In this document: positions 1 through 64,000 of the stretch, piece after piece
Numbering within the stretch: position 1 is the first letter of the stretch
Layout: every line of letters starts with the position of its first letter
Source: Gyromitra esculenta
Taxonomy: Eukaryota > Ascomycota > Pezizomycetes > Pezizales > Discinaceae
Assembly: GCA_038503075.1 (NCBI GenBank)
Contig: JBCAML010000013.1
Span: 1,488,001-1,552,000, forward strand
Direction of reading: 5' to 3'
Length of the DNA stretch: 64,000 nt
Notes under the pieces: model-generated
What the model was told of the DNA's origin: nothing
The model's input: the letters and a program-made list of their open reading frames with translations, nothing else
Databases searched by the model: none
Position numbers and translations under genes: made by a program

Positions 1-187
1 ATCGTAAATGTAGTCAGACGCTGGGCATTATTTCCATTGGCTATCGCTTTGATCATTTCCGATGCCGAGAATACAGATCGGTCTATTTGTTTAAAGCGAA
101 GAATGGACGATCGTATATTGCTGTGACAGCATCTAAGCGAAATATTTTTTTTTAATTAAATCAATCTATTAGAGTGTCCGACACTTA
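1..187. other. Left flank of the mariner element (probable 3' flank of the right-hand ORF)
   Basis: AT-rich sequence outside the left TIR with no ORF of note. If the mariner element is removed, this stretch read on the minus strand follows directly after the ORF at 55753-56200 and supplies its TAA stop. It is therefore probably that gene's 3' untranslated region. This is inference from the TA duplication and reading frame only. Confidence 0.4.
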
Positions 188-189
188 TA

Positions 190-233
190 CAGTCCCTATT
201 CAGAAGTCTTCGTGATTGCTTAGTCAGCGCCTC
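190..233 (+). repeat. Left TIR of the mariner element
   Basis: 44 bp starting CAGTCCCTATTCAG, an exact inverted copy of 55707-55750 and preceded by TA at 188-189. Confidence 0.9.
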
Positions 234-374
234 CCCCATCAAAAATATGGCTTCGAAAGCAAAGAAAAGTTTGAATTACACAACAACTAAGCTAGCTACG
301 TGGTTATAATTAAAAATACAGATATTACTAGTAGTAGGTAAACAGTAAGTTTAAAAAAGAAAGATAAAAAAATA

Positions 375-771
375 CTAATATTTGGTATACCACCCTTGAG
401 CTTTAATCACCGCCTCCACTCTCCTGGGCATAGATCTCCACAACTTCTCAGAGAACTCCTCAGGGATAGTCTCCCAGACTAAAGGTAATACCTCTGCTAA
501 CTTCTGCCTCACCACATCTTTTCCCCCTTTTGTTTCAGAAAATTTTTGGGTATTGCTCTTGCAGTCTTTTTTTGAGCTCAACCCAAACATGCTCAATTGG
601 GTTTAGGTCAGGTGAATAAAAAGGATGTTCATCGACTTGAATTTCAATATAATCAAACCACTCCATCACAATAGTAGCTTTATGAATTGGTGCATTATCC
701 TGCATAAATACTGCATTGCCAATAGTTGATTGAATTCGCTGCATGACAGGGAGGAGAAGGTACTGAAGAAG
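375..771 (-). pseudogene. Tc1-like transposase, C-terminal catalytic part (frameshifted)
   Basis: Two overlapping minus-strand frames form the end of a Tc1-family DDE transposase. The upstream frame (535-771) contains DNAPIHKA with the second catalytic Asp and SPDLNPIEHVW with the Glu, separated by 34 residues (DD34E). The downstream frame (375 to about 540) contains the family's usual ending SMPRRVEAVIKAQGWYTKY. A frameshift near 540 separates them. The transposase would cut and paste the element at TA sites. Upstream coding is cut at the AGAAG duplication (767-771 / 3022-3026), where an LTR inserted. Not functional. Confidence 0.88.
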
Positions 772-779
772 TTTCACAG

Positions 780-2141
780 TGTAAGATCGGTACTTCTTAC
801 TGCACAGGAAATCTCCAAGAAGCTTTAGATAACAATCAAGACGCTATAACCTGCCCGGTTGCTATCCGCAACACAATACACAAACGCAAGTCCTAACTGC
901 TTCTTATGAACCGCTAAAAGATAACCGTGGGGTTCAAAGTAGGGATTGGGCAAAGTTCCGTGAAGAACTTCCAATAGTAAGGTTTTGATAACTAACGCTG
1001 AAGGGCCAAGGCCTTGCTAAGTGAGATAGAAGTAATTCACAAGTAAAAGAGTAAATTGCGCGGAAGTAATTTTGCGAGAAACAATATGATATTGATAAAG
1101 CTTGTTCTTCGTCGCTAATGATCTGACTCAGAGTTTACATCCACTGCAAGAGTATTTATAATGCCTCCTCTCTACTATGTTTGGGTATAGTGTGGTGTAG
1201 AGGCGCTAACTACTATGACAACATGAAACCACTTCGCCTTATCACCATACTTAATACCCCATTGAGTTCCCTGACCCCTACCCGCGATTCTCCGAACAGT
1301 ATGCATGTCGGTAACATGGGAGTTACGTATTTGTCTTCATTGCGTTCGTCTCTTCAAGACGATCATTTCGCCTATCCGAATTGTCCCGTAGCGTTGCGTT
1401 CCCTTATCTTTGTCAGTCTATAACTCCGCCAGTTTTGGTCCGATTTGCAATCCGTTTGAACCACAGTGAAGCTAGACTTTCACATATTAAGGATTAGGGT
1501 TAGGGTTAGGGTTTGGTGCGAGGGTTGTTATGGATTTCGGGTCTTTTGTTACAATGTTATTGTATTTTGGTTGTTATCGGTTATTGGATTTGTTGGGAAA
1601 AGCGGGGTATTTAAACGATGGATTTCGTTCACTTGTTGTTCTTCTTTTCTTTTCTCTTTAAGCAATGTTCTCATTTCACTTCTACTTGTATTACTTTAAT
1701 ACTATCTCGGTTCTACCTCAGAACCCTCGCTGTCGCTGTGAAACACTGCCGATACTTTGCTTTGAAGTATACCCATTGTAGGACCTGTAGAAATATTGCA
1801 CTCGTCGAACAAGTTGATATCTCGCTTAAGTAGCACCGCTCACCTTCAGGGATACTGAAGGGCTTAATGAAGGACTCAACCGTGAGATAGACACTTTCCC
1901 TACATACTCTCTGGGTCTCATTCTGCCGGACGATTTTGCTTGACGGCCTTGGGGTTACTTTTGCCCTCCAGGACAGGTCTTTTTTGGTGCTGTCCCCCCT
2001 TCTCCAAATACTATACTTACTGGAAGTATTGGAGGCAGGGTAACAGGCACCAGTCCCAATCCAGAAGGTGCTAAAGTAGGGTAACTCCAAAGATAGGATA
2101 ACTCCAGGGCCAGGAACTCCTTCAAAAGGTACAGGTATAAT
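780..2141 (-). mobile_element. SL-C copy 2: solo LTR of a second retroelement family
   Basis: Starts TGTAAGATCGG and ends GGTATAAT. It matches, in reverse orientation, the 948-bp element at 23697-24644, which has TG...CA ends and a clean TSD. Interrupted by an A-LTR at 1478-1887. The small ORFs inside are also found at the same place in the other SL-C copies and look like LTR sequence rather than genes. Confidence 0.75.
1478..1887 (+). mobile_element. Solo A-LTR in SL-C
   Basis: 410 bp, TTTCA...TGAGA, target duplication TAGAC at 1473-1477 and 1888-1892. Contains the TATTTAA box, AAGCAACGT and the leader hairpins. Its U3 starts with about three telomere-like TTAGGG units near 1491-1514. Confidence 0.92.
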
Positions 2142-2150
2142 GGGGATACC

Positions 2151-2985
2151 TTTCACGGATGAAACTGGGTAATGGGTTAAGGTGAAGTCGTTGGTAGTAA
2201 CGAAGGGTCATCGGGATATAATGGCTTTGTTGTTCGGTTGTTTTTCGGTTATTGTTAGGTTGTTGTTTGTGCTACGGGAAAGCGGGGTATTTAAGTGAAG
2301 GATTTTGGTCGTTGTGGTTTCTCTTCTTCTTTCTTTCCTTAAGCAACGTTCTCGTTTACCTTCTTCTGTATTTATCGGAATATTATCTCGGTTCTATCTT
2401 AGAACCCTCGCTGTCGCTGTCCACTCCGCTGCACTTATCTCTCTCAAGGAGCGGGTTTCCTGTCAAGCTCTCGAGTATCCCTCGAGATGAGCAGTGCTAC
2501 TTGAATGGGAAACCGACAACGAAAGAGTGTACGAAGATTCTACAGGCTCTACAATTGATTTAAGTCGAAGTGACTTAAAGACGGCGACAGCGGAGGGTTA
2601 TGAGATGTAACCGAGGTTTGTATTTGTAGAATACAAGAGTGAACAATAGAAGACGTTGCTTAAAGAAAGAAGAAGGAAAAGTACAACAAGAGGGGAAATC
2701 CCTTCGCTTATATACCACTTTCCAACTCGTTCGATGACAAAGACTTGACTCATTGCAACGGAAACCTAAAGTAACATACAGAACAACAACGTGACACAAC
2801 AACTTCATACCCTTGTACCTGACGAACCAACGAAATCGGCTATCCATGAAAATCTCGCCTTGAGATAGACCCCTCGTAGAACTTGTAGAAACGCTGCACT
2901 CCTCGAACGAGTTAGCTCCTCGCTTAAGTAGCACTGCTCACCTTCAGGGATACTGAAGGGCTTAACGAGGGACTGAACCGTGAGA
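2151..2985 (+). mobile_element. Solo A-LTR (interrupted)
   Basis: TTTCACGG to CCGTGAGA with duplication ATACC at 2146-2150 and 2986-2990. A minus-strand B-LTR at 2442-2851 splits it inside the third leader hairpin. Confidence 0.92.
2442..2851 (-). mobile_element. Solo B-LTR nested in an A-LTR
   Basis: 410 bp, TCTCAAGG...ATGAAA on the plus strand, duplication ATCTC at 2437-2441 and 2852-2856. The apparent ORFs within are LTR sequence. Confidence 0.92.
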
Positions 2986-3021
2986 ATACCAAAGGGCTAG
3001 ATGAAACCTCGCTCCTTGAGA

Positions 3022-3195
3022 AGAAGTTGAAGATAAACGTGTTTATTGACGGATTTGACGATTAGAGGCACAAAGGTTCCATGGTGATGGCCCCAAAAGC
3101 AACCCCAAACCATTAAAGATGAACCTTTTCCCTTTGGCCGAGGATTGATACACTCTTTAAGCCACTTTTCTAGTGGTGTACGAAAAACCCACACC
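3022..3195 (-). pseudogene. Tc1-like transposase, middle part
   Basis: Minus-strand frame with VWVFRTP-like and SSLMVWGCFWG motifs, typical of the region between the first and second catalytic Asp in Tc1 transposases. The right edge at 3195 is cut by a B-LTR (duplication ACACC 3191-3195). The left edge joins the C-terminal piece through the AGAAG duplication. Confidence 0.85.
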
Positions 3196-3636
3196 TTTCA
3201 TGGACGGTTGTTTTGTTGGTTGGTTAGGTATATGGGCATATGGTTGTTTCGTTTTGTTGTTATTCTTTATGTTTGTTTAGATCCTTAGTCATGATGAGTC
3301 ATACGTTTGTCATCGGAAAGATGGATTGTGGGTATATAAGCAAAGGGTTTTCCCCTCTTTGTACTTTTTCCTTCTACCCTCCTTAAGCAACGTCTTCTAT
3401 TGTCACTCTACTTGTATTCTACAATACAAGCCAGGATTCCTACCTAATCCTTTGTTGCTTCTGTGATACCTCTCTTTCTATCACGCCACTACATCAACGT
3501 AGTTTCACTGTCAGAGTCATCATAACTCCCTTTTATCGTAGAGCCTGTGGAATCGTCGTCTAAACTCCTGTCGCTGGTTCTCGTTTGAGTAGCACTGCTC
3601 ACCTTTGGGGATACCAAAGGGCTTGACGAAACCTCG
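3196..3636 (+). mobile_element. B-LTR, 5' part only
   Basis: Begins TTTCATGGACGG after ACACC and runs through the GGATA hairpin to ...CCTCG, where Gy1 inserted. The last 10 bp (CTCCTTGAGA) and the second ACACC are absent from the window. This is explained by the deletion inferred at the hybrid LTR 18415-18834. Confidence 0.8.
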
Positions 3637-4054
3637 TTTCACGGATAAAGACAGATAAGGGGTTAGGGTTTGGTTAGAATGGTGATAATAGGTTATGAGT
3701 TTTCTTTCGGTATAACAATGTCTATGTCTTTCGGTTATGTTTGGTTAAGGGTTACAGGAAGGAAAAGCAGGGTATATAAGGAAGATAGTTTTGTCGTTGT
3801 TGTAGTTTTCCCTTTCTTTCCTTAAGCAACGTTCTCGTTTACCTTCTACTGTAATCACTGGAATACTACCTCAGTTCTACCTCAGAACCCTCGCTCTCGC
3901 TGTTTACTTCACCGCACTTATCTCGCCTTGAGATAGACCCCTTGTAGAACTTGTAGAAACGCCGCGCACTTTGAACATGTTGTTTACCTTGCTTAAGTAG
4001 CACTGCTCAACTTCAGGGATACTGAAGGGCTTAACGAGGAACTCAACCGTGAGA
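3637..4054 (+). repeat. Gy1 5' LTR (A type)
   Basis: 418 bp, TTTCACGG...CGTGAGA. TATA-like TATATAAGG lies about 50 nt before AAGCAACGT. Its U3 closely matches the first half of 18415-18834, while the U5 half differs. Confidence 0.9.
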
Positions 4055-4067
4055 TTACGTTGCTTCC
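4055..4067 (+). promoter_or_regulatory. Gy1 primer binding site (self-priming type)
   Basis: TTACGTTGCTTCC directly after the LTR. ACGTTGCTT is complementary to AAGCAACGT in the LTR, where the transcript is expected to start. Confidence 0.8.
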
Positions 4068-4593
4068 AACATCTACACCTTCTACCACTCGATCTACACA
4101 AAACCCAACAACTTTACCATGGAGGGAGCCACCGTCGCAGCAAAACGATTCCCCACTAGGGAAGCCTTCACCCAAGCCTACAGAGATAATCCTGCAGAGC
4201 TCTATAATGAACTCTGGGACCTCAATCAAGCCCTGGAAGACCAAATTGATGTTGTCCAGGAAAGCGAGCGAGAAAACGAGGTCAAACTCAACACAGCTCA
4301 CATTCAGACTGACAACGCCCTCCGCCACACCGCAGAACAAGACCAACGGATCATGGAAACTGCTAGCTTGATCGCTCAGTTACGGCATGAGCGAAATCAA
4401 GCTCGAGCCACCATTGAAGCACCCCCCGCTCCACCCAACCTTAGTGCCACCCCACCTCCATCAACATACTCCCACTGCTCAGAACGAATGCCGGATCGCA
4501 AAAAGTTCGATGGATCCAGAGCTAAGCTTCCCGGCTTCATACTCCAACTGCGCTCTAAGCTTACAGTTAATCGAGACCGCTTTGCGAACGAGA

Positions 4594-5033
4594 TCTCACA
4601 GTTCAGTCCCTCGTTAAGCCCTTCAGTATCCCTGAAGGTGAGCAGTGCTACTTAAGCGAGGTACTAACACGTTCGAGGAGTGCAATGTTTCTACAAGTTC
4701 TACGAGGGGTCTATCTCAAGGCGAGATAAGTGCAGCGAGGTGGACAGCGACAGCGAGGGTTCTGAGGTAGAACCGAGATAGTATTTTGACAATTACAAGA
4801 GAAGGTAAACGAGAACGTTGCTTAAGGAAAGAAGAGAACAAGAACAAGAACGACCAAAATCCTTCCTTAAATACCCCGCTTTTTGGTAACACCGATAACC
4901 ACCCGACAACAACCGAAACACAAAGACATTATTCCAACAACCCATAACCGAACAACAAAGAAATACAACCTTCCAAAACAACGATACAATCCTTAGTCAA
5001 ACCACGATTCAACCTCTAAGTCAATCCGTGAAA
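4594..5033 (-). repeat. Gy2 3' LTR
   Basis: 440 bp. On the minus strand it follows the polypurine tract GGGGGGAGCTAC. The pol stop codon (5021-5023) lies 11 nt inside this LTR. Confidence 0.93.
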
Positions 5034-8000
5034 GTAGCTCCCCCCTTCAAGCGTGAGCTCCTGTGAACACTAGGAGTAACCAAGGTCGAGATAGCTAAAA
5101 ACTCTTTTAGTGCTGAAGTATCTACGAGATCTTCAGCGGGTTCCCAGGTAGGGTGAGCGTAGCCGGTCCATTCGACAAGGTATTGTTGTTGTCCACGATG
5201 TGTTCGTTGCTCAAGAACTTTCTCAATGAAATATTCCTCCTGCTGGTTAACGATGATCGGAGGTGGAGGGGGTAGAACTTGCCCTGGAAGAGGATCATCG
5301 GCAGCGGGCTTGAGGAGTGACACGTGAAAAACAGGGTGGTATTTGACTGAAGAAGGAAGATCAATCTCGTATGCAAAAGGTGAGACTATCTTTTTTACTG
5401 GGTACGGTCCCATCCATTTCCAGTCGAGTTTCCGTGCATTACGAACTGTCCTGATGTTCTTCATTGATACGAATACCTGATCTTCGACTTGATAGGCAGG
5501 AGCAGGAGTTCGATGTTTATTAGTAGAGATCTCCTGGATATCTTGAGCTGTCCGAATTTGTATCTTGAGGTAGTCGTATAGATTTTGCATTGTGGTTGCA
5601 AAATTAGAAGAATCTAGGCTTTGGGCGGTGGCGGTTGAGGGGACAATAGAGGTATCGAAAAGGGGATGGTAACCATAGTTTGCAAAAAAAAGCGAAACTT
5701 TAGTAGTAGCCGATTCCTGGTTATTAGCGGAGAATTCTGCCATGGCTAACCATTTGCTCCAGTCTCCTTGTTGATAGGACACGTATGAGCGCAGGTATTG
5801 TTTCATAACGGCGTTTAGTCGTTCCGTTTGTCCATCGGTTTCTGGGTGGGATGCAGTAGACATTCGCGCCTGGATTCCTAAGCGTTTGCAGAGCTCCTTC
5901 CAGAAGTGGGCTGTAAACTGTGTGCCTCGGTCGGAAGTAACGTACGCAGGTAGTCCATGGAGTTTCCATACATGTCGAAGGTATAAGTCGGCGACGTCTC
6001 GAGAATTGACCGTGGTATTACAAGGGATTAGGTGACGCATTTTTGATAGGCGGTCTATGATGACTAAGATAGCGTCATAACCCTCGGACTCTGGGAGGCC
6101 TGTAACAAAATCCATCGAGATCTCTTGCCAAGGGCGATTCGGAATAGGCAACGGGCGGAGAACTCCTTGGGTGCGTTGGGTAGCTGGTTTTGCTTTTTGG
6201 CATATATGGCAGTTACGCACATAGCGGCCGATAGATTCCCTCATCTTTGGCCAGTAAAAACTTCTACTTATTAGTTCGAAGGTTTTATCTCGTCCAGGGT
6301 GTCCTGCAGCGGGGGCGTCATGATGTCTCCTAATAAGCTCTAAGCGAAGAGGGTCAAAGTCGGGCACATAGAGTTTCTCTCGATAGTATAGTCGGTTATT
6401 TTCCTCCGTGCATTCACTTAGAGTGATCTCCTTTGATTGTCGGTCCTTGTTCTTTAACGCTAAAAGTATCTTTTCTGGGAACTTATCAGCGATATACCCT
6501 TCTAGGAAGAGTTTTTTCAGGGGGGCGTCCAGTTCAGCGGCTTCATTTGATAAAGAAGCCGACAACAAACTTATCTTAGGATCAATGTTCTCCTTCTTTA
6601 GCACCACCTGGCTCTGGTGTGCTAACTGTTCATCCCCTTCCTTGGGGAGATCTCCTGATCTCCTTGTTAACGCATCCGGCTTTCCTCCTTGGCTTCCCGG
6701 TCTGTAGGTGATCACAAAATCAAAACGTGATAGGTATTCAGCCCATCTGGCTTGGCGGCGGTTGAGTTGTTTGGTGCTCATAAAATACTCCAAGTTTTTG
6801 TGATCACTGATGACATCGATTGGGTGTTTTGAGCCTTCCAGTTCCGGACGCCATTCTTCAAAAACTCGGATGATGGCGAGTAGTTCCTTATCGTAGATTT
6901 CGTAATTACACTCCGCGGGGGAGTGTTTTTTTGAAAAGAAGGCTACGGGATGTAGGATTCCTGCGTCATCGTACTGAGATAAGACTCCGCCTGATACGAA
7001 GTCTGAAGCATCGGTCTCCACAATGATTTTTTTATCAGGATCAAAGTGGATGAGGATAGGGGCAGTGGTGAACGCGTGTTTTAGATTTTCGAAGGCGATA
7101 TCGGCTTCGACGGTCCATTCAAAGTTGATGCCTTTTCTTGTAAGGGCAGTAAGAGGTGAAGCGAGTTTCGAGAATCCCAGGATAAATCGGCGGTAAAAGT
7201 TAGCAAATCCTAGGAATGCTTGTACATCTTTAACGCTCTTTGGAGTTCCCCATTCTCAGACGGCTTTTAATTTTTCTTCATCCATCTTGATGCCATCAGG
7301 AGTGAGGATTAGGCCTAGGTATTTTGTCGTTTGTACCTCAAACTCACATTTCTCGGGTTTAAGGAGAATGTTGTTATTCTTTAGCGTCTGTAGAACCTTT
7401 CGAACGTGAGTTTGATGTTCTTCGAAGGTATCACTATAGATGAGAATGTCGTCTAGGTATGCGGTGCAAAAGATATCTAGGTACTCAGTGAGGCAGTCGT
7501 TCACGAAGCGTTGGAAGGTGCCGGGAGCATTGGTCAGTCCAAAGGGCATCACCTGATACTCGTAGAGACCATAGCGGGTTCGGAAAGTGGTTTTCCATTC
7601 TTCTCCATCGGCGATTCGAATCTGATGATAACCGTCGCGGAGATCGAGTTTGGTGTACCATTGAGCTTTCGCTAATCGGTCCAGAGTTTCTCGTATAAGG
7701 GGGGAAGTGTATCGATCCTTGACCGTAATGGCGTTCAGGCCTCTATAGTCAACACATAATCGGAGGGAGCCGTCTGCTTTTTTCACGAACAATACGGGGG
7801 AGCCGGCAGGAGAGGAGCTAGCGCGAATGAAGCCTTTCTCTAGGTTATCTTCGATGTATTTTTTAAGAACGATTAGTTCCTCTCTTGACATCCCATAAAG
7901 TGGTCCAAATGGTGCATCTTTCCCTTCCATTAGTTGTATCTTATGGTCGTAGGGGAGGCGTGGGGGTAGTCCTTGTGCTTTTGCTTTGTCGAACATGTCT

Positions 8001-8721
8001 AGGAAGTCATGATACTCCGCGGGGATTCTAGACTTCCATTCTTCCTTAGTTGTCTTATTGTCTATGAGTTTGTTTATTTCATAGAGTGACATGGCATAGG
8101 CTTGGTGGGCACGTTTCCTTGTGAGAGTCCTAAAGCTGGCGGCGCCGATAAAGGACATATTTAGTCTGGGGGGAGCAGGGATTGATGGGGAGACGACGAC
8201 AGGGGAGTGAGGGGCGCAGTGGGTGGTGCAGAGTTTAGAATTAAACTCAATGCGTTTATCGGCGAACTGTAGATGCACATCGTGATGTTTCATCCATGGT
8301 ATTCCTAAGACCAAGGGGTAGTGACCTAATTGAGTTACAAAACAGGGCGCTTGTTCTTGGTGGTTTCCAATGGATAAGTTAAGTTTGGCGATGTGGGTGA
8401 TATCTCCGGAGGCAACAGGGCGTCCATCGATAACTTCAAGTTGTCGGGGTGTTTTTAGGGGAGTAAGATGGAGGGAATGGTGACTCGCGAATTTCTTATC
8501 AATAAATGCAAATCCTGAGGCCCCGGTATCTAGTAAAGCGTGTGTGTTTATAACTTGTTTATTATGGGAAATCTTGCATGCTACTACAAAGTGTTCCCCA
8601 TCTAATTGATCCTCCACGCTTATACCAGAAACCGAAAACCCCGAAATAGAAAATGCAGATAAAGGTAAGAAATTTGAAACCAAGGTAGGGTCACTGATCG
8701 ACCTTGGTTGAACTAGTTTAA
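5021..8721 (-). pseudogene. pol: Gy2 pol polyprotein: protease, RT, RNase H, integrase, chromodomain
   Basis: Entered by -1 frameshift from gag near 8716-8722, then open except for one TGA at 7256-7258 (KAV-stop-EWG, likely CGA to TGA). Order: aspartic protease LLDTGASG at about residue 50 after 8683; RT with the catalytic box YLDDILIYS near residue 415; RNase H motifs ([24 protein letters not shown]); integrase zinc finger [14 protein letters not shown]...[12 protein letters not shown] residues in MDFVTGLP, TSDRGTQF and the [12 protein letters not shown] region; C-terminal chromodomain with YLVEWTGYAHPTWEP. The chromodomain marks the chromovirus clade and typically binds methylated histone H3. 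The frame ends GATFTD-stop inside the 3' LTR, so the polypurine tract is coding. Confidence 0.93.
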
Positions 8722-8722
8722 A
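8678..8722 (-). promoter_or_regulatory. Gy2 -1 ribosomal frameshift signal
   Basis: On the minus strand: TTTAAAC (8722-8716) in the frame T TTA AAC, then TAG, then after a 6-nt spacer a 9-bp perfect stem AACCAAGGT / ACCTTGGTT (8709-8701 with 8686-8678) with a 14-nt loop. The pol frame is -1 relative to gag and open across this point. The same layout recurs in Gy4, Gy5 and Gy7 with compensatory stem changes. Confidence 0.88.
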
Positions 8723-10005
8723 GCCTCGCTTGAGGCGTTCGCAGACTCTAGGGCAAAAAATTGAGGCGGGAGAGGTGGCGGCGGTAAGGAAGAGGCCGGG
8801 GGTGTGCGGTTAGCAGGTGGGGTGGTGAGGGCTCCTCTCATCGTAGGTTTTTTGGGAGCTGAGGGGCAATTGGCGTAGGAGTGATCCGGGGCAGCACAGA
8901 ACATACACTTTCCAGTGGCGCGGCGCCATTGTTTCTCTTCCTCCGAAAGTTTTCTTCGTCCGTTGACCATTGTGTATCGTTGGTCTTGAGGAGGACGAGA
9001 AAGATTGCTGGTACGGCCGAAAGACAGGTCCATAGGGGCTAGTCCTCCTGGGGTAAAGGAGAAAACAGGGGTGAAGGCGGCGGGGGCACTGAATTGACCC
9101 ATATTGTCTCTGGCATTTCCCCGTTTCTCTGCCTTGCGAGCTCGGATTCGGTTGTCCAATCGGGTAAGGGTAAGAATCATCTCCGGGAGGTTAGCAGGGG
9201 CGATGAGTGCGAACACCATTGCTTCCTTGAGTTCTTCCGACATGCCGTGTTCCAGGGCATCCATCTTGGAGTTTTCGTCGAAGTTTAACTGACCCATGAT
9301 CCTTTGAAAATCGGCTAGGTAAGCCGAAAAATCACGTTTTCCTTGACGGAGTTGGTGGAGTTCCCGCCGGGCGGTGCCGGTTGGGTCTGGATCGCCAAAG
9401 GCAGTTTCCAGGGCGGCGATAAGTTGCTCTGCGCTGGTCCAGGTGGTAAGGCCTGAGGGGAGAATGGTGTGTCGAACTTGTTCCAATGCTGCTCCTTCTA
9501 GACGGTTGATAGTATAGAGGATCATCGTGGTTTCGTTGGCAAAGCGGTCCCGGTTGACAGTGAGTTTGGAACGTAGTTGTAGGATAAAGCCGGGGAGTTT
9601 GGTTCGAGATCCATCAAATTTCTCAGGATCTGGCATCCGTTCTGATCGGTGAGAATTTGTTGGCGGAGGTGGGGTGGCTGTAAGATTAGGTGGAGCGGGA
9701 GGGACTTGGGTAGCGGCTCGAGCTTCGTTTCGTTCTTGTCGCAACCGGGCGATTAGACTTGCAGCCTCGGTAACTCGTTGGTCCTGTTCTGTGGCATGGC
9801 GGAGGGCGTTATCGGTTTGAATGCGAGCTGTGTTGAGTTTGACCTCAGTTTCTCGCTCGCTTTCCTGGAGGACATCGATTTGGTCCTCTAGGGCTTGGTT
9901 GAGGTCCCTGAGTTCATTATAGAGCTCTGCGGGATCGTCTCTGTAGGCTTGGGCGAAAGCTTCCCTGGTGGGGAAGCGTTTTGCGGCGACGGCGGCCCCT
10001 TCCAT
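8713..10005 (-). CDS. gag: Gy2 Gag
   Basis: 430 residues, uninterrupted. The ATG at 10005 is the first after the PBS (about 62 nt). A long E/Q-rich N-terminal helix (residues about 15-90) probably forms a coiled coil. A Pro-rich linker at about 95-110 is followed by the retrotransposon capsid block (KLPGFILQLRSKL, residues about 130-145; LHQLRQGKRDFSAYL, about 215-230), then the zinc knuckle CX2CX4HX4C (CMFCAAPDHSYANC) near residue 370, and a Pro/Ala-rich tail. The structural protein of the virus-like particle. It terminates at TAG (8713-8715), immediately after the slippery heptamer. Confidence 0.92.
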   Translation of the reverse strand: MEGAAVAAKRFPTREAFAQAYRDDPAELYNELRDLNQALEDQIDVLQESERETEVKLNTARIQTDNALRHATEQDQRVTEAASLIARLRQERNEARAATQVPPAPPNLTATPPPPTNSHRSERMPDPEKFDGSRTKLPGFILQLRSKLTVNRDRFANETTMILYTINRLEGAALEQVRHTILPSGLTTWTSAEQLIAALETAFGDPDPTGTARRELHQLRQGKRDFSAYLADFQRIMGQLNFDENSKMDALEHGMSEELKEAMVFALIAPANLPEMILTLTRLDNRIRARKAEKRGNARDNMGQFSAPAAFTPVFSFTPGGLAPMDLSFGRTSNLSRPPQDQRYTMVNGRRKLSEEEKQWRRATGKCMFCAAPDHSYANCPSAPKKPTMRGALTTPPANRTPPASSLPPPPLPPQFFALESANASSEALN

Positions 10006-10066
10006 GGCGGAGTTGATGGGGGTAGGTATGCTTTGTGTGGATCAGGTGGTAGAAGGTGTAGATGTT

Positions 10067-10079
10067 GGAAGCAACGTAA
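10067..10079 (-). promoter_or_regulatory. Gy2 primer binding site (self-priming type)
   Basis: TTACGTTGCTTCC on the minus strand, adjacent to the 5' LTR. Complementary over 9 bp to AAGCAACGT in that LTR. Confidence 0.8.
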
Positions 10080-10519
10080 TCTCACGGTTCAGTCCCTCGT
10101 TAAGCCCTTCAGTATCCCTGAAGGTGAGCAGTGCTACTTAAGCGAGGTACTAACACGTTCGAGGAGTGCAGTGTTTCTACAAGTTCTACGAGGGGTCTAT
10201 CTCAAGGCGAGATAAGTGCAGCGAGGTGGACAGCGACAGCGAGGGTTCTGAGGTAGAACCGAGATAGTATTTTGACAATTACAAGAGAAGGTAAACGAGA
10301 ACGTTGCTTAAGGAAAGAAGAGAACAAGAACAAGAACGACCAAAATCCTTCCTTAAATACCCCGCTTTTTGGTAACACCGATAACCACCCGACAACAACC
10401 GAAACACAAAGACATTATTCCAACAACCCATAACCGAACAACAAAGAAATACAACCTTCCAAAACAACGATACAATCCTTAGTCAAACCACGATTCAACC
10501 TCTAAGTCAATCCGTGAAA
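10080..10519 (-). repeat. Gy2 5' LTR
   Basis: 440 bp. Contains, on the minus strand, the TATTTAA box, a CT-rich tract, AAGCAACGT and the leader hairpins with loops ACCTC, GCCTT and GGATA. Confidence 0.93.
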
Positions 10520-10612
10520 CGAGACCAAGATGATCCTCTACACCATCAATTAGCTAGAAGGAGCAGCATTAGAGCAAGTTCGCCATACCATTCTCCCCTC
10601 CGGCCTGACCAC

Positions 10613-11010
10613 TCTCACGGTTCAGTCTCTCGTTAAGCCCTTCAGTATCCCTGAAGGTGAGCAGTGCTACTTAAGCGAGATCCTAACTCGTTCGAAGAGT
10701 GCGGTATTTCTACAAGTTCTACGGGGGGTATACTTCAAGGCGAAGTATCGGCGATGTTTCACAGCGACAGCGAAGGTTCTGAGATAGAACCGAGATAGTA
10801 TTAAGATAATACAAGTAGAAGTGACGAGAACGTTGCTTAAGGAAAGAAGAAGAACACAAACTACCAAAATCCACCCTTAAATACCCCGCTTTCTTTAACA
10901 AAACTTATAACCGAGAAATAACCGAGCAACAAAGAGATTGTTCAACCATCCAAACAACAATACAACCAACAACCAAAACACAACTCATTACCCGAAATCA
11001 ATCCATGAAA
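10613..11010 (-). mobile_element. Solo A-LTR in Gy1 gag
   Basis: 398 bp with duplication ACCAC (10608-10612 / 11011-11015). Nearly identical to the 398-bp solo LTR at 53957-54354, so one subfamily inserted twice recently. Confidence 0.93.
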
Positions 11011-12501
11011 ACCACATGGACTAGCGCAGAAGAACTCATCACCGCCCTAGAAACTGCCTTCAGGGACCCGGATCCAACTGGCACAGTCCGACGAGAACTC
11101 CACCAGCTCCGCCAAGGAAAACGTGATTTCTCAGCCTATCTAGCCAACTTCCAGAGAATCATGGGACAGCTTAACTTCGATGAAAATTTGAAAATGGACG
11201 CCCTAGAACATGGCATGTCGGAAGAACTGAAAGAAGCTATGGTGTTCGCACCTATTGCCCCTGCCACCCTTCAAGAGATGATCCTCACCCTCACTCGGCT
11301 GGTTAACCGTATCCGAGCCCGGAAAGCCGAGAAAAGAGGAAATGCTCGCGATGGTATGGGCCAATTCAATGCCCCCGCCACCTTCACCCCTGCCTCCTCC
11401 TACACCCCAGGAGGACTAGCCCCCATGGATCTGTCTTTCGGCCACACTAGCAACATTTCTCGCCCTCCTCAGGACCAAAGGCACACGATGGTCAATGGAC
11501 GAAGAAAGCTCTCAAAAGAAGAGAAACAGTGGCGCAGCTCCACTGGAAAGTGTATGTTTTGCGCCGCCCCCGACCAAGCCTATGCCAACTGCCCCTCCTC
11601 TCCCAAGAATCCCACGATGAGAGGAGCCCTTACAGCACCCGCCGCAGCCCGTACACCACTCCCTTCTTCTTTGCCACCGTCGCTTCTCCCACCTCAGTTC
11701 TTTGCTTTAGAATCAGCAAACACCTCAAATGAGGCTTTAAACTAGTCCAACCAAAGTCGATTAGTGATCCTACCTTGGTTTCAAATTTCTTACCTTTATC
11801 TGCATTTTCAATTTCTGTGTTTTCGGTCTCTGGTATAAGCGTGGAGGATCAATTGTATGGGGAACACATTGTAGTATCGTGCAATATTTCCCATAGCAAT
11901 AAAATTATAAACACACACGCTTTGCTAGACACTGGGGCCTCAGGATTTGCATTTATTGATCAGAAATTCGTGAGTCACCATTCTCTCCCCCTTACCCTCT
12001 TAAAAACACCCTGACAACTTGAAGTTATTGATGGACGCCCCGTTGCCTCCGGAGATATCACTCACATCGCTAAACTCAATTTATCCATTGGAAATCATCA
12101 AGAACAGGCGCCCTGTTTTGTGACTCAGCTAGGTCACTACCCCCTGGTCTTGGGAATACCATGGATGAAACATCACGATGTGCATCTCCAATTCACCGAT
12201 AAATGCATTGAGTTTCATTCTAAACTCTGCACCACCCACTGCACCCCTCACTTCCCCATTGTGATCTCTCCATCAATCCCTGCTCCCCCCAGATTGAACA
12301 TGTCCTTCATTGGTGCCACTAGTTTTAGAACCCTCACTAGCAAGCATACCCATCAGGCCTATGCCATGTCCCTCAATGAGATAAACAAACTCATAGACAA
12401 TAAAACCACCAAAGAGGAATGGAAATCAAGGATTCCAACTGAATACGATGAATTTCTGGACATGTTTGACAAAGGAAAAGCTCAAGGACTACCCCCACGC
12501 C

Positions 12502-12953
12502 TCTCAAGAAGCGAGTTCTCGTCAAGCCCTTTGGTATCCCCAAAGGTGAACAGTGCTACTTGAAAGGGAACTAGCGACAGGAGTTTAAGCGACGATTCCA
12601 CAGGTTCTACGGGAAGGGGGAGTTATGATGACTCCGACAGCGAGACTACATTGGTGTAGTGGCGTGATGAGATGAGAGGTATCACGAAGGCAATGAAGGA
12701 TTTGTGGGAATCCTGACTTGTATTTGTAAGATACAAGTAGAGTGACAATAGAAGATGTTGCTTAAGGAAAGAGAAAGAAAAAGTACAACAAAAGGGGAAA
12801 TCCCTTCGCTTATATACCAAAGTTCCAGCTCTTTTGATGACAAAGACATGACTCATTGTAATGGAAACCCAAGGAAACACAAAGAACAATATCAAAACAC
12901 GACAATCATGTACCCATGTACCTAACCGACCAACAAAACAACCATCCATGAAA
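12502..12953 (-). mobile_element. Solo B-LTR in Gy1 pol
   Basis: 452 bp, duplication ACGCC / ACGCT (one mismatch), between protease and RT. Carries the GGGGATACC hairpin variant. Confidence 0.88.
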
Positions 12954-13252
12954 ACGCTGCTCGTACGACCACAAAATACAACTGATTGAAGGAAAGGATG
13001 CCCCTTTCGGACCCCTTTACGGAATGTTTCGAGAAGAGCTGATCGTCTTGAAGAAGTATATTGAGGACAATCTTGAAAAGGGATTTATTTGTGCTAGTTC
13101 CTCTCCTGCCGGATCCCCCGTCCTATTTGTCAAAAAAGCTGATGGTTCCCTACGACTCTGTGTGGATTACCGAGGCCTTAACGCGATTACAGTTAAGGAT
13201 TGCTACACCTCTCCCCTCATCCGCAAAACCCTGGACCAACTTGCAAAGGCGC

Positions 13253-14098
13253 TGTGGGCGGGCGGTAGGGGCGCCCTACCAGTAACCTTGAGATCTGACA
13301 TCGCTTCCCTCTTCGCGGCAGGAGGGCGCGTCGACGCGAACTCCTACCAGGTTTTCATGGATAACTGTTTTCGTTGGTTCGTTAGGTACAGGGGTACAAG
13401 GTTGTTGTGTTACGTTGTTGTCCTTTGTGTTTCTTTAGGTTTCCGCAGCAGTGAGTTAAGTCTTTGTCATCGAACGAGTTGGAATGTGGTATATAAGCGA
13501 AGGGATTTCCCCTCTTGTTGTACTTTTCCTTCTTCTTTCTTTAAGCAACGTCTTCTATCGTACACTCTTGTATTTTACAATACAACCTTCGGTTATACCT
13601 CATAACCTCACGCTGTCGCCGTCCTCAAGTCCTCTATACTTGAACACTTCGTAGAGCCTGTGGAATCTCGTGAATACTCTCGTCGCCTAGTTTTCCCTTC
13701 AAGTAGCACTGCTCATCTCGGGGGATACCTGAGAGCTTGAAGATAAACCTCGCCCCTTGAGACAGGTAGGCCTTTCCTAGGGGCGTACCACCAGTGGAGC
13801 CTGCGAGCGAAGTGCGAAACTCGCCCAGTGGTGGGGGGGGGGCAAAGGCCCCCGAATAGCTCACCAAAGGAGCAGGCCGAGTAATAGTATATATCCGTAT
13901 ATAGAGTAGAGGGTAGTATATAGAAAATAATGGTATACAGAATAATAGTGGTATGGTGATGGATGACGTGCAAGAGCCACGCCCCCGCCAAAGATATACA
14001 TACTCCCCAACTACCGCCTTGATACCCTAACCCATATCACGTGACAACCCACGTGACATCGCCTCCCTACCACGCCTGCAACCTCGCGCCCCACCACA
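13253..14098. mobile_element. SL-D: short TG...CA element of unknown family
   Basis: Begins TGTGGGCGGG and ends CCCCACCACA, sits in the RT of Gy1, and is flanked by GCGC (13249-13252 / 14099-14102). Without the B-LTR it contains it is about 430 bp. It is GC-rich at both ends with a palindrome CGGTAGGGGCGCCCTACC at the start, a 10-G run near 13837, and an AT-rich stretch at 13880-13945. It could be a solo LTR or a MITE. No ORF supports a family. Confidence 0.6.
13353..13762 (+). mobile_element. Solo B-LTR in SL-D
   Basis: 410 bp, duplication CAGGT (13348-13352 / 13763-13767). Almost identical to the B-LTR at 15501-15910. The leader hairpin here is GGTTAT-ACCTC-ATAACC. Confidence 0.93.
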
Positions 14099-15242
14099 GC
14101 GCAATGGTATACCAAATTAGACCTCCGCGATGGATACCACCAAATACGTATTGCCGAAGGGGAAGAATGGAAAACAGCCTTCTGTACCCGCTATGGCCTC
14201 TATGAATATCAGGTCATGCCCTTCAGTCTCACCAATGCACCCGGAACCTTCCAGCGTTTTGTTAACAACTGTCTTACAGAGTATCTCGACATTTTTTGTG
14301 CTGCATACCTCGATGATATACTAATTTACAGCGACACGTTCGCTGAACACCAAATCCATGTCAGAAAGGTCCTCCAAACACTAAAAAATAACAACATACT
14401 CCTTAAACCTGAAAAGTGTGAATTCGAAGTACAGACGACCAAATACTTAGGTCTTGTACTCACCCCAGACGGTATTAAAATGGACGAGGAGAAACTCAAG
14501 GCCGTTTGCGACTGGGGTACACCGAAAAGTGTTAAGGATGTCTAGGCCTTTTTGGGATTTGCCAATTTTTATCGCCGATTTATTCTAGGATTTTCAAAAC
14601 TCGCATTGCTCCTTACGGCCCTTACAAAGAAAGGAATCGCGTTCGAATGGACCGTGGAAGCAGACATTGCTTTTGAAAACCTATAACATGCTTTCACCAC
14701 CACCCCGATTCTTATCCACTTTGACCCTGACAAGAAGATTATCGTAGAGACTGACGCCTCTGATTTTGTATCAGGAGGCGTCCTGTCACAATACAACGAT
14801 GCCGGAATCCTACACCCAGTAGCCTTCTTCTCAAAGAAGCACTCACCTGCCGAATGCAACTATGAGATCTACGACAAGGAATTACTTGCTATCATCAGGG
14901 TATTCGAAGAATGGCACCCGGAACTCGAAGGTTCAAAATATCCCATCGACGTCATTAGTGACCTTAAAAATCTTGAATATTTTATGAGCACCAAACAACT
15001 CAACCGTCGTCAAGCAAGATGGGCAGAGTACCTCTCGAGATTCAACTTTGTCATTACTTACTGACCAGGAGGTCAAGGAGGGAAACCAGGCGTGTTGACC
15101 AGGAGATCAAGAGATCTCCCCAAGGAAGGGGATGAATGATTGGCACACCAGAGTCAGGTGGTGCTAAAAAAAAGAGAATATTTATCCAAAGCTAAGTTTG
15201 TTGTCGGCTTCTTTGTCAAATGAAGCCACTGAACTGGAATCC

Positions 15243-16073
15243 TCTCACGGTTGAGTCCCTCATTAAGCTCTTCAGTATCCCTGAAGATGAGCAGTGCTAC
15301 CTAAGCGAGGTCACAACACGTTCAAAGAGTGCAGCGTTTCAACAAGTTTTACGAGGGGGGGCTATCTCAAGGCGAGATAAGTGCAGCGAAGTAAACAGTG
15401 ACAGCGAGGGTTCTGAGATAGAACCGAGATAGTATTTCGACAATTACAGCAGAAGGTAAACAAGAACGTTGCTTAAGGAAAGAAGAAGAAGAAGACAAAG
15501 TTTCATGGATAACTGTTTTCGTTGGTTCATTAGGTACAGGAGTACAAGGTTGTCATGTTATGTTGTTGTTCTTCGTGTTTCCTTGGGTTTCCGTTGTAAT
15601 GAGTCAAGTCTTTGTTATCGAACGAGTTGGAATGTGGTATATAAGCGAAGGGATTTCCCCTCTTGTTGTACTTTTCCTTCTTCTTTCTTTAAGCAACGTC
15701 TTCTATCGTACACTCTTGTATTTTACAATACAACCCTCGGTTATACCTCATAACCTTACGCTGTCGTTGTCCTCAAGTCCTCTATACTTGAACACTTCGT
15801 AGAGCCTGTGGAATCTTGTGAATACTCTCGTCGCTTAGTTTTCCCTTCAAGTAGGACGGCTCATCTCGGGGGATACCTGAGAGCTTGAAGATAAACCTCG
15901 CCCCTTGAGACAAAGAGCAAACAAAGTCCATCATTTAAATATCCCGCTTTTCCCAACAAAACCCCAGTTACCGATAACAACCGAAAAACAGTAACATTCA
16001 TGCAACAACCCGAAGTCCGTAACAACCATTTTAACCGAAACCTAACCCTATACCCAATCCTTAATCCGTGAAA
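15243..16073 (-). mobile_element. Solo A-LTR in Gy1 pol (interrupted)
   Basis: TCTCACGG...CCGTGAAA, split by a B-LTR at 15501-15910. The flanks AATCC and ACGCC are a poor duplication match, as expected for an old insertion. Confidence 0.85.
15501..15910 (+). mobile_element. Solo B-LTR nested in an A-LTR
   Basis: 410 bp, duplication CAAAG (15496-15500 / 15911-15915). Confidence 0.93.
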
Positions 16074-16084
16074 ACGCCCCCCTC

Positions 16085-16502
16085 TTTCACGGATCAGGGA
16101 TAGGGTTAGATTTTGGTACGAGGGTTGTTATGGGTTGTGGATCTTTTATTATAATTCTATTGTAGTTCGGTTGTGTTTCGGTTGTCGGCGGGTTGTTGAT
16201 TGTGTTACGGGAAAGCGGGGTATTTAAGCGAAGGATTTCGGTCATTGTTGTTCTTTCTTCTCTTCTTTCCTTAAGCAACGTTCTCGTTTACCTTCTTCTG
16301 TACTTGTCGGAATATTATCTCGGTTCTATCTCAGAACCCTCGCTGTCGCTGCCCCCTTCGCTGCACTTATCTCACCTCGAGGTAGACCCTTCGTAGAACT
16401 TGTAGAAACACTGCACTCCTCGAACGTGTTAGTACCTCGCTTAAGTAGCACTGCTCACCTTCAGGGATACTGAAGGGCTTAACGAGGGACTGAACCGTGA
16501 GA
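16085..16502 (+). mobile_element. Solo A-LTR in Gy1 pol
   Basis: 418 bp, duplication CCCTC (16080-16084 / 16503-16507), only 11 bp from the end of the previous solo LTR. Confidence 0.93.
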
Positions 16503-16926
16503 CCCTCAAACAACTCTTTGAAGAAGGATATATTGCTAACAAGTTCCCTGAAGAAGTACTCGAGGCACTAAGGAATAAGGATCAACAATCAAAAAAGATC
16601 ACCTTAAGCGAGTGCACCGAGGAAAATGAAAGGCTATACTATCGAGGATGTATCTATGTTCCCAACCTAGACTCCCTCCAGCTAGAACTTATCCAAAGAC
16701 ATCACGATGCCCCAGCCGCAGGACACCCTGGATGAGACAAGACTCTCGAACTCCTCTCCAGAAATTATGACTGGCCAAAGATGAGGGAATCGATTCATAG
16801 ATATGTTCGCAACTGCCACATTTGTCAAAAAGCGAAGCCAGTCACTCAACACACTCAAGGCTTCCTCCGTTCTCTCCCTATCCCAAACCGCCCTTGGCAA
16901 GAGATCTCGATGGACTTTGTTATAGG

Positions 16927-17344
16927 TCTCACGGTTGAGCCTCGAGTTAAGCCCTTCAGTATCCCTGAAGGTGAGCAGTGCTACTTAAGCGAGGTCACAA
17001 CACGTTCAAAGAGTGCAGTGTTTCTACAAGTTCTACGAGGGATTATCTCAAGGCGAGATGAGTGCAGCGGAGTGAACAGCGACAGCAAGGGTTCTGAGGT
17101 AGAACCGAGATAGTATTTCCAATGAGTACAGGAGAAGGTAAACGAGAACGTTGCTTAAGGAAAAGAGAAAAGAAGAACATGAACAGCCCAAAATCCTCCG
17201 TTTAAATACCCCGCTTTTCCTCGTAACACAAGCGATCTTCTAACAACCGAAACATAACCGAACAACAAAACCATTGTACTCAAAAAGATCCCATCGTAAC
17301 TACCCACAATTATCCTGACCCATTACCCGATTCTATCCATGAAA
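16927..17344 (-). mobile_element. Solo A-LTR in Gy1 integrase
   Basis: 418 bp, flanks ATAGG / ATAGC (one mismatch), located just after MDFV in the integrase core. Confidence 0.88.
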
Positions 17345-18414
17345 ATAGCACTCTCAGAATCTGATGGATACGATGCAATACAAGTAGTGGTTGATCGGTT
17401 GTCAAAAATGCGTCATCTAATCCCATGTAATACAACAGTCAACTTCAGAGACGTCGCTGATTTATATCTTCAACATATCTGGAAACTTCATGGGTTACCC
17501 TCACACGTGACATCCGACTGTAGCACTCAATTTACCGCTCATTTCTGGAAAGAACTCAGCCAACGTCTCTGAATCCAAGCCCGAATGTCTACTGCTTTCA
17601 ATCCTGAAACAGATGGACAAACAGAAAGGCTCAACGCCATAATGGAACAATATCTCCGCTCTTACGTATCGTATCAACAAGAGGACTGGAACCGGTGGCT
17701 GCCTATGGCCGAATTTTCAGCTAACAATCAAGAGTCAGCCAGCACTAAGGTCTTCCCATTCTTTGCGAACTATGGCTATCACCCTCGTTTTGATACCTCC
17801 ATCTTTCCTACGACCACTGTTCCTCAAAGCCTGGACGCTGTGTTTTTTGCCAAGAAAATGCAAGAACTAAGCGACTATCTTTGTACACAAATTAGAACAG
17901 CACAGGATATTCAGGAAACGGCTACGAATAAACATCGGATGCCAGCCCCTGCCTACCGAATTAATGACTCTGTCTTCGTGTCAATGAAGAATATTCAGAC
18001 AACTCGCAACGCTAGGAAATTGGACTAGAAATGGATGGGTCCCTATGCGGTAAAAAGAATTGTTTCCCCCTTCGCCTATGAGTTGGATCTCCCCTCGTCA
18101 GTCAAATACCATCCTGTATTTCACGTCTCTCTTCTCAAGCCTGCCCCTAATGATGCTCTCCCAAGACAAATCATTCCTCCGCAAAATCCAATCATCGTTA
18201 ACGACGAAGAGGAATATTACATCGAGAAAATTCTAGACCAGCGCAATCACTGAGGACAACGTCAATACCTTGTAGAATGGACTGGATATGCACACCCCAC
18301 ATGGGAACCTGCTGAGAATCTCCAAGATACGTCGGCCCTTGATATGTTCCTCACTACGACAACTGTTACCATTCCTAAAGTTCGCAGGAGCTCACGCTTA
18401 AAACAGGGAGCTAC

Positions 18415-18834
18415 TTTCACGGATAAAGACAGATAAGGGGTTAGGGTTTGGTTAGAATGGTGATAATAGGTTATGGGTTTTCTTTCGGTAAAACAATGTC
18501 TATGTCTTTCGGTTATGTTTTGTTAAGGGTTACAGGAAGGAAAAGCAGGGTATATAAGGAAGATAGTTTTGTCATTGTTGTAGTTTTCCCTTTCTTTCCT
18601 TAAGCAACGTTCTCGTTTACCTTCTACTGTAATCAGTGGAATACTATCCTGGTTCTACCTCAGAACCCTCGCTGTCACTGTTTTCCCTCACGCTGCACTT
18701 ACCTTGTCTTGAGGTAGACCCCTCGTAGAACTTGTAGAAACACTGCACTCTTTGAACGTGTTGTTACCTCGTTTAAGTAGCACTGCTCATCTTCAGGGAT
18801 ACTGAAGAGCTCAATGAAGGACTCAACTGTGAGA
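18415..18834 (+). repeat. Hybrid A-LTR: 3' LTR of Gy1 fused to 5' LTR of Gy3
   Basis: 420 bp. It follows the polypurine tract of Gy1 and is itself followed by a PBS and another gag, so it serves two elements. Its first half matches the Gy1 5' LTR (3637 on). Its second half (CTTACCTTG...TTTGAACGTGTTGTTACC...CAACTGTGAGA) matches the Gy3 3' LTR (54355-54496). Crossover lies roughly at 18600-18700. It is the scar of an LTR-LTR recombination. Confidence 0.85.
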
Positions 18835-18847
18835 TTACGTTGCTTCC
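18835..18847 (+). promoter_or_regulatory. Gy3 primer binding site
   Basis: TTACGTTGCTTCC adjacent to the hybrid LTR. Confidence 0.8.
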
Positions 18848-18864
18848 ACCATCTACACCTTCTC

Positions 18865-19273
18865 TGTCATGGATGGATGTTTCGTTGGTCGGTTAGGTAC
18901 ATGAGTACATGGTTGTTGCGTTTGGTTGTTTTTCTTAGTGTTTCTTTGGGTTTCCGTTATGATGAGTCATGTCTTTGTCATCGAAAGAGTTGGAGTTCTA
19001 GTATATAAGCGAAGGGATTTCCCCTCTTGTTGTACTTTTTCTTCTTCTTTCTTTAAGCAACGTCTTCTATTGTTCACTCTTGTATTTTACAATACAATCC
19101 TCGGTTACACCTCGTAATCCTTCGCTGTCTCCGTCTTCAAGTCATCTTAACTTGATCCACTTGTAGAGCCTGTAGAATCCCCGCACACACTCTCACTGTT
19201 GGTTTCCTACTCAAGTAGCACTGCTCATCTCGAGGGATACTCGAGAGCTTGACAAGAAACCCGCTCCTTGAGA
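18865..19273 (+). mobile_element. Solo B-LTR in the Gy3 leader
   Basis: About 409 bp, begins TGTCATGG (altered TTTCATGG), ends CTCCTTGAGA. Flanks TTCTC / TTCTA (one mismatch). Confidence 0.88.
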
Positions 19274-19295
19274 TTCTACTTCAAAGCTACCATTC

Positions 19296-19451
19296 ATGGA
19301 AATCACTGCTCGGATTCGCCAATCCATCCTACGCATCTTCCCTTGCTTAATGCTGCGAAAAGTTCAACCCCTTGTTGAAGTCATTCCCGAGTGGCTCAAT
19401 CAGGAGTATTTACGTCAGAACTCAGTTCCCCGCCCAACGCCAACATCATGA
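19296..19451 (+). CDS. Gy3 upstream ORF overlapping gag start (ATGA)
   Basis: 51 codons starting MEI and ending TPTS, with the TGA sharing ATGA with the gag ATG at 19448. The same ORF, same length and same overlap occur in Gy4 (30787-30942). It is rich in Arg/Leu/Ile with no recognisable domain. The overlap suggests termination-reinitiation control of Gag. It is absent from the leaders of Gy2 and Gy7. Coding is plausible, not proven. Confidence 0.5.
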   Translation: MEITARIRQSILRIFPCLMLRKVQPLVEVIPEWLNQEYLRQNSVPRPTPTS

Positions 19452-19855
19452 GCTCCCCCGCTCCAACTGCCCCTTCCATGGAAGGAATCGCTGTCACCTC
19501 CCCACACTTTCCCACATGAGAGGCCTTTGCCCAAGCCATCAGAGAAGACCCCTCAGAGCACTACAATCTACTCCGAGATCTTTTCCAAGCTCTAGAGGAC
19601 CAAATCGATGTCCTCCAAGAGATTGAACGGGATAAAGAGGTAAAGCTCAACACCACCCAAATTCAGACTGACAATGCCCTCCGTCATGATATGGGGCAAG
19701 ACCAACAAGTCACTGAGGCCGCTAGCCTAATCGCCTGGTTGCGACAAGAATGGAATGAAGCTCGAGCTGCCGTCCAAGTACCCCCCGCTCCACCCAATCT
19801 CACCGCCACCCCACCTCCGCCAACAAACTTCCATCATTCGGAGTGGATGCCAGAT
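19448..19855 (+). pseudogene. gag: Gy3 gag, N-terminal fragment
   Basis: Starts MSSPAPTAPSMEG. Has a TGA near 19517 where related copies read Arg-Glu-Ala-Phe-Ala-Gln-Ala. Continues through the coiled-coil region and Pro-rich linker to the 'ERMPDPEKF' point of relatives, and is cut at 19855 by the Gy8 LTR (left duplication CAGAT). The remainder is gone. Confidence 0.75.
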
Positions 19856-20263
19856 TCTCAAGGGGCGCGGTTCTTGTTAAGCTCTTCAGTATCCCCAAAG
19901 ATGTGCAGTGCTACTCAACAAGAAACAAGCGACGAGAAGAGTGCGAAGATTCCACAGGCTCTACGTGTGTGTTGAGTCAAGGCAACTCGTGGACAGCGTC
20001 AGCAAAGGTATGCGAAAGGCAACCAAGGTTTGTATTTGTAAAGATACAAAGAGTGTACTACAGAAGACGTTGCTTAAAGGGAAGAGAAGGAAAAAGTACA
20101 ACAAGAGGGAAATCCCTTAGCTTATATACCCAAGATCCATCTCTTGGATGACAAACGTATGACTCAGTGTAAATGGAAACCAAGAGAAGTAAAGCGAACA
20201 ACAGAAATTGAGCAACCCAGAACCCATACCGCTAACCCTGCAACCAAACATCCATCCTTGAAA
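19856..20263 (-). repeat. Gy8 3' LTR (B type)
   Basis: 408 bp, TCTCAAGG...CCTTGAAA. Inner hairpin variant CTTCAG-TATCC-CCAAAG on the plus strand shows decay. Confidence 0.85.
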
Positions 20264-20545
20264 GTTGTCCCCCCTTATAGCCATGAGCTCCTGCAAATAC
20301 TAACTAGTTCCTCCTTCGGGTTATCTGAATACCACTGGTGGAAGGCGTCTACTGCCTTCGTGTCTTCATGGTATTCAGCTGGCTCCCAGGTGGGTAGGGC
20401 GTAGCCTGTCCATTCAACCAAATGCTGCAGCTTACCGTGATGGAGTCAAGAATCTAAAACGCTTTCAGCGAGGTATTGTTCGTGGTAATTAACCTGAACT
20501 GCGGGGGGTGGCGTGATGACTTGACCGGGGAGAGGGTCGGTAGGA

Positions 20546-20996
20546 TTTCATGGATGGTTGTTTCGTTGGTTAGTTTGGTATAGGAGTATATGGTTGCTAT
20601 GTTCTGTTGTTGTTCTTTGTGTTTCTTTGGGTTTCGGTTGCAATGAGTCATATGTTGGTCAGCGAAAGGTGGGATTATAGGTATATAAGTGAAGCGTGTT
20701 CCCCTCTTGTTGTACTTTTCCTTCTTTCTTCTCTAAGCAACGTCTTCTATTGTCACTCTACTTGTACCCTACAATACAAGCCAGGATTCCTACACAATCC
20801 TTCATCGTCTCCGTGATACCTTTCTTTCTATCACGCCACTACATTAACATAGTTTCGCTGTTGGAGCCATCATAACGCCCTTTTATTGTAGAGCCTGTGG
20901 AATCTTCGCCCAAACTCCTATCGTTAGTTCTCGTTCAAGTAGCACTGCTCACCTTTGGGGATACCAAAGGGCTCGATGAGATCTCACTCCTTGAGA
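20546..20996 (+). mobile_element. Solo B-LTR in Gy8
   Basis: 451 bp, duplication TAGGA (20541-20545 / 20997-21001). Confidence 0.93.
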
Positions 20997-21434
20997 TAGG
21001 AGCAGTTTTAATCAATGAAACATGAAATACAGGATGGTACTTCATTGATACCGGAAGGTTAACCTTGTAGGCGTGAGCGGAAATAACACGTTTAATAGTA
21101 ACCTGGCCACTCTATTTCCAGTCCAGTTTCTTCAAGTTCCGTGTTGTCCTCATATTCCTCATAGACACAAACACTTTGTCCTTTTCTTTGAACAACAGGG
21201 CGGGGGTATGGCATCGATTAGCGCTCGATTTGTGCTCGAAGAAAATCTCTAAGCTCTTCCATCTTAGAAGCGAAGTCATCGGCGTCGAGGATCTGAGGGG
21301 AATGGTCGTTAGGGACGATGGAGGTGTCAAAGTGGGGATGGTAGCCATAATTGGCAAAAAAGGGGGTGGCTTTGGTACTAGTTGACTCCTGATTATTGGC
21401 AGCAAACTTGGCAATAGGCAGCCACTTAAACAAA

Positions 21435-21845
21435 TCTCACAGTTGAGTGCCTTGTTAAGCCCTTCAGTATCTCTGAAGGTGAGCAGTGCTACTTAAGCGA
21501 GGTAACAACACATTTGGAAGATGCGGCGTTCCTACAAGTTCTACGAGGAGGTCTATCTCAAGGCGAGATAAGTGCAGCAGGATAAACAGCGACAGTGAGG
21601 GTTCTGAGGTAGAACCAGGATAGTATTCCAGTGATTACAGTAGAAGGTAAACGAGAACGTTGCTTAAAAAGAGAAGAAGAAGAGAACAAAAAGCGAACAA
21701 AATCCATCGTTTAAATACCCCGCTTTTCTCAACAAATCCGATAACTGATCATAACCGAAAAACAATAACATTATAGAAAAACCCAACATCCATAACAACC
21801 GTCAAGCCAAAACCTAACCCTATACCTAATCCTTAATCCTTGAAA
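21435..21845 (-). mobile_element. Solo A-LTR in Gy8 integrase
   Basis: 411 bp, flanks ACAAA / ACCAA (one mismatch). Confidence 0.9.
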
Positions 21846-21947
21846 ACCAATCATCCTGCTGATAGAAAACATAGCAACGAAGATATTGTTCCATCATGGT
21901 GTTCCGGCGTTCGGTTTGGCCATCGGTTTCTGGGTGGAAAGATGTTG

Positions 21948-22398
21948 TCTCAAGGAGCGAGATCTCATCAAGCCCTTTGGTATCCCCACAGGTGAGCAGT
22001 GCTACTTGAACGAGAACTAGCGGCAGGAGTTTAGACGATGATTTCACAGGCCCTACAATCAAAGGGAGTTAAGATGACTCCGACAACAAAACTACGTTTG
22101 TGTAGTGGTGTGATAGAAAGAGAAGTATCATGGAGACGATGAAGGATTGTGTAGGAATCCTGGCTTGTATTGTAGGGTACAAGTAGAGTGACAATAGAAG
22201 ACGTTGCTTAGAAAAGAAAGAAGGAAAAGTACAACAAGAGGGGAACACGCTTCACTTATATACCTATAATCCCACCTTTCGCTGACCAACATGTGACTCA
22301 TTGCAACCGAAACCCAAAGAAACACAAAGAACAACAACAGAACATAGCAACCATATACTCCTATACCAAACTAACCAACGAACCAACCATCCATGAAA
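21948..22398 (-). repeat. Recombinant B-LTR joining Gy8 (-) to Gy3 (+) integrase
   Basis: 451 bp B-LTR with unrelated flanks: TGTTG on the left inside minus-strand integrase of Gy8 and AACTG on the right inside plus-strand integrase of Gy3. The two flanks are both near the PETDGQTE motif but in opposite orientation. Best read as a crossover between two minus-strand B-LTRs that deleted everything between. Confidence 0.75.
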
Positions 22399-22541
22399 AA
22401 CTGATGGACAAACAGAGCAATTAAACGCCATTATGGAACAATATCTACACTCCTATGTGACCTATCAACAAGGAGACTGGAGCAGATGGCTACCGACGGC
22501 CAAGTTCTCTGCGAATAATCAAGAATCCTCAAGTACCAAGG
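22399..22541 (+). pseudogene. pol: Gy3 integrase fragment
   Basis: Encodes [16 protein letters not shown]... to NNQESSSTK and is cut by Gy6 at CAAGG (22537-22541). It resumes at 44292 in the next segment of the same integrase. Confidence 0.85.
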
Positions 22542-22994
22542 TTTCATGGATGGTTGTTTTATTGATCGGATAGGCACATGGGTACATGGTTGTCGCATTT
22601 TGCTATCTTTCTTTGTGTTTCCTTGGGTTTTCGTCGCAATGAGTTATGTCTTTGTCATCGGAAGAGTTGGGACTTTGGTATATAAGCAAAGGGATTTCCC
22701 TTCTTGTTGTACTTTTCCTCTCTCTTTCCCTAAGCAACGTCTTCTATTGTCGCTCTACTTGTATCCTACAATACAAGCCAGGATTCCAATAATAATCCTT
22801 CGTCGCCTCCGTGATACCTCCCTTTCTATCATGCCACTACATCAACGTAGTTTCGCCGTTGGAGTCATCATAACTCCCCGTTGTCGTAAAGCCTATGGAA
22901 TCGTTACTTAAACTCTTGTTGTTAGTTCTCTTTTGAGTAGCACTGCTCACCTTTAGGGATACCAAAGGGCTTGACGAGATCTCGCTCCTTGAGA
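22542..22994 (+). repeat. Gy6 5' LTR (B type)
   Basis: 453 bp. TATATAA at 22679-22685, CT-rich tract, AAGCAACGT at 22732-22740 (53 nt downstream), then leader hairpins and CTCCTTGAGA end. Confidence 0.93.
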
Positions 22995-23007
22995 TTACGT
23001 TGCTTCC
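22995..23007 (+). promoter_or_regulatory. Gy6 primer binding site
   Basis: TTACGTTGCTTCC. ACGTTGCTT (22997-23005) pairs with AAGCAACGT (22732-22740). Shows that A and B families share the same self-priming sequence. Confidence 0.8.
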
Positions 23008-23040
23008 TCATCCCCACCCTCTACCCCGCTCCTCCTCCGC

Positions 23041-25262
23041 ATGACTGACGCCACCATGTCAGAATCTACCCCCGCCGTCCTCGCTTGGACTTATCCATCA
23101 ATGGAACAGTTCAACGCAGAATTACGTGCTGACCCCATCAGCTTCTATCTCATGCTTGAGAAACATTTCCGAATGCAACAAGAAGACAATCAGGTCCTCG
23201 ACCTTCAACTCGAGACGATGACTCAAGAGCACAATAATGCTCAACTGATCGTTGGGAACCTCACGGCCAACCTACAATCAGCAAACGAAGAAATTATTCG
23301 TCTTCGCTTCACTGCCCCTCCTGCCCCACCAACACCCCCAGCTCCCCCAGCTAATAACGATAGGGGAGAACGATCAGAAAGGATGCCAGACCCGGAAAAG
23401 TTTGACGGGTCCGGAGAAAAACTCCCCGGCTTTGTGTTGCAATTGTGCTCAAAGCTCTTGGTCAATGCCGACCGCTTCGCCTCTGAGAACAATATGGTTC
23501 TCTATATCATCAATCGCTTAGAGGGGGCTGCTCTAGCACAAGTCCGTCATACTGTCCTCGCCGATGGAACAACCTCCTGGATCAACGCCGCCGAACTCAT
23601 CGCCCATTTAGAAACCTCCTTTGGAGATCCTGACCCTCTCGGTTCCGCTCATTGCGAACTTCATCAATTACGACAGGGCAAGCGAGATTTCTCTGCTGTT
23701 ATACCTGTACCTTTTGAAGGAGTTCCTGGCCCTGGAGTTACCCTATCTTTGGAATTGCCCTACTTTAGCACCTTCCGGATCGGGACTGGAGCCTGTTACC
23801 CTGCCTCCAATCCTTCCAGTAGGTATAGTATTTGGAGAAGGGGGGACAGCACCAGGAAAGACCTGTCCCGGAAGGCAAAAGTAACCCCAAGGCCGTCAAG
23901 CAAAACCGTCCGGCGGAATGAGACCCGGAGGGTATGTAGGGGAAGTGTCTGGCTTCGCTGTGGTTCAAACGGATTGCGAATCGGACCAAAACTGGCGGAG
24001 TTACACACTGACAAAGATAAGGGAACGCAATGCTACACGAAGATTCGGATAGGCGAAATGATCGTCTCGAAGAGACGAACGCAATGAAGTCGAATACGTA
24101 ACTCCCGTGTTACCGACATGCATACTGCTCGGAGAATCGCGGATCGGGGCCAGGGAACTCAACGGGGTATTGGGTATGGAGATAAGGCGAAGTGGTTTCA
24201 TGTTGTCATAGTAGTTAGCGCCTCTACACCACACTACACCCAAACATAGTAGAGAGGAGGCATTATAAATACTCTTGCAGTGGATGTAAACTCTGAGTCG
24301 GATCATTAGCGACGAAGAACGAGCCTTATCAATATTATATTGTTTCTAGCAAAATTACTTCCGCGCAATTTACTCTTTTACTTGTGAATTACTTCTATCT
24401 CGCTTAGCAAGGCCTTGGCCCTTCAGCGTTAGTTATTAAAACCTTACTATTGGAAGTTCTTCACGGAACTTTGCTCGATCCCTACTTTGAACCCTACGGT
24501 TATCTTTTAGCGGTTCATAAGAAGCAGTTAGGACTTGTGCCTGTGTATTGTGTTGCGGATAGCAACCGGGAAGGTTATAGCGTCTAGATTGTTATCTAAA
24601 GCTTCTTGGAGATTTCCTGTGCGGTAAGAAGTACCGGTCTTACATCTGCTTACCTCGCCGACTTCCAACGTATCATGGGATGTTTGAATTATGACGAAGC
24701 TGCTAAAGTCAATGCCCTCGACCATGGAATGTCTGAGGACCTCAAGGAAGCCATTGTCACCATCGCCGACTACTCTACACGCTTTGCACCCCTATACACT
24801 TTACTCCTCCGCCTAGATAATCGCATTTGCGCCAGACGAGCGGAAAAGCGAGGAAACAATCGCAATACCATGGGACAATTCTCTGCCCCTGCTACCACCC
24901 CTGCTACCACCCCTGCATCCTCATTTACTCTGGGAGGATTAGCCCCTATGGACTTGTCTTTCGGTCACACATTCACCTCTCGCCCTGCTCCTGACCAACG
25001 TTACCTCCATATCAACGGACGAAGGAAGCTGTCCCAGGAAGAAAAAACCTGGCGACAAAATAATCGCTGTTTGTTTTGTGCTGGCGAGGGCCATATATTC
25101 TCCAACTGCCCCTCTGCCAACAAGCGCCCTGCTGTAAGAGGCGCCCTCACTAACCCCGCCGCCGCCACCATTCCACCTGCCTCCTCGCTTCCTCCTCCTC
25201 CGCTTCCACCACAGTTCTTCGCCCTTGAGGCACCAGGCTCCTCTAACAAGTCTTTCAACTAG
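23041..25262 (+). pseudogene. gag: Gy6 gag (split by SL-C)
   Basis: ATG 23041, segments 23041-23696 and 24645-25262. The capsid block KLPGFVLQL and LHQLRQGKRDFSA precede the SL-C insertion, which falls before YLADFQRIMG. The zinc knuckle is CLFCAGEGHIFSNC (CX2CX4HX4C). The frame stays open on both sides, so it was intact until SL-C inserted. Ends TTTCAAC-TAG (25253-25262): the slippery heptamer has a C in place of the first A, while the downstream stem AACCTGAG / CTCAGGTT is perfect. Confidence 0.85.
23697..24644 (+). mobile_element. SL-C copy 1: complete 948-bp solo LTR
   Basis: TGTTATACC...GGTCTTACA with duplication TCTGC (23692-23696 / 24645-24649). Contains TATAAATAC near 24266 as a promoter-like element. 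It has no coding capacity or homology to A/B LTRs, so it derives from another LTR retrotransposon with no internal region in this window. Confidence 0.88.
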
Positions 25263-25297
25263 TCCAACCTGAGTCGCCAAGTGACCCTGCTCAGGTT
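25253..25297 (+). promoter_or_regulatory. Gy6 frameshift region with covarying stem
   Basis: TTTCAAC then TAG, stem AACCTGAG (25266-25273) / CTCAGGTT (25290-25297). The loop keeps GTGACCCT, as in Gy2, Gy5 and Gy7. Confidence 0.7.
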
Positions 25298-27538
25298 CCC
25301 AATTTTTCTCCTTTGTCAGCATTTTTTATCTCGGGATTTTCAGTATCAGATGTATGTGTGGAGGATAATTTGGATGGGGACCACTTTGTAATTTCATGTA
25401 GTCTCACCCACCAAAATTAAACTGCCAAAACACATGCCCTCCTAGATACCGGAGCCTCAGGATTCGCATTCATCGATGAAGAATTCGTGCGTCACCATTC
25501 CCTGCCCCTATCTCCCTTAAAAACCTCTCGTCAACTAGAAGTCATCGATGGCCGAACAATTACGTCAGGAGATATCACCCACCTCTGCCATGTAGAGCTT
25601 TCAATTTTGCAACACACCGAGAAAGCTCCCTTCTTCATAACAAAGCTAGGACATTACCCCCTAGTACTCGGCATTCCTTGGATGAACCTTCATGATGTTC
25701 ACCTATGATTTGCGAACAAAAGCATTGAATTCAATTCTGAATTCTGCACCACCCACTGTGCCCCCAAGCAGCCCATCGTATCTACAACAGCCATTCCTCC
25801 CCCTACCAAACTTAACGCAGCTTTTATCGGCGCCGCTAGCTTTCGCATGCTTGCTAGGAAGAAAGGTATCCAAGTTTACTCCATGTCCCTTTATGAGATT
25901 AATAAAGTCTTGGACAGTAAGACTACAAAAGAGGAATGGAGACAACGGATACCCGCCGAATATTATGGATACCAAGACATGTTCGACAAAATTAAAGCCC
26001 AAGGACTCCCACCCCGCCGCTCTTATGACCATAGGATTACCCTACAGGAGGGAAAGAACCACCATTCGGTTCTCTGTATGGCATGTCCTGAGATGAACTT
26101 CTGGTCCTAAAGAAGTATATTGAGGACAATTTGGAAAAAGGCTTTATTCGCGCCAGCTCTTCTTCTGCCGGCTCCCCTGTCCTCTTCGCTGCCAAACCTG
26201 ACGGTTTTCTACGCCTTTGCGTCGATTATCGAGGCCTTAATGCTCTCACAGTAAAAGACCGATATACTTCCCCCTTGGTCAAAGAAACTCTAGACCGCCT
26301 CATGAAAGCTCAATGGTATTCGAAGCTTGACCTCCATGACAGCTTCCATCAGATCTGCATCGCTGAAGGAGAGGAGTGGAAGACGCCTCCAGAACGTGAT
26401 ATGGCCTATACGAATACATGGTAATGCCATTTGGCCTTACTAATGCCCCCGGTACCTTCCAGCGATTCGTCAACGACTCCCTTCATGAGTTCCTGGACCT
26501 CTTCTGCACAGCCTACCTCGACAATATCCTCATCTGTAGTGACACTCTCACCGAACATAAGGTACATGTCAAACAAGTCTTGGATGCCCTCAAAGCCAAT
26601 AATATCCTTTTTAAACCCGAAAAATGCGAATTCCATATGCAATTGATCAAATACCTTGGTTTAATACTCACCCCCAAAGGTATTAAGATGGACGAAGAAA
26701 AACTCAAAGCCGTGTGCGATTGGAACCGACCCAAGTGCATCAAAGATGTTCAGGCCTTTCTCGGCTTCGCAAATTTCTACCGCCAATTCATCTTAGGATT
26801 TTCTAGACTTGCCGCTCCCCTCACCGCCTTCACAAAAAAAGGCATTACCTTTGAATGGACTGTCAAAGCTGAACTCGCATTTGAAGCCCTTAAGAACGCC
26901 TTTACAAAGCCCCCCGTACTCATTCACTTCGACCCTCGAAAGAAGATCTTCGTGGAATCTGATGCATCCGACTTCTTCTCAGGAGGAGTCCTCTCCCAAC
27001 TCGACGATAATGGCGTACTCCACCCCGTAGCATTCTTCTCTAAGAAACACTCGCCTGCCGCGTGCAACTACGAGATCTATGATAAGGAACTTCTAGCGAT
27101 TATCCGTTGCTTCAAAGAATGGCACCCAGAGCTCCAAGGATCTGAACTCCCTATCTCTGTCATTACGGATCATAAAAATTTGGAATATTTTATGACCACA
27201 AAGCAATTGAACCGAAGACAAGTTAGATGGGCAGAGTATCTTTCACGTTTTGACTTTGTCATCACGTACAGACCAGGGGTACAAGAAGGAAAACTGGACG
27301 CATTAACAAGGAGATCAGGAGATCTCCCTGAAGAAGGGGATGAAAGACTACGACACCAACATCAAGTAGTCTTGAAGGAGAAGAATATTGATCCCAAGTT
27401 AAGTTTGTTTTCGGGTTCTTTGTCAAACGAACCCGCCGAATTGGACGCTCCCCTTGAAGCCTTGATGAACGACAGATATAATGCTGACCCATTTCCACAA
27501 AAAATTCTCCTAGCGCTAAGAAATGGCGAACAACAATC
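25260..27538 (+). pseudogene. pol: Gy6 pol, protease-RT-RNase H part
   Basis: Protease (LLDTGASGFAFID at about 25440), RT with a degraded catalytic box YLDNILICS (normally YLDD) near 26515, RNase H ([28 protein letters not shown]). Stops or shifts near 25420, 25708, 26090 and 26395. The coding jumps at 27538 from the RNase H/integrase spacer to a chromodomain of another element: the left inversion breakpoint. Confidence 0.85.
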
Positions 27539-27780
27539 CCCCCGATTCAGGTTAATGATCATGAAGAATACCTCATAGAAAGTGTCCTTGACTCCCGTCT
27601 TCGCCACGGTAAACTTCAGTACCTAATCGAATGGACCGGTTATGCCCTACCCACCTGGGAACCTGCCGAATATCACGAGGAAACAGAAGCTATAGACACC
27701 TTTCATCAAAGATATCCGGATAAACCTAGAAAGGATTCGATTAATGTTCGCAGGAGCTCACAGCTATGAAGGGGGGCTAC
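27539..27780 (+). pseudogene. pol: Gy5 chromodomain and 3' end (displaced by inversion)
   Basis: Frame with [19 protein letters not shown] and YLIEWTGYALPTWEP (chromodomain), RRSSQL and polypurine tract GGGGGGCTAC. It belongs to Gy5, whose remaining pol ends abruptly at 37046. The two ends match only if 27539-37045 is re-inverted. Confidence 0.82.
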
Positions 27781-28606
27781 TTTCATGGATGGTTGTTTGT
27801 GTTGGTCGGTTAGGTACAAGTGTACAGGGTTGTTGTGTCATGTTACTATTCTTTTTTCACAGATTAAAGAGTTGGATACAGGGTTAGGTTTTGATCTGTG
27901 GGTTGTTATGTTTTTGGGTTGATATATAATGTTATTGTATTTCGGGTATTATCGGCTATCGGGTTTTGTTGGGAGAAAGCGGGGTATTTAAGTGATGGAT
28001 TTCGTCTGTTTTTTGTACTTCTTTTCTTTCTTCTTTAAGCAACGTTCTCGTTTCACTTCTGCTGTATTTGTTATAATTCCACTTCGATCCTACCTCAGGA
28101 TCCCCGCTGCCGCTGTGAAATATCGCCGATACTTCGCCTTGAAGTATACTTTTCGTAGGACCTGTAGACCATACCGCACTCTTCGAACGTATTGGTTTCC
28201 CGCTTAAGTAGCACTGCTCACCTTCAGGGATACTGAAGGGCTTAACGAGAAACCAACCGTGAGATCTTTGTGTTTCTTTGGGTTTTCGTTACAATGAGTC
28301 AAGTCTTTGTCATCGATCAAGTTGGAATGTGGTATATAAGCGAAGGGATTTCCCCTCTTGTTGTACTTTTCCTGCTTCTTTCTTTAAGCAACGTCTTCTA
28401 TTGTACACTCACTGTATTTTACAAATACAACCCTCGGTTACATCTTGTAATCTTTCGCTGTCGCTGTCTTCAAGTCACCACGACTTGAACCGTTGGTAGA
28501 GCCTGTAGAATTTCCGCGTACACTCTCGCTGTCAGTTTCTCGTTCAAGTAGCACTGCTCATCTCAAGGGATACTCGAGAGCTTGACGAGAATCTCACTCC
28601 TTGAGA
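27781..28606 (+). repeat. Gy5 3' LTR (B type, inverted, interrupted)
   Basis: 411 bp of B-LTR plus a nested A-LTR at 27855-28264. Nearly identical to the LTR at 42199-42609, and followed by CGGAG (28607-28611), the complement of CTCCG that follows the other LTR. Confidence 0.88.
27855..28264 (+). mobile_element. Solo A-LTR in the Gy5 3' LTR
   Basis: 410 bp, duplication TCTTT (27850-27854 / 28265-28269). Leader hairpin variants GATCCT-ACCTC-AGGATC and ATACTTC-GCCTT-GAAGTAT. Confidence 0.93.
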
Positions 28607-29255
28607 CGGAGTTACAGACTGACAAAGATAAGGGAATGCAATGCTACACGACGATTCAAACAGGCGAAATGATCGTCTCGAAGAGACGAACGCAATGAAG
28701 TCGAATACGTAACTCTCGTGCTACCGACATGCATACTGCTCGGAGAATCGCGGATCGGGGCCAGGGAACTCAACGGGGTATTGGGTATGGAGATAAGGCG
28801 AAGTGGTTTCATGTTGTCATAGTAGTTAGCGCCTCTACACCACACTACACCCAAACATAGTAGAGAGGAGGCATTATAAATACTCTTGCAGTGGATGTAA
28901 ACTCTGAGTCGGATCATTAGCGACGAAGAACGAGCCTTATCAATATTATATTGTTTCTAGCAAAATTACTTCCGCGCAATTTACTCTTTTACTTGTGAAT
29001 TACTTCTATCTCGCTTAGCAAGGCCTTGGCCCTTCAGCGTTAGTTATTAAAACCTTACTATTGGAAGTTCTTCACGGAACTTTGCTCGATCCCTACTTTG
29101 AACCCTACGGTTATCTTTTAGCGGTTCATAAGAAGCAGTTAGGACTTGCGCCTGTGTATTGTGTTGCGGATATTAACCGGGCAGGTTATAGCGTCTAGAT
29201 TGTTATCTAAAGCTTCTTGGAGATTTCCTGTGCGGTAAGAAGTACCGGTCTTACA
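28607..29255 (+). mobile_element. SL-C copy 3, first part (inverted segment)
   Basis: Matches the right 640 bp of copy 1, ending GGTCTTACA at 29255. The other part is at 42610-43756. Gy5 sits between them (duplication CTCCG). SL-C itself sits in the Gy6 chromodomain (duplication CCTTC / GAAGG at 29256-29260 and 43757-43761). Confidence 0.85.
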
Positions 29256-29297
29256 GAAGGCGTCTACTGCTTCCGTTTCCTCATGGTACTCGACGGA

Positions 29298-29716
29298 TTT
29301 CACGGATGGAACCGGGTAATGGGTTAAGGCAAAGTTGGTGGTAGTCATGGAGGGTTTTCTTTGGATATAATGGCTTTGTTGTTCGGTTATGTCTCGGTTG
29401 TTGTTGGATTGTTGGTTGTGTCATGGAAAAGCGGGGTATTTAAGCAAAGGATCTCGGTCGTTTTTGTTCTCTTCTCTTTTCTTTCCTTAAGCAACGTTCT
29501 TGTTACCTCCTCTTGTAATTGCTGGAATAATACTTCGGTTCTTTCTCAAAACCTTCGCCGTCGCTGTGAAACATTGCCGATACTTCGCCTTGAAGTATAC
29601 CCACCGTAGAACTTGTAGAAACGCCGCACTCTTCGAAACATGTGATTACCTCGCTTAAGTAGCACTGCTCACCTTCAGGGATACTGAAGGGCTTAATGAG
29701 GGACTCAACCGTGAGA
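29298..29716 (+). mobile_element. Solo A-LTR in the Gy6 chromodomain
   Basis: 419 bp. The flanks ACGGA / GAGGG do not form a clear 5-bp duplication. Confidence 0.85.
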
Positions 29717-30452
29717 GAGGGTTCCCAAGTGGGTAGTGCATAGCCAGTCCATTTGACCAAGTATTGAAGTTTTCCGTGACACGAATGTCAGTCTAGGATA
29801 CTTTCGACAAGGTATTCCTCATGGTTGTTCACTTGAATTGGTGGTGGTTGTGTGATGACCTGGCCTGGGAGGAGGTCGACGGGGGTGGCTTTGATCAGCG
29901 AAACATGGAATACAGGGTGATACTTCATCGATATTGGGAGACTAATCTCATTGGCGTGGGCAGAAATAACATGCTTTATCAGGAACGGGCCACTCCATTT
30001 CCAATCTCACTTCCTTGAGTTTCGCGTCGTCCTCATGTTTTTCATCGAAATGAACACTTCGTCCTTTACTTTAAACAATGGGGCGGGGGTACGGTGCCGG
30101 TTGGTGCTTGACTTGAAGATATCCTGGGCTGTCATCATCTGTACCCGGAAGAAGTCTCTCAGTTCTTCCATCTTAGAGGCAAAGTCATTAGCATCAAGGG
30201 TTTGGGGAGAATGGTCATTAAAGACAATGGAGGTGTCGAAATGGGGATGATAGCCATAGTTAGCAAAGAAGGGTGTGGCTTTGGTACTGGCCAACTCTTG
30301 ATTGTTAGAAGCGAATTCGGCAATTGGTTTCATGGATTGATTTAAGGTAATGAATCGTGGTTTAGTTGCTGGTTGTATCGTTGTTTGAATGATTGTACAA
30401 TCCCTTTGTTGTTCGGTTATTTTCGGTTATAAGTTTTGTTAAGGAAGCGGGG

Positions 30453-30512
30453 TATTTAAGCGATGGATTTCGGTCGTTCTTGTTCATTTCTTCTTCTTTC
30501 CTTAAGCAACGT
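30453..30512 (+). promoter_or_regulatory. Gy4 LTR promoter: TATA box, CT tract, self-primer
   Basis: TATTTAA, then about 35 nt dominated by C/T, then AAGCAACGT 51 nt after the box. The same order and spacing (51-53 nt) occurs in A and B LTRs whose U3 sequences otherwise differ. This fits a fungal TATA/CT-rich core promoter with initiation at the primer sequence. The exact start is inferred. Confidence 0.65.
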
Positions 30513-30552
30513 TCTCGTTTACCTTCTGCTGAAATCATTGGAATACTATCTC

Positions 30553-30720
30553 GGTTTTACCTCAGAACCCTCGCTGTCGCTGTCTACCTCTCCACACTTA
30601 TCTCGCCTTGAGATAGACCCCTCGTAGAATCTGTAGAAAACGTCGCGTACCTTGAACGTGTTGTTTACCTCGCTTAAGTAGCACTGCTTACTTTCAGGGA
30701 TACTGAAAGGCTTAACGAGG
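30553..30720 (+). ncRNA. Structured R-U5 leader RNA (three covarying hairpins)
   Basis: Hairpin 2: 30553-30569 with loop ACCTC. Hairpin 3: 30599-30615, TATCTC-GCCTT-GAGATA. Hairpin 4: outer stem CCTCGCTTAAG (30668-30678) / CTTAACGAGG (30711-30720), asymmetric conserved bulge TAGCACTGCTTA, inner stem CTTTCAG / CTGAAAG with loop GGATA (30698-30702). Across the window's LTRs the loops and bulge are nearly invariant while stem pairs change on both sides. It lies between the self-primer and the PBS of the genomic RNA. Probably a cis-acting RNA of retrotransposition; no separate gene is implied. Confidence 0.75.
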
Positions 30721-30735
30721 GACTCAACCGTGAGA

Positions 30736-30748
30736 TTACGTTGCTTCC
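30736..30748 (+). promoter_or_regulatory. Gy4 primer binding site (self-priming)
   Basis: TTACGTTGCTTCC. 30738-30746 is the exact complement of 30504-30512. Confidence 0.82.
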
Positions 30749-30786
30749 ATCATCTACACTTTCTACTGCAGAAAACAACCCTTTGC

Positions 30787-30942
30787 ATGGAAATCATCTC
30801 CCGACTTCGCCAATCCATCCTAAGCATCTTCCCTTGCTTAACGCTGCGAAAACCACAAACCTTGGTTGAAGTCATTCTGGAGTGGCTAGACCAGGAGTAC
30901 TTACGCCAGAACTCCTATCCTTGCCCAACACCCGCATCATGA
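30787..30942 (+). CDS. Gy4 upstream ORF overlapping gag start (ATGA)
   Basis: 51 codons from the first ATG after the PBS, basic and hydrophobic, ending TPAS. Its TGA (30940-30942) overlaps the gag ATG (30939-30941). It aligns without gaps to the Gy3 uORF, with about 12 substitutions. No known domain. It may couple translation to gag. If ribosomes do not reinitiate it would block Gag, so some mechanism must operate. Confidence 0.5.
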   Translation: MEIISRLRQSILSIFPCLTLRKPQTLVEVILEWLDQEYLRQNSYPCPTPAS

Positions 30943-32261
30943 GCTCACCCGCTCCCGCTGGCGCCTCCACCGAAGGAACTGCTGTCGCCGCCCCATGCTT
31001 CCCCACCAGAGAAGCCTTCGCCCAAGCACTGAGAGAAGACACCGCTGAGTTGTATAATCACCTCAGAGACCTCTACCAAGCCTTGGAGGACCAAATCGAC
31101 GCCCTCCAAGAGAACGAAAGAGAAACCGAGGTAAAACTCGGCACAGCACAAATCCAGACTGACAATGCCCTCCGCCATGCTACAGAGCAAGACAAACGGG
31201 TCAACGAGACCGCTAGTCTAATCGCCCGATTACGACAAGAGCGGAATGAAGCTCGAACCGCTATCCAAGCCCCCCCGGCTCCACCTAACCTAACCGCCAC
31301 CCCACCGCCGCCATCCAACTCCCATCGTTCAGAACGTATGCCAGACCCAGAGAAGTTCGATGGATCCCGAGCAAAACTCCCCGGATTTATACTCCAACTA
31401 CGATCTAAGCTCACTGTCAACCGAGACCGCTTTGCCAATGAGACCACCATGATCCTTTACACCATTAATCGGTTGGAAGGAGCAGCTTTAGAACAGGTCC
31501 GCCATATGGTTCTCCCCTCCGGCCTCACCACTTGGACTAGTGCGGAACAACTCATCGCAGCCTTGGAAACTGCTTTTGGAGACCCAGATCCAACCGGTAC
31601 AGCACGACGAGAACTCCATCAGCTCCGCCAAGGGAAACGCGATTTCTCGGCCTACCTCGCTGACTTCCAAAGAATCATGGGACAGCTCAATTTCGACGAA
31701 AATTCGAAGATGGATGCCCTAGAACACGGGATGTCGGAAGAGCTGAAGGAAGCCATGGTTTTTGCACCAATCGCCCCCGGTAATCTCCCTGAGATGATCC
31801 TTACCCTCACCCGATTGGATAACCGCATTCGAGCTCGCAAGGCAGAGAAGCGAGGAAACGCCCGAGACAATATCGGCCAATTTAGTGCTCCCGCCGCATT
31901 CACTCCCGCCTCCTCCTTCACGCCAGGAGGACTAGCCCCCATGGACCTGTCTTTCGGTCGCACAAGCAACCTTTCCCGCCCCGCTCAAGACCAACGGTAT
32001 ACAATGATCAACGGACGAAGAAAGCTCTCTGAAGAAGAAAAACAGTGGCGCCGTTCCACCGGAAAATGTATGTTCTGTGCTGCTCCCGACCACTCATATG
32101 CCAACTGTCCCTCTGCCCCAAAAAAACCAACAATGAGAGGAGCTCTCACCGCACCACCTGCCACCCGTACACCCCCCGCCTCCTCCCTGCCACCACCACC
32201 ACTTCCTCCTCAATTTTTCACATTAGAATCAACAGACTCAGCCAACGAGTCTTTAAACTAA
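30939..32261 (+). CDS. gag: Gy4 Gag
   Basis: 440 residues from MSSPAPAGASTEG, uninterrupted. The ATG at 30939 is chosen because the homologous start in Gy3 is conserved and the frame upstream lacks another ATG. Coiled-coil-like N-terminus, Pro-rich linker, capsid block KLPGFILQLRSKL, LHQLRQGKRDFSAYL, zinc knuckle CMFCAAPDHSYANC, Pro-rich tail PPASSLPPPPLPPQF. Ends TTTAAAC-TAA. Confidence 0.92.
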   Translation: MSSPAPAGASTEGTAVAAPCFPTREAFAQALREDTAELYNHLRDLYQALEDQIDALQENERETEVKLGTAQIQTDNALRHATEQDKRVNETASLIARLRQERNEARTAIQAPPAPPNLTATPPPPSNSHRSERMPDPEKFDGSRAKLPGFILQLRSKLTVNRDRFANETTMILYTINRLEGAALEQVRHMVLPSGLTTWTSAEQLIAALETAFGDPDPTGTARRELHQLRQGKRDFSAYLADFQRIMGQLNFDENSKMDALEHGMSEELKEAMVFAPIAPGNLPEMILTLTRLDNRIRARKAEKRGNARDNIGQFSAPAAFTPASSFTPGGLAPMDLSFGRTSNLSRPAQDQRYTMINGRRKLSEEEKQWRRSTGKCMFCAAPDHSYANCPSAPKKPTMRGALTAPPATRTPPASSLPPPPLPPQFFTLESTDSANESLN

Positions 32262-32296
32262 TACAACCAAGGTCGATCAGTGACTCCACCTTGGTT
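32252..32296 (+). promoter_or_regulatory. Gy4 -1 ribosomal frameshift signal
   Basis: TTTAAAC 32252-32258 read T TTA AAC, stop TAA 32259-32261, 6-nt spacer, stem AACCAAGGT (32265-32273) / ACCTTGGTT (32288-32296). Confidence 0.88.
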
Positions 32297-35200
32297 CAAA
32301 ATTTCTTACCTTTATCTGCATTTTCGATTTCTGGGTTTTCGGTTTCTGGTATAAGCGTAGAGGATCAATTGGATGGGGAACATTTTGTAATATCGTGCAA
32401 TATTTCCCATAGCAATAAAATCATAAAAACACACGCCTTACTAGACACTGGAGCCTCCGGATTTGCATTTATTGACCAGAAATTCGCGAGTCACCACTCC
32501 CTACCTCTTACCCCCTTAAAAACTCCCCGGCAACTTGAAGTCATCTATGGTCGTCCTGTCAGCTCAGGAGACATCACACACATCACCAATCTCAACCTCT
32601 CGGTACAAAACCATTGTGAACAAGCCCCCTGTTTCGTAACACAACTTGGCCATTACCCCCTCGTCTTAGGCATACCATGGATGAATCACCATGATGTTCG
32701 CCTCCATTTTGCCGATAAACGCATTGAGTTTAATTCCAAACTCTGCACCACCCACTGCGCTCCTCGTTCACCAGTTGTGTCCACCTCCTCGATCCCAGCT
32801 CCCCCTAGGCTAAACCTTTCGTTTATTGGCGCTGCCAGTTTTAGAACTCTCACCAGAAAACGAAACTCACAAGCCTATGCCATGTCACTATATGAAATAA
32901 ACAAAATCATAGATGACAAAACGACCAAAGAAGAGTGGAAATCACGTATCCCTGCAGAATACCACGAATTTCTAGACATGTTCGACAAGAAAAAAGCCCA
33001 AGGGCTACCCCCCCGCCGCTCCTATGATCATAAGATACAACTGATGGACGGACGAGATGCCCCCTTCGGACCACTGTACGGAATGTCCCGAGAAGAGCTG
33101 ATTGTCTTGAAGAAGTATATCGAGGACAACCTTGAGAAGGGATTCATTCGTGCTAGTTCCTCTCCCGCCGGATCCCCCGTCCTATTTGTCAAAAAAGCTG
33201 ACGGTTCCCTACGACTTTGCGTGGACTACCGAGGCCTTAATGCTATTACCGTCAAGGATCGTTATACCTCTCCCCTCATCCGCGAAACCCTGGACCGGCT
33301 TGCAAAGGCACAATGGTACACCAAACTAGATCTTCGCGATGGATACCACCAAGTGCGCATTGCAGAGGGAGATGAATGGAAAACCGCCTTCCGCACCCGG
33401 TATGGTCTTTACGAATACCAGGTTATGCCATTCGGTTTAACCAATGCCCCCGGAACATTCCAACGATTCATAAATGACTGCCTCACGGAATACCTGGATA
33501 TCTTCTGCACCGCCTATCTGGATGATATCCTCATCTATAGTGACACCTTCGAGGAGCATCAGATTCACGTCCGCAAGGTCCTGCAAACTCTCAAAAACAA
33601 CGACATCCTTCTAAAACCCGAAAAATGCGAGTTTGAGGTACAGACTACTAAGTACCTTGGTCTCATCCTCACCCCTGATGGCATTAAAATGGATGAAGAG
33701 AAACTCAAGGCTGTTCGAGAATGGTGAACACCCAAGAGCGTAAAAGATATTCAGGCGTTTTTGGGTTTTGCCAATTTCTATCGTCGGTTCATACTGGGAT
33801 TCTCTAAACTAGCTGCCCCTCTTACCGCCCTCACTAAGAAAGGTATTGCTTTTGAATGGTCTGTCGAAGCCGACATAGCTTTTGAAAACCTCAAACACGC
33901 CTTCACTACTGCCCCGATCCTTATCCATTTCGATCCGGATAAGAAAATTATCGTGGAAACGGATGCTTCAGATTTCGTATCCGGAGGAGTCCTATCGCAG
34001 TACGATGATAATGGCATTCTACACCCGGTGGCCTTCTTCTCGAAGAAACATTCCCCCGCGGAATGCAATTACGAGATTTACGACAAGGAACTGCTAGCTA
34101 TCATCAGGGTCTTCGAAGAATGGCGCCCGGAACTCGAAGGTTCGAAACACCCTATCGACGTGATCAGTGACCATAAGAACCTTGAGTATTTTATGAGCAC
34201 CAAGCAACTCAACCGTCGTCAAGCCAGATGGGCTGAGTACCTATCCCGCTTCGATTTCGTAATCACATACCGACCAGGCAAAGAAGGAGGGAAACCGGAC
34301 GCTTTAACTCGGAGATCGGGAGATCTCCCCAAGGAAGGGGATGAAAGATTAGCACACCAAAGCCAGGTGGTGCTAAAGAAGGAAAATATAGATCCTAAGC
34401 TAAGTTTGTTGTCGGCTTCTTTGTCAAATGAAGCCGCTGAATTGGAAGCCCCCTTATTAAAACTCTTTAAAGAAGGATATACCACTGATAAATTCCCTGA
34501 AAAAATCCTCCTAGCGTTACGAAATAAGGACCAACAATCCAAGGAGATCACCTTAAGCGAGTGCAAAGAAGGAAACGGAAAACTCTATTACCGAGATTGC
34601 ATCTATGTTCCAGACTTTGCTCCCCTCCGCCTTGAATTGATCAAAAGACACCATGATATTCCTGCTGCTGGCCACCCAGGACGGGATAAGACTTTCGAAC
34701 TCCTTGCTAGAAGGTTCTATTGGCCCAAGATGAGGAAGTCAATCAGTAGATATGTCCGGAACTGCCATATCTGCCAGAAAGCAAAACCAGTCACCCAACA
34801 CACTCAAGGAGTTCTCCGCCCCTAACCTATTCCTAACCGACCATGGCAAGAAATCTCTATGGATTTCGTTACCGGCCTACCCGAATCAAATGGCTATGAC
34901 GCTATTATGGTAGTAGTCGACCGTCTGTCTAAAATGCGTCACCTTATCCCTTGTAATACTACCGTCAATTCCAGAGACGTAGCTGATCTATACCTACAAT
35001 ATGTCTGGAAATTACATGGACTACCTACGCATATTACATCGGATCGAGGTACCCAATTCACGGCATACTTTTGGAAAGAGTTATGTCAACGCCTTGGGAT
35101 TCAAGCCAGAATGTCTACTGCCTTCCATCCTGAAACAGACGGACAGACGGAGAGACTAAACGCGGTTATGGAACAGTACCTACGATCCTATGTGTCCTAT

Positions 35201-35953
35201 CAACAGGAGGACTGGAGTAGTTGGTTACCTATGGCCGAGTTTTCAGCAAATAACCAGGAATCTGCTAGCACTAAAGTTTCCCCTTTCTTCGCTAACTATG
35301 GGTACCATCCTCGCTTTGATACTACTTTCCTCCCAACCCAAGCAACCTCTCAGAGCCTAGATGCTGCCTCGTTCAGTCAAACCATGCAAGAGCTCTATAA
35401 TCATCTACGGACGCAGATGAGAACAGCCCAGGACGTCCAGGAAACGGCCACGAATAGACACCGTACACCTGCCCCAGCTTACCAAGTCGATGACCAAGTC
35501 TTCGTTTCAATGAAGAACATTAGAACTACCCGTAATGCTAGGAAATTGGATTGGAAATGGATGGGACCTTACCCGATCAAGAAGATAGTTTCCCCTTTTG
35601 CCTATGAAGTTGATCTTCCGTCCTCGGTTAAGTACCACCCTGTCTTCCATGTTTCTCTATTGAAACCATCAGCCTATGACGCTCTCCCAGGACAAATTAT
35701 TCCGCCACCAGCACCTGTTATTGTCAATGACCAAGAAGAGTATTATATCGAGAAAATCTTGGATCAACGTATATATCGCAAAAAACAACAATACCTTGTC
35801 GAATGGACCGGATATGCCCATCCTACCTGGGAACCCGCTGAAGACCTTGCAGATACTTCGGCACTGGAAAAGTTTCTAGCTATCCCGACGTCGGTTATTC
35901 CTAGTGTTCGCAGGAGCTCACGCTTGAGGGGGGGAGCTACTTTCATGGATTGA
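32257..35953 (+). pseudogene. pol: Gy4 pol polyprotein with two nonsense codons
   Basis: -1 frame from the slip site. Protease LLDTGASGFAFID; RT block with YLDDILIYS at about 33520; TGA at 33725-33727; RNase H ([28 protein letters not shown]); integrase zinc finger ([23 protein letters not shown]); TAA at about 34824; DDE core ([29 protein letters not shown]); chromodomain YLVEWTGYAHPTWEP; ends GATFMD-stop (35951-35953) inside the 3' LTR. Apart from the two stops the frame is complete, about 1230 codons. All enzymatic motifs look intact. Confidence 0.93.
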
Positions 35954-36348
35954 TTTAAGGTAATGAATCGTGGTTTAGTTGCTGGTTGTATCGTTGTTTG
36001 AATGATTGTACAATCCCTTTGTTGTTCGGTTATTTTCGGTTATAAGTTTTGTTAAGGAAGCGGGGTATTTAAGCGATGGATTTCGGTCGTTCTTGTTCAT
36101 TTCTTCTTCTTTCCTTAAGCAACGTTCTCGTTTACCTTCTGCTGAAATCATTGGAATACTATCTCGGTTTTACCTCAGAACCCTCGCTGTCGCTGTCTAC
36201 CTCTCCACACTTATCTCGCCTTGAGATAGACCCCTCGTAGAATCTGTAGAAAACGTCGCGTACCTTGAACGTGTTGTTTACCTCGCTTAAGTAGCACTGC
36301 TTACTTTCAGGGATACTGAAAGGCTTAACAAGGGACTCAACCGTGAGA
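35941..36348 (+). repeat. Gy4 3' LTR
   Basis: 408 bp, preceded by the polypurine tract GAGGGGGGGAGCTAC. Confidence 0.95.
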
Positions 36349-37045
36349 ATTGGCAACCACTTTGCACAGTCATCCTGTTGGTATGAAACATAGCAAAGAA
36401 GATACTGTTCCATAATGGCATTGAGGCGCTCGGTCTGGCCATCAGTTTCCGGATGGAAAGATGTTGACTTGTGGGCAGCAATATTCAGACGTTGGCAGAG
36501 ATATTTCCAGAACTTGGCAGTGAATTGTGTTCCTCTGTCAGATGTGATATGGGAAGGTAATCCATGGAGTTTCCAAACGTTTTGGAGGTAGAGTTCTGCT
36601 GTCTGTTCGGGGTTAACAGTGGTATTGCAGGGGATCAAGTGCCGCATCTTTGACAATCTGTCCACTATGACCGTTATAGGATCAAAACCGTTGGACTCTG
36701 GGAGGCTGGTAACAAAATCCATCGATAGTTCTTCCCAGGGACGGTTGGCAATATGTAGAGGTTTAAGGACGCCATGAGTGCGGAGGGTATTAGGTTTTGC
36801 TCGTCGGCAGGTGTGGCAGTTTCGAGTGTATCGTCCGATGTACTCTCTCATTTTTGGCGAATAAAAGTGCCTAGAGATAAGTTCGAAGGACTTTTCACGT
36901 CCAGGGTGACTTGCAGAGGGGGCATCATGGTGTCGCTTGAGAATAAGGAGGCAGAGTGGGTCATAATTGGGCACATAAAACCTTTGTCGATACAGAAGGC
37001 GGCCATTGCTTTCTGTACAGTCACCGAGGGTGATTTCCTTGGGGT

Positions 37046-40000
37046 GGTGTGATGATTTGACCGGGAATAGGATCGTTGGGTGCTCCCCTTAGGAGTGAGA
37101 TGTGGAACACAGGATGATACCTCATCGAAACTGGTAGTTCAACCTCATAGGCGTGAGTGGAGATTATTCGTTTAATCGGGAAGGGGCCACTCCATTTCCA
37201 GTCCAGCTTCCTAGAGTTCCTGGTTGTCCTCATGTTCTTCATTGATACGAAGACTTCATCATTGACTTTAAAGGAGGGTGCGGGGACACGGTGTCGATTA
37301 GTACTATCCTTGAAGATGTCCTGGGCCGTTCTCATCTGCGTTCGAAGAAAGTCCCTAAGGTTTTCCATCTTTTTTGCGAAGTCGTTGGCATCAAGGGCCT
37401 GCGGTGAATTGTCGTTGGGGATGATAGAGGTATCAAAACGAGGGTGATAGCCATAATTTGCGAAGAAAGGGGTGGCTCTTGTACTAGCCGATTCTTAGTT
37501 ATTTGCAGCGAACTCAGCAATAGGCAGCCACTTTGACCAATCGTCTTGTTGATAGGAGACATAGCAGCGAAGATATTGCTCCATTACAGCATTGAGACGT
37601 TCGGTTTGACCATCGGTTTCTGGGTGAAAGGAAGTGGACATGCGGGCGGTGATATTTAGACGTTGACATAGGTGTTTCCAGAATTTTGCAGTGAACTGTG
37701 TACCCCTGTCCGATGTAATGTGCGTGGGTAAACCGTGAAGTTTCCAGACATTTTGAAGATAGAGTTCGGCGGTTTGCTCAGCATTAATCGTGGTATTGCA
37801 AGGGATTAGATGTCGCAGCTTTGATAGTCTGTCCACTATGACCATTATCGCATCGAAGCCGTTTGACTTGGGGAGTCCGGTAACGAAGTCCATTGATAGC
37901 TCTTCCCAGGGGCGATTAGGGATCGGAAGGGGCTTTAGAACGCCGTGGGTGCCAAGGGTGCTGGGTTTTGCTCGTCGGCAAATATGGCAGTTTCTTGTAT
38001 ACCGTCCGATATACTCTCTCATTTTAGGCCAATAAAAGTGCCTAGAGATAAGTTCAAAGGATTTTTCACGTCCTGGGTGGCCAGCAGAGGGGGCATCGTG
38101 GTATCGCTGCAAAATGAGGAGACGGAGTGGGTCATGGTCGGGAATATAGAGCTTATGGCGGTAAAGGAGTCGGTTATTAATTTCAGAGCAGTCTCCGAGT
38201 GTAATCTCCTTGGATTGTCGTTCGCCGTTTTTGAGCGCTAATAGGATTTTTTGTGGAAAAGGGTCAGCTATATATCTTTCGTTCATTAAGATTTCCAGGG
38301 GAGCATCCAATTCAGCGGGTTCATTTGACAAAGAACCCGAAAACAAACTCAGCTTAGGGTCAAGATTCTTCTCTTTTAGGACTACCTGGTGTTGGTATTG
38401 TAGTCTTTTATCCCCTTCTTCAGGGAGATCTCCTGATCTCCGAGTCAATGCGTCCGGTTTTCCTCCTTGTGCTCCAGGTCGGTATGTGATTACAAAATCG
38501 AAGCGGGAAAGGTATTCCGCCCATCTGACCTGTCTCCGGTTAAGCTGCTTGGTAGTCATAAAATATTCCAAGTTCTTATGATCGGTGATGACTGAGATGG
38601 GGAGTTCAGCTCCTTCAAGTTCTGGGCGCCATTCCTCAAAGCAACGGATTATGGCTAGGAGCTCTTTATCATAAATTTCGTAATTGCATTCAGCAGGTGA
38701 ATGCTTTTTGGAGAAGAAGGCCACAGGGTGGAGTATGCCGTTATCGTCCAGTTGAGAAAGAACACCGCCAGATACAAAGTCTGATGCATCTGATTCTACA
38801 AAGATTTTTTTACGGGGGTCAAAGTGCATGAGTACGGGGGCCTTGGTAAACGCATCTTTAAGGGTTTCGAAAGCAAGTTCAGCTTCGACGGTCCATTCGA
38901 AAATTATTCCCTTCTTGGTGAAAGCAGTAAGGGGAGCGGAGAGGCGAGAGAATCCCAAGATAAACCGGCGGTAGAAGTTAGCAAATCCGAGAAAGGCTTG
39001 AACATCCTTGACTGATTTTGGGCGATTCCAGTCTCGAACGGCTTTAAGCTTATCTTCGTCCATCTTGATACCTTCGGGTGTGAGGATTAGGCCGAGGTAC
39101 TTGATAGACTGCACGTGGAACTCACACTTCTCAGGTTTGAGAAAGATGTTATTAGCTTTCAGAGCTTCAAGGACTTGTTTGACGTGTATTTTGTGCTCTG
39201 CGAGGGTATCACTATAAATAAGGATATCATCGAGGTAAGCTGTGCAGAATAGGTCCAAGTATTCTCGAAGGGAATCATTGACGAAGCGCTGGAAGGTTCC
39301 GGGGGCATTGGTAAGGCCAAATGGCATTACCATATATTCGTAAAGGCCATATCGGGTTCGAAAGGCCGTCTTCCATTCTTCTCCTTTGGCAATGCGGATT
39401 TGGTGAAAGCCATCGCGGAGATCAAGCTTTGAGTACCACTGGGCTTTTGCGAGACAGTCCTGGGTTTCTTTGATCAGGGGGGATGTATATCGGTCCTTGA
39501 CAGTAAGAGCGTTAAGGCCACGATAATCGACACAAAGGCGAAGAGAACCATCGGGTTTAGCGGCAAAGAGGACTGGGGAGCCGGCGGAAGATGAACTAGC
39601 ACGGATAAAGCCTTTCTCCAGGTTGTCCTCAATATATTTCTTTAAGACTAGGAGCTCGTCCCAAGACATGCCATAGAGGGGTCCGAACGGTGGTTCTTTG
39701 CCTTCTTGCAGGGTGATTTTGTGGTCATAGGGTCGGCGAGGGGGGAGTCCTTGAGCTTTGGTCTTGTCGAACATGCCTAGGTATTCATGGTATTCGGCAG
39801 GTATTCGTTGTTTCCACTCTTCTTTAGTTGTCTTGCTATCAAGAACTCTATTGATTTCGTAGAGGGACATAGAATAAACCTGGATACCCTTTTTCCTAGC
39901 TAGCATGCAAAAACTGGCGGCGCCGATAAAAGCGGCATTAAGTTTGGTTGGAGGGGAAATAGCGGTAGCCGAGACGATGGGTTGCTTGGGAGCACAGTGG

Positions 40001-40497
40001 GTGGTGCAGAATTCAGAGTTGAATTTGATGCTTTTATTAGCGAATTGTAGATGAACGTCATGGAGGTTCATCCAGGGAATACCGAGTACTAGGGGGTAAT
40101 GGCCTAGTTTGGTGACGAAGAAGGGAGCTTTTTCTGCGTGTTGTTGAATAGAGAGTTCTAGGTAGCAGAGGTTGGTAATGTCTCCCGAGGCGATTGTTCG
40201 GCCATTAATGACCTCTAACTGGCGGGGGGTTTTGAGGGGAGATAAGGGCAAGGAATGGTGACGCACGAAATTTTCATCAATGAAAGCGAACCCTGAGGCT
40301 CCAGTGTCAAGAAGTGCGTGTGTTTTTATGATTTTATTTTGGTGGGAAATACTACAAGAAACTACAAAATGTTCCCCATCCAAATTATCCTCCACACACA
40401 CGTCTGACACTGAAAACCCCGAGATAGAAAATGCTGACAAAGGAGAAAAATGAACCAGAGCAGGGTCACAAGGCGACTCTGGTTGAACTAGTTTAAA
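37046..40497 (-). pseudogene. pol: Gy5 pol (protease to integrase C-terminus)
   Basis: An open frame of about 980 codons (40440-37495) carries protease (LLDTGASGFAFID), RT (YLDDILIYS), RNase H ([28 protein letters not shown]), integrase zinc finger (HPGREK, NCHICRRAK) and DDE ([29 protein letters not shown]). A TAA at about 37495 falls where relatives read NNQES. The frame then continues to PGQIITPP at 37046, where it meets Gy6 sequence at the right inversion breakpoint. Its chromodomain is at 27539-27780. B-family counterpart of Gy4. Confidence 0.9.
40453..40497 (-). promoter_or_regulatory. Gy5 -1 ribosomal frameshift signal
   Basis: Minus strand TTTAAAC (40497-40491), TAG (40490-40488), stem AACCAGAG (40484-40477) / CTCTGGTT (40460-40453). 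Two base pairs differ from Gy2/Gy4 on both strands. Confidence 0.87.
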
Positions 40498-42147
40498 GAC
40501 TCAACCGAGTCTGCTGCATCAAAAGCGCGAAAGCGGGGGGGCAACGGCAGAGGAAACACAGAAGAGGCAGGAGGAGCGGCGGTGTTAGTGGCAGCTCCTC
40601 TCATAGCGGGGCGTTTTGAGGCGGAGGGGCAGTTGGAGAAAATATGTCCTTCCCCTGCACAGAACAGGCAGCGATTGTTGGTTTGTCTCCATGTTTTTTC
40701 CTCAGGAGACAGCTTTCTTCTTCCGTTGACCTGGACATACCGTTATTCGGGGGCGGGGCGAGAGGTAGAAGTCCATCCAAATGAAAGGTCTATACGGGCA
40801 AGTCCTCCAGGGGCAAAGGAGGAGGAAGCGGGGGTGAAGGCGGTAGGAACGGCGGCAGAGGCGGTGAACTGTCCCATGGTGTTGCGGGCAGCATTTTTCT
40901 TTTCCTCTCTTCTTGCTCGGATGCGATTGTCCAAGCGGAGAAGGAAGGCGCAGAGGGAAGTGAAGGTGGTGGGGAAGTCGGCGACTGTTACTACTGCCTC
41001 CTTTAATTCGTCCGACATACGGAACTCTAGGGCGTCGTTTTTTGCGGATTCATCATAATTAAGGCGCCCCATGATGCTTTGGAAGTCGGCAAGGTTTTCA
41101 TGGATGAATATTATGTTAATTGATTAGGTACATGGATACATGGTTGTCGCACCCCGTTATTGTTCTTTGTGTTTTCATGGGTTTTTCGTTACAATGAGTC
41201 ATGTCTTTGTCATCGAAAGAGTTCGAACGTGGTATATAAGCGAAGAGATTTCCCCTCATCTTGTACTTTTCCTTCTTCTTTCTTTAAGCAACGTCTTCTA
41301 TTGTTCACTCTTGTATTCTACAATACAAAACTCGGTTACACCTCGTAATCCTCCGCTGTCGCTGTCTTTAAAGTCACCTCGACTTAAATCAATCGTAGAG
41401 CCTGTAGAACCTTCGTACACTTTCTCGTTGTTGGTTTCCTATTCAAGTAGCACAGCTCATCTCGAGGGATACTCGAGAGCTTGATAAGAAACCCGCTCCT
41501 TGAGAAAGGTAGGCGGAGAAATCTCGCTTCCCTTGTCTGAGTTGGTGTAGTTCACGGTGGACAGTACCGAGGGGGTCGGGGTCGCCGAAGGCTGTTTCTA
41601 AGGCGGTGATTAGATCGGCGGCGGAGTTCCAAGTGGTAGTTCCGTCGGGAAGGACGGAGTGACGGATTTGTTCGAGGGCGGCTCCTTCAAGACGGCTGAT
41701 AGCATACAATATCTTATTATTGTTGCTGGAAAAACGATCGGCGTTAACCGAGAGCTTTGACCTGAGTTGTAAAACGAACCCTGGGAGTTTATCGCGAGAC
41801 CCATTGAACTTATCTGGGTCAGGCATTTTGTCTGATCGGCCTCCTTGTGTGTGAGCGGGAGGTGCTGGTGACGGAGGTGCAGGTGGTGGGGGAACAGTGC
41901 TGTGGAGTCGAGCGACTTCTGCTTCGGCTGCTTGTAGTTGGGATTGGCAAGTATTGAATCTTGCCATCATATTGTTCCTTTCTTGAGTGACTTCCTCAAG
42001 CTGTAGGTCTGCATAGGTGAGGTTATCAACCCGCTGTTGGTAGTGCGAGCGGATTTCCTCATAGGCGGAGGCGAGGTCGGCGTTGGCGGCGGCCTGGAAG
42101 TTCTCAAAAGTAGGGAACGTCCAGGAAGTGGGTGTGAAGTTGCTCAT
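40488..42147 (-). pseudogene. gag: Gy5 gag (split by a B-LTR, one stop)
   Basis: ATG at 42147 (MSNFTPTSWTF). Segments 42147-41506 and 41095-40488. Coiled-coil-like N-terminus, Pro-rich linker, KLPGFVLQLRSKL, LHQLRQGKRDFSAYL, zinc knuckle CLFCAGEGHIFSNC. A TAA at about 40743 (CAA to TAA) precedes the zinc knuckle. Ends TTTAAAC-TAG. Confidence 0.88.
41096..41505 (+). mobile_element. Solo B-LTR in Gy5 gag
   Basis: 410 bp, duplication AAGGT (41091-41095 / 41506-41510). Confidence 0.93.
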
Positions 42148-42185
42148 GCTAGTGTTAGGGGGAGCGGGGTAGAGGGTGCAGATTA

Positions 42186-42198
42186 GGAAGCAACGTAA
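42186..42198 (-). promoter_or_regulatory. Gy5 primer binding site
   Basis: TTACGTTGCTTCC on the minus strand, next to the 5' LTR. Confidence 0.8.
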
Positions 42199-42609
42199 TC
42201 TCAAGGAGTGAGATTCTCGTCAAGCTCTCGAGTATCCCTCGAGATGAGCAGTGCTACTTGAGTGAGAAACTGACAGCGAGAGTATACGCGGAAATTCTGC
42301 AGGCTCTTCCAACGGTTCAAATCGTGATGACTTGAAGGCAGCGACAGCGAAAGATTACGAGATGTAACCGAGGGTTGTATTTGTATAATACAGTGAGCGT
42401 ACAATAGAAGACGTTGCTTAAAGAAAGAAGAAGAAAAAGTACAACAAGAGGGGAAATCCCTTCGCTTATATACCACATTCCCACTCGATCGATGACAAAG
42501 ACTTGACTCATTGTAACGAAAACCCAAAGAAACACAAAGAATAGTAACACGACACAACAACCCTGTACACTTGTACCTAACCGACCAACACAAACAACCA
42601 TCCATGAAA
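42199..42609 (-). repeat. Gy5 5' LTR (B type)
   Basis: 411 bp, TCTCAAGGAGTG...CATGAAA. Hairpin variants GATTAC/GTAATC-like and CTCGAG-GGATA-CTCGAG. Confidence 0.92.
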
Positions 42610-42677
42610 CTCCGCCAGTTTTGGTCCGATTCACAATCCGTATGAACCACAGCGAAGCCAGACACTTCCCCTACATA

Positions 42678-43088
42678 TTTCATGGATAACTGTTTTCGTT
42701 GGTTCGTCGGGTATAAGGGTACGAGGCTATTGTGTTATGTTGTTGTTCCTTGTGTTTCTTTGGGTTTCCGTTGCAGTGAGTCCAGTCTTTGTCATCGAAC
42801 GAGTTGGAATGTGGTATATAAGCGAAGGGATTTCCCCTCTTGTTGTACTTTTCCTTCTTCTTTCTTTAAGCAACGTCTTCTATTGTACACTCCCTGTATC
42901 TCACGAATACAAACTCAGATTACACCTTGTAATCTTTCACTGTCGCTGTCTTCAAGTCATCATAACTTGAACCATTAGTAGAGCCTGTAGAATCCTCGTA
43001 CATTCTCCTGACGTTGGTTTCTCGTTCAAGTAGCACTGCTTATCTCGGGGGATACCTGAGAGCTTGACGAGAATCTCGCTCCTTGAGA
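42678..43088 (+). mobile_element. Solo B-LTR in SL-C
   Basis: 411 bp, duplication ACATA (42673-42677 / 43089-43093). Confidence 0.93.
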
Positions 43089-43241
43089 ACATATCTTCCG
43101 GGTCTCATTCCGCCGTACGGTTTTGCTTGACGGCCTAGGGGTTACTTTTGCCCTCCAGGACAGGTCTTTTTTGGTGCTGTCCCCCCTTCTCCAAATACTA
43201 TACCTATTGGAAGGATTGGAGGCAGGGTAACAGACACCAGT

Positions 43242-43663
43242 TTTCATGGATAGAACCGAGTAATGGGTTAGGATGACTGTGGATGGTTGCGAAGGATTTT
43301 CTTTGGATATAATGGCTTTGTGGTTCGGCTAAGTTTCGGTTGTTGTCGGATGGGTATTTGGTGTTACGGGAAAGCGGGGTATTTAAGTGGAAGATTTTGG
43401 TCGTTTCTGTTCTCCTTTTCTTTCTTCTCTAAGCAACGTTCTTACTTTACTTCTATTGTACTGTTTTAATATTACCTCGATTCTACCTCAGAATCCTCGC
43501 GGTCGCTGTCGCTGTGATAACCTTTACACTTAACTCGCCTTGAGTTAGACCCCCCGTAGGACCTGTAGAAACATCGTATACCTTGTCACTTGACCTTTCG
43601 TTTAAGTAGCTCTGCTCACCTTCAGGGATACTGAAGGGCTTAATCAAAGGTCAAACCGTGAGA
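43242..43663 (+). mobile_element. Solo A-LTR in SL-C
   Basis: 422 bp, duplication CCAGT (43237-43241 / 43664-43668). Hairpin variants GATTCT-ACCTC-AGAATC and TAACTC-GCCTT-GAGTTA. Related to the Gy7 LTR subfamily (GTAGCTCTGCTCA). Confidence 0.93.
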
Positions 43664-43838
43664 CCAGTCCCGATCCGGAAGGTGCTAAGGTAGGGTAACT
43701 CCAAAGATAGGGTAACTCCAGGGCCAGGAACTCCTTCGCCAGGTATAGGTATAACACCTTCCATCAAAGATATCCGGATAAGCCCAAGAGGGACTTGGTT
43801 AGTGTTCGCAGGAGCTCACGGCTATGAGAGGGGGCTAC

Positions 43839-44291
43839 TTTCATGGATGGTTGTTTTATTGATCGGATAGGTACATGGGTACATGGTTGTTGCATTTCGT
43901 TATCTTTCTTTGTGTTTCCTTGGGTTTTCGTCGCAATGAGTTATGTCTTTGTCATCGGAAGAGTTGGGACTTTGGTATATAAGCAAAGGGATTTCCCTTC
44001 TTGTTGTACTTTTCCTCTCTCTTTCCCTAAGCAACGTCTTCTATTGTCGCTCTACTTGTATCCTACAATATAAGCCAGGATTCCAATAATAATCCTTCAT
44101 CGCCTCCGTGATACCTCCCTTTCTATCATGCCACTACATCAACGTAGTTTCGCCATTGGAGTCATCATAACTCCCCGTTGTCGTAAAGCCTATGGAATCG
44201 TTACTTAAACTCTTGTTGTTAGTTCTCTTTTGAGTAGCACTGCTTACCTTTGGGGATACCAAAGGGCTTGACGAGATCTCACTCCTTGAGA
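43839..44291 (+). repeat. Gy6 3' LTR (B type)
   Basis: 453 bp, preceded by RRSS coding and the polypurine tract GAGAGGGGGCTAC, followed by CAAGG. Confidence 0.93.
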
Positions 44292-44705
44292 CAAGGTCTC
44301 TCCATTTTTTGCCAATTACGGTTACCACCCCCGTTTGAGACCTCTATCTTTCCCTCGGAAGCTACTCCTCTAAGCCTAGATGCGTCCACCTTTGCTGTTA
44401 CTATGCAGGAATTATACGACTACCACAAAACGTAGATTCGAACGGCCCAGGATATCCAGGAGACTGCTACTAATAAGCACCTTACGCCAGCTCCTGCTTA
44501 TCAGATTAATGACCAAGTCTTTGTTTTGATGAAGAATATTCGAACGGTATGTAATGCTCAGAAGCTTGGCTGGAAATGGATGGGACCCAATCCTGTCAAG
44601 AAACTAGTGTCACCCTTTGCATATGAAATCAATCTTCCGTCTACAGTTAAGTACCACCCGGTCTTCCATGTTTCCCTGTTGAAACCAGCTGCCAATGACC
44701 CTCTT

Positions 44706-45120
44706 TTTCACGGATACCAAGGAGTAATCGGGTCAAGGATCTTGTAAAGGGTTGTGGTTTCAGTTAAGGTTACAATGTCTTTGTGTTTCGTTTGTCTTCG
44801 GTTATTTCTTGGCAATGAGTCATAATGGTTGAAAAGCGGGATATTTAAGAGATGGATTTTCTTCGTTTATGTCTTCTTCTCCTTCTCTCCTTAATCAACG
44901 TTCTCGTTCCCCTTCTACCTGTATTATTCTAATACTATCTCGGTTCTATCTCAGAACCCTCGCTGTCGCTGTGAAACGTTGCCGATACTTTGCCTTGAAG
45001 TATACCCACCGTAGGACCTGTAGAAACGCGGCACTCATCAAACGAGTTGATATCTTGCTTAAGTAGCACTGCTCACCTTCAGGGATACTGAAGGGCTTAA
45101 CGAGGGATCAAGCTGTGAGA
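44706..45120 (+). mobile_element. Solo A-LTR in Gy3
   Basis: 415 bp, duplication CTCTT (44701-44705 / 45121-45125). The self-primer is mutated (AATCAACGT). Confidence 0.93.
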
Positions 45121-45171
45121 CTCTTCCAGGACAAGTTATACTTCCTCCCCCCCCCGATTATAGTCAATGAA

Positions 45172-45994
45172 TCTTACCGTTGTGTCTTCATTTGAGTTCT
45201 TCGGTATCCCAGAAGATGAGCAGTGCTACTCAAGATAGAAAACAACACGTTTGAGGAGTGCAGAGTTTCTACAAGTTCTACAGTGGGGTCTAACTCAAGG
45301 CAAGTTAAGTGTAACAACAAGGACAGCGACAGCGGGAGTTCTGAGGTAGAACCGAAGTAGTATTGAATAATACAGGTAGACGTGAAATGAGAACATTGCT
45401 TAAGGAGAGAAGAAGAAGAAGACAAAGAACAAGTAAAATCCATCACTTAAATACCCTGCTTTTCCATGCAAAACCCGATACCCGATAACAACCGAATCTC
45501 AGGGAGCGAGATTCTTGTCAAGCTCTCAGGTATCCCCCGAGATAAGCAGTGTTACTTGAACAACAATCTAACCGTGAGAGTGTATACGGAGATTCTACAG
45601 GCTCTATGAATGAATCAAGTTGTGATGACTTGAAGGCGGCGACAGCAGAAGATTACAAGATGTAATTGTGGGTTGTATTGTAGAATACAATGAGTGTACA
45701 GTAGAAGACGTTGCTTAAAGAAAGAAGAAGAAAAAGTACAACAAGAGGGGGCAGCCCTTCGCCTACATACCCCTGTCCCACCACTTCGATGACAAACGCA
45801 TGACTCATTGTAACCGAAACCAAAAGAAACATATTGAACAATAACATAACACAACAACTACATACCCTTGCATCAAGCCAACCAGCGACAATGTCTATCC
45901 ATGAAACCAAAACACAAAGACATTATTCATCACAGAATCCATAACAACCATCGAACCGAAACCTAACCCTGTACCCAATCCTTAATCCATGAAA
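45172..45994 (-). mobile_element. Solo A-LTR in Gy3 (old, interrupted)
   Basis: TCTTACCG...CCATGAAA, duplication ATGAA (45167-45171 / 45995-45999), split by a B-LTR. Hairpin 4 has drifted to CTTCGGTATCCCAGAAG. Confidence 0.9.
45497..45906 (-). mobile_element. Solo B-LTR nested in an A-LTR
   Basis: 410 bp, flanks CCGAA / CCAAA (one mismatch). Confidence 0.9.
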
Positions 45995-46198
45995 ATGAAC
46001 AAGAGGAATACTTTATCGAAAAAATCCTCGAACAGAGGATATATTGGGGACGGTTGCAATACCTTGTTGAGTGGACAGGATACACTCATCCTATCTGGGA
46101 ATCTGTCGAAGACCTTCAAGATACTACGGCACTTAATACTTTCCTAACCACCATGACTCCTATTGCTCCTAAGGTTCGCAGGAGCTCACGCTTGAAGG

Positions 46199-46618
46199 TC
46201 TCACGGTATGACCTTGTTTAAGCCCTTCAGTATCCCTGAAGGTGAGCAGAGCTACTTAAACGAAAAGGTCAAGTGACAAGGTATACGATGTTTCTACAGG
46301 TCCTACGGGGTCTAACTCAAGGTGAGTTTAGTGGAGGGGTTTTCACAGCAACAGCGTCCATGAGGATTCTGAGATAGAATCGAGATAGTATTAAACTGAT
46401 ACAACAGAAGTAAAGTAAGAACGTTGCTTAAGGAAGGAAAAGAAAGAGAACAGAAACGACCAAAATCTTCCGCTTAAGTACCCCGCTTTCCTGTAACACA
46501 AATAACCATCCGACAACAACTGAAACATAACCGAACAGCAAAGCCATTATATCCAAAGAAAATCCTTCGCAACTACCCACAGTCATCCTAACCCATTACC
46601 CAATTTCTATCCATGAAA
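46199..46618 (-). repeat. Gy7 3' LTR
   Basis: 420 bp, beside the polypurine tract complement GTAGCTCCTCTC. Confidence 0.92.
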
Positions 46619-46828
46619 GTAGCTCCTCTCTTCAAGCGTGAGCTCCTGTGAACCTTAGGAATAGGAACAGTTGTCACAGCGAGGAACGTATCAAGAGCAG
46701 ACGTATCTTGGAGATCTTCGGCAGGTTCCCATGTCGGGTGAGCATACCCAGTCTACTCCACAAGGTATTGGAGTTGTCCTTGGTGGTTACGTTGATCGAG
46801 GATCTTTTCGATATAATATTCCTCCTGC

Positions 46829-47561
46829 TGTAACGGATCTACAATACCGTTACCTGCAGTGAAGCATAATAGCACCGGACAAGCAGAGAGGTAGTAAGGA
46901 TCAGCATGAGTGGTGTAGCTATCACATGTTAGAGGATACCTGTTACCCTGCTGTTCCAATGGAGTGGAACCAACGAGAATAACATTTGCTGACGAGCCAA
47001 TGATATATTTCCGGTGATACCAAACACAGGAAGCTCCTGTGGTGGCGTTTCCAATCCATCTATGCATATACTAGCGGCCCAGAGCCACTGGTGCGGCAAT
47101 AGGGAATCTATTAAGTGCAGGACACCTCACATGCAACAATAGACTGATCAGCGCCGATTCCTACATCCAGCATAGGCATGGCATGCAGCTGGCGGATCAA
47201 GAAGGTCTAACTGGACAGAACAACCGAGGAGTGTCGGAGTGCGCCGAAGTGATCATTAGCTGAATCCTGAGGTGCCCCGCTCGCAATATCTTGGCATGTT
47301 CTCAGAGTCTCGACGGGCCCCCAGCAGAGTAGAACAGAAAGAGAACTGCGAGTCAGCAGCACTATAAAGATAGTGCATGACCCCGACACCTGTTGCTCTT
47401 CTTCCCAGTCTCATCAGACAGAATACTACCGAGTAGAGCCCTTAAGATTATTGAGTATCTTGCACGAAATACTCTTTACATCTCAACCTGATTTAGTATT
47501 TGCAACGGCCGTATTCCTATACCTATTCCCACTACAGAGCAGTAGGACTACCCCCGTTACA
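46829..47561 (+). mobile_element. SL-E: 733-bp solo LTR of another family
   Basis: TGTAACGG...CCGTTACA with duplication CCTGC (46824-46828 / 47562-47566), in the chromodomain of Gy7. TATAAAG near 47364 suggests plus orientation. The first 26 bp form an inverted repeat (GTAACGG...CCGTTAC). No ORF. Confidence 0.85.
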
Positions 47562-47691
47562 CCTGCTCGTTAACAACAATTGGGGCTGGGGGAGGAATAA
47601 GTTGTCCCGGGAGAGCGTCATTAGGGGCAGGCTTGAGAAGGGAAACGTGAAAGACAGGATGGTACTTGACCGATGAGGGGAGATCTATCTC

Positions 47692-48102
47692 TCTCAAGGG
47701 GCAGGGTTTTCCGTCAAGCTCTCAGGTATCGCCCGAGATAAGCAGTGCTACTTGAATGGAAAACTTAAGCGACAAGAGTATTCACGGAGTTCCACAGGCT
47801 CTACGATGGTTCAAGTAAAGAGGACTTGAAGACGGCGACAGCAAGAAGTTATGAGATATAACCAGGGTTTGTATTGTAAAATACAAGAGTGTATGATAGA
47901 AGACGTTGCTTAAAGAGAAAAGAAGAAAAAGTACAACAAGAGGGGAAATCCCTTCGCTTATATACTCAAGATTCACCTTTCTGATGACAAACGTATGACT
48001 CATTGTAAAGAAAACCAAAAGAAACATATCGAAAGAATCAACGACGTAACACAACCAAACACCTATACCATGAACTGGATAACTCAACAACGATCCATGA
48101 AA
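47692..48102 (-). mobile_element. Solo B-LTR in Gy7 integrase
   Basis: 411 bp, duplication ATCTC (47687-47691 / 48103-48107). Confidence 0.93.
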
Positions 48103-49296
48103 ATCTCGTAGGCAAAGGGGAAAATAATCCTTTTTACTGCATAGGGACCCATCCATTTCCAGTCTAGTTTTCTAGCATTTCGAGTTGTCCTAATATTCTT
48201 CATCGAAACGAAGACTTGATCTTGGATTTGGTACGCCGGGGCTGGTATTCGATGTTTATTTGTAGCAGTTTCTTGGATGTCCTGGACGACTCTGATTTGT
48301 GTCCTAAGGTAGTCATACAGTTCCTGCATCCTACTCGCAAAAGCGGTGGCATCTTGACTCTGAGGGGTATTTACTGGGGGGATAAGGGAGGTGTCGAACC
48401 GGGGGTGATATCCGTAATTAACGAGGAAGGGAGATACTTTCGTACTCGCCGATTCCTGGTTATTTGCGGAGAACTCTGCCATCGGTAGCCATTTACTCCA
48501 GTCTTCTTGTTGGTAAGAAACGTATGATCGAAGGTACTGCTCCATTACCGCATTCAGCCTTTCTGTTTGCCTGTCAGTTTCTGGATGGAAAGCAGTAGAC
48601 ATCCGGGCTTGTATTCCTAGACGTTGACTAAGCTCTTTTCAGAAGTGGGCAGTGAATTGGGTGCCACGATCGGAGGTAATATGCGTAGGTAGACCATGCA
48701 ATTTCCAGACATGTTGTAGGTAACGATCAGCGACATCTCGTGAATTGACAGTGGTGTTACATGGAATAAGGTGTCGCATTTTCAATAATCGGTCTACGAT
48801 TACCATGATCGCATCGTAACCATTAGACTCGGGAAGGCCTGTAACGAAGTCCATCGAGATTTCCTGCCAGGGTCTTTGGGGAATAGGTAAGGGGCAGAGT
48901 ACTCCTGAAGTACGTTGGGTGACTGGTTTAGCCTTCTGGCAGGTATGGCAGTTCCGTACATAACAAGCGACTGATTCTCTCATCTTGGGCCAATAGAAAT
49001 TTCTACTTAGGAGTTCAAATGTTTTATCTCTCCCTGGGTGGCCTGCAGCTGGTGCGTCATGGTGTCTTTTGATAAGTTTTATGTGTAGAGGGTCTAGGTC
49101 TGGAACATAGATACGTCCCCGGTAACATAGTCTTCCATTTTCGTTGGTACACTCGCTTAAGGTGATCTCTTTTGATTGTTGATCTTTGTTCCTTAATGCT
49201 AGAAGTATTTTTTCCGGAAATTTATCAGTAAGAAATCCTTTTTGGAAGAGTTTTTGTAGGGGGGTGTCCAGTTCAGCGGCTTCATTTGACAAAGAA

Positions 49297-49707
49297 TTTC
49301 ATGGATGGATGTTACGTTGATCGGTTAGGTATATGGATATATGGTTGTCAGGTTTCGTTGTTGTTCTTTGTGTTTCTATGAGTTCTTCGTTACAATGAGT
49401 CATGTCTTTGTCATCGAAAGAGTTGGAACGTGGTATATAAGCAAAGGGATTTCCCCTCATCTTGTACTTTTCCTTCTTCTTTCTTTAAGCAACGTCTTCT
49501 ATTGTACACTCACTGTATCTTACAAATACAACCTCAGGTTACACCTCGTAATCTTTCGCCGTCGCTGTCTTCAAGTCATCACAACTTGAACCATTAGTAG
49601 AGCCTGTAGAATCCTCGCACATTCTCCTGTCGTTGGTTTCTCGTTCAAGTAGCACTGCTTATCTTGGGGGATACCTGAGAGCTTGACGGGAATCTCGCTC
49701 CTTGAGA
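49297..49707 (+). mobile_element. Solo B-LTR in Gy7 pol
   Basis: 411 bp, duplication AAGAA (49292-49296 / 49708-49712), in the RNase H-integrase spacer. Confidence 0.93.
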
Positions 49708-51832
49708 AAGAAGCCGACAACAAACTTAGCTTAGGGTCTACATTTTCCTTCTTTAATACCACTTGGCTTTGGTGTGTCAATCGTTCATCCCCTTCCTTGG
49801 GAAGATCTCCTGATCTTCTGGTTAATGCATCTGATTTCCCTCCTTGACTGCCTGGGCGATAGGTAATTACGAAATCAAAGCGGGAAAGATATTCGGCCCA
49901 TCGTGCTTGATGTCGATTTAATTGTTTCGTACTCATAAAATACTTGAGGTTTTTATGGTCGCTGATTATGTCAATTGGATGTTTGGAACCCCTGAGCTCC
50001 GGGCGCCATTCTTCGAATACTCGGATGATAGCCAACAGTTCCTTGTCGTATATCTCGTAATTACATTCAGCAGGTGAATGTTTTTTCGAGAAGAACGCGA
50101 CTGGGTGTAGGACTCCAGCATCATCATATTGTGAGAGTATTCCTCCGGATACGAAGTCAGAGGCATCTGTTTCCACGATGATTTTCTTGTCAGGATCAAA
50201 ATGGATGAGAATGGGGGCAGTGGTGAAGGCGTGCTTTAGATTTTCGAAGGCTATGTCGGCTTGGACTGTCCATTCGAAAATGATGCCTTTTCGGGTGAGG
50301 GCGGTCAGAGGTGCAACGAGTTTGGAAAAGCCGAGAATAAAACGTCGGTAAAAGTTTGCAAACCCTAGGAAGGCTTGCACATCCTTTGCACTTTTTGGGG
50401 TATTCCAATCCTGGACGGCTTTCAGTTTTTCTTCATCCATTTTAATGCCGTCGGGGGTGAGGATAAGACCTAAGTACTTAGTTGTCTGTATTTCGAACTC
50501 ACACTACTCCGGCTTAAGCAGGATGTCGTTGTCTTTGAGTGTCTGGAGTACCTTTCTTACGTGAATCTGGTGTTCCGCAAATGTATCACTGTAAATTAGG
50601 ATATCATCTAGGTAAGCCGTACAGAATATATCCAAGTACTCAGTAAGGCAGTCGTTGACAAATCGTTGGAAAGTTCCGGGGGCATTGGTCAAGCCGAATG
50701 GCATGACTTGGTATTCTTATAAACCGTAGCGGGTACGGAAGGCTGTCTTCCACTCGTCTCCTTCGGCAATGCGTACTTGATGATAGCCGTCATGAAGGTC
50801 TAGCTTGGTATACCATTGTGCCTTGGCTAGTCGATCCAGTGTTTCTCTGATAAGCGGGGAGGTATATCGATCTTTGACAGTAATTGCATTTAGGCCTCGA
50901 TAGCCCACGCAGAGTCTTAAGGAACCATCAGCTTTCTTTACGAAGAGGACGGGGGATCCGGCAGGAGAAGAGCTGGCGCGAATAAAGCCCTTCTCTAAAT
51001 TATCCTCTATATATTTTTTTAGGACAATGAGTTCTTCTCATGACATTCCATAGAGGGGGCCAAACGGTGCGTCTTTCCCCTCCATTAGCTGTATTTTATG
51101 GTCATACGAGTGTCATGGAGGTAAGCCTTGAGCCTTGCTTTTATCAAACATATCCAAAAAATCATGGTACTCGGCAGGTATCCTTGCTTTCCATTCTTCT
51201 TTGCTGGTCTTTTCCTCTAGGATATTATTAATCTCGTAGAGGGACATGGCATAGGCCTGAGAAGAGCGTTTTCGGGTGAGGGTCCTGAAACTGGCAGCGC
51301 CAATAAATGACAAGTTCAGTCTGGGGGTAGCGGGGATCGAGGGTATTGATATGGTGGGTAGATGGGGGGCACAACGGGTGGTGCAGAGTTTAGAGCTAAA
51401 CTCAATGCGTTTATCGGTGAAGTGAAGGTGGACATCGTGATGATTCATCCAAGGGATTCCTAGTACCAGGGGATAGTGTCCAAGTTGGGTGACGAAGCAG
51501 GGAGCTTGTTCCTGATGTTGTTGGATGGACAAGTTAATAATGGTGATGTGAGTAATATCCCCTGAGGCAACTGGGCGGCCGTTGATTACTTCAAGTTGTC
51601 TGAGTGTTTTTAGAGGGAAGAGTGGAAGAGAGTGGTGACTCGCAAAATTCTTGTTGATGAATGCAAATCCAGAGGCTCCAGTGTCTAGTAAAGTGTGTGT
51701 TTTGATGATTTTATTATTATGGGAAATATTGCACGAAACTACCAAATGTTTCCCATCTAACTGATTCTCCACGCTTACACTAGAAACTGAAAACCCGGAA
51801 ATTGAAAATGCAGACAAAGGAAAAGAAATCGG

Positions 51833-51877
51833 AACCAAGGCAGGGTCACTGGTCAGCCTTGGTCGAACTAGTTTAAA
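51833..51877 (-). promoter_or_regulatory. Gy7 -1 ribosomal frameshift signal
   Basis: Minus strand TTTAAAC (51877-51871), TAG (51870-51868), stem GACCAAGGC (51864-51856) / GCCTTGGTT (51841-51833). The closing pair is G-C where Gy2/Gy4 have T-A. Confidence 0.87.
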
Positions 51878-53205
51878 GCCTCTCCTGAGGCGCTTGCTGA
51901 TTCTAGAGCGAAAAACTGAGGTGGGAGAGGTGGTGGTGGCAGGGAGGAGGCTGGAGGTGTGCGGCTAGCAGGTGGCGCTGTGAGAGCTCCTCTCATTGTA
52001 CGTTTTTTGGGAGCAGAGGGGCAGTTGGCGTAGGAGTGGTCGGGGGCAGCGCAAAACATACATTTGCCGGTGGAACGGCGCCATTGTTTTTCTTCTTCCG
52101 ATAGTTTTCTTCGGCCGTTGACTAATGTATATCGCTGGTCTTGGGGAGGGCGAGAGAAGTTGCTGGTACGGCCGAAGGAGAGGTCCATAGGTGCAAGACC
52201 TCCTGGCACGAAGAATGATGCAGGGATAAAAGGGATCGTTACATTATTTGGGGCGCTAAATTGCCCCATGTTATCGCAAGCGTTTCCTCGTTTTTTTGCC
52301 TTTCGTGCTCGGATGCGATTGTCCATTCGAGTGAGGACAAGCACCATGTCGTTGAGGGTGGCAGCGGTGGCGGCGGCGAAGACCATGGCTTCTTTCAGCT
52401 CTTCGGACATACCATGTTTGAGGGCATCCATTTTCGAATTTTCATCAAAATTGAGCTGTCCCATGATACGTTGGAAGTCTGCCAAATACGCCGAGAAGTC
52501 TCGTTTTCCTTGACGGAGTTGATGTAGCTCTCATCGAGCGGTACCGGTGGGGTCAGGGTCTCCGAAGGCTGTTTCTAAGGCAGAGATGAGGGCGACGGCG
52601 TTGGTCCAAGTAGTGAGACCGGAGGGAAGTACTGTGTGGCGGACTTGTTTGAGGGCTGCTCCTTCCAGGCGATTGATGGTGTAAAGAATCATTGTGTTCT
52701 CGTCAGCGAATCGGTCTCGGTTAACGGCGAGTTTGGAGCGGAGTTGGAGGACGAAGCCGGGGAGTTTAGCTCAGGTTCGGTCGAACTTTTCAGGATCCGG
52801 CATTCTTTCAGAGCGATGGTTTGTGGTTGCCGGAGGTGGGGGAGTGGCGGTAAGGTTCCGTGGAGCTGGAGGGGCTTGGTTGGCGGTTCTGGCTTCGTTG
52901 CGTTCCTGGCGTAGTCTCGCAATGAGCTCTGCGGCTTCGGTGACTCGCTGATCTTGTTGTACAGCGTGTCTTGTCGCATTGTCTGCTTGGATTTTCACGG
53001 TATTGAGTTTTATTTCCCATTCCTGTGTATTCTCTTGCAGGGCGTCGATCTGGTCCTCTAAGGCTTGATTGAGGTCCCGGAGTTGGTTGTAGAGTTCTAC
53101 GGGGTCATCTCGGTATGCCTGAGCGAAAGCTTCCTTTGTGGGGAAGCATTGCGTGGCAACAGCAGCTCTTTCGGAAGAAGAAGTGGTGACGGCGGGGGTG
53201 CTCAT
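51868..53205 (-). pseudogene. gag: Gy7 gag (two stops)
   Basis: ATG at 53205 (MSTPAVTTSSS), 32 nt after the PBS. Coiled-coil-like N-terminus, Pro-rich linker, capsid block, zinc knuckle CMFCAAPDHSYANC, Pro-rich tail. TGA codons at about 52770 and 52533, both where relatives have Arg (CGA to TGA). Otherwise open. Confidence 0.88.
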
Positions 53206-53236
53206 TGTTGCTTCGTTTGTAGGAGGTGTAGATGTT

Positions 53237-53249
53237 GGAAGCAACGTAA
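53237..53249 (-). promoter_or_regulatory. Gy7 primer binding site
   Basis: TTACGTTGCTTCC on the minus strand, adjacent to the 5' LTR. Confidence 0.8.
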
Positions 53250-53669
53250 TCTCACGGTATGACCTTGTTTAAGCCCTTCAGTATCCCTGAAGGTGAGCAG
53301 AGCTACTTAAACGAAAAGGTCAAGCGACAAGGTATACGATGTTTCTACAGGTCCTATAGGGTCTAACTCAATGTGAGTTAAGTGGAGGTGTTTTCACAGC
53401 AACAGCGTCCGCGAGGATTCTGAGATAGAATCGAGATAGTATTAAACTGATACAACAGAAGTAAAGTAAAAACGTTGCTTAAGGAAGGAAAAGAAAGAGA
53501 ACAGAAACGACCAAAATCTTCCGCTTAAATACCCCGCTTTCCTGTAACACAAATAACCATCCGACAACAACTGAAACATAACCGAACAACAAAGCCATTA
53601 TATCCAAAGAAAATCCTTCGCAACTACCCACAGTCATCCTAACCCATTACCCAATTTCTATCCGTAAAA
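53250..53669 (-). repeat. Gy7 5' LTR
   Basis: 420 bp. The last base group is GTAAAA instead of GTGAAA. Confidence 0.92.
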
Positions 53670-53684
53670 GAAGGGGGGAGCTAC

Positions 53685-54496
53685 TTTTATGGATTAAGGT
53701 TGGGAAGTGAATTAGGGTTGGACTCTATGGTCGCGGAGAAATTGGGAGTTTGTTATAATGCCTTTGTGTTTCAGTTGTTGTCGGGTATTTGGTTGTGGCA
53801 CGGAAAGCTGGGTATTTAAATGATGGATTTCTCTCGTTCTTTGTTTTCTTCTTCTTCTCTCTTTAAGAAACGTTCTCGTTTACCTTCTCCTGTAATTGTT
53901 GAATACCATTCCGGTTCTACCTCAGAACCCTCGCTGTCACTGTTCTCCTCGCTCCATCTCACGGTTCAGTCCCTCGTTAAGCCCTTCAGTATCCCTGAAG
54001 GTGAGCAGTGCTACTTAAGCGAGATCCTAACTCGTTCGAAGAGTGCGGTATTTCTACAAGTTCTACGGGGGGTATACTTCAAGGCGAAGTATCGGCGATG
54101 TTTCACAGCGACAGCGAAGGTTCTGAAATAGAACCTAGATAGTATTAAGATAATACAAGTAGAAGTGACGAGAACGTTGCTTAAGGAAAGAAGAAGAAGA
54201 CAAGCGACCAAAATCCACCCTTAAATACCCCGCTTTCCTTAACAAAACTTATAACCGAAAAATAACCGAGCAACAAAGAGATTGTTCAACCATCCAAACA
54301 ACAATACAACCAACAACCAAACCACAACTCATTATCCGAAATCAATCCATGAAACTCCACTTACCTCGCCTTGAGGTAGACCCTTCGTAGAACTTGTAGA
54401 AACACTGTACTCTTTGAACGTGTTGTTACCTCGTTTAATTAGCACTGCTCATCTTCAGGTATACTTAAGAGCTTAACAAGGGACTCAACTGTGAGA
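53685..54496 (+). repeat. Gy3 3' LTR (A type, interrupted)
   Basis: Begins TTTTATGG after the polypurine tract GGGGGGAGCTAC, ends CAACTGTGAGA, followed by ATGTT. Split by a solo A-LTR. Its U5 half matches the second half of the hybrid LTR 18415-18834. Self-primer mutated (AAGAAACGT). Confidence 0.88.
53957..54354 (-). mobile_element. Solo A-LTR in the Gy3 3' LTR
   Basis: 398 bp, duplication CTCCA (53952-53956 / 54355-54359). Nearly identical to 10613-11010. Confidence 0.93.
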
Positions 54497-54831
54497 ATGT
54501 TTATCTTTTAAAAGTGGACTCTTCCGAGCCCTTCACTTCTTAATGCCTTCAGCTATTAAAATCCTATCAACAGTTGAGATGGAGACATTGGGGCAATTGT
54601 TGTCGTGTAACTCTCGGCGCGTGATTGTGCAATTACTGCGTGCAATGTATATGAGTTGATGCTTTTCTCGGTGATTCAGTTTTTCCGGTCTTCCGGGGCG
54701 TGGGAGATTATCTTTATGGCCTCGCTGATTTGCATGGTCGAGAAAGCTCTTCACTGTTGACCAAAGTCTTCCTACTATATTTGCAACTGTTGCAATCACA
54801 CTGATTGAATAAAATAGACCGATAATAAGTT
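54497..54831 (-). pseudogene. Tc1-like transposase, helix-turn-helix region
   Basis: Minus-strand frame with LPRPGRPEKL (the hinge between the two HTH units of Tc1 transposases) and SISTVDRILIAEGIKK, then a TGA (54533-54535) where a Trp or Arg is usual, then RARKSPLLKDKH. DNA-binding part of the mariner transposase. Left edge cut by Gy3 (ATGTT), right edge by an A-LTR. Confidence 0.85.
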
Positions 54832-55516
54832 TCACGGATTAAGGATTGGGTATAAGGTTAGGTTTCGGTTAATGGTTGTTATGGATTTCGGGTCATTGCA
54901 TGAATGTTTTTGTATTTCGGTTGTTTTCTGCTGTTGGGTTTGTTGTTGGGAAAAGCGGGGTATTTAAATGATGGATTTTGTTCGCTCTTTATCTTCTTCT
55001 TCTTCTTTCTTTAAGCAACGTTCTTGTTTCACTTTTATTTGTATTATTTTTGTTGAAGTAAGATTTATGTGTGTCTCATGTGATCGGTTACATAGTAACC
55101 CGATGCGGGTAGTTTGTTACACCAACTTGGATAGAATGTTATCCCGAGTCGGATAGAATAGTGTGCAGGGGATCATAGTACTAAGGCAACAGTACTGGTA
55201 TCGTTTTTCCTTAAGTACGGGTTGTGGAATAGTTTAGTTCATCATCAATATTAATCAGTATCTCCCTCATACCAGCTATCCTGTTTACCCGCTGTCCTGT
55301 GCCTATATTTTAATAACTTTAATACTACCTCGATTCTACTTCAGAATTCTCGCTGTCGCTGGTTACCTCACTACACTTATCTCGCCTTGAGATAGACCAT
55401 ACGTAGAACTTGTAGTAACATTGCACTCCTCGAACGTGTTAAGTACTTTGGTTAAAGTAGCACTGCTCACCTTCAGGGATACTGAAGGGCTTTAGCGAAG
55501 AACGAAACCATGAGAA
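54832..55516 (+). mobile_element. Solo A-LTR in the mariner element (interrupted)
   Basis: TTTCACGG...CCATGAGA, flanks ATAAG / ATAAT (one mismatch). Contains a copia-like solo LTR at 55051-55306. Confidence 0.88.
55051..55306 (+). mobile_element. Copia-like solo LTR
   Basis: About 256 bp starting TGTTGAAGTAAG, duplication ATTTT (55046-55050 / 55307-55311), inside the first leader hairpin of the A-LTR. The TGTTGAA start and the TACCAGCTATCCTGTTTA tail resemble Ty1/copia LTRs. The tail is shared with 61955-62230. Confidence 0.65.
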
Positions 55517-55649
55517 TAATCCCCTTCTCAAATTGACCCATTTGCCCGCATGTAGTTTTTGGTTGTTTGCTAGCGGGTAATGATTTTCTCAGCGTTGCTT
55601 CCGCTGCAATATCGAATAAAGGCTTCAAGCCTTTTTTCCGGGGGGCCAT
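55517..55649 (-). pseudogene. Tc1-like transposase, start
   Basis: ATG at 55649-55647. The frame begins MAPRKKGLK and runs to the A-LTR (ATAAT), where the helix-turn-helix segment continues at 54831. Lies 58 bp inside the right TIR, a normal position. Confidence 0.75.
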
Positions 55650-55706
55650 CTTCGGTTGATTGCATGAAGCCAGGGGCGGACTCAGAACCGAACGATTTTA
55701 GTTGGT

Positions 55707-55750
55707 GAGGCGCTGACTAAGCAATCACGAAGACTTCTGAATAGGGACTG
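55707..55750 (-). repeat. Right TIR of the mariner element
   Basis: Inverted copy of 190-233, followed by TA (55751-55752). Confidence 0.9.
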
Positions 55751-55752
55751 TA

Positions 55753-56200
55753 TATTGACACTTTCGCCATCCCATAGGATATTTAGCAGAGTGCGAGCTG
55801 TTATCAGCCGAGTGACAGTATGTGATGAAGCTGATAAAGTGTGATACAGGAACATGACCTCCCACGGATCATCCCCCGGCATTTTTCCGGCATCAGATAC
55901 CAGCCTAATATATCCCTGCAGTCTGGTATCGTTATTACATATATGTAAGACATTTAGTGCCATGCTTAAATATATGTTCAAGCCGCCGTCTACATCCTTA
56001 CTCTCCTGGGTAAGGTGCAACACTCGAAATATCTTCTCTGGGAGTGGGGTTTACTTACCCGGCCCTCACATAAACAGACGCTCCTTTTCTTAAAGAGAAG
56101 CACCATCCCTGCCGCATGACGGACGACAATAGCGAGACGCTTTACTTCTATAACACAATGACTGGGCGTTATACTAAAAGTATTTTTCGGCCTGTCTACA
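55753..56200 (-). pseudogene. Probable host ORF whose stop codon received the mariner element
   Basis: Minus-strand frame of about 85 codons (56005-55753) rich in Leu/Ile helices (KDVDGGLNIYLSMAL..., ITARTLLNILWDGESVNI). A GTAAGT...CCCAG intron (56058-56006, 53 nt) would join it in frame to an upstream exon reaching about 56200, which opens after a TATAACAG 3' splice-like site. In the empty site the last codons would read GTC AAT ATA TAA, with the TA duplication between ATA and TAA. The protein is not recognised. Splicing and coding status are inference. Confidence 0.4.
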
Positions 56201-56214
56201 GTCGCATCCTGTTA

Positions 56215-56375
56215 TAAGGGACGTGCATAATTCGTTGGAATTCGTTCGTTATGGCAAATTTTTCCTTACAGCAAATTTTGGGTGGCGCCAGGAACTCAGA
56301 GTTGCACCTAATTTCCGTCCGTTACTGCAAATTTCCATTATATCGAGGTTCTTTTATATCGAGGTTCAACTGTAC
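56215..56375. mobile_element. Remnant end of a pogo/Fot-like DNA transposon
   Basis: ATATCGAGGTTC occurs twice (about 56338-56352 and 56356-56369), ending GAGGTTCAACTGTA. Terminal repeats of pogo-superfamily elements commonly read CAGTTGAACCTCGATATAA next to a TA. Only one end is seen and no transposase. Confidence 0.4.
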
Positions 56376-59192
56376 TTAGGAAGGATATTGCCGATCTTTT
56401 AGAGCAAGATAGTCGCTTCTAACTTGGGCAATGACAGACCATGCTTGCCGTAAACCTGCGAACTGTAAAGCTGCGCACATACCGTTGTGGGTGCATCGGG
56501 GTGATTCTGCAAGGTCGCGACACGGCGTTATATGAGCGCCCCCCACGGAACCACGCTCCGATTGCTTTCCCGTGGCTCCGACTGCGCTTCCTCCATCGGG
56601 CCGCTACTTCAATTGGCGGTTAAACCTCTCCTACAGTTCTCGAATTACACACTGACGGGTTTCCCCAGTTTTGGCTGTCTGTGACCGCTGTCAGAGATTT
56701 ACCCTACCCACGCCCTACCTCCCAGGTATACCCACCAGCCCTATCCCGTTATCTAGACTCAAGAAACCCCGCCCCTCATTATGTACGATCATCGGAATTG
56801 CTTGTTCCCGCCGCCTCTCCCGCCTCTACCAAACTGTTAGGGCGATCCTTAGTTTGCAAAATGCAGAGATTCAGGTTACACGACCTTCGGAAGCCACCGA
56901 GCGGAGAGCAATATGGTGGCGCGTGCAAACCGATTGCCGATTGGTGGATAGTTCCTGCAAAGCGAAAAGGTTAAACTGTGAAGAAGAAGAAATTTTTTTT
57001 TGATCTAACGCGAGGCAGGGGTAGTAAGTCGGGGTGAAGCTATCTACTTGTTAGCAGGCATACGAACTGGGAAACGTGGGGGTGTGTGGCTTTGTATGTT
57101 TAGTTGACTCTAGTCCTTGTAAAAACTTCTATATATTTCAGCGTATACGCACCGTATTCAAGTATTTATGTTAAGCAGTATAGAAGGAAAACAAACGACA
57201 GGCATCAAGCCTATACTGCCTGGGTACCCCCCCCAATAGTACTGGATCGCCTAAAGGCTTTGCTTTAGGCTTCACTTCCCTACAGGCTTTGCTTTCAGTG
57301 CTGCTCTTCCGGGTGCGCAGAGAAACCCTAGCCCTGGAGACATAATTTTTGTGCAGCCTCGCAATGCTACTCGTCGGAACCGCGATCCCCTAGAGACTCA
57401 TGGAATTCTCGCCCGCGGTTACCCTACTGCCCGAGGCGGCGTTGCCTTAACGGCGCTGCAGCCCCCCCTCCCCCGCTCCTTCCTTTCCATCCATACCTAC
57501 ACCTTCGTTCTCTCCATTATTCACCCCTTTCACCCCATAACCTAATACTACTAACATCGTGCTTTTTTTTTTACTACAGTGAAAAAACACTGGTTAGTTC
57601 AATATAGCAGTATAGTAGATGAATCGTTTAAGGTCTACCTACATGTGACCTATAGGATGTGAAGTTTGGGATAAGTGATGAGAATCAGATCTGAGATCAG
57701 GTATGCAGGTTTCGGCGGTCCAGTGGTCTGATATACTACCTATTACTGGTAAGGTCTGACGCTTGCATGTGCAGTCACGTGATTGTGATTTGAGGGGTCT
57801 ATCGAAGAGATTCGAGACGAAGAGACGTTCGTGACGAAACGATATATAACCGCATATCCAGCTCCCACATTGCTTTTGTGGCAAAGCCGAGCTCGCCCGA
57901 GCATTCTTTTGGTAGACTGGGCTAAGCTGAGTATTTTTGATATGGTTTGGGCTGGGTCACGCCATTCTCTTACCCGGGCTACAGTGCTTTGTATTCCTGA
58001 GCCGGACCGGTTTTTTTTACTTACGTTTAACGCGAATATTAACAGCAGGCACAACTCAGAGGAAGTGTCACAGCGGCCTTTTTCCGAGGATTCTACTAAT
58101 AAAAGAACTGTCATAACATAATCCCCCTTCTTCCCCATCCTTCTAGGATACCGCATAAACTGACGAGAACCGACAAAGCGCTAAGATGTTGGAATACAGT
58201 GTGGCTCTGAATTTGAGTCGAGAAAGTAAATCTATTTCCTCTAGAGGCAACTATATGAGAAGTTTTGCCACCCAGCGTACATTACCGAAGAGATAACTTC
58301 CCATAGTAATTGGCTAGCGCCGCAACATCTTATTCTAATATCTTAGCCCGTTGTCGGTTCTCGTCAGTTTATGCGGTTGCTCCGATAAATACGAGTCACA
58401 TTACTGATCTAGCTGATCAAAGCCAATCCTTCCCACAATCTGATCAATTGACTTGTTTTAGTTCTAGCGACGTGAGTAAGATGTCGTGAAAACCGGAACG
58501 GATTATCAAATTAAAAATTGACCGAGTGATATATCATGACTCTAATTAGTAGCTGAGATATCCCTCGAGGGGTTTTGTAGCCCAGAATGATAGTATAGCC
58601 TATATAGGTGGGTATAGTACAATGGTCTAGTATACTACTTTGGAATCCAAAGCTTGAAGGGGGCTGCGACTAATCCGCTTTAGGCGAACCATGCCATCTG
58701 AAGTGGGGAAATTACGCATTATTTCACTGTTGCTTTGTTATTTTCTTCGTTAAATACCTATCCGCAGTATTAAATGTACATACAGTGTCCTTACTAGAGC
58801 TTCGATGTGCTCATCAACGACCTGAAGTACTCTACCTACGCTGAGGGAATATGAATGTAATCTAGCCTTTTTTTACAAATGGTTTGCTCACTATTTGGGA
58901 AATTAATGACGAGTGTCTTGAATCCCAATAGCAAAGGCGCTAAGCCAAAGCCCACACCAACTGAAAGAACCTCCACAGCTACAGCCAACTCAAGCAGACT
59001 GCCATGGAAATGATAGATGACTAAGCGGTATAAGCAATGATGACTAATTTTTCAACCCGAAGTAAACATCGATATAATACGGCAGGGTAACTCTGCTAGA
59101 ACATCCTGCTATAGCTTCCCTTATTATCATTCTCCTCCTCCAACCTCCTCCTCCAACCTCCTCCTCCAACCCTCCACCTCAATTCCTTCGTG
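56376..59192. other. Intergenic, no supported gene
   Basis: Short ORFs only (for example 56671-57003) with no recognisable domain or intron structure. Noted: poly-T/poly-A runs near 56990 and 57560, paired GGCTTTGCTTT repeats near 57255-57295, a tRNA-like but incomplete stretch near 58610-58680, and a CCTCC-rich microsatellite at 59130-59180 just before the next gene. Confidence 0.5.
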
Positions 59193-60093
59193 ATGGACTC
59201 TAAGGCACTCACAGCACCTACCCTTGTCCGCCACAGATATGACGACGACATGGTTGTTCCCGCGCGGGGTTCCGTCATTAAGCTCCGCCTCCCACAGGTC
59301 GTCAGCGGCCCTCCAGGCTCTACCATCAACTCCAGTGCCGTTACTGGCGCCACCCGCCATAATTACCACTCCGTCCTTGTCCGCTTTGCCATTCCAGACT
59401 CCGTCAACAAAGTGATACAGATCAGCGTATGGCCAATTCCTTCGTACTCCACCGCAAAGCCATCCCCCACTGAATGGCTGAGCCAGCAGCCCCAGCTCAT
59501 CCGTGACTCCAACCTGCCCTTCCCATGCATTCAGGAACCTGATCCACGGCCTACCCCTCTCGCGTTCGGGGAGCCCCTCTATGCTGGTGGATTCCGCGAC
59601 CGGCGGCCAAGCTGGGTGCTATTGAACTCTCAAGATTTTCAGCTGCCATTCCATAAGGCTGTAAGGTTCCCGCTCCATGTCATTCAAACCCTACTAATAA
59701 ACCGATGACAAGTGGAAATCCTTTGATCCTCCAGTCGTCGTCCCAGAAGCTGAAGTAGCGCGCATCGATCCTTACCACCACCTGCTCACCTCAGCCACGA
59801 CCTCTCACCCCACCGTCTCGTTAATGTTGACCCCCCCACCTTCGGCGACCGAACATAATCTCTTTTCGAGGTTGTTCTCTCAGGAGATTTACGACACCGA
59901 GTCTTGCAGCAGTAACGGCACAGAAGATGGCGATTCCGATGACGAAGACATCTACGATTATCTGCGGATGGTGGCTTCGGGAAGTAAAATGCTTACGGAC
60001 TTGGTCGTGGTGCATGATCGCGAGGTGGCGAAACAACGGAGGGACGACGTATTAATGTGGATAGGGCAAACTGTGGAGGAGGGTTCGGTGTAG
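59193..60093 (+). CDS. Two-exon gene, protein of unknown function (282 aa)
   Basis: Exon 1 59193-59660 and exon 2 59713-60093, joined by a 52-nt intron (59661-59712): GTAAGG donor, CTAAT branch-like motif in CTACTAATAAAC about 18 nt before the ACAAG acceptor. Splicing at phase 0 fuses two separate open frames into one of 282 codons, ending TAG at 60091-60093. The start ATGGACTCT is the first Met; an upstream exon cannot be excluded. The N-terminal half contains several Pro/Ser-rich stretches. The C-terminal third has an acidic patch (EDGDSDDEDIYDY) followed by a basic helix. No signal peptide, membrane segment or known domain seen. It lies outside the transposon nest, after a CT-rich promoter-like microsatellite. 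Could be a host regulatory or structural protein; function not assigned. Confidence 0.6.
59661..59712 (+). other. Predicted spliceosomal intron
   Basis: 52 nt, GTAAGG...TACTAATAA...ACAAG. Removal keeps the frame open and bypasses the TGA in exon 1's frame. Confidence 0.65.
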
Positions 60094-61950
60094 GAGGGTG
60101 CGGTGGAGGGTGCCTACCTATCCACCCCACTCTAGTTCCACAATTCAAGATGCCAACTCCTAGCTTCTGCAAGAAGGAATCCGACTGTGTTCACCATGGA
60201 TAAATTTTTCACGGCGCTGATACAGATGGTTGAAGACCGGCAGTTACATAGCTAACTCCGTCTTACAAGTCAGACTTTCGTGTTAACGGGACCAGAAGAA
60301 AACACAATGCCGGTGGTCAAGCAGAGTATCACGAAAGACCGAATAAAAATGGATCTCTCTGTTGCGGTTGGTAGAGATCGGGGTATAGAAATAGGGCCTC
60401 GTAATGCCGGTCTTGTGCCTGGTTTTACTTTTCTACTTGGGATGTTGGAGGCGTCTGCTTTGGTTTCTGCCGATCTTATACTCGATTTTATTTTTCTACC
60501 TCAATGTCGGGGGATTTTTGCTTTGACTTCTGCAAGGGTTGCTTACTTTACATCTGATGACAGTAAGAAATATATGTGGCCTGAGTTAGACTATCTGTCT
60601 GGACACGCTCCGTCTCCTTCACACAATTTGTTTCTGAAAAGCACTTTTCTATTCGGGATTCTAAACCTTCCCGCAAACCACAAAATCCCCTAAAACTCTT
60701 TAAAACTTCAGCTTCACAATTAGCGTCTGTAGTGTCTGAAACTACTCCCCACCCCCCCTCTCCCTTCACCATGAATATCTCCAACCTTCTCCCTCTAAGG
60801 TAACCGTTATATTAGTACCTAGAAAGTACTAGCATTAGAACTCACCCACAACCGGAACCCGGGAGTGTAGCACCTAGAGTCGTTCCTAGGTGTGTGACGA
60901 AACTGGGGGTGTGACGAATCTCACCCAAAATCAACGGAACGCGAACAAAGAAAACACGAAAAATTTGGTAGAGTTTATGGAGAGTAAATATAATTCTCCT
61001 GATAGCTCGAAAAGGGAAGAACTTTGATTCCACTGATCTTAATTCCCGAGTTTTTTTAGGAAATTAGCCACATCTTCAGTTTCGGCATACATCCAGGAGC
61101 GATTCTACCGTATTATCTCCCGAATAGGATACTTGCCTGGACTGGATGGGTTGCTAATAATTGGTCGATATTGAAATATAAAGATCAAGGCTAGGGCCCA
61201 CCTGGAAAAATCCAGAGGCAGCAATACCCCCCATTCTCAATCATCGATGCTTGTAAATTAGTAGGAAATAGAAAGTACATCGGCTAATACTATATATTGA
61301 AATATCTGGTGCCGATAGCAAGATTAAATGACATATATGTGCATATGCCATGGTATTTACTGCTGGTACGCAAAATAAAAATGATTATTAGTAGCGAGTA
61401 CTACTATATCTTACTTTCTAGACCCTTTCTGCGCGGGCTACGCTCATGGCATTGTTTATTTGGGATGGAGGACTTTTTTGTTACGTGAGAATTTTTATTA
61501 CTACCGTATTTACTGGTTTATACGAAACTGGGATTTTAGTCAAAATAGAGTTTGAGACAAAGTCCGTACTCGATGGATATAGAAGCACAGGCTTTTCCGC
61601 TAATTCTTGCCCAAAGCAGTCCCTTGATGAGGCTAAATTCCCAAAATGAACTCTCTGAGCTCAAGGGAGGGTCTGTGAACCTCTGATTTCGGCTCTGATA
61701 TCTATTCGAACATGCTCTTGGATCTCCGAGGAAAAGTGGCTGAAACAAAAATCTTACTTGGACTCTAAAATCCATGCTTCTGGTAACCTAGCAAATACGA
61801 TATCTCTTACAGTCGTCTAATACGAGGAGCTTGACAACTAAATCAACGGAAGAGAAATGGTAAAGGCTTAGCAAAGTAGGATAGAGACACGCTGAACGAG
61901 GTATAAGAAGTACCACTAGGACACAAAAGTCTAGGCACGTGTACTTTTAG
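60094..61950. other. Intergenic, one weak ORF
   Basis: An open frame 60307-60693 (ATG at 60307) is hydrophobic in its centre but has no recognised motif and no intron context. I do not call it a gene. Nothing else seen; AT-rich with scattered CT runs. Confidence 0.45.
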
Positions 61951-61954
61951 TCGT

Positions 61955-62230
61955 TGTTGGTCTGTGGGAGCGGGGTTATGGATACCGGGGCGGAATGTAG
62001 CTCTCCTGGAGGACAAGCTGCATCCGGGTGTGATTCTGTTTTCGCTGATGTTGTTCCTGTACGGATGGAATATTGTACCGGAAGCAGATATTATGTGGAG
62101 TCAAGACTGACGGATTTTCTTTGGGTATGGGTATTGGGAGTAGTTTAGTTCAGTATTAATTTACTCCGTTATATCTCTTATACCAACTATCCTGCTTATA
62201 GCTAACCTCTTGTGCATCCGACCGTTTTAT
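61955..62230 (+). mobile_element. Degenerate copia-like solo LTR
   Basis: Starts TGTTGGTCTG. Its tail AGTTTAGTTCA...TACCAACTATCCTGCTTA resembles the copia-like LTR at 55051-55306. The right end and duplication are not clear. Confidence 0.45.
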
Positions 62231-64000
62231 CAATATAATTCCCATTTGACTGCCTAAGCAATCATCCTTAGAAACACCCGTATACTGCCATTCTACAGCA
62301 GGACCCACAACCCCTAGAAACGTCCATATAACTCCCGTTTGAAAGCAGGACCGATTGCCCTCGGAAACCCCGTATACCGCCTCCTTTGGTGCCTATTTGC
62401 CCCCAAAGCGAGCCACGTATACTGCCTGCTTGGGCACCCGTTCGACTGCCAAGTTGATTTCATATAACACTTATTTTCCTACGAAATCGACAGCATGATC
62501 GAGCCCCCAACCGAACCCTACTCTATGGACTGTAGCAACGCGTTTGTTGGCTAAATTTGGTCAACATTTCCGGTACTGTTTAGGAGGTTGGCAACACCAC
62601 AAACCCACTTTGCTCTATTTTTTTTCTCTGCCATGTAGATCTTTAGATATTGAAGAATTTTTTAATTTTTTTCTTATAATTTTAGCAGTTTTTTCTTGGC
62701 GTTGTAAGTCACCCTCCAGGTCAGAAAATACATATGTAGTTTGGTATCTACTACTCCACCTCCATGTAGTAGGTTCAAATTGCTCTATCAAATCCTATCT
62801 GGTTATCCCAAGGTCAGATTTATTTGAACTATCTATCCATCCCCTTTCTATTTAATGCCTCGGCGCTTCTAGAATGCAGAAATATAAGTTATATTACTGC
62901 ATTGCTAAAATTACATTCACTCCTATTAGAGCTACTCACAACACCATCAATATTTTATTTCAAGACTCTTGGCTAAGCACATCACAAACAGTCTATTTAA
63001 CAGAAAGTTGCATAGTTATTTGATACTGAGAAGGATTGTGTTGAAATATAAATTAAAATGTAAAAAAAACACTTTTTGGGGCTGTTTTGTGATCTGTGAC
63101 TAAATATACTTAGTATGTATATCTGAGTACGCGACAACCAATATTGCAGCAAAAAACAGGCATGAAGTTGTCTAAATAAGTATGTAAATATTTAATATGG
63201 CTTGGGTGCTCTTAGATGTCGACCAATAAAATTGGCATGTGGAACGCCTTTGTCTTACAAAGTATGCCAAGTTTTAATCCATGTATGCCAAACCCCAGGC
63301 TGTTTTTCTACAGAAATCTTCAACCTGAATATATCCACCACCAGTACTTCTCAAGAGATATCCCTGCAGATGTGAACTTCCCATGGGTTTGGGTATTTAA
63401 CTCAATTTTTCAATGTAATATTTAGCAAAAACATCCTCTGCGCATACCTAGTCACGCCTAGGGTATCATTCAGAACGGTTCCACTTTCCCTTTTTTACAG
63501 CCAAAGATGGGGTTTTATTCCACAACCACTCATTGCGGTGCTCTATAAAAACTTGGAAAGCTTTATTACTATACTGAAAGGCTTTGAAAGTTTTCTTGGG
63601 CTACCTGGATGTCTGTGGGAGTCTGAATTTCGGCCTAAAATCGAGGTCGACATCCAAGCGCACCCGTACCATGTATGAAAAATCGAAGGCTTGAAGTGTA
63701 TTCTCGAGGCTTTATTTATGTTTATTTAATTTTCTATGATTTTTAGAAGACATGGTGGTGGCAAAATACCTCTCAATACCTACCAATTTTCACACCAAAT
63801 TTGGCCAACATCTCACTACAGTCCATGGGAGATGGCGTTTGTTCGACAGCAGAATCAACAACAGGATCGAACCCCCTAGAGAACCCTATAGGGTGCCTGC
63901 TCAACTGCATGATCAACTACCCTAGGGAGCCCCATGTGTTGTCCGGGCAACTCCCAGGAGACGGGCGGGTCTGCGAGTTGCGCAGAGGGCATAGTAGAGA
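62231..64000. other. Intergenic with decayed repeats
   Basis: 62270-62520 and 63850-63960 share blocks of the type 'GATCGA(A/G)CCCCC...ACCCTA', and ATTTGGYCAACAT occurs at about 62555 and 63810, suggesting parts of one old transposon. No ORF with a recognisable product. Confidence 0.4.

What the first reader, a model, noticed from the sequence alone, without database searches (positions are those of the whole stretch)
30504..30735. Conserved multi-hairpin leader RNA in both LTR families, with compensatory stem changes and fixed loops
Seen directly by comparing LTR copies. Hairpin with loop ACCTC: stems GGTTCT/AGAACC (A-LTR 1478), GGTTAT/ATAACC (13353), GATCCT/AGGATC (27855), GATTCT/AGAATC (43242); with loop ACCTT, GATTAC/GTAATC (42678). 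Hairpin with loop GCCTT: TATCTC/GAGATA, TACCTC/GAGGTA, TAACTC/GAGTTA, ATACTTC/GAAGTAT. Terminal hairpin with loop GGATA: CTTCAG/CTGAAG, CTTTGG/CCAAAG, CTCGAG/CTCGAG, TTTCAG/CTGAAA, nested in an outer stem (CCTCGCTTAAG/CTTAACGAGG; TTCTCGTTCAAG/CTTGACGAGAA) across a near-invariant bulge TAGCACTGCTCA. A and B LTRs otherwise share little U3 sequence. Known Tf1/sushi biology includes a structured 5' leader with a U5 inverted repeat. A leader of this complexity with fixed loops, shared by two families, I do not recognise as described. Inference: it positions the self-primer, or acts in cleavage, packaging or translation.
Basis: partly seen in the sequence, partly recalled or inferred. Interest (0 to 1): 0.92.

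Follow-up and report, generated by a model that had tools for sequence, protein, structure and literature searches.

The report
Self-priming retrotransposon leader RNA pseudoknot
The start of this fungal jumping gene's RNA appears to fold into a conserved knot that pairs its own first letters with the spot where copying into DNA begins, plus extra conserved hairpins of unknown job; the knot is a known trick, the extra hairpins look new.

Summary
The 13 hairpins quoted are in the window. In a phylogeny-aware covariation test on 73 genome copies outside the window, 6 of 57 pairs are significant; structures slid by 1 to 3 columns give 0. The elements are chromodomain Ty3 retrotransposons. Their PBS is the exact complement of the R start, as in Tf1/sushi self-priming.

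Leader motif GUAGARCYUGUAGA pairs with sequence just after the PBS: 12 of 12 Watson-Crick in 65 of 79 elements. The arms match element by element (0 of 2000 swaps as good, a test that does not correct for ancestry). It crosses the primer:PBS helix, making a pseudoknot: the published Tf1 "pretzel". H2, H3 and a three-way 3' domain with a fixed GGAUA loop sit in its two large loops. I saw no description of them in the papers searched and no Rfam match.

Best reading: a self-primer pretzel with nested hairpins, perhaps read by Gag or RT; the protein step is inference. New variant of a known kind.

The parts
30328..30735 (+). 5' LTR of the element that holds the finding (TTTCATGG...CCGTGAGA); the 3' LTR is 35941-36348, with one difference (30717 G/A); flanked by the 5-bp duplication ATTGG
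   Evidence: LTRs starting TTTCA and ending TGAGA with 5-bp duplications in 15 of 38 window copies (7 of the 38 run into the PBS and cannot show one)
30504..30512 (+). R start = self-primer AAGCAACGT (P1a, 5' side)
   Evidence: exact complement of the PBS; 715 of 720 cells paired in 80 junction copies, nearly invariant
30513..30517 (+). UCUCG after the primer, pairs with UGAGA of the LTR end (P1b)
30553..30569 (+). Hairpin H2, stem GGUUUU/AGAACC, loop ACCUC
   Evidence: 470 of 480 cells paired; 30554:30568 E 0.0013 (141 copies), 0.004 (73 outside the window), 0.001 (A); not significant in B+C
30572..30583 (+). Near-invariant CGCUGUCGCUGU (hexamer repeat) between H2 and H3, outside every helix kept here
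   Evidence: 11 of 12 bases shared by A and B
30599..30615 (+). Hairpin H3, stem UAUCUC/GAGAUA, loop GCCUU (loop fixed in family A only)
   Evidence: 451 of 480 cells paired; 30601:30613 and 30602:30612 covary
30624..30637 (+). Leader arm of pseudoknot helix P3 (GUAGAA-UC-UGUAGA in this copy)
30668..30720 (+). 3' three-way domain H5: outer stem 30668-72:30716-20 and 30674-78:30711-15 with one bulged pyrimidine (30673), mini-hairpin 30680-82:30686-88, terminal hairpin 30691-97:30703-09 with loop GGAUA 30698-30702
   Evidence: fold z -4.85 for 30664-30724
30731..30735 (+). LTR end UGAGA, partner of UCUCG (P1b)
30736..30737 (+). UU between LTR end and PBS: 2-nt bulge opposite the inferred primer cleavage point
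   Evidence: sequence; role inferred
30738..30746 (+). PBS ACGUUGCUU (P1a, 3' side)
   Evidence: 403 exact LTR-end/PBS junctions in the genome, reversed-pattern control 0
30753..30766 (+).
30939..32261 (+). gag of this copy, taken to start at the AUG at 30939 (Pfam DUF4939, Retrotrans_gag); a CCHC motif is coded in the same frame at 32067
32045..35953 (+). pol pieces: protease-like, RT, RNase H, integrase with SH3_Tf2-1 and chromodomain; three separate open frames in this copy

Best explanation
The leader is the initiation RNA of a self-priming (Tf1/sushi-like) chromodomain LTR retrotransposon. Its 5' end, AAGCAACGU, folds back on the PBS just behind the 5' LTR. A second short duplex (UCUY:GAGA) extends this helix past a 2-nt bulge. 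A third, 12-bp duplex (P3) joins a leader motif to the sequence after the PBS. Because P3 crosses the primer helix, the leader closes into a pseudoknot, the 'pretzel'. Inferred from Tf1: the element's RNase H then cuts after the primer, and the freed 3' end starts minus-strand DNA. Hairpins H2 and H3 sit in one big loop, and the three-way domain with the fixed GGAUA loop in the other. I think they are recognition sites that let Gag or RT find and package the folded, primer-ready RNA. Shown at sequence level: the PBS complementarity, P3, and stems H2, H3 and H5. Inferred: the transcription start, the cleavage, and the proteins bound.
For: PBS is the exact complement of the R start, kept in 715 of 720 cells of 80 copies; 403 LTR-end/PBS junctions genome-wide, reversed control 0. 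P3: 65 of 79 elements pair 12 of 12 by Watson-Crick; mean 11.71 against 10.59 with arms swapped between elements; 0 of 2000 swaps as good overall, within A, or within B. Arm types change together: GTAGAA/TTCTAC, GTAGGA/TCCTAC, GTAGAG/CTCTAC, TGTGGA/TCCACA, TGCAGA/TCTGCA. The post-PBS site is the strongest duplex partner of the leader motif in the 5.8 kb of this copy. Two P3 pairs and four hairpin pairs are significant in 73 copies outside the window, slides 0. The AUG-poor leader (35 against 259 expected; CAT 241 against 300) suggests it is transcribed and scanned. Chromodomain integrase and SH3_Tf2-1; CCHC motif in gag. Pretzel definition: PMC10085805 passages.
Against: The mRNA 5' end is not mapped. 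P1 is invariant and so gives no covariation. In the full 141-copy set the P3 pairs fall short (best E 0.067 and 0.21), and the swap test does not correct for ancestry. Whole-leader folding energy is ordinary (z -0.5 for this copy, mean -1.47 over 24 copies). G-U against A-C asymmetry is weak (86 against 54 cells, 25 distinct types each). 'Further pair types' in the 3' domain do not exceed shuffles (224 of 500). The only C-family junction seen pairs 9 of 12 in P3 (my count from the listing). No protein binding was tested.
Confidence: 0.8

Rival explanations
1. The pretzel is the working part; H2, H3 and H5 are mainly structural spacers that keep the leader compact and bring the primer to the PBS, with no protein of their own.
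For: They lie exactly in the two pretzel loops; H3 and its loop differ between A and B, and loop 1 varies from 85 to 140 nt.
Against: The GGAUA loop, the AGC-NNN-GCU mini-hairpin and the CGCUGU repeat are nearly invariant while stems around them change, which mere spacers would not need.
Confidence: 0.3
2. The stems are DNA-level palindromes (promoter, transcription-factor or integrase sites) and not RNA.
For: They lie in both LTRs and near the promoter; the G-U over A-C excess is weak; the 3' domain also folds unusually well on the other strand (z -3.17).
Against: P3 joins U5 to sequence outside the LTR, so the pair is together only in the full-length transcript, and it covaries. AUG avoidance is strand-specific and not seen in the U3 of 7 window copies.
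Confidence: 0.05
3. The hairpins act in translation (IRES or shunt) rather than replication.
For: A long structured leader lies before gag.
Against: AUG depletion over the leader, and the first AUG after the PBS opening a long gag-like frame in 5 of 7 window junction copies, fit plain scanning.
Confidence: 0.08
4. Apparent covariation is shared ancestry of subfamilies.
For: The A/B split dominates the all-pairs ranking; only 2 pairs pass all-pairs E<0.05; P3 pairs miss E<0.05 in the 141-copy set.
Against: The phylogeny-simulated null, slid controls, tests within A and within B+C, and double changes in P3 seen in a single fetched copy each (w42202-, L094).
Confidence: 0.06

Closest known systems
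Tf1/sushi self-priming chromoviruses: Tf1, Tf2, Tosmo1-3, Tcry1, Tj1 'pretzel' leaders (PMC10085805 and PMC4600332: passages read)
   Same: [quoted passage not shown] two more duplexes between PBS-adjacent sequence and leader; chromodomain integrase
   Different: Nested H2, H3 and three-way GGAUA domain are not mentioned in the passages read; LTR ends in GA with a UU spacer, where the figure legend says the fission-yeast LTRs always end in CA
Ty1 5' pseudoknot (PMC5454406: abstract and passages read)
   Same: Long-range leader pseudoknot with hairpins nested in its loops
   Different: Ty1 uses a tRNA primer (recalled) and its hairpins have complementary apices proposed to kiss; by eye I see no complementary loops here
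Retroviral U5-IR stem and Gag-binding purine loop (MMTV, PMC8096270: abstract read; U5-IR from cited titles and recall)
   Same: U5 structure beside the PBS; looped purines
   Different: tRNA primer; other fold; Gag binding untested here
Conserved Hairpin Site of fungal GalEa Copia elements (PMC5445492: passages read)
   Same: Fungal LTR element with a conserved RNA hairpin in place of a classical PBS
   Different: Copia; hairpin directly after the LTR; its authors found no U5 inverted repeat complementary to it

Membership tests
Tf1/sushi self-priming chromoviruses | PBS complementary to the start of R instead of to a tRNA | tested here: met
   AAGCAACGT:ACGTTGCTT, 715 of 720 cells in 80 copies; 403 junctions. 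That R starts there is inferred; complementarity to tRNAs was not searched
Tf1/sushi self-priming chromoviruses | Three-duplex pretzel | tested here: met
   at sequence level: P1a, P1b (79 of 80), P3 with covariation in 73 outside copies
Tf1/sushi self-priming chromoviruses | Integrase with chromodomain | tested here: met
   PF00385 on 34859-35953 and 5021-7021; SH3_Tf2-1 PF24626 on both
Tf1/sushi self-priming chromoviruses | mRNA begins at the self-primer and RNase H frees it | not testable with these tools
   needs 5' RACE and RT assays
Tf1/sushi self-priming chromoviruses | RT/integrase tree placement in the clade | not tested
   only pairwise and Pfam comparisons were made
Tf1/sushi self-priming chromoviruses | 5' LTR ends in CA (stated for the fission-yeast members; not, to my knowledge, defining of the group) | tested here: not met
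   ends TGAGA
Ty1-type leader pseudoknot | tRNA primer | tested here: not met
   PBS matches the element's own R start
Ty1-type leader pseudoknot | Complementary (kissing) apical loops in the nested hairpins | tested here: inconclusive
   by eye only: at most about 3 bp, one of them G-U, between ACCUC/GCCUU and the GGAUA loop with its closing G
Any Rfam family | Match at gathering score | tested here: not met
   0 matches in the window; 0 up to E 1 on 30490-30800

The most novel reading that the evidence does not exclude
The leader is a combined priming-and-packaging machine. The crossing helix P3 forms only in full-length RNA. It presents the invariant three-way GGAUA domain to the element's CCHC Gag, so that only RNAs whose primer is already seated on the PBS are packaged and cut, and AUG-free scanning of the same leader is shut off when the knot closes.
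Probability: 0.22. Interest if true: 0.72.

Novelty: new variant of a known kind. Interest (0 to 1): 0.52.

Why it matters
Self-priming has been worked out mainly in Tf1 (recalled). Here one genome holds 2166 R starts, 2144 copies of the 3'-domain pattern and 403 LTR/PBS junctions, so natural variation itself can test the pretzel. The crossing helix varies in step on both sides; in the papers searched I saw no other comparative test of that third duplex. The leader also points to a compact conserved domain as a likely handle for packaging or primer cleavage.

Tried and rejected
Relatives elsewhere: the 3'-domain pattern in viral contigs gave 0; pol in viral contigs gave no relative. Of the 120 protein relatives listed (7974 found), the organism-named ones are 10 from Morchella sextelata (55-71% identity), 2 from Podosphaera aphanis and 1 from Aspergillus fumigatus; their leaders could not be read, as no metagenome scan was allowed. 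The one genome-contig scan (prokaryotes) was not used.

Helices H1 (30531-35:30542-46) and H4 (30639-43:30658-62) were considered and not kept: H1 is incomplete in family A, H4 is largely absent in B. Whole-leader folding energy was not informative. Kissing between the H2/H3 loops and GGAUA was considered by eye and not supported. A leader domain with a different primer: R starts (2166) and exact domain matches (2144) are about equal in number (2625 domain matches with up to 2 mismatches), and 32 of 34 pattern copies in the window have an R start 160-205 nt upstream, so no sign of one. In those 34, the three stem positions left free by the pattern pair fully in 30 and not in 4.

Rows dropped: of 87 junction copies (80 fetched of 403, plus 7 in the window) 7 lacked a recognisable R start or leader motif and were left out; L080, whose post-PBS sequence is unrelated, was also left out of the P3 counts (79 used) but kept. 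38 of 43 window copies were used for alignment. Of the 35 A copies fetched (L016, L041) failed trimming; with duplicates removed, 61 of 71 window and extra copies were added. For one search I took 45 diverse copies after leaving out L079, L080, L094 and L096; for the model I gave 36 of the 41 rows listed (left out: L087, L054, L104, L071, L091). The 57 pairs were named from the window copies' folds (notes), but their exact registers were written down, which had included the outside copies.

Full report
What it is. The window lies at G000:C13:1488001-1552000 of a 47.1-Mb genome in 23 contigs. The finding sits in the 5' LTR (30328-30735) of a Ty3-type element ending at 36348, whose two LTRs differ at one base and which is flanked by the duplication ATTGG. 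Its pol pieces carry RT, RNase H, integrase, SH3_Tf2-1 and a chromodomain, and gag has DUF4939 and Retrotrans_gag. Of the 120 protein relatives listed, those named by organism are from Morchella sextelata (10), Podosphaera aphanis (2) and Aspergillus fumigatus (1). A and B probably each carry their own gag and pol: the pol at 37495-40440 lies downstream of the B-type junction w42202-, an assignment by position only. The RT and RNase H pieces of the A copy are 75-77% identical to it.

Is the observation right? Yes. The 13 quoted hairpins are present verbatim. nhmmer finds 43 copies, of which I sorted 38 into A (20), B (12) and C (6). RNAalifold recovers H2, H3 and the 3' domain from the alignment in A and in the joint set, and in B with a shorter H3; the C output was cut.

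Is it more than ancestry? I wrote a script that imitates R-scape: G-test with APC correction against alignments simulated along a FastTree tree with the inferred substitutions. Over all about 36,000 column pairs of 80 junction copies, 7 of the best 11 are structure pairs, but only two pass E<0.05 by themselves (30601:30613 and 30696:30704). Asking only the 57 pairs laid on copy 30504: 7 in 141 copies, 6 in the 73 junction copies outside the window, 5 in A only (99 copies), 2 in B+C only (42 copies). Partners slid by 1 to 3 columns gave 0 in the first two sets and at most 1 in the last two. In the 141-copy set no P3 pair passes (best E 0.067 and 0.21); in the 73 outside copies, which all reach past the PBS, two do (0.002 and 0.021). 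On 36 copies of the 3' domain the pair counter gives 92.8% paired cells against 26-59% for slid versions, with 13 of 20 pairs changed on both sides; the number of further pair types does not exceed shuffles (224 of 500). Also against: folding energy of the whole leader is ordinary (z -0.5; mean -1.47 over 24 copies); only the 3' domain is unusually stable (z -4.85 on the RNA strand, -3.17 on the other). G-U exceeds A-C only weakly. The lower outer stem pairs poorly in many copies. The pair registers were fixed, so the outside copies are independent of how the helices were first seen (notes) but not fully of the registers.

The near-invariant leader motif at 30624-30637 complements the sequence that starts 6 nt after the PBS (5 or 6 nt in all 79). 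In 79 elements, 65 pair at all 12 positions, with an all-pyrimidine 2x2 internal loop in 76. Families differ in the motif and the other arm differs to match: AA/TT, GA/TC, AG/CT in one half, GTA/TAC, GTG/CAC, GCA/TGC in the other. Swapping arms between elements lowered pairing in every one of 2000 trials, also within A and within B; this test does not correct for relatedness. w42202- and L094 each show a double change that keeps a pair, seen in no other fetched copy. In copy 30504 the post-PBS site is the strongest partner of the motif (-13.3 kcal/mol; next elsewhere -10.6). Because the leader arm lies inside the primer:PBS span and its partner outside, the two helices cross: a pseudoknot. This matches the three-duplex pretzel described for Tf1, Tf2, Tosmo, Tcry1 and Tj1 (PMC10085805, passages).

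How it probably works. Shown: complementarity and covariation. Taken from Tf1 biology (PMC10085805 and PMC4600332, passages; RNase H cleavage from cited titles and recall): the 5' end of the RNA is annealed to the PBS, RNase H cuts after it, and cDNA starts. The UU between LTR and PBS would then be copied and trimmed by integrase on insertion, which fits LTR copies ending at TGAGA (inference). The leader is kept poor in AUG: 35 in 141 copies against 259 expected from dinucleotide shuffles, 114 copies with none. AUG is the most depleted of the trinucleotides expected at least 50 times (next GCG), CAT is near expectation (241 against 300), and the U3 of 7 window copies is not depleted; the copies are related, so these are not independent counts. 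So ribosomes most likely scan through this leader, and translation and the closed knot must alternate (inference). H2 and H3 sit in loop 1 (85-140 nt), the three-way domain in loop 2 (87-96 nt). The GGAUA loop and AGC-NNN-GCU mini-hairpin are nearly invariant while the terminal stem changes. A CCHC motif is coded in the gag frame of the A copy (32067) and at 40670 between the gag and pol frames of the B-type element. A purine loop and the PBS are Gag sites in MMTV (PMC8096270, abstract). Hence my guess that this domain is a Gag or RT handle; nothing here tests it.

Is it new? The self-primer and pretzel are known. In the papers held (search listings and passages; the Lin and Levin 1997b and 1998 and Butler 2001 papers are not held) I saw no description of these nested hairpins or of comparative covariation for the third duplex. 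Rfam has no match. That is absence from what I could search, not proof. I therefore call it a new variant of a known kind. Whether the extra hairpins exist in other Tf1/sushi elements could not be tested, because I could read no fungal genome other than this one.

Extent. 403 exact LTR-end/PBS junctions, 2166 R starts (reversed control 3) and 2144 copies of the 3'-domain pattern (control 0) in this genome. I fetched 80 of the 403 junctions (80 of the first 81 listed, on contigs C1-C3), so the sample is not random.

Noticed in passing
30328-30735 and 15 of 38 window LTR copies: LTRs begin TTTCA and end TGAGA, not TG...CA, with 5-bp target duplications.
   Followed up: partly
30787-30942: A 51-codon upstream ORF ends in TGA overlapping the gag AUG (ATGA at 30939); in 5 of 7 window junction copies the first AUG after the PBS instead opens a long gag-like frame. 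Several genome copies share an ATGGAA start.
   Followed up: partly
30572-30583: Near-invariant hexamer repeat CGCUGUCGCUGU between H2 and H3, 11 of 12 bases shared by A and B, outside the helices kept; no search for a partner was made.
   Followed up: no
L080:308-380: In this junction copy the post-PBS sequence looks like a tRNA gene remnant (box A- and box B-like by eye); ARAGORN calls none.
   Followed up: partly
window 1-64000: 41 confident copies of the leader domain in 64 kb: dense A, B and C LTRs and element pieces on both strands.
   Followed up: no
window 22732-22994 (C family): The only C-family junction seen has an imperfect P3 (9 of 12, my count) and a leader about 30 nt longer than A's.
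   Followed up: no
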